Source of the DNA: a virus
Reading direction: 5' to 3' (one strand)
DNA length: 36,157 bases
IMG/VR virus record: IMGVR_UViG_3300046507_000321
Coordinates: 1 to 36,157 of that record
Positions 1-36,157 of this stretch are shown here, piece by piece. Positions within the stretch are counted from its first letter, which is position 1; each line of letters starts with the position of its first letter. A program made the position numbers and the translations under genes. The notes under the pieces were generated by a model, which was given only the letters and a program-made list of their open reading frames with translations, had not been told where the DNA came from and did no database searches.

Positions 1-262
1 TAATATTTTGAGCGGCTTTTAGATCATTTGTTTTTGTTGGCTCAAATGGAGAGTTACCAGCTTCTAACCATCGCTTAAGAATTTCCCGATGGAAGTTAGC
101 CAGCTCATAGCGGTCTGCTTTGGTCTTGCCGGTATTGATATCCTTAAATAATTTGTATCGCTGAAATTTCCCTGTTTCTGGATTTCTGAAAGAGTAGTAA
201 ACGAACCATTGTTTTTTTATATCACCGTCCGCGTCGTAAATCTCTGGTTTTTTATAGTTCAT
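1..262 (-). CDS. int: Tyrosine recombinase / phage integrase, N-terminal part (truncated by window edge)
   Basis: The N-terminal 87 codons of a leftward integrase are visible; the rest, including the catalytic R-H-R-Y residues, lies off the left edge. The visible part begins MNYKKPEIYDADGD and contains WFVYYSFRNPETGKF, the arm-binding N-terminal pattern common in Bacteroidota phage and mobile-element integrases, then a SAM-like stretch ending near LEAGNSPFEP. The start at 262 matches the family's usual start. The frame is also open upstream for 44 more codons to an ATG at 394, which would run through the attachment core. I prefer 262, but the sequence does not settle it. The gene sits beside the attachment site and repressor, as expected for a lysogeny module. 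Family assignment is firm; activity cannot be judged. Confidence 0.88.
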   Translation of the reverse strand, partial: MNYKKPEIYDADGDIKKQWFVYYSFRNPETGKFQRYKLFKDINTGKTKADRYELANFHREILKRWLEAGNSPFEPTKTNDLKAAQNI

Positions 263-263
263 T

Positions 264-284
264 CTTGTCAGCGCTTTGTCAGTG
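264..284 (+). repeat. Left pair of integrase arm-type direct repeats
   Basis: Two tandem copies of a 10-bp word (CTTGTCAGCG at 264-273, TTTGTCAGTG at 275-284) lie exactly 11 bp apart. The same word recurs as a second pair at 422-442, same orientation and spacing, on the other side of the tRNA-like core. Paired, helically phased direct repeats on both sides of a core are the known layout of integrase arm sites. The assignment is inferred from layout. Confidence 0.6.
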
Positions 285-285
285 A

Positions 286-341
286 AGACCGCTAACTTGC
301 TGATTGTTAGCGGTCTATTTGTGGAGCCGGAGGGATTCGAA
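286..341 (-). other. attP: Putative attP core: tRNA 3'-end mimic plus hairpin
   Basis: Read on the minus strand, 341-322 is TTCGAATCCCTCCGGCTCCA. This has tRNA 3'-end geometry: a 7-nt T-loop, 5-nt T-stem strand, 7-nt acceptor strand and discriminator A. No tRNA body lies upstream of it. It is followed by a perfect 11-bp inverted repeat (AGACCGCTAAC at 286-296 against 306-316, 9-nt loop), as would be captured from a host tRNA gene plus its terminator. Tyrosine integrases often use tRNA 3' ends as attB, so this is the likely crossover region. The exact crossover point and the host tRNA are not known. Confidence 0.7.
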
Positions 342-421
342 AAATCGTCTACCCTTAAAACAGGCTGGAAACGCGGTTTTTGATCGTTTTTCATAGGCTA
401 AAATAGGGTGTTTTTAGTGTT

Positions 422-442
422 TTTGTCAGTGGTTTGTCAGTG
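422..442 (+). repeat. Right pair of integrase arm-type direct repeats
   Basis: Two exact copies of TTTGTCAGTG (422-431 and 433-442) lie 11 bp apart and repeat the left pair. They sit between the att core and the end of the repressor gene. Intact arms on both sides of the core argue for an unrecombined attP. Confidence 0.6.
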
Positions 443-446
443 ACAA

Positions 447-1244
447 TTACCTTGGTTGTGTTATTGAAACAATGTTAAATACCTGTAGGCAATCGTCTAA
501 ATTAAGTTCAAAATCCGGGTAACGGTCCTTGTCTGGATTTAATGAATGGCAGGTTATAATTCCTTTTTCTACATCATGTTTAGTGATCCGTTTTGTAAAA
601 ATTCCATCCTTGTGAACGATTACGTAATCCTGGTATTTATGGATATGGAATTTACTTTTCCAGTAATGCCGCTGTATTACCCTGCCAGTAACTATGTACC
701 CTTCTTTAATGGATTCGTCCGTCCCATTATTCATACTATCGCCTTCTACGATAAAAGCCCTGTATTTGCCTCTATACATTTTCGATACTACGAATGAATG
801 CTTATCGAAGTTTTCTTTTAAATATGGCTCGTCGCTATAATGCTCTATGTAACCTGCCTGGGCTTTGACTGGAACTAATTCGACAATCATTATATATTGA
901 CCATGCCCGATATCAATAAAGTCCGATTCATTATCCGTGTGTTGTATATCTCCCGGGACAGCTTGAGTATCCGGTTCCGGTCTTTTGCCGTACTGTACCA
1001 TACCCTCTTTAGGGGAAGCTAATAAATCAGTTTTATATCTGGGGCCTTTATCGAATAATAGCCAATCAAGATTATAGGTCGGGAAAGCTTTTGAAAGTAG
1101 GTTTAATGTAGGGGACTTAAATGAACCGGGATCGTCTGAGTTAACAATCTTTGACAGGTTGCCGGGGTCCATCTCCATGGCCCTGGCAGCTACCTTACTA
1201 GTTGTATATTCTTTCTTAATGGCGGTCTTTAAGTTTTCTAACAT
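447..1244 (-). CDS. CI/LexA-type phage repressor (HTH plus S24 peptidase)
   Basis: A 265-residue leftward protein. Residues about 5-65 look like a helix-turn-helix DNA-binding domain (TSKVAARAMEMDPGNLSKIV). Residues about 115-265 form an S24/LexA-type self-cleavage domain. The likely cleavage pair is A130-G131 in VKAQAGY; the nucleophile is S170 in VEGDSM and the general base is probably K218 in FTKRI. In this family, RecA-stimulated self-cleavage inactivates the repressor and induces the prophage. The gene is divergent from the early operon, and TGTATNATTGTA repeats in the gap at 1279-1315 and at 1599-1630 are good operator candidates. The wide S-K spacing compared with LexA suggests a small insertion. 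The call as the lysogeny master repressor is strong, but its operators are inferred. Confidence 0.87.
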   Translation of the reverse strand: MLENLKTAIKKEYTTSKVAARAMEMDPGNLSKIVNSDDPGSFKSPTLNLLSKAFPTYNLDWLLFDKGPRYKTDLLASPKEGMVQYGKRPEPDTQAVPGDIQHTDNESDFIDIGHGQYIMIVELVPVKAQAGYIEHYSDEPYLKENFDKHSFVVSKMYRGKYRAFIVEGDSMNNGTDESIKEGYIVTGRVIQRHYWKSKFHIHKYQDYVIVHKDGIFTKRITKHDVEKGIITCHSLNPDKDRYPDFELNLDDCLQVFNIVSITQPR

Positions 1245-1278
1245 TAATGGATTTAGGAAATAAATTGTATTTTAAAGT

Positions 1279-1315
1279 TGTAAAATTGTGATTTTTAATG
1301 TATTATTGTAATACA
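1279..1315 (+). promoter_or_regulatory. Operator-like repeat pair OL/OR type 1
   Basis: TGTAAAATTGTG (1279-1290) and TGTATTATTGTA (1299-1310) start 20 bp apart. The second sits in a near-perfect palindrome, TGTATTATTGTAATACA (1299-1315). They lie between the divergent repressor and first early gene. Two further matches to TGTATNATTGTA lie at 1599 and 1619, also 20 bp apart. They are probably repressor or Cro-like sites. Confidence 0.6.
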
Positions 1316-1348
1316 AATTTAATCAAAGTAAAACAATTTAACTCATTT

Positions 1349-1567
1349 ATGGAAATAGTACAAGAAAAATTAGTAGACAATAACTGGACAGAATTACTCA
1401 CTGCATTACCAATTAAAGAGAAATGCCTAATTGTTACTAAGGATCAGTACAAAACATTACGCAATACAGCCACAAGGATACAAAAAAAGCTCTCGGTAAA
1501 ATTCACTTTTAAGACCGATGGCGACCATGTTAAGATATGGAAGAAAGATAAAATTGTACTTTCCTAA
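1349..1567 (+). CDS. Small early protein, first gene right of the repressor
   Basis: A 72-residue protein of unknown function starting MEIVQEKLVDNNW. An ATG at 1298 is in frame but overlaps the operator palindrome, so I chose 1349. The middle (LPIKEKCLIVTKDQYKTLRN) and basic C-terminus (KFTFKTDGDHVKIWKKDK) resemble small Bacteroidota phage proteins with a compact alpha/beta fold; this is from memory of general patterns, not a search. Its place in the Cro position, between two sets of operator-like repeats, makes a regulatory or excisionase role possible. No helix-turn-helix is obvious. Confidence 0.6.
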   Translation: MEIVQEKLVDNNWTELLTALPIKEKCLIVTKDQYKTLRNTATRIQKKLSVKFTFKTDGDHVKIWKKDKIVLS

Positions 1568-1598
1568 AAATAATTGTAAAAAAATTTGCGCTAACTAT

Positions 1599-1630
1599 TG
1601 TATAATTGTAATAAGTGTTGTATCATTGTA
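1599..1630 (+). promoter_or_regulatory. Operator-like repeat pair type 2
   Basis: TGTATAATTGTA (1599-1610) and TGTATCATTGTA (1619-1630) are start-to-start 20 bp apart and match the pair at 1279/1299. They lie just upstream of the small gene at 1659, in an AT-rich gap that also holds ATTGTA-like half sites near 1573 and 1627. Confidence 0.6.
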
Positions 1631-1658
1631 CAACAAAATACAACAAGGCGATAAAAAG

Positions 1659-1811
1659 ATGTTAAGAGTTATACATTCCAACATAGACAGAGTAGAAGAG
1701 CCGAAGAAAAAGAGGGTGCCACTTTGGAAAGATGAAGCAGCGCTGGCGAGGGGGTTAAGGGAGTTCATCGAGGAACACAACGCTAAGTTTAAAAAACAAC
1801 TAAGTAAATAA
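1659..1811 (+). CDS. Small basic protein of unknown function
   Basis: A 50-residue protein, MLRVIHSNIDRVEEPKKKRV to its lysine-rich C-terminus. The frame is open further upstream, but that extension would be translated through the operator-like repeats and has unlikely composition, so I used the ATG at 1659. There is a charged linker, then a predicted helix (DEAALARGLREFIEEHNAKF). It follows the second operator pair, so it is likely repressor-controlled. A DNA-binding or Cro-like accessory role is possible but unproven. Confidence 0.5.
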   Translation: MLRVIHSNIDRVEEPKKKRVPLWKDEAALARGLREFIEEHNAKFKKQLSK

Positions 1812-1815
1812 AAAC

Positions 1816-1852
1816 AAAGGGCAGCTATCCCGGAAAGTTCAGCCACCCTTTT
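1816..1852 (+). terminator. Possible weak terminator or attenuator
   Basis: AAAGGG (1816-1821) can pair with CCCTTT (1846-1851), extended by GCT/AGC beyond a 2x2 internal loop, followed by a short T run. The loop is long and imperfect, so it may only attenuate transcription into the early operon. Confidence 0.3.
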
Positions 1853-1859
1853 AAATCAA

Positions 1860-2255
1860 ATGATTATGAACGCAAATGTAAGAATTCAAAATCAAAGCTA
1901 CGAACAAAGATTACATGTAGCTCACAAAAACCTTCGCCCGTCCAAATGGATCGTTGAAGATGTAGAACTAAACAGAGCTACCCAAACTGTTGATGTTTAT
2001 GCCATACAAGAATCAAGCTTGCTTAAAACATCCCTAAGCGGTAACGATTGGAAAGATATCGAAATCCATGTTGAGGACTTAATGATGTACGTTGAGATAA
2101 ACGGACTGAATGTAGAAGCATACGACGATTATGATCATACAGGCGAACATGTACAATCAGTTGTAAGTGTATCCCCTGAAGATTACTTGGCAGACCGCGC
2201 AAATCTTAAACTAGTAGCCGGAATGTACATCAATCAGAAGGGAGTAAGAGCATGA
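1860..2255 (+). CDS. Hypothetical acidic early protein
   Basis: A 131-residue protein without a recognised domain. It is rich in acidic residues in the middle (YDDYDHTGEHVQ) and has mixed alpha/beta character. A second Met at codon 3 could be the true start. Its stop overlaps the next start (ATGA), showing translational coupling to 2252-2479 and membership of the early operon. Nothing in the sequence points to a specific function. Confidence 0.65.
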   Translation: MIMNANVRIQNQSYEQRLHVAHKNLRPSKWIVEDVELNRATQTVDVYAIQESSLLKTSLSGNDWKDIEIHVEDLMMYVEINGLNVEAYDDYDHTGEHVQSVVSVSPEDYLADRANLKLVAGMYINQKGVRA

Positions 2256-2479
2256 TCTTCATCCCTTACACCCCAACAGAGTTAGCTATCAGAACTATTT
2301 ATAACGCTGATATCCTTAAATCTGAAATAGGCGCCTTGATCCGCAAAGGATTTGACAGCGCAAAGACAAACATTGAAGCCCTTTCATTTATCAAGATAGC
2401 CAGGTTACACGGCTTTGAAGAAATGGCCGAGGAAATGAAAAACGATCTCAGATCGGAACTATCAGAAAACGCAGCTTAA
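2252..2479 (+). CDS. Hypothetical small helical protein
   Basis: A 75-residue protein starting MIFIPYTPTELAIRTIYNAD and ending in a charged helix (MAEEMKNDLRSELSENAA). It starts inside the stop codon of the preceding gene, so the two are probably co-translated. No known family is recognised. Confidence 0.6.
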   Translation: MIFIPYTPTELAIRTIYNADILKSEIGALIRKGFDSAKTNIEALSFIKIARLHGFEEMAEEMKNDLRSELSENAA

Positions 2480-2493
2480 ACCTTAAACCAAAT

Positions 2494-2691
2494 ATGAAAC
2501 TAGTACTAACCTTTTTCACAGCCATACTTTTAATAACGGCGCTGATCATGATGGCAGATCAAAACGTAATAAATAGACTTTACGCCCTTATTATCTGCTG
2601 TGTAATTATGCCCTCAACAGCTATCGTAATTAATCGTCAATTTTCTAAAGCACAAGAGAAATATGAAAAATTAAGGAGGGAACGCATCTAA
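2494..2691 (+). CDS. Small membrane protein, two transmembrane segments
   Basis: A 65-residue protein with hydrophobic segments at about residues 3-21 (LVLTFFTAILLITALIMM) and 29-47 (LYALIICCVIMPSTAIVI), then a basic tail (KAQEKYEKLRRERI). The topology predicts a short periplasmic hairpin with a cytoplasmic C-terminus. It overlaps the next gene by one base (TAATG). It is an early gene, so a late holin is unlikely; superinfection exclusion or membrane anchoring is possible. A purine-rich AAGGAGGGA near 2676 lies before the next start. Confidence 0.55.
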   Translation: MKLVLTFFTAILLITALIMMADQNVINRLYALIICCVIMPSTAIVINRQFSKAQEKYEKLRRERI

Positions 2692-2900
2692 TGAAAACCT
2701 TTCAAATCTGGTGGAACCCGGCCAAAGGCTTACAAACAAACTCAAATACTCAAACAGTGAATACATACCGTAAGGATCGCGAAATAGAAAGATTAGAAGC
2801 TCAGATGAAAATGAGCGACAGGTTAAATACTATACTCATCTGTGCTGTTCTTTTCCTGCTTGCCGTGTATGTCTTTTTAGTAGCTAATCATACTTTATAA
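2691..2900 (+). CDS. Small single-pass membrane protein
   Basis: A 69-residue protein. A polar N-terminal half with a charged helix (YRKDREIERLEAQMKMSDR) is followed by one transmembrane segment at about residues 46-64 (TILICAVLFLLAVYVFLVA). It is coupled by one base to the preceding membrane protein. The two probably form a membrane pair of unknown function in the early operon. Confidence 0.55.
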   Translation: MKTFQIWWNPAKGLQTNSNTQTVNTYRKDREIERLEAQMKMSDRLNTILICAVLFLLAVYVFLVANHTL

Positions 2901-2904
2901 ACCT

Positions 2905-3564
2905 ATGGAAAACAAATCAAACCTAACAAAAGCAATACTGGCTGTAATGTCAGCAGTAAAAGGTATAGATAAAAGCATGACCGTTGGAACGGGTACCAAT
3001 TCTTACAAGGGCGTATCTGATCAGGACGTGAAACAGGCTATCGGTTTAGAAATGCAAAAGAACGGCTTATGTATTATCCCGATCAGCACCGAGGCGAAAA
3101 CACAAGTTGACCGCTGGGAAGAAACCAACAACTACGGAACCAAACAAAAACAGCAGGTTTTTACAGAAGTGTTTACCAAATACTTATTGCTTCACGAAAG
3201 CGGTGAAAGTATGGAAATATCCGGCTACGGTCACGGAGTTGACAGCCAGGATAAGTCAGCCGGCAAAGCTACTACCTACGCTCTTAAATACGCTTTGCTT
3301 TATACGTTCCTTGTTCCTACCGGGAAGATCGACGATGCAGACGCTGAGCATTCCGAAACTAAAGAAGTTCCTGCACCAAAGCCAGCAGCCAAACCAGAGC
3401 CAAAAGAAAAGCCGGAGTTACTTCCAGGTACCGAAGCATGGGATAAGGTGGTTGCTTATTTGCTGACAGATGGAGCAACGCTTTCTACGGTTGAAAAGAA
3501 GTACAACATCACATCTAAAAATAAAGGAAAACTTACTGAACAAGCATCGGAGGTATTAGCATGA
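2905..3564 (+). CDS. erf: ERF-family single-strand annealing protein
   Basis: A 219-residue protein of the ERF superfamily of phage recombination proteins, which anneal complementary single DNA strands during recombination and concatemer formation. The diagnostic stretch is at residues about 109-135: GHGVDSQDKSAGKATTYALK followed by YALLYTF. The N-terminal 140 residues form the annealing domain. A Pro/Lys/Glu linker (about 152-172) leads to a small C-terminal helical domain. It overlaps the next gene by 4 bp (ATGA). An SSB-like protein lies 0.9 kb downstream, a usual pairing. The assignment is firm. Confidence 0.9.
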   Translation: MENKSNLTKAILAVMSAVKGIDKSMTVGTGTNSYKGVSDQDVKQAIGLEMQKNGLCIIPISTEAKTQVDRWEETNNYGTKQKQQVFTEVFTKYLLLHESGESMEISGYGHGVDSQDKSAGKATTYALKYALLYTFLVPTGKIDDADAEHSETKEVPAPKPAAKPEPKEKPELLPGTEAWDKVVAYLLTDGATLSTVEKKYNITSKNKGKLTEQASEVLA

Positions 3565-4073
3565 GAAATTACATCGACGAAATGAATGAGCAGGAAATCG
3601 CTCAGCAGGAAACAGGCTTAAGCTTAGAGCTTAAAAACCTAAAGACCATTGATAAAGCAGGTATCAAGGATAGTGTTAATACGGTTATATCTGCTATTCA
3701 AGACGGATGGGCCGATAAGAAAGAAGCTCACGCCTTGGCCACTAAAGGGAAAGAGTATTTCTCTGAATTGGAAAAGAACTTGCGTCCGCTTATCGAAGCT
3801 GAGGGGGTAGCTAAAGACTATACTAATTCAGGTGTAAAGTATGCCGAGGCGATGACGGGTGTAAAATATGATTACTCCACTTGCGGGGATCTGATATGGA
3901 ATGACCTGAACAGCAAAAAAACAGCTATTGAAAAAGACATGAAGAAACGGGAAGATTTCTTAAAGACAGTCACTACAAAAACAATTTCCGGTGATATTGA
4001 GACAGGCGAAGGATGGGAAGTGAGCCCTCCCGTTAAGTCTGGTAAGTTGGGCTTTAAATGTGAGATAGTATAA
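3561..4073 (+). CDS. Hypothetical recombination-module protein
   Basis: A 170-residue protein, highly charged and mainly helical (AIQDGWADKKEAHALATKGK; NDLNSKKTAIEKDMKKRED). It starts within the last codons of the ERF gene and overlaps the next gene by one base. A helical protein beside a phage annealase could be a Gam-like nuclease inhibitor or an annealase partner, but I see no family motif. Function is unassigned. Confidence 0.65.
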   Translation: MRNYIDEMNEQEIAQQETGLSLELKNLKTIDKAGIKDSVNTVISAIQDGWADKKEAHALATKGKEYFSELEKNLRPLIEAEGVAKDYTNSGVKYAEAMTGVKYDYSTCGDLIWNDLNSKKTAIEKDMKKREDFLKTVTTKTISGDIETGEGWEVSPPVKSGKLGFKCEIV

Positions 4074-4447
4074 TGGACAACTCATTAAACTCACTTAAAG
4101 TGATCTGCGACCAGATAGGTACAGCAATAGCCCTGGATATCGACAAGGACAACCCGAGCGAGATAATAGGCAAAATAAATGAGCTTACCTGCTTGCTGTC
4201 AACATCAAGTCACGCGGTAGCAGTTGCCGAAATGGTTTACAGCGAAAAGCTAATGAACCTCACCGAAGATAACCGATGGACTAAGCTAACAGCCACTGAT
4301 AAGAAGATGGTATTCGCTGGCAGGGCCAAGGATGAGATCTACTACGTAACGCTAACAGAGCGCCAGAACAAAGCTTTAACACACTCAATAGATGGGCTTC
4401 GCTCAATGCTTAGCTATCTGAAATCAGAAGTAAATAATTTAAACTAA
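4073..4447 (+). CDS. Hypothetical protein, phage recombination module
   Basis: A 124-residue mostly helical protein (MDNSLNSLKVICDQIGTAIA). The C-terminal half is rich in Lys, Arg and Leu heptads and may be a coiled coil. Its start overlaps the previous stop (TAATG). It sits between the ERF-linked gene and the SSB-like protein and is likely expressed with them. No recognised domain. Confidence 0.62.
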   Translation: MDNSLNSLKVICDQIGTAIALDIDKDNPSEIIGKINELTCLLSTSSHAVAVAEMVYSEKLMNLTEDNRWTKLTATDKKMVFAGRAKDEIYYVTLTERQNKALTHSIDGLRSMLSYLKSEVNNLN

Positions 4448-4451
4448 AATA

Positions 4452-4802
4452 ATGGAAATCAAAGGTAAGGTTTACGAAGTAGGCCCAACAGTACAGGCAA
4501 CTGAAAGCCTAAAAAAGCGGGAATTAATTCTTGAATACATCGAGAATCCTCAATACCCTGAGTATCTAAAATTCGAGACGGTAAACGATCGTTGCGCCCT
4601 GTTGGACAACGTAAGACCAGGTGATGATGTGGAAGTATTCTTTAACCTTAAAGGCCGTCCATGGACAGACAAAGCAGGAAAGAAATCTTACTTCAACAGT
4701 CTGCAGCTTTGGAAGGTAATCGCTCTTGCTGGTAATACACCAAGTTATACGCCACCGGCTGATTTAAGCGCGGCACCAGACGAGGATGATCTGCCATTCT
4801 AG
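4452..4802 (+). CDS. DUF3127 SSB-like OB-fold protein
   Basis: A 116-residue protein with the DUF3127 pattern: MEIKGKVYEVGPTVQ, then KKRELILEYIENPQYPEYLK, then GDDVEVFFNLKGRPW. DUF3127 is a Bacteroidota family with an OB-like fold. The end, DEDDLPF, mimics the acidic C-terminal tip of bacterial SSB (usually DDDIPF), which docks repair and replication partners. I infer a phage single-stranded DNA-binding protein that cooperates with the ERF annealase and replication genes. The family call is strong; the SSB role is inference from the tail and context. Confidence 0.82.
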   Translation: MEIKGKVYEVGPTVQATESLKKRELILEYIENPQYPEYLKFETVNDRCALLDNVRPGDDVEVFFNLKGRPWTDKAGKKSYFNSLQLWKVIALAGNTPSYTPPADLSAAPDEDDLPF

Positions 4803-4975
4803 TGAAAGCTAAAATCGACATAATCAGCAACGGGAAAGACAAACGTCTTTACGCTAAAAAAGGAGATGAATTATTTCTTGTTGCTGATCATGATAATACT
4901 TTAATAGTAAAACTAAAAAAGGGATTACCATTCCCAATTAATAAAGACAAGATAGAGTTTAAAAATGCAAGCTGA
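4802..4975 (+). CDS. Small basic protein with GTG start
   Basis: A 57-residue frame with a GTG start that overlaps the previous stop (TAGTG) and a stop that overlaps the next ATG region by 11 bp. The sequence reads KAKIDIISNGKDKRLYAKKG and later VKLKKGLPFPINKDKIEFK, a beta-rich, lysine-rich small protein. Tight packing on both sides supports it as a real gene. Function unknown. Confidence 0.6.
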   Translation: MKAKIDIISNGKDKRLYAKKGDELFLVADHDNTLIVKLKKGLPFPINKDKIEFKNAS

Positions 4976-5261
4976 ATATAACTTTTACTTAGACTACTCA
5001 ACGCCAGCTATTCCAGTTAGGAAGAAGAAGCTTAAAAGGGGCGAGAGAGTTTTAACTAATGCTCAGCTTGCGAAATTATTAGAACTATGGGTGTCAGGCG
5101 TGCGGATGGATAACCTTGCCCTTAAGTACAATATTAAATCGTGTACAGTGAGTAAATACATATCAAATCATTACCTGGGCCTTATATCAGGTCCAAAGAA
5201 AATTATAACGGTACAATCATCCATTAACCAAGAGGAAGGAGGCACCAAACAAGCAGCATAA
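4965..5261 (+). CDS. Helix-turn-helix protein
   Basis: A 98-residue protein. After a basic segment (RKKKLKRGERV), residues 31-70 form a probable helix-turn-helix (LTNAQLAKLLELWVSGVRMD, NLALKYNIKSCTVSKYI), like the DNA-binding end of resolvases and transposases. It is the last gene before a 350-bp gene-poor gap that precedes the replication genes and may act there as a regulator or origin-binding factor. It ends in KQAA* over the CAAACAAGCA string seen at other gene junctions. Confidence 0.65.
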   Translation: MQAEYNFYLDYSTPAIPVRKKKLKRGERVLTNAQLAKLLELWVSGVRMDNLALKYNIKSCTVSKYISNHYLGLISGPKKIITVQSSINQEEGGTKQAA

Positions 5262-5608
5262 ACCATCTACCTATCCATAAACAATTTAAAGAAAGGAGTT
5301 AACAGGCAAACAAAAATCTACCTAATAAATCACTAAAAAACAATACGAGCCGGAGGTCTCGAAATACTTAAAACAACAATTAAAAATAAGAAAAATAACT
5401 GATAATAACAAGCATCTACCTATTGAAAAACATAATATTTCATTAATAAAAAAGCTGGCAGCTTCCAATTACTGAAAGGGATAACTAACAGATTGTAGAA
5501 CGAAAAAAGGAGGAAACTATAAAACAACTTAAACAACAGATACCTATGAGAACGTGTAATAAGAATTACAAAAAAGTCCTGAAAAGGATATTAAAACCAA
5601 AAAAATCA
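5262..5608 (+). other. A-rich intergenic region before the replication genes
   Basis: About 350 bp without a convincing gene; only the 5' end of a possible 21-codon N-terminal extension (ATG 5546) is open. The plus strand is strikingly A-rich and almost devoid of ATG. ATCTACCTA occurs three times (5265, 5316, 5414). A purine-rich AAGGAGGAAAC lies near 5509. GAGCCGGAGG at 5347-5356, followed by TCTCGAA, echoes the att core. It could hold an untranslated leader, control region or origin. Nothing decisive is seen. Confidence 0.4.
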
Positions 5609-6355
5609 ATGGCCAGAATACGAACGATCAAACCTCAATTTTGGGATGATTTAAAGCTGTCAAAATTGACAAGAGACGCTCGATTGCTATACATAGGAAT
5701 TTGGAATTTTTGCGATGACCTGGGGGTGATACCTGCCGATCCGCATTATTCAAAATCTAAGGTATTCCCATATGATCAAATACAGACACAACAGTATGTA
5801 AAGTGGCTGGAAGAACTGCGGCAAAAAGGATTTATTAATCTGTTTTCACTTAAGGGTGAAGAATTTTATTATCTACCTTCTTTGTTAAGGCATCAACGCA
5901 TAGACAGACCTAATTTTAAGGATGTTTTTGTAAAAAAAGAGGCTTTAGAAGCATGTTTAGGCACTTTCGACGATTGTTCGACGATTGATCTTGGAAGCAT
6001 CGACGATGCATCTTGTCTGGAAAGGAAAGGAGAGGAAAGGAAAGTAATAGTAATGGAGAGTAAAGTACGTGAGCCGCTTTCGCTTTTTGATGAAGCTTTT
6101 GATTCCTTTCTTGAAATGAGAAAAAAAATAAATAAACCAGCTACTGAAACCGCTAAAAAACTTTTAAAAGAAAAATTAGAAAGGATGGCCGGCGGCGATG
6201 AAGCCTTAAAAATTAAAATTTTAGAACAATCTATTGTTAACAGTTGGCAGGACGTGTATGCGTTAAAAAACCAAAATTATGAATCAAGAAATACAAGCAC
6301 ACGCGGTAACTCTCAAAGCCTTGTTCCAACAGGAAGCGGCTTCGGAAATTTATAA
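5609..6355 (+). CDS. Phage replication initiation / replisome organiser protein
   Basis: A 248-residue protein starting MARIRTIKPQFWDD, the typical opening of phage replisome-organiser N-terminal winged-helix domains. It continues with SKLTRDARLLYIGIWNFCDD and a second conserved block, LPSLLRHQRIDRPNF. The C-terminal region is linker-like and helical, as in DnaD/DnaB-loader-interacting proteins. An upstream ATG at 5546 would add 21 basic residues, but the family start favours 5609. It overlaps the helicase loader gene by 77 bp in another frame, consistent with coupled expression. It likely binds the phage origin and recruits the loader at 6279. The family is well supported. Confidence 0.8.
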   Translation: MARIRTIKPQFWDDLKLSKLTRDARLLYIGIWNFCDDLGVIPADPHYSKSKVFPYDQIQTQQYVKWLEELRQKGFINLFSLKGEEFYYLPSLLRHQRIDRPNFKDVFVKKEALEACLGTFDDCSTIDLGSIDDASCLERKGEERKVIVMESKVREPLSLFDEAFDSFLEMRKKINKPATETAKKLLKEKLERMAGGDEALKIKILEQSIVNSWQDVYALKNQNYESRNTSTRGNSQSLVPTGSGFGNL

Positions 6356-7109
6356 ACCAGTTTACGCTGAGGATATTACTTTGACTGAAAAGGAAGTAAA
6401 ACAACTTTTGGATAAAATCAAAGCGGAAAAAGCTGCTCAAATCAACTCTGAGAATTATTTAAGAAAGCTCAGCCAGGAGAAAAAGTATGTTACTCCGACA
6501 TTTCCAAAGCTTAAAAAAGTGCTAATAGATGAATTGGAAACCGTTTACGATTGGACTATCGACGAGTATAACGAGCAAGCAATTGAAATTTTATGCCGTT
6601 ACTTCGCGATGGATGGGACTTTTGAAAGGATGGGATCGGGATTTTCATTTAAAAAAGGGTTCTGCCTTTATGGCCCGGTAGGATGCGGAAAAACAACGCT
6701 TATGCAGGTATTAGCTAGAAATACCTATAACCCGTATATCGTTGTTTCCTGCCGGGATGTTGCCAACGCTTACGCAAACAAAGACATTGGCCAGCAAGCA
6801 ATAGCAATGTATTCTGAAATTAAGACGGTCAACAAGCGGGAATGGCTAGGAAATGAAACTGTAGGGGTATGCTTTGACGATTTAGGAACCGAATCGAATA
6901 AAAAGAATTTCGGAAATGAGCTTAACGTTATGGCTGAAATTATCCTGAACCGCTATGACAGTCACCTTTGCAAACAAAAAACCCACATTACAACAAATCT
7001 TTCAGCCGATCAGATAAAAGCCGAATACGGGACAAGGGTTTCTTCGAGAATGAGAGAAATGTTTAATGTGGTTGTTTTTTCTAACAATTCACCAGACAGA
7101 AGAAAATGA
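6279..7109 (+). CDS. DnaC-like helicase loader AAA+ ATPase
   Basis: A 276-residue protein. The N-terminal ~75 residues are helical and probably contact the helicase. The AAA+ core has Walker A GPVGCGKTT (132-140), Walker B VCFDDLG (197-203), sensor-1 THITTNLS (235-242) and arginine-finger region GTRVSSRMREMF (251-262). This is the DnaC/IstB arrangement. It loads the replicative helicase (host DnaB) at the phage origin together with the preceding initiator. The last codons overlap the next gene by 4 bp. No helicase gene is seen in the window, so host DnaB is presumably used. Confidence 0.86.
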   Translation: MNQEIQAHAVTLKALFQQEAASEIYKPVYAEDITLTEKEVKQLLDKIKAEKAAQINSENYLRKLSQEKKYVTPTFPKLKKVLIDELETVYDWTIDEYNEQAIEILCRYFAMDGTFERMGSGFSFKKGFCLYGPVGCGKTTLMQVLARNTYNPYIVVSCRDVANAYANKDIGQQAIAMYSEIKTVNKREWLGNETVGVCFDDLGTESNKKNFGNELNVMAEIILNRYDSHLCKQKTHITTNLSADQIKAEYGTRVSSRMREMFNVVVFSNNSPDRRK

Positions 7110-7453
7110 GCCATTACGTTTACCTCATGGCGTCCGAAGATCGCAAAAGCATTCACGCAGGATGGACCGTAGACCTTGAGAAAGCAATTGAGCAGTACAA
7201 CCGGATTCCATCAATAAGCTGGCCGCAGAAAAAGAGCAACATGCTGGTTTATTTCATAGAGTATGGCAATCCCGAAGATGCTAAACTAGCCTTTGAGGAA
7301 GTAACCAAGTGGACGCTTGAAAAGAAGACCGAGGCGGTTTTAAGTCTCAATCCTGAGTTCATTGAACTGGTGCCCGGCGTTCACTTCGAGGTCAAAAAAG
7401 TGATTAAAAAAGATGAAAAAATCTTTGTAAATCCTTATAAAGTTCAACAATAA
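7106..7453 (+). CDS. Divergent GIY-YIG-like protein
   Basis: A 115-residue protein with the GIY-YIG domain layout: strand YVYLMASEDRKSIHAGWTVD, then a helix (LEKAIEQYNRI). The usual GIY is replaced by VYLM and YIG by HAG, so key tyrosines differ and nuclease activity is doubtful. The remaining 70 residues contain the expected strand and helix order (NMLVYFIEYGNPEDAKLAFE). It is coupled to the loader by a 4-bp overlap. It may be an inactive or altered endonuclease-like protein of the replication module. Confidence 0.6.
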   Translation: MSHYVYLMASEDRKSIHAGWTVDLEKAIEQYNRIPSISWPQKKSNMLVYFIEYGNPEDAKLAFEEVTKWTLEKKTEAVLSLNPEFIELVPGVHFEVKKVIKKDEKIFVNPYKVQQ

Positions 7454-7479
7454 AATTGTATATTTAGTCTGATAATCAA

Positions 7480-8400
7480 ATGATTACAAGGAAATTCACA
7501 CAAGAAGAAGATCAATTTTTACGAGACAATTGCCTTACCATTCCAAAGAAAAGAATGTCTAAAATGTTATGCAGGAGTGAAGCAAGCGCAGGCAATAGAA
7601 TGAAGCTTTTAGGAATAGTTGTTCCTGCCGAAGTTGCTCAAAGGTTTTTAAAAGAATCCTTCATCAAAAAAGGCACTAAGGCATTCAACAAGGGTAAAAG
7701 GATGGAAGATTTCATGTCACCGGATGCTATAGAACGCACAATGGGCACAAGATTTCAAAAGGGAGGCATACCGCACAATACCAGGAAAGCTGATGGAGTA
7801 GTAAGCATACGAAACAACAAAGGGATTCTGTCAAAGTGGATCAGGGTTGAATGTTCGAAATGGCAACAGCTTCACCATTACAACTGGTTAAAGGCCGGTA
7901 AGGAAATTCCAAAGGGGAATATCTTGATTTACAAAGATGGTGATCCGCTAAATTGTGAGCTTTCCAATCTGGAATGTATCAGCCGGACTGCAAACCTTAA
8001 TCGCAACAAGCAGGGAACTACCGCAGCCGAGAGAATGACCAAGCGCTGGCGAAAAAAGAAAGATCCGGAATTCGCCAAAGAATTAGCCGAGGCTGAAAGG
8101 CTGAAAAAGAAAGAGCTTAAGAAAGCGGCCAATAAAAAGCGCAGGATTGAAACGGTGAAATTTGAAAAGCGAATCGCCAAGGTCCTGAAGCAAAAGCAAA
8201 AGATCGAGGCTAAGAAAAGCATCGAACTGATAAAGGTTCAAAAAGAACGCCAACAGGAAAAAAGATTTGAAATGAAACCTGTAGACCTCAGCAACCTGGA
8301 GCCGTTAAGAATCGATCACAAAACAATCGTCTACCTGAAGCCAGGGCAAGACAAACAAGCAGTAATTGAAAAATATTTAAACCGAGCAGTGAATTTTTAA
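7480..8400 (+). CDS. HNH-type endonuclease with HTH and long basic tail
   Basis: A 306-residue protein. Residues about 5-45 resemble a Myb/HTH unit (FTQEEDQFLRDNC). Residues about 130-175 are an HNH_3-like module: HHYNWLKAGKEIPKGNILIY, then DGDPLNCELSNLE. The DGD-N-NLE part is conserved, but the central histidine position in the usual HxDGN is changed to YKDGD, a variant known in Bacteroidota phage proteins. The C-terminal ~110 residues are a very basic coiled-coil-like helix. It may be a homing-type endonuclease or a structure-specific nuclease. The activity is uncertain. Confidence 0.68.
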   Translation: MITRKFTQEEDQFLRDNCLTIPKKRMSKMLCRSEASAGNRMKLLGIVVPAEVAQRFLKESFIKKGTKAFNKGKRMEDFMSPDAIERTMGTRFQKGGIPHNTRKADGVVSIRNNKGILSKWIRVECSKWQQLHHYNWLKAGKEIPKGNILIYKDGDPLNCELSNLECISRTANLNRNKQGTTAAERMTKRWRKKKDPEFAKELAEAERLKKKELKKAANKKRRIETVKFEKRIAKVLKQKQKIEAKKSIELIKVQKERQQEKRFEMKPVDLSNLEPLRIDHKTIVYLKPGQDKQAVIEKYLNRAVNF

Positions 8401-8404
8401 CCCC

Positions 8405-8779
8405 ATGCTAAACACCCAACTATCAGATCAGCGCAAGCAAGAAGCTTTCCGCGACTTACAAAAGATGTTCATTCTGGCAAAGATGCTTGAACTAACAGCA
8501 GCCAATGAATTAATCGATTTGAGATTCAGAAAGCCAAGAGCCAACCAATTTGCCAAAAGAATACAGTCCGACATCAAAGCGGTAATGATGGAGCTTAAAA
8601 CCGGAACCGTGATCTTGAAAGACAATGATGGCGAGTTTACCGAAGAATATTCTGCCAAACTAGGACAGATTGTAAATCATCAATTAGAAAACCTAATAGG
8701 ACGCGATATAAGCGAGTTAAATTTTCTTGCCGACAACTTACACCTTGAAGGGGTTGAAGTTGAAGCAGAGGCGGCGTAA
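8405..8779 (+). CDS. Hypothetical helical protein
   Basis: A 124-residue largely helical protein with an N-terminal charged part (QRKQEAFRDLQKMFILAKML), several basic residues (RFRKPRANQFAKRIQSD) and an acidic end (GVEVEAEAA). It lies 4 bp after the HNH gene and directly before the methyltransferase, so it is likely in the same operon. No family is recognised. Confidence 0.6.
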   Translation: MLNTQLSDQRKQEAFRDLQKMFILAKMLELTAANELIDLRFRKPRANQFAKRIQSDIKAVMMELKTGTVILKDNDGEFTEEYSAKLGQIVNHQLENLIGRDISELNFLADNLHLEGVEVEAEAA

Positions 8780-8815
8780 GTGAGCGAGAAAAGAAATCTA
8801 AACCTTAAAGCATAT

Positions 8816-9157
8816 ATGAGTTTAAAAGTTGCTACGGTCTGTAGCGGTATTGGTAGCCCTGAAGTGGCGATAAACGAATTAGGCATAGATCATGAAATTG
8901 TATTTGCCTGCGACATTGACAAGTACGCCAGATCTTCTTACCTGGCAAATCACAAAGCCGGAATGATGCTTACCGATATGACCAAAGAAGATTGGATAGG
9001 CGAGCAGTTTTACAGTGATATTTTTATAGGCGGCATCCCTTGCCAGGCATTCAGCTTAGCCGGTAAACGTTTGGGGGAGCTTGATAAAAGAGGTTTGTTG
9101 TTTTATGATTTTTTACCGGTACGTAAAAAATCAGCAACCAAAAGTTTTTATAATTGA
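8816..9157 (+). CDS. dcm: DNA cytosine-C5 methyltransferase, 5' part (frameshifted)
   Basis: The 5' part of a C5 methyltransferase. It carries motif I (VCSGIGSPEVA, SAM binding) and motif IV with the catalytic Cys (GGIPCQAFSLAG). It then reaches RGLLFYDF and leaves frame at a run of six T (9109-9114), stopping at 9155-9157. The conserved sequence continues in the +1 frame (YRYVKN...). Five T would restore one frame. I prefer the ATG at 8816; a GTG at 8780 directly after the previous stop would add 12 residues. The break may be a real inactivating or phase-type mutation, a +1 slippage site, or a homopolymer read error. Confidence 0.82.
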   Translation: MSLKVATVCSGIGSPEVAINELGIDHEIVFACDIDKYARSSYLANHKAGMMLTDMTKEDWIGEQFYSDIFIGGIPCQAFSLAGKRLGELDKRGLLFYDFLPVRKKSATKSFYN

Positions 9158-10250
9158 AAACGTAAAAGGCCTATTATCTGACAATAACGGCAGAACATTC
9201 CAGAACTGGTGCCAGCTATTAGGGCAAAGCATGAATACGCACTACAACATGTTTAATCATGAAGATAGTTTGCTTTATAACCTACACTATACCGTTCTAA
9301 ACTCCAAAGATTACGGGGTGCCCCAAAATAGAGAAAGGGTGTTTTTAATCGGAATACGCAATGATCTACCGAACACCTTCAGGTTTCCAAAGGGTGAGCG
9401 TTTGAAATTAAGGCTTAAAGATATTTTAGAACCGGCTGTTGATGAAAAATATTATTTGAGTGAAAAACTTATTAATGGCTTTTTAAACCATAAGGATAGA
9501 CATTCTGAAAAAGGGACAGGGTTTATTTTTAGCCCAAAAACAGGCGATGATATTGCAAGTTGCCTTCGGGCTAATGCCGCACTTTGTCCAACTGATAACA
9601 CAATCCTTGAAGATAGCGTTTTAGTTTCAAAAGAACGCCGTACCGAAGAGGCAAAAGCACAAAGAAGGGCAACCGGCTCAAACGATTTCAGGGGTAAAGA
9701 AATAACTTTTGAGCCCTCAGTCGTTATGAATTGTTTGCAGACCGGGTTAACTAATGATCATTTAATTATGGTTAAAGAGGCAACCGTAAAAGGTTACGCA
9801 ATAGCCGGTGAGGGTGATAGTATCAACTTTTTGCATCCAAATAGCGAAACCCGAAAAGGCCGCGTGGGTAAGGGTATCGCCAATACCATAGACACGGGGT
9901 GTAATCAGGCGGTTGTTGTGAGTGAACTTCAGGTTGTGGGCAATTTACCGGGGAATAACGAAATGAGAAGTCGTGTTTATTCTGATAATGGGTTAAGCCC
10001 AACAATAACGGCAAAGCAGGGCGGTGGCCATGAGCCTAAGATTACTACACAGCGACGTATTAGAAGATTAACCCCTTTAGAGTGTTGGCGTTTGCAGGGA
10101 TTCCCTGATAGCTATTTTCATAACGCTGCAAAGATCACTTCAGATAGCCAGCTTTATAAACAAGCTGGGAATTCTATGACAACAAAGGTCATGAAAGCAA
10201 TTATCGGTAATTTATTGCCGGTCCTGAATGAAAATAAAGTTGCATGTTAA
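9081..10250 (+). CDS. dcm: DNA cytosine-C5 methyltransferase, 3' part (frameshifted)
   Basis: The 3' part of the methyltransferase, with homology from about 9114 (YRYVKNQQPKVFIIENVKGL). It has motif VI (ENV), motif VIII (YGVPQNRERVFLIGIR) and motifs IX-X (RRLTPLECWRLQGFP; QAGNSMTTKVM). Between them is a long target-recognition region with internal repeats of the type found in phage enzymes (LSPTITAKQGGG). The nearest ATG, 9081, lies in the wrong context for a real start, so the part probably has no function alone. Joined to the 5' part it would be a complete, normal-size enzyme of about 478 residues. It overlaps the next gene by 7 bp. Confidence 0.82.
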   Translation: MIKEVCCFMIFYRYVKNQQPKVFIIENVKGLLSDNNGRTFQNWCQLLGQSMNTHYNMFNHEDSLLYNLHYTVLNSKDYGVPQNRERVFLIGIRNDLPNTFRFPKGERLKLRLKDILEPAVDEKYYLSEKLINGFLNHKDRHSEKGTGFIFSPKTGDDIASCLRANAALCPTDNTILEDSVLVSKERRTEEAKAQRRATGSNDFRGKEITFEPSVVMNCLQTGLTNDHLIMVKEATVKGYAIAGEGDSINFLHPNSETRKGRVGKGIANTIDTGCNQAVVVSELQVVGNLPGNNEMRSRVYSDNGLSPTITAKQGGGHEPKITTQRRIRRLTPLECWRLQGFPDSYFHNAAKITSDSQLYKQAGNSMTTKVMKAIIGNLLPVLNENKVAC

Positions 10251-10810
10251 AAGCATCGACAACGCCCAAACGCGGTGCTCAATTCACCCACCAGGGTAAA
10301 ACAGTATATCTAAACAACATAAAATCAAATGGACTATATCTTGTTTCTTCTGATCCGAAACTTGGACTTGACGCTGAGTATTATGAGGTGGATGCTGATG
10401 ATTTAAGAAAGGCGTTTAAGGTAGTAAGGCCGATAGGTAAAGGAAAGCCAAGCAAAGAAAAGCTCGACAAGGCTAAACAGGTAGCCAAGTTCTTTGAAGA
10501 GCAGATCCCGCGAATTCCGGGCTGCTGCGAGAATTGCAAAAACCCTTTCGGCTTTGTTCCGGAGTATAAATTAAAATGGCTAATGGCTCATATATGCCCT
10601 AAAAGAAGTATTGAAAGCGTAATGTGTGAGCCGGAAAACCTGATGTTCGTTTGTTACGATTGCCATGCGCAATACGATAAAATGCTGTCAAGTGAAATAA
10701 AGCTTATGCCTGCTTATCCGCTGATCGTTCAGAGGTTTGAGAGATTCAAACACTTAATACCTAGGGAAGAGTACAAAAGCCTGCCGGATTATTTGCTGGA
10801 GTTGGTTTGA
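10244..10810 (+). CDS. HNH-like zinc-binding protein
   Basis: A 188-residue protein. The N-terminal ~60 residues are beta-rich (GAQFTHQGKTVYLNNIKSNG). The C-terminal half carries a zinc-bound HNH pattern: GCCENCKNPFGF (CxxC), LMAHICPKR, PENLMFVCYDCHAQYD (second CxxC and His). In known HNH proteins this fold gives a single-metal nuclease, here perhaps NinG-like or a recombination nuclease. It overlaps the tail of the methyltransferase gene, and its own end overlaps a convergent gene by 22 bp. The nuclease call is moderate. Confidence 0.66.
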   Translation: MLKASTTPKRGAQFTHQGKTVYLNNIKSNGLYLVSSDPKLGLDAEYYEVDADDLRKAFKVVRPIGKGKPSKEKLDKAKQVAKFFEEQIPRIPGCCENCKNPFGFVPEYKLKWLMAHICPKRSIESVMCEPENLMFVCYDCHAQYDKMLSSEIKLMPAYPLIVQRFERFKHLIPREEYKSLPDYLLELV

Positions 10811-11022
10811 TATTTTTTAGAATCCTCTATGAGTTTAACACCAAGTTCTTTTAAGGCTTTACGAGCTAAGCGTTCATCCTTAATAGTGAATTCACGACCA
10901 GCAAGCCCATTAAGTTTAGCGCTCAGGTAATTATCGGCCTTTGAATTATTAGGCCACATTCTAAAAGCAAGTTGCGATAATGAAAAATCCTTTTGTGTAA
11001 GGAGGTATTCTTTAAAGTCCAT
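10789..11022 (-). CDS. Small leftward DNA-binding-like protein (possible Cro/antirepressor-type regulator)
   Basis: A 77-residue leftward protein: MDFKEYLLTQKDFSLSQLAF and then RMWPNNSKADNYLSAKLNG. The helix-turn-helix-like spacing and basic character suggest a small repressor. It is the only leftward gene between 1.2 and 21.5 kb and overlaps the end of 10244-10810 by 22 bp. Its start is preceded within 5 bp by TATATTTG (minus strand, 11034-11027), a Bacteroidota -7 box, which would give a near-leaderless transcript. An inverted repeat at 11058-11083 lies just upstream. An ATG at 11049 is also possible. Regulator identity is inference. Confidence 0.55.
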   Translation of the reverse strand: MDFKEYLLTQKDFSLSQLAFRMWPNNSKADNYLSAKLNGLAGREFTIKDERLARKALKELGVKLIEDSKKYQTNSSK

Positions 11023-11057
11023 TGTCCAAATATACGAAATAAAAGTCAATAAAAAAA

Positions 11058-11083
11058 TTTACAAATACATTTGATATTGTAAA
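11058..11083 (+). promoter_or_regulatory. Inverted-repeat operator between divergent genes
   Basis: TTTACAA (11058-11064) and TTGTAAA (11077-11083) form a 7-bp inverted repeat with 12 bp between, in a 104-bp AT-rich gap separating the leftward small gene and the rightward nucleotidyltransferase gene. A further TTTACATTTG lies at 11092-11101. It is likely a binding site for the leftward regulator; this is not proven. Confidence 0.45.
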
Positions 11084-11126
11084 TAATTAAGTTTACATTT
11101 GAAGTGTTAATTTTTTATAAATCAAC

Positions 11127-11753
11127 ATGAATAAGTTTGAAGTTGTTTCTTTTGATGAAGGCGCTTTGATGATGCCACAAGCGACTAACGCTATATCTTT
11201 TTTCCGGTCGCTATATTTTAAGCACATGCCGGAGGAGTTAAACAAATCTGTTTGGATAGCTGGCGGTGCTGTAAGGGATTACTTCAAGAAATCAAAAGTT
11301 AAAACCGATGTAGATTTCTTTTGTGTTGATCGCAAATCAATGGCCGACCTGGTAAAGTGGTTGCGCAATAACAGAAGCTTCAAACACTATCTAATTACTA
11401 AAAATGCCATCAAGGGCTATGTAACCGTAGGTGATAAGAAATTTAACGTTGATATTGTTAAAAAGCCTTTTACTAATCCTACCGACAGTATCGAGAAGTT
11501 TGACTTCACCGTATGTTGCTTCGCTGTAAATCATGAGAATTTTTACTTCCATGTTTCCGCTCCGATGGACTTGCTTAAACAGAAGTTAGTTATAAACGAA
11601 CTGCCGCATCCGGTCGACACCCTTAAAAGGCTTAACAAGTATATAAAGAAAGGATTTTCGGCTTGTAATGGTACGCTTATGACTTTGGCTAAATCCTTAG
11701 CTGAGCAAGACCCTACAGACGAAAGTATTTTTGAATTTTACAAGTTTGATTAA
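11127..11753 (+). CDS. Poly(A)-polymerase / CCA-type nucleotidyltransferase head domain
   Basis: A 208-residue protein with the class II nucleotidyltransferase head pattern. SVWIAGGAVRDYFKKSK (G-G-x-VRD) is followed by the carboxylate motif KTDVDFF (DxD). Later strands include KKFNVDIVKKPF and FDFTVCCFAVN, then LKRLNKYIKKGF. CCA-adding enzymes and poly(A) polymerases add nucleotides to RNA 3' ends with a two-metal mechanism. Here the usual C-terminal RNA-binding domains are missing or minimal. Possible roles are tRNA repair, antitoxin-like or anti-defence RNA modification. It starts a new block of rightward genes. The fold is well supported; the substrate is unknown. Confidence 0.75.
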   Translation: MNKFEVVSFDEGALMMPQATNAISFFRSLYFKHMPEELNKSVWIAGGAVRDYFKKSKVKTDVDFFCVDRKSMADLVKWLRNNRSFKHYLITKNAIKGYVTVGDKKFNVDIVKKPFTNPTDSIEKFDFTVCCFAVNHENFYFHVSAPMDLLKQKLVINELPHPVDTLKRLNKYIKKGFSACNGTLMTLAKSLAEQDPTDESIFEFYKFD

Positions 11754-11794
11754 CCCCCTAAAAGGTAATAACACCTAAACAAGATAAATAGATT

Positions 11795-12013
11795 ATGAAC
11801 AGATTTTTAATCGAAGCCGTGGCATACATGGCAACTGCTCAAGCAGGAGCCGAAAAAATGAATCGTGATTTAAGGGAGCGTTATCATGATAAATGGGAAA
11901 AATCAAAACAGCTTCCCCGTAAGGCAAAAAAGTTAATGAGGAAAGATGCTCTGTTAGATTTAGCCTTTGCTCAAGATGTGGTTTCGACCACGCACCAAAT
12001 GTTCGGATTTTAA
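11795..12013 (+). CDS. Hypothetical small helical protein
   Basis: A 72-residue basic, helical protein (MNRFLIEAVAYMATAQAGAE; KQLPRKAKKLMRKDALLD). Upstream lies TAAACAAGAT (11776), a near match to the TAAACAAGCA junction string. Function unknown. Confidence 0.55.
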   Translation: MNRFLIEAVAYMATAQAGAEKMNRDLRERYHDKWEKSKQLPRKAKKLMRKDALLDLAFAQDVVSTTHQMFGF

Positions 12014-12067
12014 CCCCAAACCCTAAAACTTTATGCTATATGGCATAGGTTTCATAAAAGAGAAAAA

Positions 12068-12274
12068 ATGAGCGACAAAAGCACTTTGGAAATACTTGAC
12101 GAAAAAGGATGTTTAGATGATTTGATGGCAAATCCTTCTTTACTTTTTTGGGTAGAAGATGCTATGGAAGCCTACGCAGCCCAAGCCTTAGCGGAGTTGC
12201 AAAAGGAAAATGAAAGGCTGAATGGATTAATAACCCAATTTATTCACGATGAAACTCAAAACGAAAGAAAATGA
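12068..12274 (+). CDS. Hypothetical acidic small protein
   Basis: A 68-residue acidic protein with a C-terminal heptad-rich helix (ALAELQKENERLNGLITQF), probably a coiled coil. A 12-codon upstream frame (12033-12071, MLYGIGFIKEKK) ends in TGA overlapping this gene's ATG, so translation may be coupled. The stop overlaps the next ATG by 4 bp. Confidence 0.58.
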   Translation: MSDKSTLEILDEKGCLDDLMANPSLLFWVEDAMEAYAAQALAELQKENERLNGLITQFIHDETQNERK

Positions 12275-12690
12275 GCAAAGAAATACCAAATAGCACCGAA
12301 CTAATAGAATTGTGTGAGCAATCATTACAAGGATATAAAGATGAGTTGAAACGAAATGGATTACCAAACGATGTTGACGAAAGTAATTTCAATGTTGGAT
12401 TTATGAACGGGTTTTATGAAGGCAGACATTCTTTATCCGATAGAACTGAGCAATTGCAATCAAAGTTAGCGGAGAGGGAGGAAGATAGGTGGTTGCCAAT
12501 TGCCCAATATCCTAAAGATAATCCGGTCGTGGAAAGGTGGCATAAAATATATAAATGTACCGTATCTGTTAAGCATAGACGAGCATACAGCGACCAGTGC
12601 GAATGGATAACAGGAACCCTTGACAATACATGGCCGGAGGAAGCTTTTGCGCCATTCTTTAAATCATTACCAACACCGCCAAAAGATTAA
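12271..12690 (+). CDS. DUF551-like protein
   Basis: A 139-residue protein. The N-terminal ~70 residues contain NVGFMNGFYEGRHSL, a phage-type module. The C-terminal half starts WLPIAQYPKDNPVVERWHK and ends FAPFFKSLPTPPKD, matching the W-PI...P pattern and terminal PxPP of DUF551-like phage proteins. The domain's function is not known. It is coupled by 4 bp to the preceding gene and probably transcribed as part of the accessory operon. Confidence 0.65.
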   Translation: MSKEIPNSTELIELCEQSLQGYKDELKRNGLPNDVDESNFNVGFMNGFYEGRHSLSDRTEQLQSKLAEREEDRWLPIAQYPKDNPVVERWHKIYKCTVSVKHRRAYSDQCEWITGTLDNTWPEEAFAPFFKSLPTPPKD

Positions 12691-12693
12691 ATT

Positions 12694-13122
12694 ATGGAAA
12701 AGACAGTAGAAAATAAATTTAAACTTTTTGCTCAATATTGGGGACAGGAAGTATTAAAGTATGAAAATTCTGAAAATGATAAATATTGGAATAAGCAAAT
12801 ATACCAAGTAGATTCTCACAACATCACTTGCAAACATCTTCAACTTTCACTTCGCCCATTATCAAGCATTACAGATGATGAAGCTATTGAGGTCTGTAAA
12901 ATATCTTATTTGGCTACAATCGGAGTTCTACCAATTGAAAATAATGAGCAGCACATTAAAACAGGCAAATGGCTGGTATCCGATACTAAATTAATACCAT
13001 TAAATGCGACAGATTACCTCCGTTCAAAAGGTTTTGCCCTTCCTTACATGGGGCTATCAGTAGAAAAACAGATTGAATATGGTTGGATTAAATTAACACC
13101 CCACCCCAATGGAACAAAATAG
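12694..13122 (+). CDS. Conserved phage hypothetical protein
   Basis: A 142-residue protein of a type often seen in Bacteroidota phage accessory blocks. The C-terminal end reads ATDYLRSKGFALPYMGLSVE then QIEYGWIKL, and the centre ITDDEAIEVCKISYLA. There is no known activity. It overlaps the next gene by 14 bp, in a different frame. Confidence 0.62.
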   Translation: MEKTVENKFKLFAQYWGQEVLKYENSENDKYWNKQIYQVDSHNITCKHLQLSLRPLSSITDDEAIEVCKISYLATIGVLPIENNEQHIKTGKWLVSDTKLIPLNATDYLRSKGFALPYMGLSVEKQIEYGWIKLTPHPNGTK

Positions 13123-13489
13123 AATTATAGCGGAATTTTTAGAGTTAGAAGAGGGATGGCCTCACGAAACTGATAAATACGGATATCACCAGTGCGTTGA
13201 TGGGTTCAATATTCCTAATCATATTAACTCTGATATGCATAGGGGCGATTTGGATATACATCAATTTAAAATAGATCAGCTAAAATATCATACCTCATGG
13301 GATTGGCTTATGCCAGTTGTAGAAAAGATCGAGAGTTTAGGGTATAATGTTGACATTGATGGGGAAAGTTGCGTGATAATTTTAACTCTTCAACCATTAA
13401 AACTGATTTGGAACCATGAATCCGACACCAAACTTTCAGCCGTTTACACCGCTTGCATCAAATTTATAAACTGGTATAACACGCAATAA
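13109..13489 (+). CDS. Conserved phage hypothetical protein
   Basis: A 126-residue protein with a recognisable phage signature, YHTSWDWLMPVVEKIESLGY, and an end in ACIKFINWYN. The sequence suggests an alpha/beta fold. It overlaps the 3' end of the preceding gene. I recall such sequences from Bacteroidota phages, but no function is known. Confidence 0.62.
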   Translation: MEQNRIIAEFLELEEGWPHETDKYGYHQCVDGFNIPNHINSDMHRGDLDIHQFKIDQLKYHTSWDWLMPVVEKIESLGYNVDIDGESCVIILTLQPLKLIWNHESDTKLSAVYTACIKFINWYNTQ

Positions 13490-13491
13490 AA

Positions 13492-13809
13492 ATGAAAATT
13501 ATAGACATGAACCGGATACGGGAGACATTACCTAAAATGAGTTACGTGCAATTGAGGCGTAAAAAAGGGATGCCTTATATCTATATTGATATTGCTAAAA
13601 CGTCAATATATGGGAAAATAGCACGGGAAAAGGAGGAAGAAATAGAAGTGGTATTCCAATCTATGCGTGCAATAGTCGGCAACGAGAATGTTTATGATTT
13701 TGACATTTATAATAATGGTAACCAATTGGAATTATCGCTTAAGAGAGATAGATATGAATTTATAAATCTTCTTGATATTGACATTGATGGCTATACTGCC
13801 ATTTGGTAG
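13492..13809 (+). CDS. Hypothetical protein
   Basis: A 105-residue protein, basic at the N-terminus (ETLPKMSYVQLRRKKGMPYI) and acidic at the C-terminus (LLDIDIDGYTAIW). It is 2 bp after the previous gene. No recognised domain. Confidence 0.58.
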   Translation: MKIIDMNRIRETLPKMSYVQLRRKKGMPYIYIDIAKTSIYGKIAREKEEEIEVVFQSMRAIVGNENVYDFDIYNNGNQLELSLKRDRYEFINLLDIDIDGYTAIW

Positions 13810-13839
13810 AATTTGTTAAGGACGTAAACTAGTATAACA

Positions 13840-14061
13840 ATGGGAAAGAAAAAACTAACGATTAAGGATGCCATTTATAGGTATTTAAATAGTAATCAGC
13901 TTGACAAATACCGTTGCATGAAAGAATTGGGCTTTGACTTTAGGCAGTTTGATAGCCTTGATTTACATTCCTTGAATTTAGAGTTTATGAATTATATCAA
14001 AGGTAATAATCTACAGGACGAGTTTATTAACACCCTACCCGAAACAAACATTAAAAAATAA
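13840..14061 (+). CDS. Hypothetical small protein
   Basis: A 73-residue protein, MGKKKLTIKDAIYRYLNSNQ onward, with a likely helical middle. It is followed within 4 bp by the next gene (ends ...KK, TAA then GGAG, ATG). No domain seen. Confidence 0.53.
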   Translation: MGKKKLTIKDAIYRYLNSNQLDKYRCMKELGFDFRQFDSLDLHSLNLEFMNYIKGNNLQDEFINTLPETNIKK

Positions 14062-14065
14062 GGAG

Positions 14066-14278
14066 ATGAATAAACCGGAATTATTAGAACTTGAAGTAAA
14101 TACGCCAGACGGCAGAGGTGAAATATTATCACTTCACCCCAAAGGTGTTACTGTACTTATCCATCGCAAGGGGCACCAACAAGTTATGAAAGGTAGACAG
14201 CACGGTGCCGAATTACATTATTTCTACCCTTACGAAGATGTTGAGATAATTAAAGGGCAGTATAATTTCAAGGATTAA
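14066..14278 (+). CDS. Small beta-rich protein
   Basis: A 70-residue beta-rich protein: PELLELEVNTPDGRGEILSL, then HPKGVTVLIHRKGH and FYPYEDVEII. The pattern suggests an SH3/KOW-like barrel. An AAGGAG sequence abuts its ATG with no spacer. Function unknown. Confidence 0.55.
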   Translation: MNKPELLELEVNTPDGRGEILSLHPKGVTVLIHRKGHQQVMKGRQHGAELHYFYPYEDVEIIKGQYNFKD

Positions 14279-14311
14279 CCCCTTATCATCCATAAACAAG
14301 CAACAAAAGAT

Positions 14312-14506
14312 ATGAAATGTACCAAATGTGGTTCAAGTATAATGCAGGTTATGCTTCATAGAACAGCCCCGAAAGGACAAATACCTGCCGATTGGATGTG
14401 TATGCCATGTATTCAGAAACATGAGCCTGAATTGGCTAAAAACATCAAAAAAGACGATAAAGTATTAACTGATCTCAACGATATATTTTATGGAACAAAC
14501 CTTTAA
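14312..14506 (+). CDS. Small zinc-ribbon protein
   Basis: A 64-residue protein with two CxxC pairs (CTKC at residues 3-6 and CMPC at about 30-33), a probable zinc ribbon. The rest is charged and helical. The gene is preceded by TAAACAAGCA (14293-14302), 9 bp before the ATG. Its end overlaps the next gene by 17 bp. It may bind nucleic acid or a partner protein. Confidence 0.58.
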   Translation: MKCTKCGSSIMQVMLHRTAPKGQIPADWMCMPCIQKHEPELAKNIKKDDKVLTDLNDIFYGTNL

Positions 14507-15056
14507 AAATTACATCGTTAAGGATAAGGTAGCTACGCCGGAAAATCCGTTTGTGACCAACTACGGAGAAACATTTGTTGAAATGACTGGCTCTTATATC
14601 GAATGGCAGGATTTCGAGCAATGGAAACAATCCAACACCTACGCAACGGATGCACCAGATGGAACCTACCCTAAAGAGTGGTTTAATCCGATCAAACAAG
14701 TTTTCAATTGGACTTATAAAACATGGGATAGCTACCCCAATATTGAATATCTTATTCAGGACGAAATCGAAACCCGTGATTTTTTGGAGTTCAAACAACC
14801 ATCAAAACAGGCGGGAGGGGGAACGGTAGAAGAAGCTGCTGAAAAGTACGCCAAAGATCAACAAGGGTTTTATGGCGATCAAGACATTATGTATTCATCT
14901 GACGCTTTTAAAGCGGGCGCACAATGGCAATCAACCCAATTCCAGGAACAACTTAATGAGCTTCACACCATGTTGGCCAAATCAGTAGTAGACGCGGATC
15001 AGTATAATACTTTGTCGCTTAAAATCATCGAAATAAAACAATCTCTTAATACCTAA
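14490..15056 (+). CDS. Hypothetical acidic phage protein
   Basis: A 188-residue protein rich in aromatic and acidic residues (YIEWQDFEQWKQSNTYATDA). The middle contains EEAAEKYAKD and FKAGAQWQ, a short pattern (A-x-YA...AF-x-AGA-W) recurring in small phage proteins, followed by a C-terminal helix. It overlaps the zinc-ribbon gene in another frame. Function unknown. Confidence 0.6.
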   Translation: MEQTFKNYIVKDKVATPENPFVTNYGETFVEMTGSYIEWQDFEQWKQSNTYATDAPDGTYPKEWFNPIKQVFNWTYKTWDSYPNIEYLIQDEIETRDFLEFKQPSKQAGGGTVEEAAEKYAKDQQGFYGDQDIMYSSDAFKAGAQWQSTQFQEQLNELHTMLAKSVVDADQYNTLSLKIIEIKQSLNT

Positions 15057-15147
15057 AGATACGAAAAATAATTCAATTAAACCATTGATAATTAGCGAAA
15101 TAACTTTGATTATTCGGATTATTTTGCTTAAATTAGATGTATAAAAT

Positions 15148-15486
15148 ATGGAAGAATACATACTTTCAGCAGCCATTTATTTTAACGATGGCAAGGAATA
15201 TCCGGGTCAGCCTAACAATATAAAAACAGGCTTTGTGGTTACAGGTCGGAGGCATCACAATTGCTACGCTACATTGGCGGCAGTTGGCAAGGCTTTGGAT
15301 CTCGAAGAAAGGGCTTTAGTCTCATTTGAGAGGATAGACCGAGATATACAAGGCTTTGTTACCAATATCGACAGGTTTGTTGATCGTAGACAGGGATGGT
15401 TAATAGCCATTAAAGCTAATCAAGTTAAAAAAGTTCCCGATGATGTAAGTGAGGGTAATATTTTATTTAGTGAGGATTTATATTAA
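15148..15486 (+). CDS. Conserved phage hypothetical protein (RRHHNC type)
   Basis: A 112-residue protein with a pattern widespread in phages: LSAAIYFNDGKEYPGQPNNI then GFVVTGRRHHNCYATL. The clustered HHNC residues may bind metal. It follows a 91-bp AT-rich gap (15057-15147) that could hold a promoter; I see no clear box. Its stop (TAATG) overlaps the next start. Confidence 0.65.
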   Translation: MEEYILSAAIYFNDGKEYPGQPNNIKTGFVVTGRRHHNCYATLAAVGKALDLEERALVSFERIDRDIQGFVTNIDRFVDRRQGWLIAIKANQVKKVPDDVSEGNILFSEDLY

Positions 15487-15743
15487 TGCCCCGCAAACAA
15501 ACCATATCACCTGTTCAGCTTCAGGTCCTTAAAACCTTAAAGGAAGGGGGAAGAATGTTAGTATACATTACTGGCGATTGTTTCTTAGATACTAAAGATG
15601 AAACAGCGGATTGGTTTAAGCCCGAAACGATGCGGATATTAAAAGAAGCAGAGTTAATAAAAATAGTAGAACGGCCAGCCATAGGTACACATATCTACGG
15701 CTTAAGCCAAAAGGGAATTGAAGTATTAAAGAAATCAGCGTAA
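15486..15743 (+). CDS. Winged-helix-like small protein
   Basis: An 85-residue protein: SPVQLQVLKTLKEGGRMLVY, then WFKPETMRILKEAELIKIVE and YGLSQKGIEVLKK. The helix-helix-strand order and the GLSQKG ending resemble a winged-helix DNA-binding domain. It sits in the accessory block and may regulate it. The assignment is by pattern only. Confidence 0.55.
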   Translation: MPRKQTISPVQLQVLKTLKEGGRMLVYITGDCFLDTKDETADWFKPETMRILKEAELIKIVERPAIGTHIYGLSQKGIEVLKKSA

Positions 15744-16064
15744 ATGAAAGAAACAGAACCTAATCACAAAGACATTACAGAGCAACATGCCGAAAAGCAA
15801 ATTGAAAAGAAAACTGTTTTAGTCGGCTCCAAAAAGCTAAGACCAGGCCACAAATGTTTTGAAATAAACATTTTCACGGAAGAAGTTGCTGAGGCAAAGT
15901 ATGAAGCGGTAGCTCATTATCATTTGAAGTTCAAAAGAAAGATCATCATAAAGATCGGCCACGTTTATGTCAATGCTCTGAATGCTAAAAACGCCCTTAA
16001 AGTTTATTACAGAGATTACGCCCAACTTAGAAATGACGCTCGAAGAATACAAAAAGCTTCCTAA
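15744..16064 (+). CDS. Conserved phage hypothetical protein
   Basis: A 106-residue protein. A polar N-terminal 30 residues are followed by a conserved-looking core (LRPGHKCFEINIFTEEVAEA) that I recall from small phage proteins, then KRKIIIKIGHVYVNALNAKN. It overlaps the DUF1064 gene by 32 bp. Function unknown. Confidence 0.6.
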   Translation: MKETEPNHKDITEQHAEKQIEKKTVLVGSKKLRPGHKCFEINIFTEEVAEAKYEAVAHYHLKFKRKIIIKIGHVYVNALNAKNALKVYYRDYAQLRNDARRIQKAS

Positions 16065-16464
16065 ACCCAACAAGAAAATAAAGGGTGCCCGTAAATCAGA
16101 ACAGGACGGAATAAAGTTCGACAGCCAGTTAGAGAAGTACATGTATAACCTTTTAAAAGCTTCGGGAATAGAATTCGAGTTTCAAAAGGTATTTGTCCTG
16201 CAGCCGGGATTTCGTTACAGGGGAGAAGCAATAAGGCCGATCAAATCAATAGTTGACTTTTGGTTGCCTGCCTTTAATGTGATCATCGATACGAAGGGAT
16301 TTTCAACTAAGGACAGCTTAATAAAATTCAAATTGCTAAAGCGGTATTTATGGGAGAATGGCCCAGTTGATCCGACCGATTGTTTCCCTGAAATCATTAT
16401 GCCCAAGAATAAAAAAGAGTGTGAATTAACTTTAAATAAGATTTTATATAAACAAGCAAGTTAA
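16033..16464 (+). CDS. DUF1064 phage nuclease-like protein
   Basis: A 143-residue protein of the DUF1064 type, with a PD-(D/E)XK-like nuclease core. It has KFDSQLEKYMYNLLKASGIE (first acidic helix), SIVDFWLPAFN (catalytic Asp) and IIDTKGF (D-x-K motif), then a long basic helix. The frame is open to an ATG at 15982, but the family start is MTLEEYKKLP at 16033. Possible roles are Holliday-junction cleavage or DNA processing. Its end (KQAS*) overlies the TAAACAAGCA junction string. Confidence 0.78.
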   Translation: MTLEEYKKLPKPNKKIKGARKSEQDGIKFDSQLEKYMYNLLKASGIEFEFQKVFVLQPGFRYRGEAIRPIKSIVDFWLPAFNVIIDTKGFSTKDSLIKFKLLKRYLWENGPVDPTDCFPEIIMPKNKKECELTLNKILYKQAS

Positions 16465-16479
16465 ACTTAAATCAATTTT

Positions 16480-16641
16480 ATGCAAACTATCATTACAGAA
16501 ATCGAGAACCAAATCAGAAACAGAGAAGAAAATCTTCGTTACCAAAAACAAGACGCTGAACGTAATCAGCTAAGATTAGCCGAAGATCAGGAAACGGTTA
16601 AAAGGCTAAAGGAAGAACTGGAGGTTCTAAAGAAACGCTAA
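16480..16641 (+). CDS. Small coiled-coil protein
   Basis: A 53-residue protein, MQTIITEIENQIRNREENLR onward, almost wholly charged with heptad-like Leu/Ile positions, so likely a single coiled coil. It lies 15 bp after the DUF1064 gene and directly before a strong terminator. TAAACAAGCA lies at 16449-16458, just upstream. Confidence 0.6.
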   Translation: MQTIITEIENQIRNREENLRYQKQDAERNQLRLAEDQETVKRLKEELEVLKKR

Positions 16642-16646
16642 TTATT

Positions 16647-16672
16647 GGGGCTTAACCGCCCCTTTATATTTT
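16647..16672 (+). terminator. Rho-independent-type terminator
   Basis: GGGGC (16647-16651) pairs with GCCCC (16658-16662) across a 6-nt loop, followed by TTTATATTTT. It closes the preceding rightward operon section; readthrough or a new promoter would feed 16699-17363. Confidence 0.72.
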
Positions 16673-16698
16673 AAGATTTTATATACAAAGAAAACAGC

Positions 16699-16989
16699 AT
16701 GAATAAAGACGTATTAGCCCACAAAATTTATAACAAATACTGCGAGTCGGTAGGGGGTAAGGCATTTAACGGAGATCCGCTTCCAAAAGCAGAAGAGTTC
16801 TTTAATGACCCGGCAAAGCAAAAGCAAGCCGATGCTTGGCGAGAATCCACAAAGGAAATATACGAGCTATTATTAGCTACAACTCAAAACCTGGGGCACC
16901 CTGCGTATGGTTTAAGTTCGTCCACGACTATTGGGATTGATGAACTACGTGAACGAGCATTTGATTTTTTAGAAGTCCCAAAAAGGTAA
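16699..16989 (+). CDS. Conserved phage hypothetical protein
   Basis: A 96-residue protein with a recurrent phage pattern: HKIYNKYCESVGGKAFNGDP then LPKAEEFFNDPAKQKQADAW. The N-terminal half is conserved-looking and the rest helical. Function unknown. It follows a terminator, so a promoter may lie in 16665-16698; none is clear. Confidence 0.62.
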   Translation: MNKDVLAHKIYNKYCESVGGKAFNGDPLPKAEEFFNDPAKQKQADAWRESTKEIYELLLATTQNLGHPAYGLSSSTTIGIDELRERAFDFLEVPKR

Positions 16990-17011
16990 TCTATTCACCT
17001 AAACAAGCAGT

Positions 17012-17176
17012 ATGAATAACGAGAACGTCCTTTGTTTCTTTAGATACAAGAATCATCCAGTAGTAATTACTGAAATAAGTAGATCATTTTATGAATCATT
17101 GAGGCGATGGATAATAAAAGGGGTAGCTACTGAACTTACTGAAATCCAAATCATAAAACCTAAACAAGCAAGCTGA
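17012..17176 (+). CDS. Small hypothetical protein
   Basis: A 54-residue protein: MNNENVLCFFRYKNHPVVIT then EISRSFYESLRRWIIKGVAT. Both ends are marked by TAAACAAGCA: one copy 2 bp before the ATG (17000-17009), and another within its terminal PKQAS codons (17161-17170). This suggests a cassette inserted at that string. No family recognised. Confidence 0.55.
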   Translation: MNNENVLCFFRYKNHPVVITEISRSFYESLRRWIIKGVATELTEIQIIKPKQAS

Positions 17177-17180
17177 AAGA

Positions 17181-17363
17181 ATGAAGCCTCCGGATGTTTT
17201 AATAATCGGCTGCGATACACCAAAAACCGCAGAAAAAGTACAAAACCTATTCGATTTAGCAGAATGGGCATACAAGTACCAGGATAAATACATCATGCGC
17301 AGGTGTATTGAGCGAATAAAAGAGATTGCAAATTTTGATAATTATATTTTTTCTACCAATTAA
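17181..17363 (+). CDS. Small hypothetical protein
   Basis: A 60-residue protein: MKPPDVLIIGCDTPKTAEKV and then NLFDLAEWAYKYQDKYIMRR. Likely helical after the first strand. TAAACAAGCA lies 10 bp upstream. It is the last early-side gene before the late control region. Confidence 0.52.
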   Translation: MKPPDVLIIGCDTPKTAEKVQNLFDLAEWAYKYQDKYIMRRCIERIKEIANFDNYIFSTN

Positions 17364-17461
17364 TTATTAATTATGAAATCAGGTCACGGGCCAAGACAAA
17401 GAGTTTTGAAGATATTATAATTAATAACCTTTTTACCGACATCGGCAATATGGTAATTGCA

Positions 17462-17527
17462 AGTAAAAACTATTTTACTATTTGACAAGTTTGTTTTACA
17501 TATTGTCGAAGATTATTATTATATTTG
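17462..17527 (+). promoter_or_regulatory. Late control region before terminase genes
   Basis: AGTAAAA-ACTA-TTTTACT (17462-17479) is a perfect inverted repeat. It is followed by AGTTTGTTTTACAT and then TATATTTG (17520-17527), a match to the Bacteroidota -7 box TAnnTTTG. A near copy of this set occurs at 22406-22467 before the protease/capsid genes. A -33 box is not convincing. The small terminase ATG is 20 bp downstream. Confidence 0.65.
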
Positions 17528-17547
17528 GTAAGTATACAAGTATCAAA

Positions 17548-18003
17548 ATGCCAGCAGGAAGGCCAAGAACATTTACGGTTGAAGAATTCTCTCAAGCATG
17601 GGATGATTATTTCAATTGGGTTGATAATAACCCCTGGTATAAGAACGAAGCTATTAAAGCCGGTGAGAATGCCGGAATGATCATAAAGATACCTACAGCC
17701 AGACCATATTCTGAGATCGGTTTTTGTGCTTACAATGATTTAGGGGAGCATTATATTAATCAACTTGCCAAGTCATTAGAGGGCAGAGAAGATGAAGAAA
17801 GCCAACAATTTTCGTATATCTTAACACGGGCACGGGCAAAATGTAAAAGCCAAAAGTTTGAGGGCGCTGCTGTTGGAGCCTTTAATGCAAATATCATAGC
17901 AAGGGATTTGGGTTTAGCTGATAAGAACCAGGTCGATCATACAACGAACGGGAAGGATATAGTTGCGATAAGGGTTGTTGATATAGATGGATCTGAAATT
18001 TAA
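17548..18003 (+). CDS. terS: Terminase small subunit
   Basis: A 151-residue protein in the terminase small-subunit position, overlapping TerL by 17 bp. It begins MPAGRPRTFTVEEFSQAWDD. An upstream ATG at 17482 is in frame but crosses the promoter element, so the start at 17548 is better. The middle has a DNA-binding/oligomerisation-type helical region and a conserved-looking ILTRARAKCKSQKFEGAAVG. Small subunits bind the packaging site and hand DNA to the large subunit. The assignment rests mainly on position and general sequence. Confidence 0.78.
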   Translation: MPAGRPRTFTVEEFSQAWDDYFNWVDNNPWYKNEAIKAGENAGMIIKIPTARPYSEIGFCAYNDLGEHYINQLAKSLEGREDEESQQFSYILTRARAKCKSQKFEGAAVGAFNANIIARDLGLADKNQVDHTTNGKDIVAIRVVDIDGSEI

Positions 18004-19312
18004 GACATTCGAAAAACAACGTACCGCACTCAGACGGTTAAGAGATAATTCCACTAACGAGGTTTTATATGGTGGTGGTGCCCGTGGTGGTAAATCATGG
18101 CTAGGCACAGGATGGGTGATAATGGAATGTATTCAAAAGCCTAAATCATCATGGTTAATTGCAAGGGAAGAACTTACCAAACTTAAAGATACTACACTAA
18201 TAACCTTTTTTAAGGTCGCTTCTGATTTGGGCATAAGAGATCAGTTTGATTACAATGCTCAAAGCAATACCGCTATATTCACCAACGGTTCAATTATCTT
18301 TTTCAGGGAATTAAAATACATACCGTCCGATCCCGAATTTGACAGGATTGGATCTTATGACCTTACCGGTTGTTTTATCGATGAATCGCAGCAGATACAC
18401 CCAAAGGCAATAAGTGTGTTACGTGGTAGGTTCTCAGTGTTATCTGGTGAAGGATGGAAAACTATCCCTAAATCATTATATACCTGTAACCCGGCAAAAA
18501 ATTGGATCTATACAGAATTTGTAAAGCCAGAGAAGGATAATACATTGCCATTTCACAGGGCATTTATTAAATCACTTGCAACAGACAATCCAACGGTATC
18601 GCCTGACTATATATCCAACTTAATGAAGTCGGATAAAGTTACAAGGGAAAGGCTTTTACATGGTAATTTTGAATATGACGATGATCCATCGGCCCTAATG
18701 TCATTCGATAAGATAACAGACATTTTTACCAATTCATTTGTACCTGGTGGCGAGAAATATATAACGGCAGATATTGCCCGTTTCGGTGGTGATAAAACGG
18801 TTATCGGTATCTGGGATGGGTTAAGGCTTATCCATGTAGAAACAATGGCTAAGAACAGCGTTACGCAGGCAACGGAAGAAATTATAAGATTAGCAGGTAA
18901 ATACCAGGTGCCTATATCCAATATTATTTGTGACGAGGATGGTGTAGGAGGCGGTTGCGTTGATATCCTAAACTGTAACGGATTCGTAAACAATAGCACA
19001 GCTTTACCTAATCCCGAAACAGGCGAACAGGAGAACTACAACCACCTAAAAAGCCAGTGTTATTTCAAGTTGGCCGAACTGGTGAACGGCAGCAAGATTT
19101 ACCTGAATATAACGGACATTTCAATAAAATCAGACCTGATCCAAGAGCTTGAACAGGTTAAACAGCATAACATGGATAAGGACGCCAAGCGGCAGGTTAT
19201 TCCAAAAGATAAAGTAAAAGAGATATTAGGCAGATCACCGGACATTTCCGATATGGTAATGATGCGTATGTGGTTTGAGTACAGACGTGAAAGAGTATTT
19301 TATATAGCATAA
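17987..19312 (+). CDS. terL: Terminase large subunit
   Basis: A 441-residue packaging motor. The ATPase half has Walker A GGGARGGKS (29-37), Walker B GCFIDE (128-133) and a coupling motif at CNP (167-169). The nuclease half has carboxylates at D262 (TADIARFGGDK), around D317-D319 (ICDEDGVGGG) and D422 (ISDMVMM), giving an RNase H-like fold. It cuts concatemers and drives DNA into the prohead. It overlaps TerS at the 5' end and ends 1 bp before the portal gene. The family is clear; whether packaging is headful or cohesive-end is not visible from it. Confidence 0.95.
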   Translation: MDLKFKTFEKQRTALRRLRDNSTNEVLYGGGARGGKSWLGTGWVIMECIQKPKSSWLIAREELTKLKDTTLITFFKVASDLGIRDQFDYNAQSNTAIFTNGSIIFFRELKYIPSDPEFDRIGSYDLTGCFIDESQQIHPKAISVLRGRFSVLSGEGWKTIPKSLYTCNPAKNWIYTEFVKPEKDNTLPFHRAFIKSLATDNPTVSPDYISNLMKSDKVTRERLLHGNFEYDDDPSALMSFDKITDIFTNSFVPGGEKYITADIARFGGDKTVIGIWDGLRLIHVETMAKNSVTQATEEIIRLAGKYQVPISNIICDEDGVGGGCVDILNCNGFVNNSTALPNPETGEQENYNHLKSQCYFKLAELVNGSKIYLNITDISIKSDLIQELEQVKQHNMDKDAKRQVIPKDKVKEILGRSPDISDMVMMRMWFEYRRERVFYIA

Positions 19313-19313
19313 T

Positions 19314-20765
19314 ATGGCGTGGTGGAATAATGTGAAAGGGGTGCGTATGGCGTCCGAACAGGAAAGTAAAATGCTTGCAGAAATTGAAGGCATTAAAGCT
19401 CAGTTACAAACGGGAGTATTGCCGAAAGACCAGGCGAATCTACTCAATCAGATGGTTTACTCATTCTTTAACAATGGCGGTGTAAGCTATTTGCCTTATA
19501 ACTCGCAAACCTACGTTAAGGAAGGGTACATGAGTAATGAGATCATCTACTCGATTGTAACCCGTATTCTTGACAAAAAGAAGATAGCGCCACTGGAACT
19601 ATTAAAAAAGGTTCCAGATCAAAAGAGCGCATTGCTTAAGTACAAATCATTTAAGTACGACAGCAAGCCAACGAGCCAGGCAATGAAATCTTCTTTCAGG
19701 AAGAAAGCTTTGGAAGAAATTGAAAAAGGCGATCTTAACGACCTGCTTCAACGGCCAAACCCACAGCAAAACACGGAAGAGTTTATTGAAGCCGCTGCCG
19801 GTTTCTGGAACCTCTGTGGGGAGGTGTTTATTTATGGCGTATCACCAGAAAATGGCCCGAATGCCGGATGCTTTAAAGAACTATATGTACTGCCTTCTCA
19901 TTTGGTTGAGATTGTTCAGGGTGACGTATTTGAGCCGGTAAGAGGGTATAAGCTTTTAATTGGTGAGCAGAAAATAGAAATCCCCGCGGCTAATGTATTA
20001 CACATGAAGCGTTGGAATCCGTTTTGGGATTTATCCGGCACGCAATTACGCGGCCAATCACCATTAAGGGCAGGAGTAAAGCGTTTAGCGATTAATAACA
20101 AGTCAATTGATTTCCGTGGAGGTGCTTTAGAAAACGGTGGTGTAGCCGGACTGATCACGCCAAGGGATGAAAAGACAAACTGGCAACCAGGGCAGGTTAA
20201 CGCGATTAACGATAAGGTTAAGGATAAGATACTAGGATCAGACAACGCAAACAAGATCATTGCTTTCTCGCAGTCGGTTGATTATACGCAAGTCGGCATG
20301 TCACCGGTTGATCTGCAGGTTTTAGAAGGGATGCGCGACGATGTACCGGGGCTTTGTGGTTTGTGGGGTTTCCCTCCAGTGTTATTAGGTTATAAGGACG
20401 CAACCTTTGAGAACCAGGAGAAAGCGCAAAAGGCTTTGGTTTCCAATATCTGTTTGCCGTTCTATAACAACTTTGAAAACAAGTTAGTCAATTGGCTAAT
20501 GCCAGCTTATAACAAGCGGGATAAATGCGAATATGTAGTTGATTTTGATACTACGGTTTTTGCAGAGCTTCAGCCGGACCTTAAACTAATCAAAGAAGTA
20601 TTTGGCAACAGCTACCAGGTGAAAGGAAACGAATACAGGGAAATGATCGGCCTTGAAGAAGATCCCGACATGGATAAGTTTTTTATCCCTAACAACCTTA
20701 TGAGCTTAGATGAATTCAATTCAGTTGATCAACCTATTGATCCAAACGCACAGCAAGATTATTAA
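19314..20765 (+). CDS. Portal protein
   Basis: A 483-residue portal, the ring at the DNA-entry vertex. HK97-family features: a start YLPYNSQTYVKEGYMSNEII, a clip region around VLPSHLVEIVQGDVFEPVRG and LHMKRWNPFWDLSGTQLRGQ, and the end VVDFDTTVFAELQPDLKLIK. Length is typical for the family. Its stop overlaps the next start (TAATG). Placement between TerL and the head genes supports the call. Confidence 0.9.
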   Translation: MAWWNNVKGVRMASEQESKMLAEIEGIKAQLQTGVLPKDQANLLNQMVYSFFNNGGVSYLPYNSQTYVKEGYMSNEIIYSIVTRILDKKKIAPLELLKKVPDQKSALLKYKSFKYDSKPTSQAMKSSFRKKALEEIEKGDLNDLLQRPNPQQNTEEFIEAAAGFWNLCGEVFIYGVSPENGPNAGCFKELYVLPSHLVEIVQGDVFEPVRGYKLLIGEQKIEIPAANVLHMKRWNPFWDLSGTQLRGQSPLRAGVKRLAINNKSIDFRGGALENGGVAGLITPRDEKTNWQPGQVNAINDKVKDKILGSDNANKIIAFSQSVDYTQVGMSPVDLQVLEGMRDDVPGLCGLWGFPPVLLGYKDATFENQEKAQKALVSNICLPFYNNFENKLVNWLMPAYNKRDKCEYVVDFDTTVFAELQPDLKLIKEVFGNSYQVKGNEYREMIGLEEDPDMDKFFIPNNLMSLDEFNSVDQPIDPNAQQDY

Positions 20766-21595
20766 TGCCATCTGATAAACACATATCAAGAGTATTCGCT
20801 CAACGTCACAGGCAGTATGAGAAGCGCTCACAACGTGCTTATCTAGCTGCCTTAAACGCCCAGGTAAACGAGGCGGCTAAGCACCTGCCTAATATTGTCG
20901 CGTTCACCAATGCGATCAACAACTTATCACCCGAGCCGGTAAAAATCGCCTTCCAGAAATGCTACAAATCTATTATCCTTGACGCAGGCGGGCAGCAATT
21001 AGCAGAGCTTCACCGCAACATCGGGCAAAAGGGCGTGTTTGATACGTCTTTCTATAAATCAGACTGGATAAAGAGGCTTAAGGATTGGTACGATGAACAC
21101 GGAGGCAACAGGGTAAAGGAAATCACCGAAACTACCAAGCGCAGGTTAAGAGACGCATTAAAAAATAGTTATACCGATAATGAAGGAATGAGCAACCAGG
21201 AGCGGGCAAAGCTGATCTATGACGAAATATCCGATCCGGATTATAATAGATACCGCTCGCTAGTGATTGCGCGTACAGAGGCCACAACAGCCGCGAACCT
21301 GGGCCATTCTATTGCAGCCGATAGTTTATCAGACAGGCTTAACATGAAATTGGAGAAAAGATGGATTCCGACCATTGACAGCCGTACCCGTGACGCGCAC
21401 GAATTAATGCTACTTTCACCTACCATCGATAAGGATGAATTGTTTGATGTAGGAGGGGAGTTACTGGCTCAGCCTGGTGATCCTGCAGGAAGCGCAAGAA
21501 ATGTAATTAACTGTAGATGCAGGGTTGTTTATACGGTGGTTAGAAATTCAAGCGGTAGGATCATGCCGAATGAGTTAGAAAGCATCAGCGTTTAG
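20765..21595 (+). CDS. Mu F-like head morphogenesis protein
   Basis: A 276-residue protein related to the Phage_Mu_F family. The C-terminal part has the diagnostic YRSLVIARTEATTAANLGHS, WIPTIDSRTRDAHELM, QPGDPAGS and NVINCRCRVVYTV. Such proteins are minor head proteins attached to the portal. The N-terminal ~110 residues are helical. Its last 21 bp overlap the convergent DUF4468 gene, a common sign of a gene captured into the head operon. Confidence 0.88.
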   Translation: MPSDKHISRVFAQRHRQYEKRSQRAYLAALNAQVNEAAKHLPNIVAFTNAINNLSPEPVKIAFQKCYKSIILDAGGQQLAELHRNIGQKGVFDTSFYKSDWIKRLKDWYDEHGGNRVKEITETTKRRLRDALKNSYTDNEGMSNQERAKLIYDEISDPDYNRYRSLVIARTEATTAANLGHSIAADSLSDRLNMKLEKRWIPTIDSRTRDAHELMLLSPTIDKDELFDVGGELLAQPGDPAGSARNVINCRCRVVYTVVRNSSGRIMPNELESISV

Positions 21596-22129
21596 GTTAC
21601 TCATGTTTGATTTAAGGCTTTGAATTAAGTTCCTAACTTTCGTATCGGCAAAGATAAATTCCTTTTCATAGCGTTTGATTGCCGCCTTCTTGCTTTCGAA
21701 TGGAAGCTTTTTCACTTCATCATGAAGATAATGGCTATATCCTTCGGATATCTGGTAAACGGAGCCGCCGCCATCCATGGTGAGATCATAAACCCTGTAT
21801 CTGTATTTACCGTCCTTAATATCAACCGCTATGGTGTAGTTAAAATAAGAGTTGGTATTATAACCAAATCCGGCTTGAAATAGCTCTGATCCTTTACCGA
21901 TCAATTGATGGCTTACTCTGTCGTTAACCCTTAATACCGATTTTGAGTTATTAAATGTATTTGCAAACCATGTCTGAGCAAGCGTAAAGAGCCTATCTGC
22001 GGATGCTGTTGAATCCTTGATTACAACAACTTCTTCATAGACTATAGCACTATCTTTTAAAGGGAGTTCTATTTTTTGCGCCTTGGCGAACAGAGGTAAT
22101 AAGAATAGGATAAGGATAAGTTTCTTCAT
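21575..22129 (-). CDS. Secreted DUF4468 protein (leftward cargo gene)
   Basis: A 184-residue protein with an N-terminal signal peptide (MKKLILILFLLPLFAKAQ, cleavage after Ala-17 or nearby). The mature region has the DUF4468/TBP-like pattern of Bacteroidota: VNDRVSHQLIGKGSELF, then YFNYTIAVDIKDGKYRYRVY and ISEGYSHYLHDEVKKLP. It is exported and perhaps periplasmic. It lies opposite in direction to the head genes and convergently overlaps the Mu-F-like gene by 21 bp. It has no structural role by homology. It is probably a cargo gene expressed from its own promoter in the lysogen, altering the host envelope. Confidence 0.8.
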   Translation of the reverse strand: MKKLILILFLLPLFAKAQKIELPLKDSAIVYEEVVVIKDSTASADRLFTLAQTWFANTFNNSKSVLRVNDRVSHQLIGKGSELFQAGFGYNTNSYFNYTIAVDIKDGKYRYRVYDLTMDGGGSVYQISEGYSHYLHDEVKKLPFESKKAAIKRYEKEFIFADTKVRNLIQSLKSNMSNLNADAF

Positions 22130-22175
22130 ATAACAAATAAGAGCGGACTAATATAGAAAGGTTTAATTAATCTAC

Positions 22176-22334
22176 TCAATTTTTCTTCAATTTAACTCTT
22201 TCGTATATAAACTTACAGCAACCCATACTCAAAGCGGCCCCGGTAATAACGTAGTATTTGCCAAGCTTGACCATTAACCGGCCATTCCTACCAACGTAAT
22301 GTTCGCTTATTTCTTTGAATTCCTGTTTACTCAT
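22176..22334 (-). CDS. Small membrane-like protein of the cargo unit
   Basis: A 52-residue leftward frame: MSKQEFKEISEHYVGRNGRL, then MVKLGKYYVITGAALSMGCC and a basic tail (KFIYERVKLKKN). The segment YYVITGAALSMGCC looks like a membrane or lipid-facing helix, with two adjacent cysteines. It sits 46 bp upstream of the DUF4468 gene in the same direction, so they probably form one small leftward unit. Confidence 0.5.
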   Translation of the reverse strand: MSKQEFKEISEHYVGRNGRLMVKLGKYYVITGAALSMGCCKFIYERVKLKKN

Positions 22335-22405
22335 TCGGGACCTAAAGATAAACAATAGAAAATTATCTGCCTAATATTATGCCAAACGTCATATATAGCA
22401 TATTT

Positions 22406-22467
22406 AAACTATGTAAAAAATATTTTACATTTTGTATAGTTTGTTTGACATTAAATACTTATATTAG
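22406..22467 (+). promoter_or_regulatory. Late control region before protease/capsid genes
   Basis: ATGTAAAA-AATA-TTTTACAT (22411-22430) is a perfect 8-bp inverted repeat with a 4-bp loop. It is nested in AAACTAT...ATAGTTT (22406-22412, 22436-22442). AGTTTGTTTGACAT follows, and then TTATATTAG (22459-22467), a promoter-like box. The order matches 17462-17527. It may also control the leftward cargo genes, which start just left of it. Confidence 0.65.
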
Positions 22468-22500
22468 TATCAGATTTTGTGAACGAGATACAGCGAGATA

Positions 22501-23154
22501 ATGAATTTTAAGCAGTTTGCGCAGGTCGTAGATGATTTAGAGCCAAAGCAGGGTATAATTAAAGCTTATGCCAACGCTTATAATAATGTTGATAGCGATA
22601 ACGACATATCGGCACCTGGTAGTTTTACCAAAACAGTAACAGAAAACTTTAAAAGAATTAGGGTCCTTAAAGACCACAATTCTACTATTACTCTTGGCGT
22701 TCCAAAAGAACTAAACGCCTCTGATCCATACGGCTTAAACACTATTACCCAGTTCAACATGAACAAAGAGGTAAGCCGGGATATGTTCACCGATATACAA
22801 CTAATGAAAGAGAACGGCCAGAACGCTGAACTTTCTATTGGTTATTCAATCGTTTCACGGGATCAAAAAGACAAAAGAATTATCAACGAGTATAAGCTTT
22901 ACGAATATTCGTTTTTATCAAGCTGGGCGGCTAATCCATTGGCTATTGCAACCGATCTGAAAGGCTTAAAAAGTCCAGCATACCTTATTGAGCTATTAAC
23001 CAAAGCTTACAACATGCCCTATTCGGATGGTAAGCTTGAGCAGATAGAAAAAATCTTAAAATCACTCACCGAAGAGCCGGGCCGAGACACCACTCAGACA
23101 GTAGAGCCGATGGAGTTAAGTAAATTATTTAAAAACGCTTTCAAACTAAACTAA
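22501..23154 (+). CDS. HK97-type prohead protease
   Basis: A 217-residue U35-type prohead maturation protease. Key parts: AYANAYNNVDSDNDISAPGS (residues 22-41), RIRVLKDHN with H59, SIGYSIV with S112, and EYSFLSSWAANPLA. The His and Ser correspond to the catalytic pair in HK97 gp4. It removes the N-terminal scaffold region of the capsid protein and itself. It is immediately upstream of the capsid gene, 4 bp apart. Confidence 0.9.
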   Translation: MNFKQFAQVVDDLEPKQGIIKAYANAYNNVDSDNDISAPGSFTKTVTENFKRIRVLKDHNSTITLGVPKELNASDPYGLNTITQFNMNKEVSRDMFTDIQLMKENGQNAELSIGYSIVSRDQKDKRIINEYKLYEYSFLSSWAANPLAIATDLKGLKSPAYLIELLTKAYNMPYSDGKLEQIEKILKSLTEEPGRDTTQTVEPMELSKLFKNAFKLN

Positions 23155-23158
23155 AACA

Positions 23159-24400
23159 GTGGAATTAAAAGAAGTAAAAGACCTCTTAGACGAGGCATCA
23201 AAAGAAGTAAAAGACGCGGCAAAGGATGCTGGCGCAAAAGCGAAAGAGGCAATTGATAAAGCTGGCGAGGCCATCAAAGGCTTAGAAGGCAAGGCTGATA
23301 AATCAGATATCGACGCTTTAAAGGAAAAGCTTACCGAAACTCAGGCTCATGCTGACGCTTTGGATATCAAAATGCAAAAAGCAGGTTCTAAACCAGAAGG
23401 TGAGAAATCATTTGTAGACCATTTAGGAGAGCAATTGACCGCTGTTAAAGAGCAATTAACCACTTTAAAAGGCACTAAAAAAGAAGGTGTTCAATTTGAA
23501 GTGAAAGCGGCTACAACCTTTACAATCGGTTCAAGCTACTCAGGCGGTACTTATAACCTGACTTCTTTCGATTCAGATTTCGCACGTATTCAGCGCAGAA
23601 AGCCCTTCTTGCGTCAATTGGTGCGTGTTGTACCTACAAGCAAAATGTATATTGCATGGGCTGAGCAATCCAATCCACAGGGCGCACCTGCTCCAACTGC
23701 TGAGGGCGCGGCTAAACCGCTGATCAGCTTCCAGGTTGTTGAGCGTACTGCTAAAGTTGAGAAGATCCCTGCGATATTTAAAGTATCTAAGGAATCACTT
23801 GATGATATCCCTTTCTTACAATCAGAGATCAACACCGAGTTAAAAGAGCTTATCGACCTTAACTTCGATACTCAAATATTAAGCGGTGATGGTACTTCTC
23901 CAAACTTGAAAGGTATCTTAACTTTTGCGATTCCTTCATTTGCTGCTCCAACTGGTCTGGCGCTTAACGTAGTTGCTCCAAATAACTATGATGTTATCCT
24001 GGCGGCTGTTACTCAGGTTGCCCTGGCTAACTTCACACCTAACTACGTGCTAGTTAACCCTGCTGATAAGGCAATGATGCAATTGGCAAAGAACACACAA
24101 GGCACTTATGTATTGCCTCCATTCACTACCGTTAACGGTGTTGAGGTTGCAGGTGTTCAGGTTATCGAAAACAGCGGTGTTACTGCAGGTTCATTTGTTG
24201 TTGGTGACTTCTCTAAAGCTAACCTTGCCATGCGTGAGGAAATCGGCATCCAGATTGGTTACGAGAACGATGACTTCACTAAGAACTTAGTAACTATACT
24301 TGCTGAGATCCGCGCGGTACAATACATCAAAACTAACCACCTGAATGCGTTTGTTAAAGGTACTTTTGCTGCTGCAATTACTGCCTTAACTCACCCATAA
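23159..24400 (+). CDS. HK97-type major capsid protein
   Basis: A 413-residue capsid protein. The first ~110 residues are a charged coiled coil (VKDLLDEASKEVKDAAKDAG), the scaffold-like delta domain that the protease removes; the mature part probably starts near residue 115-120 (KAATTFTIG). The shell domain follows (FARIQRRKPFLRQLVRVVP; VSKESLDDIPFLQSEINTEL; GDGTSPNLKGIL). It starts at GTG, with no nearby ATG. A strong terminator follows the gene, limiting readthrough to the tail genes. Confidence 0.93.
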   Translation: MELKEVKDLLDEASKEVKDAAKDAGAKAKEAIDKAGEAIKGLEGKADKSDIDALKEKLTETQAHADALDIKMQKAGSKPEGEKSFVDHLGEQLTAVKEQLTTLKGTKKEGVQFEVKAATTFTIGSSYSGGTYNLTSFDSDFARIQRRKPFLRQLVRVVPTSKMYIAWAEQSNPQGAPAPTAEGAAKPLISFQVVERTAKVEKIPAIFKVSKESLDDIPFLQSEINTELKELIDLNFDTQILSGDGTSPNLKGILTFAIPSFAAPTGLALNVVAPNNYDVILAAVTQVALANFTPNYVLVNPADKAMMQLAKNTQGTYVLPPFTTVNGVEVAGVQVIENSGVTAGSFVVGDFSKANLAMREEIGIQIGYENDDFTKNLVTILAEIRAVQYIKTNHLNAFVKGTFAAAITALTHP

Positions 24401-24426
24401 TCTCAGGGGAGTAATTTAATAACTAG

Positions 24427-24456
24427 CCCCTGTTAAGATTGTTAGCAGGGGTTTTT
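24427..24456 (+). terminator. Terminator after capsid gene
   Basis: CCCCTG (24427-24432) pairs with CAGGGG (24446-24451), loop 13 nt, followed by TTTTT (24452-24456). It is a strong intrinsic terminator located between the capsid and the connector genes, so it likely acts as an expression valve. Confidence 0.78.
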
Positions 24457-24469
24457 AATTAAACCAAAG

Positions 24470-24646
24470 ATGCCAAGAATAGAACTTACAAAAGACTTTG
24501 CCGGATTGCCTAAAGGCCATATCACCGGAGAAATGGACAACCATACCTGTAGTACAATAGTGCGTGACGGTAACGGAGTGTACTACAAGGAAGAGAAAGA
24601 AAAGGTAGTTACCAAAGAACTGAAGGTTTCTAAAAAAACAAAGTAA
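24470..24646 (+). CDS. Small protein between capsid and connector
   Basis: A 58-residue protein: MPRIELTKDFAGLPKGHITG, then MDNHTCSTIVRDGNGVYYKE and a Lys-rich end. It starts 14 bp after the terminator run and its stop overlaps the next start (TAATG). It resembles the small proteins found in other phages in this position, perhaps a head decoration or a head-completion accessory. Not certain. Confidence 0.6.
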   Translation: MPRIELTKDFAGLPKGHITGEMDNHTCSTIVRDGNGVYYKEEKEKVVTKELKVSKKTK

Positions 24647-25233
24647 TGTATAATTGGGAGATCACAGATACCACAAACTTTATTGAGCCGGTAACGCTTG
24701 CCCAGGCTAAACTTTACTGCAAGATAGATGATGATTATACGCACGATGATGATGTGTTTAACAATCTGATCCCGGCAGCAAGGGAAGCGGGAGAACTGGA
24801 AAGCGGTTTAGCTTTTGGCCTTAAGACGGTAACGTTTACCGCCAATGATCAGCACGACTTTCCGATGTACCCTGTAAGGCAGGTGATCAGCGTAAAAGAT
24901 CAATACGGGAATGATATTACTGATCCTTCCAATTATCCTTTTTACTTAATGGACGGTACACCGGTATGGTATGATTCCTATAAGCGATGCCCTACATTGT
25001 ACACGGTTGTCTATCTGGCCGGATATGGTGAAATCGCTGCTGATCCTGAAAGCGGTGTACTGGAAAGTAATTTAGTATTACCGGAAGGCTTAAGGACCGG
25101 AATAATGAAACTGGTGCAAACCTATTATAACCACCCTGACGACATTGAAGTATCAAGTATTCGCGGTGCTATGGCGTTAGATGAAAATTCTATCAGAACA
25201 TTCAGACGGTTCAGGAGGAACCCGCTGTTTTGA
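24646..25233 (+). CDS. Head-tail connector protein (gp6-like)
   Basis: A 195-residue protein with the gp6-type N-terminal pattern FIEPVTLAQAKLYCKIDDDY and then NLIPAAREAGELESGLAF. It forms the ring beneath the portal in HK97-like phages. The C-terminal half is aromatic-rich (VVYLAGYGE; TGIMKLVQTYYNHP). It overlaps the next gene by 4 bp, as usual for the connector module. Confidence 0.82.
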   Translation: MYNWEITDTTNFIEPVTLAQAKLYCKIDDDYTHDDDVFNNLIPAAREAGELESGLAFGLKTVTFTANDQHDFPMYPVRQVISVKDQYGNDITDPSNYPFYLMDGTPVWYDSYKRCPTLYTVVYLAGYGEIAADPESGVLESNLVLPEGLRTGIMKLVQTYYNHPDDIEVSSIRGAMALDENSIRTFRRFRRNPLF

Positions 25234-25553
25234 TCTTTAACCGTAGAATTTCCATACAGCAATGCACCCAAGATCCGGACGGACAAGGGGGTTTAACTGA
25301 GCCTGTTTACACCGAGTACTGGCAGACCAACGCCTATTTAAACCCGTTAACGGCAGGTAAAAAGCTGGAGGATAACCAAGCCACGTTAAACAATGCGGTA
25401 GTATTTACTGTACGTTTCCGCAGGGATAAAGAGGTAACAAAAGACATGCAGGTAATTGATGCCCACACGGGATTGGTTTACCAGGTTACAGCCGTGACCG
25501 AATTACACGACAAAAGAGATTTATTAGAAATAAGAGGAACCACAAAACAATAA
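25230..25553 (+). CDS. Head-tail adaptor (head closure) protein
   Basis: A 107-residue SPP1 gp16/head-closure-like protein: NRRISIQQCTQDPDGQGGLT, the W-x-N-AYLNP core and VYQVTAVTELHDKRDLLEI. It caps the connector and provides the tail attachment face. Overlaps the connector by 4 bp. Confidence 0.8.
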   Translation: MIFNRRISIQQCTQDPDGQGGLTEPVYTEYWQTNAYLNPLTAGKKLEDNQATLNNAVVFTVRFRRDKEVTKDMQVIDAHTGLVYQVTAVTELHDKRDLLEIRGTTKQ

Positions 25554-25556
25554 TTT

Positions 25557-25754
25557 ATGAACGCAAGTGAATTTTTACGTGACAAAGGAATACTGGGCGA
25601 CTTCTCAGAAGATATAGATATCACAATTGAGGGCGCAGGTACATTCAAGTTTACCGAGCTATTGGAAGAATACGCCAGGTTAAACCAGAATGTTACCGTG
25701 ATCAGCAAAAAGGCGATCCGCAAACACCTGGAAAAGAAAGAAGCGGTTAACTAA
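25557..25754 (+). CDS. Small hypothetical protein of the connector module
   Basis: A 65-residue protein, MNASEFLRDKGILGDFSEDI onward, with a C-terminal basic tail (KKAIRKHLEKKEAVN). It sits 3 bp from both neighbours' ends. No family recognised; position suggests a minor structural or assembly role. Confidence 0.58.
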   Translation: MNASEFLRDKGILGDFSEDIDITIEGAGTFKFTELLEEYARLNQNVTVISKKAIRKHLEKKEAVN

Positions 25755-25757
25755 ATT

Positions 25758-26183
25758 ATGACAAGCGGCATAAACGGCATACCTGAACTGATCGCCAAGC
25801 TTCAGAAGTACGGGGAAGATACCGAGCTTATGGCTAAACAGGAAGTACAGACCGCAGGGTTGGAAGTTGTTGCTGCCATGGTAAACGATGCGCCGGTTGA
25901 TACCGGGAACCTTCGCCAGCTCATTATGAGTGAACCGGCCAACAATGATCTAACAGCCATTATTGAAAGCAGGGCCGACTATTCTGATTACATGGAATAT
26001 GGTACAGCGGCGCACGTTATCGAAGTCAAAACGGCCAGCGTATTAAGCAACGGCAAAACCTTCTTCGGCAAGCGTGTAAACCATCCCGGGACGCAAGCGC
26101 GACCTTTCTTTTTTCATAATATGGATGCCGGATTAGCCTCTTTAAAGGCCAAATTGCAAGAAATACTAAAAAATATCAAATAA
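25758..26183 (+). CDS. HK97 gp10-like tail-component protein
   Basis: A 141-residue protein of the HK97 gp10 family: MTSGINGIPELIAKLQKYGE, the APVDTGNLRQLI motif, DYSDYMEYGTAAHVIE, PGTQARPFFF and a C-terminal helix. It takes part in head-tail joining or tail completion. It is the last gene of this cluster; a small hairpin/promoter-like region follows. Confidence 0.82.
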   Translation: MTSGINGIPELIAKLQKYGEDTELMAKQEVQTAGLEVVAAMVNDAPVDTGNLRQLIMSEPANNDLTAIIESRADYSDYMEYGTAAHVIEVKTASVLSNGKTFFGKRVNHPGTQARPFFFHNMDAGLASLKAKLQEILKNIK

Positions 26184-26201
26184 ATCTCTCTCGCGCGAAT
26201 A

Positions 26202-26230
26202 TAATATTTGGTATTTATAATAAAAATACC
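26202..26230 (+). promoter_or_regulatory. Promoter-like box with hairpin
   Basis: TAATATTTG (26202-26210) resembles the -7 box at 17520 (shared ATATTTGGTA). It runs into GGTATTT (26210-26216) paired with AAATACC (26224-26230), a 7-bp hairpin followed by T-rich sequence. It may be a promoter for the tail genes, a weak terminator for the connector genes, or both. Confidence 0.4.
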
Positions 26231-26292
26231 TATTTTTAATACGTGAAAGCCGGGTGCGGTTGAGTGAGTAAGAGTGAGAAAGATTAGTGCGG

Positions 26293-26748
26293 ATGCGTGA
26301 GATTGGGAGTGTTTTAAGATCGGCTTACTATCAGAAGTTAAACGGGTCGGTGACGTTGGATGGCGTCACCATTCCTGTTTTTGATAGCTTCGTGCCTGAC
26401 AAAACAGATTCTTCAAAATCCTTTGCTTACATACTTCTTTCCACGTTAAGCGAAGTTCCAACAAGCCAGACAAACAAGGATAATTTCAGTTCAGAGATTG
26501 CTTTTACGGTTGACGTAAGAACAGCATCGACGCAGCCAACGGGCTTCAAGAAAGCTGATCTGTTAGCGGATATCGTTAAGACTTTGATCTGCCCGCATGA
26601 TCCGGATGATTACCTGGATTTATCACCTGACTTTCAAAACGTAAAAACAGAACAACAAATGAGTAATACGGTAACTGAAAAAACCGATACTCAATTTGTG
26701 TATAGAAAGATTATACGATTTAAACACACAATATTACAATTAAACTAA
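26293..26748 (+). CDS. Tail terminator/tail completion protein
   Basis: A 151-residue protein in the tail-terminator position, upstream of the tail tube. MREIGSVLRSAYYQKLNGSV and VPVFD-like strands (TIPVFDSFVP), then AYILLSTLSEVPTSQTNKD and FTVDVRTASTQP are consistent with DUF3168/gpU-like tail proteins. A GTG at 26287 could also be the start. The leader before it has repeated GAGTGA-type sequence. Moderate confidence from position plus pattern. Confidence 0.68.
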   Translation: MREIGSVLRSAYYQKLNGSVTLDGVTIPVFDSFVPDKTDSSKSFAYILLSTLSEVPTSQTNKDNFSSEIAFTVDVRTASTQPTGFKKADLLADIVKTLICPHDPDDYLDLSPDFQNVKTEQQMSNTVTEKTDTQFVYRKIIRFKHTILQLN

Positions 26749-26749
26749 A

Positions 26750-27181
26750 ATGCCAGCACAAGCAGTCTATAACGGTACGACCGTTTTAAGTAAAATCAAG
26801 CAGGGCGCGAGTTACAAAGCAATAGCCGCAGCCTTAAACTCATCGTTGGAGTTAACCTACAAAATGCTTAACACTACCTCTAAGGATAGTGGAGCAGGAG
26901 AAGAGCAGATCCCGGATCGTTACACCTGGAAAGCAAGCGGAAGCGCGAACGTTAACGACGATTCAGCGGTGGGCGCAACAGGCGTAAGCGCAAAAGTGTT
27001 TTCAGATGCGTTCCTTAATAAAACGATTATCGATTTTACTTTCAGTTCTGCTGATTCAAAGATTTTTTACGGTGGACTTGGTTACTTAAGTTCATTTAAG
27101 ATCACTTCGGATGATGGTAAGATTGTAACCTTTGATTACACAATAGAAGGAACTGGAACACTTGTAGACGTTGCTCCATAA
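26750..27181 (+). CDS. Major tail tube protein
   Basis: A 143-residue protein of the TP901-type tail tube group: MPAQAVYNGTTVLSKIKQGA then RYTWKASGSANVNDDSAVGA and FKITSDDGKIVTFDYTIEGT. These subunits stack into the hollow tail tube. It lies directly before the chaperone pair, the usual order. Its stop overlaps the next ATG. Confidence 0.8.
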   Translation: MPAQAVYNGTTVLSKIKQGASYKAIAAALNSSLELTYKMLNTTSKDSGAGEEQIPDRYTWKASGSANVNDDSAVGATGVSAKVFSDAFLNKTIIDFTFSSADSKIFYGGLGYLSSFKITSDDGKIVTFDYTIEGTGTLVDVAP

Positions 27182-27591
27182 TGCAAGATACTAACGTTAT
27201 AAATACCCCTGTAGGGCGTTTAAAGTTTAACAACTACGCCCTACAGCAATTAGGTTTTCTTGATGTTGGGCCAACTGCGGTAATTAATAAAATTGTCGAG
27301 AAGTTCCAGGGAAAACCTATTGCTATTTGGTATAAACTAATTAAAGCAGGTCGCGAGGGGTATGAGTTTGAATACGGAGATGATGGCGATGAAGGTGATA
27401 TTGAATGCGAGATCGATAAGAAAGCCATAAAAAGATGGTTATCTAACGGGTCGACAGGGGATTACGACGCTATTATGTCGGCTTTCTATGAGGCTGTTAA
27501 AATACCCGAAGAGCTGCAAAGAATATCATCAAACCAATCAGCCAATATTTCCGAGGGTGAAAAAAAAAGCCCGAAACCTTCGACGAAGTAA
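27181..27591 (+). CDS. Tail assembly chaperone, G-like
   Basis: A 136-residue zero-frame product, the equivalent of lambda gpG: RLKFNNYALQQLGFLDVGPT at the N-terminus, then DAIMSAFYEAVKIPEELQRI. It ends soon after a 9-A run (27560-27568). In the usual tail chaperone pair, a fraction of ribosomes slip at such a run to make a longer G-T fusion. The fusion would add 108 residues from the -1 frame. It keeps the tape measure soluble during tail assembly. Confidence 0.82.
   Translation: MQDTNVINTPVGRLKFNNYALQQLGFLDVGPTAVINKIVEKFQGKPIAIWYKLIKAGREGYEFEYGDDGDEGDIECEIDKKAIKRWLSNGSTGDYDAIMSAFYEAVKIPEELQRISSNQSANISEGEKKSPKPSTK
27559..27569 (+). other. -1 frameshift slippery site in the tail chaperone pair
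   Basis: G followed by nine A then G (27559-27569). Zero-frame codons are GAA-AAA-AAA-AGC. A -1 slip at A-AAA-AAA continues as AAG-CCC-GAA in a frame that is open to 27893 and has no start codon before 27642. This is the classic G/GT arrangement. Confidence 0.8.
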
Positions 27592-27893
27592 GGGAAATAG
27601 CTCTTGTAGAGCTTGGTTTAAAGACTAGAGAATACTATTGCATGACATGGTATGAGTACAATTGCGCTTATACCCATCATATGAAGAAGGGTTACGAATT
27701 ATTAAGCATCGGCAGGTTGGTAAGTTATTTCATACTCAATACACAATCTGCAAATCCTTTTAAACAGAGTATTACGGACTGGATGCCATTAGCAACAGAT
27801 TTAAAAGCTAAAAAAGTAACCGAGGAAGTGACACAGGAAAAGCTTGAAGAAATAATAAAACAACACCAACAAATATTTAAGAAACATGCCTGA
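27567..27893 (+). CDS. Tail assembly chaperone, T-like extension (made by -1 frameshift)
   Basis: A 108-residue extension read only after a -1 slip. The frame has no ATG until 27642, yet KPETFDEVREIALVELGL at 27567-27620 looks fully coding and continues into TWYEYNCAYTHHMKKGYELL. The fused product would be 237 residues, the GT form, which contacts the tape measure. It ends 8 bp inside the tape-measure gene. An independent start at 27642 would drop the conserved part, so fusion is preferred. Confidence 0.8.
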   Translation, partial: KPETFDEVREIALVELGLKTREYYCMTWYEYNCAYTHHMKKGYELLSIGRLVSYFILNTQSANPFKQSITDWMPLATDLKAKKVTEEVTQEKLEEIIKQHQQIFKKHA

Positions 27894-29748
27894 TCTCGTC
27901 GCAACCATAGGAGCGGATCTTACTCAAATGCAGACCGCTTTAAATCAGTCCACTCGTGCACTTAAGCAGTTTGGAGCAGATGCGGGGAATGCCGCTACAC
28001 AAGCAGGGCAAGCATTAGAAAAAGCAAATCAATCTGCTCTTTCTGCTTCTATGCGAATGCAACAAATGAGATCCGGATTATCTGCCGCGCGTGATGGTAT
28101 GTTGGCTTTCGCAGTAGGTGGACAACGGGCTGATATGATGCTTATGGCAATGGGTCACCACATCAACACGCTTTATGAATCTACAGGATCTATTGGAGGC
28201 GCGTTTAAATCACTTGGTTCTTCTTTGTGGGGGCCAGGTGGTGTGATATTGGGGTTAACAGTAGCTTTTGAGGCTTACCAGCACTTTGCAAAGGCAGAAA
28301 AAGAGACCTATGAAGTAAATGAACACTTCAAAACTTCAGCCGAAGCCTTGCATTCCGTAATAAATAATTTAGACGGAGGTTTTCATAAAGCTGTCCAAAA
28401 TCTTGACGAGTTAAAGATTAACCTGGGCTTAGCCAAAGACGGAATGATATCCAAAAATGAAGTTGTAAAAGAATACAATGACACGATGGGTAAAACAGTT
28501 GGTAAGGTTAAAACACTAGCCGAGGTTGAGGATAGGTTAATAAAAGACGGTCCGGATTATATCAAAATGATGATGTTAAAGGCCGCAGCTACTACCGCAT
28601 TAAAAGAGGCGGCTGATAAAGCAGTGGAAGCAGCTAAAATACAAGCTCAGCCGGACGAAGTTGCAATACCATATTTATATTCTGGTTTAAAAAACTCAAC
28701 TGACACAAACGTTTTAAAAGACTATAAGAAAATAGCCCAAAAGAGCAGGGACGAAGCATCTTCCGAATATAAGAAAGATCAAACCATGCTTGAAAAAATT
28801 GGCGCGGATTTCCAGGCACAAGCTGCAGGAATAGCGGCAAAACATCATTGGAACTTCTTAGATAATACTGGCGAAAAGAAAACGCCAAATACGCTTATCC
28901 AGCAGCTTGAAAAGCAATTACAAGAACTTCAGGATGAAGAAAATAAATGGATAGAAGCCGGACACCATCAAGATTTCTACAATCTGACAGACCGGGAGCG
29001 CAATATCAATGCAATTATAGAAAAGATTGAGAAACTAAAGGAAGCCGATAAAGGAGTTGCGATGCCTACAATTAAGGGATTAGGCAAGGAAAGTATCCAT
29101 GAAGATACTAAAATGACTTTACTGCCATCGGCTGATGATTTTGAAAAGGCTAAGAAGGGGCTTGCGGATTACAATGAAATGCAAACTCAAGCCTATTTAG
29201 AAGAACAAAACCTAAACAGGGAAACCAAGACAAGCAATTTAGTTTTTAAGGAGTTAACCAGAACCATCGGAACAGGACTAGCCGGAGCATTTGAAAGTGC
29301 CATGAATGGAACTGAAACCTTTGTTTCGGCAATGGGGCATTTCATTACTCAGCTAATAGAAAAACTACTAGCCGCTGCCGCTGCTGCCGCTTTGCTTGCT
29401 GTATTGTTAAATGCAACCGGTATAGGTGCTTTATTAAATATTTCAAGCGGTGCTAGTAGCTTCGGAGGCCTATTCGGCGCTATTAGTGGTTTTTCAGGAT
29501 TAATGGGCGGGGGGAGCGGCTCAAATATTCCAAAGTACGCTAACGGAGGTATCACTACCAGAGGTCACTTAGCCATGGTAGGCGAGGGAAAAGAAAAAGA
29601 AGCCATCATGCCGCTTTCCAAACTTAAAAACTTTGTGAATACAAACGGGGGTGGTGGCAGTATGGAGCTAAGAACAAGGATCAGCGGATCAGATTTATTG
29701 ATCTGGACGGAGAATGCGAATAAACAAAAAAGGAGAATAGGCGGTTAA
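27886..29748 (+). CDS. Tail tape measure protein
   Basis: A 620-residue protein, largely helical: TIGADLTQMQTALNQSTRAL at the N-terminus, coiled-coil regions (residues about 300-420) and a hydrophobic C-terminal stretch (AAAAAAALLAVLLNATGIGA). The end has the common tape-measure pattern GGITTRGHLAMVGEGKEKEA then IMPLSKL. Its length sets tail length; by the usual ~0.15 nm per residue it would be near 90-95 nm, a short-to-medium siphovirus tail. It overlaps the chaperone region by 8 bp. Confidence 0.9.
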   Translation: MPDLVATIGADLTQMQTALNQSTRALKQFGADAGNAATQAGQALEKANQSALSASMRMQQMRSGLSAARDGMLAFAVGGQRADMMLMAMGHHINTLYESTGSIGGAFKSLGSSLWGPGGVILGLTVAFEAYQHFAKAEKETYEVNEHFKTSAEALHSVINNLDGGFHKAVQNLDELKINLGLAKDGMISKNEVVKEYNDTMGKTVGKVKTLAEVEDRLIKDGPDYIKMMMLKAAATTALKEAADKAVEAAKIQAQPDEVAIPYLYSGLKNSTDTNVLKDYKKIAQKSRDEASSEYKKDQTMLEKIGADFQAQAAGIAAKHHWNFLDNTGEKKTPNTLIQQLEKQLQELQDEENKWIEAGHHQDFYNLTDRERNINAIIEKIEKLKEADKGVAMPTIKGLGKESIHEDTKMTLLPSADDFEKAKKGLADYNEMQTQAYLEEQNLNRETKTSNLVFKELTRTIGTGLAGAFESAMNGTETFVSAMGHFITQLIEKLLAAAAAAALLAVLLNATGIGALLNISSGASSFGGLFGAISGFSGLMGGGSGSNIPKYANGGITTRGHLAMVGEGKEKEAIMPLSKLKNFVNTNGGGGSMELRTRISGSDLLIWTENANKQKRRIGG

Positions 29749-29750
29749 TT

Positions 29751-32267
29751 ATGGCAATAGTTCAAATAGACGCATTTGAAGGGATAAGAGCAGACGCAAT
29801 AAGCGAACACCCTACGGTATATATTAACACGGTGACTAACGAAGTAACTGTTGCAGGTAGTACCGTAAGTACTTATACCACGTTCCACCGGACCTATGCG
29901 GCAGGCGCAACCATCCCTTATTCTTATATCAATAACGGGCAAAGAGTAACATTAACAGCTTCCAATACTTCACCATTTGCAACGGCCAGTTTAGCGGCAA
30001 CGGTTTCCGATATAACTTTATTATCCGTTATTTCTACAGATGAAACAGCAACCTCAGCGGCCGACGGAACGATCCACGCGATTGCACGAAGCAGCTACAA
30101 CGGCATATACTTCACCCTGACCAAAAGCGGATTTACGGCTTCAAGCGTTACCGGTGTTTTTACCGGACTTGCGCCAGGTACTTATACTTTAACTGTAACG
30201 GATAGGGCCGGATATACCGCAACGCAATCTGTAACGATTAGCGCCTACTCGGGATCGGGAACAGTCTACGGAGAGCGTTATTTTATACAATTCGTTTCTT
30301 CTCAAAATAACTCAAACGTTTTTAAGGTTTCCTTTAAACAAAAAGGGTACACTGGAAGTACAACACAATTAAAGCCGGGATCAGTACCGTATGTTAAAGA
30401 CTATCTTAATAACGGCGCCGATAAATATTCACCGATCATTGCCAGCGTACTAAGTATCAACTTAATCAACGAAGGATCGTTCACCATGGCTGATTTCTAT
30501 TCCAACGATGAAAGGCAATGGAAAGTAGAACAGTTCTATAATGGATCATTAGACTGGCAGGGCTGGATCATCCCGGACGAAATCTATGATTCTTATATCG
30601 ATGGTAATTACGAGGTATCGTTAAAAGCAACTGACGGACTGGAAAGTTTATCGGGGTTTCCATTTGCTGATACAGCCGGGCAACCGTATTTAGGGCACAA
30701 AAAGTTAACTGATATCCTGCAAATCTGCCTTAAGAACTTAGGATATAGCGCAACAAAAAGAATTATCTGTTCTATAATCAGCGACCAGGATAACGGGTCT
30801 TATTACCAATATCCGAATACTTATTTGTACGGAGATTTGTTTTATGATGATAATTTAAAGCCTGACGATTGCAATACGGTAATTACCAAAATCTGTACTG
30901 CTTTAGGCTGGACCTTAAAACAAGTTAAGGGTAACTTTATCTTTTCATTGGCTAACGACCTGATCAGAACAAGCGGAAGCCGGATCGTAACGGAGTATGA
31001 TGCAAATTTTAATTTTGCTTACGATTCCAGCAGTTTTCCAACGTTAAAATCCATCGGCAAAAGAGGCGATTATAAGCCATTAAGCGGGACCGTAAAAAGG
31101 TTTGACAAAGCATTACCAAGCGTATCAGTTAAACATGACTTTTCAAAACCTGCCATTTACAATACCAACAGATCCTTTGAAGTTGGCGCAACCGATGGGG
31201 GTTATCCATCTAATTTCGTGTTTGCTCATAATAACGGTGACACCTCGGTACATGAATTGAAGTTTGTGCCATACGCTTATGATGGAAGCTTTATCTTCAG
31301 GAGCCATGGCACAGGCAGCACGCTTTCGGGTTCGTTCATGCCTTATTCTGATAGCCAGATGAACGCGGTTCAGATCGTTGATAATAATTTAAAATTCAAG
31401 ATCACCCTGCAAAGCTATGGAAACGACACAGCACGAGTAACGCCACCATTTTCAAACTTTTATATCACTTTTACCCGTAACGATTTTAAGAAGTTCTTTC
31501 TTCAGCCGGATGGCACATGGATAGACGAAGCGGTTTTTGTAAATGAATATAACTGGGAATTCTGCCGCATATCGGCACCTAACAATTTAGCGCAATGGAC
31601 GGAATATAGTCTTGAATCGGCTAAGATACCGGGAATAGGTTATATTACTTTTGGCATACTTCCATCAAGGGCAGCAGATGAAACCATTGACAGCAACGGC
31701 AATCCGGTTTATACGGAGTTTGGGCCGGGGTCAAATAACACAACCTGTTATGTTGATTATGATGCCATTGATGTGACGGTTACAGAATACAGCGGTAACG
31801 ATTTAACGGGTGATACCTGGCAGATATTGAACAAATCGGGCATATTCTTAGGAACGGAAAAACCCATCGATTCAGCTTTATACGATAACATCAACAACCC
31901 AAACCTAAGCGGCAATATTTACACAAACAACGCTGCTGGCATGGTGATCAGCAACGCATGGAAGATCATCGGCAAATCAGAGCCTTATGCTTCATTGGGC
32001 AAGATCACAGCGATTGCCGTTTTAACCAACTATCAGCATCCGGCTATTATAGTGGAGTGCGATATATTCAGCGATGATGTATCACCGGATATGACATTTA
32101 GCATACAAGGCATATCTGGAAAGGTGTTCATGCCGGTAATGTTCCGCCATGAACCGAGGAAAGGAACGGCAAAAATGACGCTTATTGAAATAATAGATGA
32201 TACTTTGTTATATAACTATAAATACACGCCTAATTATGCAAAAAATATAAGAATAGTCAATAATTAA
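29751..32267 (+). CDS. Large tail tip / baseplate protein with SprB-like domain
   Basis: An 838-residue protein in the distal-tail/tip position after the tape measure. Residues about 88-165 look like a SprB-type repeat unit: DGTIHAIARSSYNGIYFTLT, then FTGLAPGTYTLTVTDRAGYT. SprB repeats are known from Bacteroidota gliding-motility adhesins. The rest is beta-rich, with a tail-tip-like core (ERQWKVEQFYNGSLDWQGWI). It probably builds the tip and contacts receptor or fibre. Domain call is by pattern; role from position. Confidence 0.7.
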   Translation: MAIVQIDAFEGIRADAISEHPTVYINTVTNEVTVAGSTVSTYTTFHRTYAAGATIPYSYINNGQRVTLTASNTSPFATASLAATVSDITLLSVISTDETATSAADGTIHAIARSSYNGIYFTLTKSGFTASSVTGVFTGLAPGTYTLTVTDRAGYTATQSVTISAYSGSGTVYGERYFIQFVSSQNNSNVFKVSFKQKGYTGSTTQLKPGSVPYVKDYLNNGADKYSPIIASVLSINLINEGSFTMADFYSNDERQWKVEQFYNGSLDWQGWIIPDEIYDSYIDGNYEVSLKATDGLESLSGFPFADTAGQPYLGHKKLTDILQICLKNLGYSATKRIICSIISDQDNGSYYQYPNTYLYGDLFYDDNLKPDDCNTVITKICTALGWTLKQVKGNFIFSLANDLIRTSGSRIVTEYDANFNFAYDSSSFPTLKSIGKRGDYKPLSGTVKRFDKALPSVSVKHDFSKPAIYNTNRSFEVGATDGGYPSNFVFAHNNGDTSVHELKFVPYAYDGSFIFRSHGTGSTLSGSFMPYSDSQMNAVQIVDNNLKFKITLQSYGNDTARVTPPFSNFYITFTRNDFKKFFLQPDGTWIDEAVFVNEYNWEFCRISAPNNLAQWTEYSLESAKIPGIGYITFGILPSRAADETIDSNGNPVYTEFGPGSNNTTCYVDYDAIDVTVTEYSGNDLTGDTWQILNKSGIFLGTEKPIDSALYDNINNPNLSGNIYTNNAAGMVISNAWKIIGKSEPYASLGKITAIAVLTNYQHPAIIVECDIFSDDVSPDMTFSIQGISGKVFMPVMFRHEPRKGTAKMTLIEIIDDTLLYNYKYTPNYAKNIRIVNN

Positions 32268-32301
32268 GGCTAAAATATTTAGTTAATACGGTTGTAATTT
32301 A

Positions 32302-32335
32302 TTATATTAGTGTCGGATTTAGTGTTGAGCGATAA
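32302..32335 (+). promoter_or_regulatory. Promoter-like leader before second tube-like gene
   Basis: TTATATTAG (32302-32310) followed by TGTCGGATTTAGTG repeats the sequence at 22459-22481 almost exactly, including a GAGCGATA-type leader. It lies 26 bp before the GTG start at 32336. Function by analogy with the 22459 element. Confidence 0.5.
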
Positions 32336-33340
32336 GTGATTAAGGGTAAAGATCTGTTTTTATATATTAAGGTGGCTGGCGTTCCAACTGCCGTAGCTTA
32401 CGCTCAAAATTGTGAGCAAACAATTACAGCAGACGCTATTGAGTGTACCACTTTCGGAAGCAATTCCTTCAAGGATTATGTGTATGGAGATCGCGGTTAT
32501 ACGCTCACTCATACCGGCTTAACAACAATTCAAAAAAACTATTCTTCTTTAGCGCTTCAACAAGCGATCATTAACGGCACCAAAATAGATTTTGTTTTTG
32601 GTGGACTAGATCCCGCGAATGGTGTATTCTATTCCGGTACGTGTATGATTACACAAACCGATTTAGATAGCTCTTATGATGGGATTTCTACGTTTAAAGC
32701 AACTCTTTTAGGTTGCGGGGCATTGGCAATCAATCAATCAACAACCACTACAACTATATACGCCAAAGGATTTAACGGTAGTGTTATCCCATCGTGTGCC
32801 GTTGGTGGTACACCAAGTACTTTATTCCCTTGTGGGGTTTATAACGTAAATGGAGTTTATTTAGGGGCGGCAACTACTGCAGCAAACGTTGTAACGCTTT
32901 GGAACGCTGATACAGTGAACCAGACTTACGGCGTATTGAGTGCAGGGCCGAACGGGTGCAGTTATGTTTTAACAAGTCCTTTTTCTGTAGATAGATTACC
33001 TGACTTTATTTTATTGGAAGCTGGCTTTAGTTTATACTACGGTCCATCTGCTGCGATACCGGTTACTGGCTCTGATATTCTGGCGTTAAATCAAACCATT
33101 TTCGCACCAAGCTTAACATTAAATACTGGCACCACTAATTCAGTATTCAGTATTGTCATACAAACAAGCAAAACAATTTCAGCGGTCACAGATCTTGACG
33201 CAGGAGGATTCAGTGATATTAAATCGCTTTATACAGTCCAGGGAACGGTCACGATTAGCGAGGTAGTTTATAATATTTATACAATGGTAAATGCTTTACC
33301 ATATTCAACCAATCACAGACATCAATTTACTTTAAACTAA
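32336..33340 (+). CDS. Tail-tube-like protein with long C-terminal extension
   Basis: A 334-residue protein. Residues 1 to about 133 look like a tail tube domain (MIKGKDLFLYIKVAGVPTAV; ADAIECTTFGSNSFKDYVYG; FVFGGLDPANGVF), a second copy of that fold besides 26750. Residues about 140-334 are beta-rich (CAVGGTPSTLFPCGVYNVNG; GCSYVLTSPF) without a known family. It starts at GTG. It may be a tip or fibre-base subunit built on a tube fold. Its stop (TAATG) overlaps the fibre start. Confidence 0.68.
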   Translation: MIKGKDLFLYIKVAGVPTAVAYAQNCEQTITADAIECTTFGSNSFKDYVYGDRGYTLTHTGLTTIQKNYSSLALQQAIINGTKIDFVFGGLDPANGVFYSGTCMITQTDLDSSYDGISTFKATLLGCGALAINQSTTTTTIYAKGFNGSVIPSCAVGGTPSTLFPCGVYNVNGVYLGAATTAANVVTLWNADTVNQTYGVLSAGPNGCSYVLTSPFSVDRLPDFILLEAGFSLYYGPSAAIPVTGSDILALNQTIFAPSLTLNTGTTNSVFSIVIQTSKTISAVTDLDAGGFSDIKSLYTVQGTVTISEVVYNIYTMVNALPYSTNHRHQFTLN

Positions 33341-36157
33341 TGGCGGGGTACGAAATAGCCGGGGGGATTAAGAATTTACAGGGAGGGCCATTAGATACAT
33401 TAAGAGGCCCATACGCAGACGTAGCAACAGCGTGTGCGGCTATTCCAAACACTGTCATTAGCGGGGTTAACTATAGACTCGGTAAAACCGTGGAAATTGG
33501 CACACCTGGGAATTTAGTAACCTATTGGTGGAAAGGAACCGGTAATTTCCTAGACACTGATTTAGTCCCTACATACAATGACGCTGTTGCGGTAGTTCAG
33601 CCAACAATCGACGTAGTAAACAGGTCTATTCAAAAAGATACCGCCAACCCGATTGAAACAAAGAACTATTCAACCGGTGCTTTATCGTTGTCGACTTTTG
33701 GTGCAAGCACGGATATTTATGCATGGGGATTCCCTATCGGTGTAAAGCCTGAGTTTAAAAAGATAGGCTTAAAAATAGGTACAAGGGGGACTGATCTTAC
33801 TTCGGTTCAGGTCCGCATAAAAGAGATTAATGCCAGCGGAACTGTATTGGCAACGAAAACGCAAACGGTTGCTGTGCCCGCTAGTACGGGCTCTATAGAT
33901 TTGTTTGTAACCCTGGATGCTTCCGTAATTTCCACTAAGCGGCTATATATGGAGGTTCTTGGTAATGCGCCTTTGTACGTATTTCGTACCGGTACAACCG
34001 CCTCAATATTTACCGCCGCAGCCGGGTATCCTATAACGGTTTCCAGCACGACAAACAACATGAGCCAAACGCTGCCGACATCGGGCAGTAACCTTGATAT
34101 TGGATCGTTTGCTTATGAGATAACCTATAATATCATAGGTACGTCGGAGCTTACAAAGATCATCCAAAACACACCGTTAATACTACCGCAGCCGGTTTCC
34201 GACGCTTCAACAGTTACAAACCAGGTGCTTAAAATGTCACCTGTCCAACAGGCTGACTTTGTTTCAACGCCGGACGCCATCGGCCCGCAGGGCGGTACGT
34301 TTTACGGGATAGGTTTCCCGGTTGGGGTTATTCAGAATTTTGACCGGGTTTCAGTAAAAATTTATCAGTCCGCAAGTTCAACGCCTGCACCAACCAAAAT
34401 AAAACTTGTTTTAAGGAAAGTTAATCATGCCGGGGCCATCGTTGCAACGGCTGAATTAACGGGCCTTTCATTGGTGTTAAACGCCAATCAACTAACCTGG
34501 GTGTTTGATAGTATTGTACAAAACACTGCCGGTGACAGGCTTTATCTGGAAATGTTTTCAGATGGTAAATTAGGGGCTTACAGGCGTACCGGATCATCAG
34601 GAATTACGTTTATCGCCGCGAATGGTTACCCGCCATTTGCAACAACTACTACAACCGACGCTTATACCACAAGCGCATTAACGGACACAGCAACCTTTTA
34701 CGATTTTTGGTTTGATTTTACGCAGTTCGTCTACATGCCAGCCTTTACCGAAACGGGTAGGACATTGTTTGGCACTTCCGGCAGCAGTGGTGGCGGTACA
34801 TCATTACCGGCAAATAATAAACGCTTTTCTTTTGCCGGTAGCTCGGTAACATGGGGTGATGGATTTTTGCAGAGTGGTTTTGTAAGGGATGCTATTAAGC
34901 GTATTCAATTAGCCGCACAGACCATATTACCGACCGGCTTAGCTATAACGGGCCAAACTGCAAAAACATACCTGACAGATAGAAAACTGTTTTATAGTAC
35001 AGGAATTAAGATCGATGGATTGAACGCAGAAGCGGCCTTTAGTATAACCGGTGACGAGTTAACCATTTGCCAGCAGATCCAGCGGAACAACACTAACGCA
35101 TCGGTAATGCAGGTATATGCAGATAACGTACTGATCGGCACATTTAACAACTTTAATAATACGGCCATAGGTACAGCAACCGCTAATTTCACCGGTGACG
35201 GAACCACAACAAAGTTTGACTTAGGCAGATGCTTTACTTTCGGCCATACTTTGACTGTTGGCGGCGTGTCGAAAGTGATCGATATGAATACGCAAGGTTC
35301 CAGTTATGCTTTCCCTGGCACTACAGATGCGGTGATCGTTCGCAAATATGGTAATGACAGCAATGGTAAGCCGGTTGTGCATCACTGGGTATACTTTAAG
35401 GTTGCACCGGCAAGCGGAGCGGCTATTGTGATTCCTTATAGCTATGGCGAAGAGATCAGCTATGAAAAAACTACCGTTGGCAAAACAGCGACAGGCATTT
35501 TAGAAAGCTCTTATGGTGATGGTGACCTAAGCTTCGACACTACAGCGCCAACAGCGGTTTCAAGTGGTTTGGATTTCCGCAGAACGGATGACCGGTCTAT
35601 TGTACAATTCAGGTTTACCGACAACAAAACAAGGGCTATCCGGATCAAGATAAGCGGTAACTATGGCTCTGCATCAGGCACGCCTTATTTCACGTTCAAC
35701 TTTGCAACAAACAAATTTTACCACTTCCAGAATGCAGGAATTGGGGGGTATGAAATATTTGCCCTTGCAAATAACCTAGACATTGAAAACAATCTTTCAT
35801 GGCAACGGATCACCGAATTTAGGCCGGATTACCTGATCATTGACACTGCGCCAAACGAGGATTGGAACGTGCAGGGCCACAAGCTTTACACCAGCTTTGC
35901 GGGTACTTCCTTAACTGATTTGCGCAGGCAGGTAACGATGCCATTGAGAACGATCACTTATAATTCAGGTCCCGACAATTACGACTGGACGCGATGGGTT
36001 GGAAAAATATCAGCTATCGACGATACCAGTGTAACGCTGCAGGTTGACAGCACCCACGTAGTCGCAACCAATCCCGTACAGGGCGATTTGATGCTGATCG
36101 GCAGTTATTATGGTGATAACCGGGAATGTATAGCCCGTATTGTTGATACCTACAACA
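33340..36157 (+). CDS. Tail fibre / receptor-binding protein with SGNH hydrolase signature (truncated)
   Basis: At least 939 codons, open to the window edge. The N-terminal part is of phage-fibre type (GPYADVATACAAIPNTVISG). Two related beta-sandwich units follow, anchored at WGFPIGV (about residue 129) and GIGFPVGV (about 323), 195 residues apart. A GDSL block I is at FAGSSVTWGDG (residues 498-508, likely nucleophile S502) and a likely block III at DYLIIDTAPNEDW (830-842; N839, D841), with a long insert between. The catalytic Asp-His block lies off the edge. SGNH hydrolases on tails deacetylate surface glycans; this role is inferred. The start overlaps the preceding stop. Confidence 0.8.
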   Translation, partial: MAGYEIAGGIKNLQGGPLDTLRGPYADVATACAAIPNTVISGVNYRLGKTVEIGTPGNLVTYWWKGTGNFLDTDLVPTYNDAVAVVQPTIDVVNRSIQKDTANPIETKNYSTGALSLSTFGASTDIYAWGFPIGVKPEFKKIGLKIGTRGTDLTSVQVRIKEINASGTVLATKTQTVAVPASTGSIDLFVTLDASVISTKRLYMEVLGNAPLYVFRTGTTASIFTAAAGYPITVSSTTNNMSQTLPTSGSNLDIGSFAYEITYNIIGTSELTKIIQNTPLILPQPVSDASTVTNQVLKMSPVQQADFVSTPDAIGPQGGTFYGIGFPVGVIQNFDRVSVKIYQSASSTPAPTKIKLVLRKVNHAGAIVATAELTGLSLVLNANQLTWVFDSIVQNTAGDRLYLEMFSDGKLGAYRRTGSSGITFIAANGYPPFATTTTTDAYTTSALTDTATFYDFWFDFTQFVYMPAFTETGRTLFGTSGSSGGGTSLPANNKRFSFAGSSVTWGDGFLQSGFVRDAIKRIQLAAQTILPTGLAITGQTAKTYLTDRKLFYSTGIKIDGLNAEAAFSITGDELTICQQIQRNNTNASVMQVYADNVLIGTFNNFNNTAIGTATANFTGDGTTTKFDLGRCFTFGHTLTVGGVSKVIDMNTQGSSYAFPGTTDAVIVRKYGNDSNGKPVVHHWVYFKVAPASGAAIVIPYSYGEEISYEKTTVGKTATGILESSYGDGDLSFDTTAPTAVSSGLDFRRTDDRSIVQFRFTDNKTRAIRIKISGNYGSASGTPYFTFNFATNKFYHFQNAGIGGYEIFALANNLDIENNLSWQRITEFRPDYLIIDTAPNEDWNVQGHKLYTSFAGTSLTDLRRQVTMPLRTITYNSGPDNYDWTRWVGKISAIDDTSVTLQVDSTHVVATNPVQGDLMLIGSYYGDNRECIARIVDTYN

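Follow-up and report, generated by a model that had tools for sequence, protein, structure and literature searches.

We consider it likely that the DNA analysed here (the window, a whole IMG/VR virus record of 36,157 bases) carries the attachment site by which a temperate phage of Bacteroidota enters the 3′ end of the tmRNA gene ssrA, and that this site lies within the 5′ end of the phage's own integrase gene (int), with integration swapping a long form of the integrase (Int) for a short one. Judged by the continuity of the reading frame, attP is inside the 5′ coding part of int and not intergenic. Read along the minus strand, the elements are, in turn, repressor gene, P′-arm repeats, core, 11-bp hairpin, P-arm repeats and integrase, the last being cut at the left edge of the window:

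2–394, minus strand: 5′ part of a tyrosine integrase gene; the open reading frame begins at ATG 394–392 and has 131 codons in the window (430 in the relative L158)
260–262, minus strand: internal ATG immediately ahead of the folded arm-binding domain, put forward as the short-integrase start available in the lysogen
264–284, plus strand: P-arm pair of arm-type repeats with 11-bp spacing, within the integrase frame
286–316, minus strand: hairpin with a perfect 11-bp stem, between core and P arm and within the integrase frame, where it encodes RPLTISKLAV
322–341, minus strand: attP core, the same as the ssrA (tmRNA) 3′ end including the discriminator base
392–394, minus strand: ATG put forward as the long-integrase start; it lies 53 nt upstream of the core and is separated from the int body on integration
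422–442, plus strand: P′-arm pair of arm-type repeats with 11-bp spacing, between the repressor stop and the integrase start
447–1244, minus strand: gene resembling a repressor and immediately preceding int (PHROG 4 transcriptional repressor, E 1.9e-11)

An earlier, sequence-only reading of this DNA had described the 20-nt RNA-gene end, the hairpin and the paired repeats, all of which lie at the positions it gave. The repressor-like gene and int possibly form an operon that integration parts.

The core (minus strand 341–322, TTCGAATCCCTCCGGCTCCA) is identical to the RNA-gene 3′ end of plausible hosts, the identity extending by one further nucleotide (C). It had been taken for the end of a tRNA; that it is the 3′ end of an RNA gene holds, but in hosts the gene is tmRNA, as identified by ARAGORN and by Rfam RF00023 in the core-bearing stretches tested. 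The core was found in at least 118 genome stretches, with titles nearly all from Bacteroidota, and nearly all of the matches listed read GGACGAGGG followed directly by TTCGAATCCCTCCGGCTCCA. The same two programs made no call on the window itself because its tmRNA portion is only 20 nt long. The sequence-only reading further expected the 20-nt end to be joined to the hairpin in a host tRNA gene. The end was indeed matched in hosts, at tmRNA and not tRNA, whereas core and hairpin stem taken as one signature gave no match in the genomes or viral contigs searched, which indicates that the hairpin is phage-borne and outside the host site; most hosts have other sequence downstream of the core in place of the hairpin. 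As a side observation, one Mucilaginibacter metagenome-assembled genome (G002) contains two tmRNA 3′ ends differing by one base, CCGACTCCA and CCGGCTCCA, on the contigs L205 (G002:C246) and L072 (G002:C321), which suggests mixed strains in the bin.

We sought relatives of the phage both free and integrated. L158, part of a 51-kb viral contig, has a second free attP with a left flank as in the window, and the two integrases are 60% identical over 127 amino acids, the attP-encoded stretch included. The Mucilaginibacter contig L072 has the same tmRNA end, followed by a nearly identical hairpin with arm repeats and by an integrase that is 69% identical to that of L158, and is an attL. Using the L158 integrase, which matches Pfam PF00589 and PHROG 1, we searched 401 genomes from the family to which a Mucilaginibacter reference belongs and found strong integrase matches in 11, every one of which (11/11) contains the core twice, the two copies being 39–57 kb apart on one contig in ten genomes and on two contigs in G115. 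The insertion site is tmRNA in 10 of these 11 lysogens and tRNA-Ser in one (G023), and the lysogen cores, 21–34 nt long, occupy the same place as the attP core. The RNA gene is restored at attL and a fragment is left at attR. Six attL sites examined with ARAGORN keep the full tmRNA, and the matching attR sites lack it and carry the displaced host-side hairpin, so that rebuilding attP from attR and attL is direct. The catalytic part of the window's own integrase lies beyond the left edge; checked in the relatives, R280, R382, H402 and Y411 (A1 numbering) are invariant, giving the pattern R...R..H..Y.

Other contigs show related arrangements. L233 has a natural attP with a 22-nt exact tRNA-Leu end that is present in G824, G117 and G001, and L248 has a natural attP with a probable tRNA-Leu end, one base different from L246. 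Separately, the frames of distant integrases in L240 and L241 (tRNA-Ser), L244 and L246 (tRNA-Leu) and L230 (tRNA-Pro) are open back into the neighbouring tRNA gene, and the site-in-gene layout may therefore reach other tRNA targets. In L255 (3887–4000) the start of the integrase frame falls in sequence resembling the 5′ part of a tRNA-Ser gene (GAGAGGTGTCCGAGTGGTTGA), unlike the 3′-end cores found elsewhere.

The arm-type repeat TTTGTCAGTG occurs exactly at 275–284, 422–431 and 433–442, with a degenerate copy, CTTGTCAGCG, at 264–273, and spacing (11 bp) and orientation are the same in both tandem pairs, as had been proposed. Single copies of the word are not significant in the window (3 found against 2.4 expected), and this would suit an attribution of the tRNA-like 20-mer, the hairpin and the repeats to a chance gathering with no attachment function. 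The paired 20-nt pattern, however, occurs twice against 0.02 expected. Across most of the group an arm motif, [AG]CTG[AC]C, is paired at about −101/−89 and +58/+70 from the core start, with 4–7 matches against about 0.4 expected; other arm motifs occur in G119, G355, G115, G023, L233 and L248. With relatives integrated exactly at the core and the same arm geometry, a chance gathering is contradicted by the lysogen junctions, and we give it practically no weight.

The hairpin is a perfect inverted repeat (286–296/306–316), and the stretch 264–345 folds at −20.5 kcal/mol (z = −3.3). The hairpin is preserved in L158 through compensating changes, near-identical ones occur in L072 and G117, and in G005, G043, G042 and G058 the hairpin is made of inverted arm-type motifs. 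Terminator prediction on the window gave no call, and the U-tracts are weak. In the free phage the hairpin is coding, and in a lysogen it sits between ssrA and the int body. It could serve as a substitute for the displaced ssrA terminator or as an insulator of int; alternatively, its two halves could be Int sites in inverted orientation.

The placement of attP within int can be followed in the reading frame. In the window no stop interrupts the int frame between ATG 394 and the integrase, a stretch that takes in the core, the hairpin and the P arm. We extended the comparison to 15 attPs, four of them natural (window, L158, L233 and L248) and 11 rebuilt from lysogens. Each has an in-frame upstream start (ATG in 13, GTG or TTG in two, G030 and G042 offering only TTG or GTG), and the int frame is open from this upstream start to the internal start in 15/15, compared with 1/30 for the other two frames; a comparison with shuffled flanks gives a combined p of 2e-7, a value that counts related phages as independent. 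Depending on the phage, the core reads SNPSGST, RIPPAP or FESLRLH, so that all three frames are used, and the one used is always the int frame. In G005, G043 and G042 int starts 110–125 nt before the core, which makes the P′ arm, and hence the whole attP, coding. The tail so encoded shows poor amino-acid conservation, and a codon-position test on its few codons gave no clear synonymous-substitution signal; similar tails (MGA.KK...EI) occur in G023, G115 and G119. In the relatives integration leaves the upstream region, the start codon and 8–41 codons at attR (17 codons predicted for the window phage).

A different reading of the same layout is that attP lies in the int leader, as in KplE1, with a promoter between the core and the internal ATG/GTG, with translation of int beginning every time at that internal codon, and with the upstream open frame unused. 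The internal codon is conserved before the folded domain and could be the sole true start, the tail is disordered, and it is common, also in Bacteroidetes, for a tRNA gene and int to run in the same direction with the promoter of int inside attL (PMC2951348). An unused frame should nevertheless gather stops, as apparently happens in L245 and L251, which are more distant; there a stop lies between the candidate core and int, and openness is accordingly seen not to be automatic. Set against the unbroken frame and upstream start in all 15 attPs, and the core read in three frames, we regard the unused-leader reading as decidedly unlikely.

The domains of the integrase bear on what would remain after integration. 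In an AlphaFold2 model of the L158 Int, which has an overall fold like that of lambda Int, residues 1–45 have pLDDT below 50 and are predicted to be disordered, and the arm-binding domain is ordered from about residue 46–49, order beginning next to Met47. The relatives have an internal ATG or GTG at the equivalent domain boundary. In relatives of the VKxKW type the conserved Val is encoded by GTG in 6/6, though 14% of the Val codons in these relatives are GTG, which suggests that this GTG is a real start.

From these observations we propose that in the free phage int would be read from ATG 394, probably together with the upstream repressor gene, through core, hairpin and P-arm sites, and that the product would be a long Int whose N-terminal tail is disordered. 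Recombination at the core would then carry the upstream region, the start codon and the 17 codons to attR, and place the int body at attL directly behind the restored ssrA. This body would retain the arm-binding, core-binding and catalytic domains and the conserved internal start (ATG 262), so synthesis of long Int would end at once on integration and only short Int would be left. The region upstream of the short-Int start carries Int arm sites, and the short form could thus be autoregulated. That integration acts in this way as an Int isoform switch throughout a clade of Bacteroidota phages, from a long, regulator-coupled form made only from free DNA to a short form made only in the lysogen, is a more tentative proposal, to which we give slightly less than an even chance. 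A stricter possibility is suicide of the SSV kind, in which integration would inactivate the gene and another element would have to supply the Int for excision. Every lysogen found does have the start codon and upstream region parted from the int body; the folded domains are nonetheless whole in attL, with a start codon conserved at their boundary. Since the folded enzyme starts after the tail at this internal ATG/GTG, we infer an exchange of long for short Int over destruction of the enzyme, and consider strict suicide unlikely.

The sequence-only reading held that attP has both arms and that the DNA is not split by integration, and this agrees with the lysogens: int and the regulator gene are contiguous here and at opposite prophage ends in the 11 lysogens, where on 11/11 attR sides int is preceded by a gene of the same strand, often one for an HTH regulator. 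With int, core and repressor contiguous, the window DNA most likely comes from an unintegrated phage. An attP-like junction could also arise in integrated DNA between tandem prophages, and tandem islands do exist in general (Islander table, PMC4383910). No host sequence was seen in the window, however, and the joined order is common to two independent viral records (window and L158), making a tandem origin very improbable. The further suggestion of a circular or permuted genome was not borne out. Open reading frames run off both edges of the record, and the roughly 300 missing integrase codons are absent from the right edge, where another open reading frame runs off; as the integrase is truncated on the left side, the record is only part of the phage genome.

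To the right of attP lie early genes for an ERF recombinase, a replication initiator, a DnaC-like loader and a C5 methyltransferase, followed by a packaging, head and tail cluster with an HK97-type capsid. DNA similarity of the window to annotated phages was not found. The window is probably from a temperate siphovirus-like phage of Bacteroidota, and its integrase relatives and shared attB point to a host probably in the Sphingobacteriaceae, such as Mucilaginibacter or Pedobacter. Elsewhere in the genome, the early region has plus-strand genes for a C5 cytosine methyltransferase and an HNH endonuclease (9081–10250 and 7480–8400). A DUF4468-domain gene (21575–22129, minus strand; Pfam E 4.5e-12) lies on the opposite strand within the head-gene cluster, overlaps the end of a head morphogenesis gene and looks like a moron, and a Phage_tail_2 (tail tube) match (32336–33340, plus strand) comes after the tape-measure gene, a tail-gene arrangement that is unusual.

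Integrases that disrupt their own gene have been described in review as exclusive to archaea (PMC8371274), and we found no report in the open-access literature of a bacterial integrase having its own attP as its 5′ coding end. The clade contradicts the archaea-only view as regards disruption itself. SSV-type viruses and plasmids of archaea have attP within the coding sequence of int, and it is often a duplicate of the 3′ end of a tRNA gene (PMC8371274). The present phages would be alike in having attP within the int coding frame, judging by its continuity, and in the 11 lysogens integration likewise parts an N-terminal portion from the int body. They differ in being bacterial and siphovirus-like, with an upstream regulator gene and phage-like arm pairs, in lacking PF16795 (Phage_integr_3) and having only PF00589 and SAM-like domains, and in losing just a disordered tail from an enzyme body left whole with an internal start; the presence of all modelled folded domains in attL argues against the dead integrated fragment of the SSV type.

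A bacterial case is IntP of the Myxococcus phage Mx8 (PMC6070905), in which attP likewise falls within the coding part of int and integration alters the Int protein; Mx8 and SSV are both named as integrases extending across attP (Islander, PMC4383910). Mx8 exchanges the 3′ end of the gene, and so the C terminus, and keeps start and promoter, whereas here the core is at the 5′ end, which is lost, and not in a 3′ coding part that would give a new C terminus. The int gene of E. coli KplE1 (KplE1/HK620-type; PMC2951348), with an attL that overlaps its promoter, shares the common direction of a tRNA-type gene and int and the arm sites that immediately precede the int body in attL, a likeness that suggests autoregulation. 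In KplE1, though, start and promoter are on the int side of the crossover and nothing is cut off; here the upstream start is on the far side and the internal start on the int side. Integration-dependent immunity in mycobacteriophage BPs (PMC4557955) also has attP in a coding gene, the product of which integration changes, that gene being the repressor in BPs and the integrase here.

The clade would join an integration-edited integrase gene and control of int through attL in one mesophilic phage system, offering a simple explanation of how a phage keeps its integrase from reversing integration, in a setting, culturable Mucilaginibacter or Pedobacter, where the idea is testable. It also carries the warning that gene callers will pick wrong int starts in prophages. 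If true, the isoform switch would be a bacterial, 5′-end counterpart of the archaeal suicidal integrases.

What the first reader, a model, noticed from the sequence alone, without database searches (positions are those of the whole stretch)
21575..22334. Leftward cargo pair (secreted DUF4468 protein and small membrane-like protein) inside the head operon
Both genes run against the packaging/head genes. One has a signal peptide and a Bacteroidota host-type DUF4468 domain, and the 3' end overlaps the Mu-F-like gene. This is a lysogenic-conversion candidate affecting the host envelope, perhaps blocking superinfection. No DUF4468 function is established.
Basis: partly seen in the sequence, partly recalled or inferred. 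Interest (0 to 1): 0.6.

Follow-up and report, generated by a model that had tools for sequence, protein, structure and literature searches.

The report
Prophage-type envelope cargo between head genes
A phage of Bacteroidota bacteria carries a small backwards-facing gene pair, one of whose proteins is exported to the cell envelope, in a variable cargo slot between its head genes; relatives of that protein often sit beside prophage repressors and integrases, so it probably changes the infected host's surface, perhaps to keep rival phages out.

Summary
The pair is real. A 184-aa exported DUF4468 protein (21575-22129, -) and a 52-aa ORF (22176-22334, -) run against the head genes, overlap the Mu-F-like gene by 21 bp, and are under purifying selection (dN/dS about 0.07 against the one close relative). 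The 'small membrane-like protein' label is not supported.

They sit in a hypervariable slot between Mu-F and prohead protease. Of 68 distinct relatives, 33 have under 100 bp there and 35 carry up to 3.9 kb of cargo; only this phage and its sister carry DUF4468. The slot lies between two late transcription units: the same control palindrome stands before the terminase unit and before the protease unit, in both phages.

DUF4468 relatives lie downstream of a CI-like repressor in four loci (integrase behind it in three), beside an integrase in a fifth, and before the tape-measure gene in Flavobacterium and Acinetobacter phages. The model has the DUF4468 fold; BamC's N-terminal domain is next.

Best reading: a moron cassette made in the lysogen, acting in the envelope, most likely as superinfection exclusion. 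The exclusion step is inference. Against it: no expression data, a weak leftward promoter, and phi18:1, which has leftward slot genes but no reported lysogeny genes.

The parts
21575..22129 (-). DUF4468 protein, 184 aa, type I signal peptide (residues 1-17 by eye); DUF4468 / helix-grip fold
22176..22334 (-). 52-aa ORF, first gene of the leftward pair; no family, no homologue outside L001 found; three helices at low confidence
21575..21595 (.). 21-bp tail-to-tail overlap of DUF4468 with the Mu-F-like ORF
   Evidence: the same arrangement in L001
22383..22386 (-). candidate -33 box TTTG of the leftward promoter
   Evidence: inside a block that is 59 of 60 identical in L001
22358..22365 (-). candidate -7 box TAATTTTC (5 of the 6 key positions of TAnnTTTG), 31 nt before the small ORF's ATG
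   Evidence: consensus from PMC6847099 passages
22410..22453 (+). control element with palindrome GTAAAAAATATTTTAC (22413-22428), between the leftward pair and the protease
   Evidence: also in L001
22460..22467 (+). candidate -7 box TATATTAG (5 of 6) of the protease/capsid unit
   Evidence: sequence; position by inspection
17460..17503 (+). twin control element (33 of 44 identical) before the terminase unit; palindrome GTAAAAACTATTTTAC at 17463-17478
   Evidence: same element before the terminase of L001
17520..17527 (+). TATATTTG, exact -7 box before the terminase unit
20765..21595 (+). Mu-F-like head morphogenesis gene, left wall of the slot
22501..23154 (+). prohead protease (Peptidase_S78), right wall of the slot
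447..1244 (-). S24/CI-like repressor, same strand as the pair; suggests a temperate phage
   Evidence: Peptidase_S24 E=0.0029, below the Pfam cutoff; phrog_4 E=1.9e-11

Best explanation
The pair is a moron cassette in a cargo slot between the two late head-gene transcription units of a temperate Bacteroidota siphophage. Shown: position, orientation, coding constraint, the slot's variability, the DUF4468 fold, and relatives of the protein lying with repressors and integrases. Inferred: it has its own leftward promoter, is made in the lysogen, and the DUF4468 protein is exported by Sec into the periplasm. Inferred further: a helix-grip domain in the envelope interferes with entry of related phages (receptor assembly or DNA passage), so the function is superinfection exclusion. 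It would work like the exported exclusion proteins Ltp (lipoprotein) and Glo (soluble periplasmic), from a genome position like that of Tab (minus-strand late-region moron). The 52-aa protein may be a small accessory or regulatory partner; nothing shows what it does.
For: Slot: Mu-F-to-protease gap under 100 bp in 33 of 68 distinct relatives, 100 bp to 3.9 kb in 35 (7 further clusters without Mu-F on the contig were dropped). Contents differ and include GIY-YIG endonuclease, methyltransferase plus glycosyltransferase, PAPS-reductase-like protein, YopX-like protein, tRNAs and other exported or lipobox proteins by eye. DUF4468 falls only in this phage and L001 there. Transcription boundary: two exact GTAAAANNNNTTTTAC palindromes in the window and two in L001, before terminase and before protease; 0 of 200 simulations of either sequence had two. 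A TAnnTTTG box lies within 60 nt of the protease ATG in 27 of 76 distinct upstream regions, about 4 expected (not independent). Lysogeny: repressor then DUF4468 on one strand in L135 (45 nt), L138 (21 nt), L209 (114-aa gene between) and L251 (15 nt), with integrase downstream in L138, L209 and L251; integrase 23 nt downstream in L258. Tape-measure slot: 6H-type and L144 (one 182-aa ORF between in L144, 183- and 115-aa ORFs between in the 6H-type record L131), Acinetobacter phages AM106, qsb1 and MD-2021a. Export: signal peptide or lipobox in nearly all full-length phage copies by eye. Selection: dN/dS 0.073 and 0.066. Precedents: Tab minus-strand gene with its own promoter in the late region (PMC10884400 passages); Ltp in the lysogeny module and Glo periplasmic (PMC3952083 passages).
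Against: No expression or phenotype data. The leftward -7 box misses the G (TAATTTTC), and the generic sigma-70 scan found no excess of promoters (3 found, 5.0 expected). The pair faces away from a late control element, so it could be late-expressed. Cellulophaga phi18:1 has two leftward genes in the same slot, yet the paper reports no identifiable lysogeny genes and clear plaques (PMC11946311 passages), so leftward slot genes do not prove lysogeny. In this window DUF4468 is not in the lysogeny module. Of 38 genome regions fetched, my small marker set found repressor plus integrase beside DUF4468 in only L251 and, more loosely, L258. PADLOC gave no defence match. No integrase was found in the window; only 19 of its proteins were scanned with Pfam.
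Confidence: 0.45

Rival explanations
1. Lysogenic conversion without exclusion: the exported DUF4468 protein benefits the lysogen in some other way (envelope stability, outer-membrane biogenesis, attachment).
For: All lysogeny-module and export evidence fits equally. DUF4468 also occurs in genomes without repressor or integrase markers nearby. The fold resembles BamC, an outer-membrane assembly lipoprotein.
Against: Recurrence before the tape-measure gene and next to repressors is the pattern of known exclusion genes, but this does not exclude the rival.
Confidence: 0.28
2. Late lytic gene: the pair is switched on with the head genes from the shared control region and helps assembly, lysis or release through the envelope.
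For: The palindrome shared with the terminase unit lies between the pair and the protease. DUF4468 is co-oriented with late genes before the tape measure in 6H-type, L144 and Acinetobacter phages. phi18:1 carries leftward slot genes although no lysogeny genes are reported.
Against: Repressor-DUF4468-integrase order in prophages. Most relatives lack it. Leftward orientation would produce transcripts antisense to mu-F.
Confidence: 0.17
3. Antisense device: the leftward transcript, overlapping mu-F tail to tail, damps the head genes in the lysogen and the proteins matter little.
For: 21-bp overlap conserved in L001. No leftward terminator was seen.
Against: Strong purifying selection on both proteins and DUF4468 recurring in unrelated places.
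Confidence: 0.04

Closest known systems
Tab of Pseudomonas phage JBD26 (PMC10884400, passages read)
   Same: Minus-strand moron with its own promoter among late packaging genes, variable among relatives.
   Different: Tab is an 83-aa blocker of tail assembly acting on the tape measure, paired with a plus-strand anti-Tab; here the protein is exported and no plus-strand partner gene was seen in the slot.
Ltp of Streptococcus thermophilus TP-J34 (PMC3952083, passages read)
   Same: Exported prophage protein; DUF4468 relatives L138, L209 and L251 lie between repressor and integrase, in the lysogeny module like ltp.
   Different: Ltp is a lipoprotein of a Gram-positive; no sequence comparison was made; in this window the gene is in the head region.
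Glo of Vibrio phage K139 (PMC3952083 and PMC4870250, passages read)
   Same: Soluble periplasmic immunity/exclusion protein of a Gram-negative prophage.
   Different: Other sequence (not compared here) and other genome position.
Cellular DUF4468 proteins 4e6f (Bacteroides ovatus) and 4jhy (Parabacteroides distasonis)
   Same: Same fold, Z 14.2 and 15.3.
   Different: From bacterial genomes; function unknown.
BamC N-terminal domain (2yh6, 2laf)
   Same: First non-DUF4468 match in Foldseek (E 2e-4) and Z 9.0 over 105 residues.
   Different: 5% identity; Z hardly above plant PR-10 proteins (8.6), so a shared helix-grip arrangement only.

Membership tests
DUF4468 (PF14730 / phrog_4002) | Score above the curated cutoff | tested here: met
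   46.7 against 22.6 bits; phrog_4002 E=4.6e-23
DUF4468 (PF14730 / phrog_4002) | DUF4468 fold | tested here: met
   Z 14.2-15.3 to solved members; model pLDDT 77.9
Moron (accessory phage transcription unit) | Present in some, absent in close or syntenic relatives | tested here: met
   33 of 68 relatives have under 100 bp at the site; DUF4468 in 2 of 68
Moron (accessory phage transcription unit) | Own promoter | tested here: inconclusive
   TTTG plus TAATTTTC (5 of 6) in a block 59 of 60 conserved; not excess in the sigma-70 scan
Moron (accessory phage transcription unit) | Expressed from the prophage | not testable with these tools
   needs RNA-seq
Exported superinfection-exclusion protein (Ltp/Glo kind) | Export signal or lipid anchor | tested here: met
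   Signal peptide by eye in the window; lipobox in Acinetobacter copies
Exported superinfection-exclusion protein (Ltp/Glo kind) | Gene in the lysogeny module | tested here: not met
   Head region in this window; met in relatives L138, L209, L251
Exported superinfection-exclusion protein (Ltp/Glo kind) | Blocks infection by other phages | not testable with these tools
   needs plaque and DNA-entry assays
BamC | Sequence membership in a BamC family | tested here: not met
   DUF4468 was the only Pfam family at E<=1
Known anti-phage defence proteins (PADLOC) | Match to a defence model | tested here: not met
   No match at E<=1

The most novel reading that the evidence does not exclude
phrog_4002/DUF4468 is a widespread, unrecognised family of prophage-made envelope proteins, periplasmic in Bacteroidota and lipoproteins in Acinetobacter, that exclude competing phages by engaging outer-membrane assembly or the incoming tape measure. 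It travels between lysogeny modules, tape-measure slots and a head-gene cargo slot.
Probability: 0.28. Interest if true: 0.75.

Novelty: new variant of a known kind. Interest (0 to 1): 0.5.

Why it matters
DUF4468 has solved structures but no function; a full-text search found 2 papers naming it, and the one opened mentions it only as a low-probability fold hit. Its places in prophages (behind repressors, before integrases, before tape-measure genes, in a head-gene cargo slot) turn it into a testable candidate exclusion or conversion protein in two phyla. The slot itself is a place to look for further phage cargo in Bacteroidota, whose phage accessory genes are poorly known.

Tried and rejected
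Membrane nature of the 52-aa protein: not supported. Homologues of the 52-aa protein: none in 50,697 phage records, Pfam, PHROGs, NCBIfam or PADLOC. Solved structures by single sequence: no DUF4468 hit; by profile 4e6f and 4jhy. Terminator at 21692 (+): as expected by chance and its sequence is not kept in L001 (alignment, by eye). S24 repressor as binder of the palindrome: its own upstream region has no such palindrome. Tree of phage and genomic DUF4468: no single phage clade (6 changes; one origin is not ruled out by starred branches); the window pairs only with L001, all else is far. BamC function: fold match alone, Z tied with unrelated helix-grip proteins. The viral structure library gave a named DUF4468 phage protein (A0A8S5TNW8) but no function. 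Pooling slot neighbours by crude ORF calls (at least 40 aa) gave some doubtful leftward genes (L050, L065, L074, L114, L120); these remain in the 17, of which 7 have an exact TAnnTTTG. Slot counts use clusters at 95% protease identity; expectation figures ignore relatedness. The markers rest on few seeds (4 repressors, 2 integrases), so absence there is weak.

Full report
OBSERVATION. Two ORFs run leftward between the Mu-F-like gene (20765-21595, +) and the prohead protease (22501-23154, +): DUF4468 at 21575-22129 and a 52-aa ORF at 22176-22334. DUF4468 is above the Pfam cutoff and is phrog_4002. Its N-terminus reads as a type I signal peptide by eye. The stop codon lies inside mu-F, 21 bp deep. 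The one close relative in IMG/VR is L001 (the same contig came up). There the two proteins are 82% and 81% identical while Mu-F, portal and protease are 96-98% identical (capsid 76%); substitutions fall mostly on third positions, with dN/dS 0.073 and 0.066 and near-saturated dS. Both are therefore real genes. The small protein does not look like a membrane protein.

THE SLOT. I collected relatives through the protease, Cellulophaga and Flavobacterium phage records, two more distant phages and two Chryseobacterium genomes. In 68 distinct clusters with both flanking genes the gap is under 100 bp in 33, 100-299 in 8, 300-699 in 8, 700-1499 in 5 and 1500 or more in 14 (75 clusters in all, 7 lacking Mu-F on the contig). 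Contents include GIY-YIG endonuclease (L026), methyltransferase plus glycosyltransferase (L063), a PAPS-reductase-like protein (L073), YopX (L075), a ribbon-helix-helix-like protein below the Pfam cutoff (L009), and tRNAs in phi10:1. Leftward ORFs next to the protease are frequent: 17 were examined, 7 of them with an exact TAnnTTTG box 8-70 nt upstream (some of the 17 are doubtful ORFs). DUF4468 occurs in the slot only here and in L001.

CONTROL REGION. A 44-bp element at 22410 matches 33 of 44 positions at 17460, before the terminase unit; the best match in 30 block shuffles was 28. Its palindrome GTAAAANNNNTTTTAC occurs exactly twice in the window (17463, 22413) and twice in L001 (10637, 5702), in the same two places, although the first part of the terminase proteins differs between the phages; none of 200 first-order simulations of either sequence had two. 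At the terminase it is followed by an exact TATATTTG, the -7 box of Bacteroidota (consensus from passages of PMC6847099). Across relatives a TAnnTTTG lies within 60 nt before the protease ATG in 27 of 76 distinct upstream regions, against about 4 expected from base frequency, and a similar palindrome in 8 of 76 against about 0.5 (relatives are not independent). So the slot is a boundary between two late units, which would explain why cargo of either strand is tolerated there (inference). The leftward pair has a candidate promoter, TTTG then TAATTTTC, in a block 59 of 60 identical between the two phages; this is suggestive only.

WHERE DUF4468 LIVES ELSEWHERE. tblastn found it in 48 phage records: Acinetobacter 29, Cellulophaga 9, Flavobacterium 9, unnamed 1. 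In Acinetobacter phages AM106, qsb1 and MD-2021a it is the gene just before the tape measure, and in Ab105-2phi-type it is a few genes before it. In 6H-type phages and L144 a tape-measure gene also follows, with small ORFs between. In L135 and L138 it follows a CI-like repressor by 45 and 21 nt, and in L138 an integrase follows. In genomes of the Chryseobacterium group, L209 and L251 have repressor, DUF4468 and integrase in that order on one strand, and L258 has the integrase 23 nt behind it and a repressor-like HTH gene 1.2 kb before it. In that genus group 36 of 173 genomes carry the domain, so it is accessory; most of the 38 regions fetched showed no marker with my small set. The Acinetobacter copies are lipoproteins by eye and the Bacteroidota ones mostly have type I signals. 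L139, L140 and L055 lack a clear N-terminus.

FOLD. The model (15 sequences, pLDDT 77.9, core above 90) matches solved DUF4468 proteins at Z 14-15; BamC N-terminal domain is next at Z 9.0, with PR-10 proteins at 8.6. Foldseek also puts BamC directly after DUF4468. This fits a periplasmic or outer-membrane-side protein but does not show a function.

READING. Prophage-type neighbours, export, purifying selection and a minus-strand place in a late-gene slot together match known morons: Tab (minus strand, own promoter, between terminase genes; PMC10884400 passages), Ltp (exported, in the lysogeny module; PMC3952083 passages) and Glo (periplasmic; same passages). I therefore hold lysogen expression and an envelope role as likely, and superinfection exclusion as the likeliest single function, at about 0.45 overall. 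The main rivals are conversion without exclusion and a late lytic role. Counter-evidence is told above: phi18:1 has leftward slot genes without reported lysogeny genes, the promoter is weak, and the palindrome is shared with late genes.

NOVELTY. Morons, exclusion proteins and DUF4468 structures are known. New here, as far as the searches (listings seen, passages as cited) show, are the Mu-F/protease slot with its paired late control palindrome and the link of DUF4468 with repressor-integrase modules. I did not find either described, but the library holds open-licence papers only.

Noticed in passing
window 17460-17503 and 22410-22453; L001 5702-5717 and 10637-10652: Paired palindromic control element before the terminase and the protease units, probably a late activator site; the spacing to the -7 box differs by about one helical turn.
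   Followed up: yes
L049 6890-7081 (-), and slots of L061, L063, L075, L113, L117, L130: A recurring small leftward protein (MTESEVIN...YYIG-type) leads or nearly leads the leftward slot genes in several phages; one member was scanned and had no Pfam, NCBIfam or PADLOC family.
   Followed up: partly
slots of L063/L077, L064, L075, L130, phi18:1: A methyltransferase plus glycosyltransferase pair recurs in the slot, perhaps surface or DNA modification cargo (Pfam scan made on the L063 pair only).
   Followed up: partly
upstream of protease in L032, L034, L036, L040, L041, L047 and others: TAnnTTTG starts at -12 from the protease ATG, so the transcript would be almost leaderless.
   Followed up: no
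window 17987-19312 against L001 8824-10140: Terminase large subunits differ in the first part and are nearly identical in the last part, which points to recombination inside the gene.
   Followed up: no
L208 12015-13665 (Chryseobacterium indologenes genome): Three leftward ORFs in tandem, at least two with DUF4468, next to a rightward array with phage-type exonuclease genes.
   Followed up: partly
window 9081-10250 and 33340-36156: C5 cytosine methylase; the record's right end cuts an open frame of 939 aa, so the genome is incomplete.
   Followed up: no
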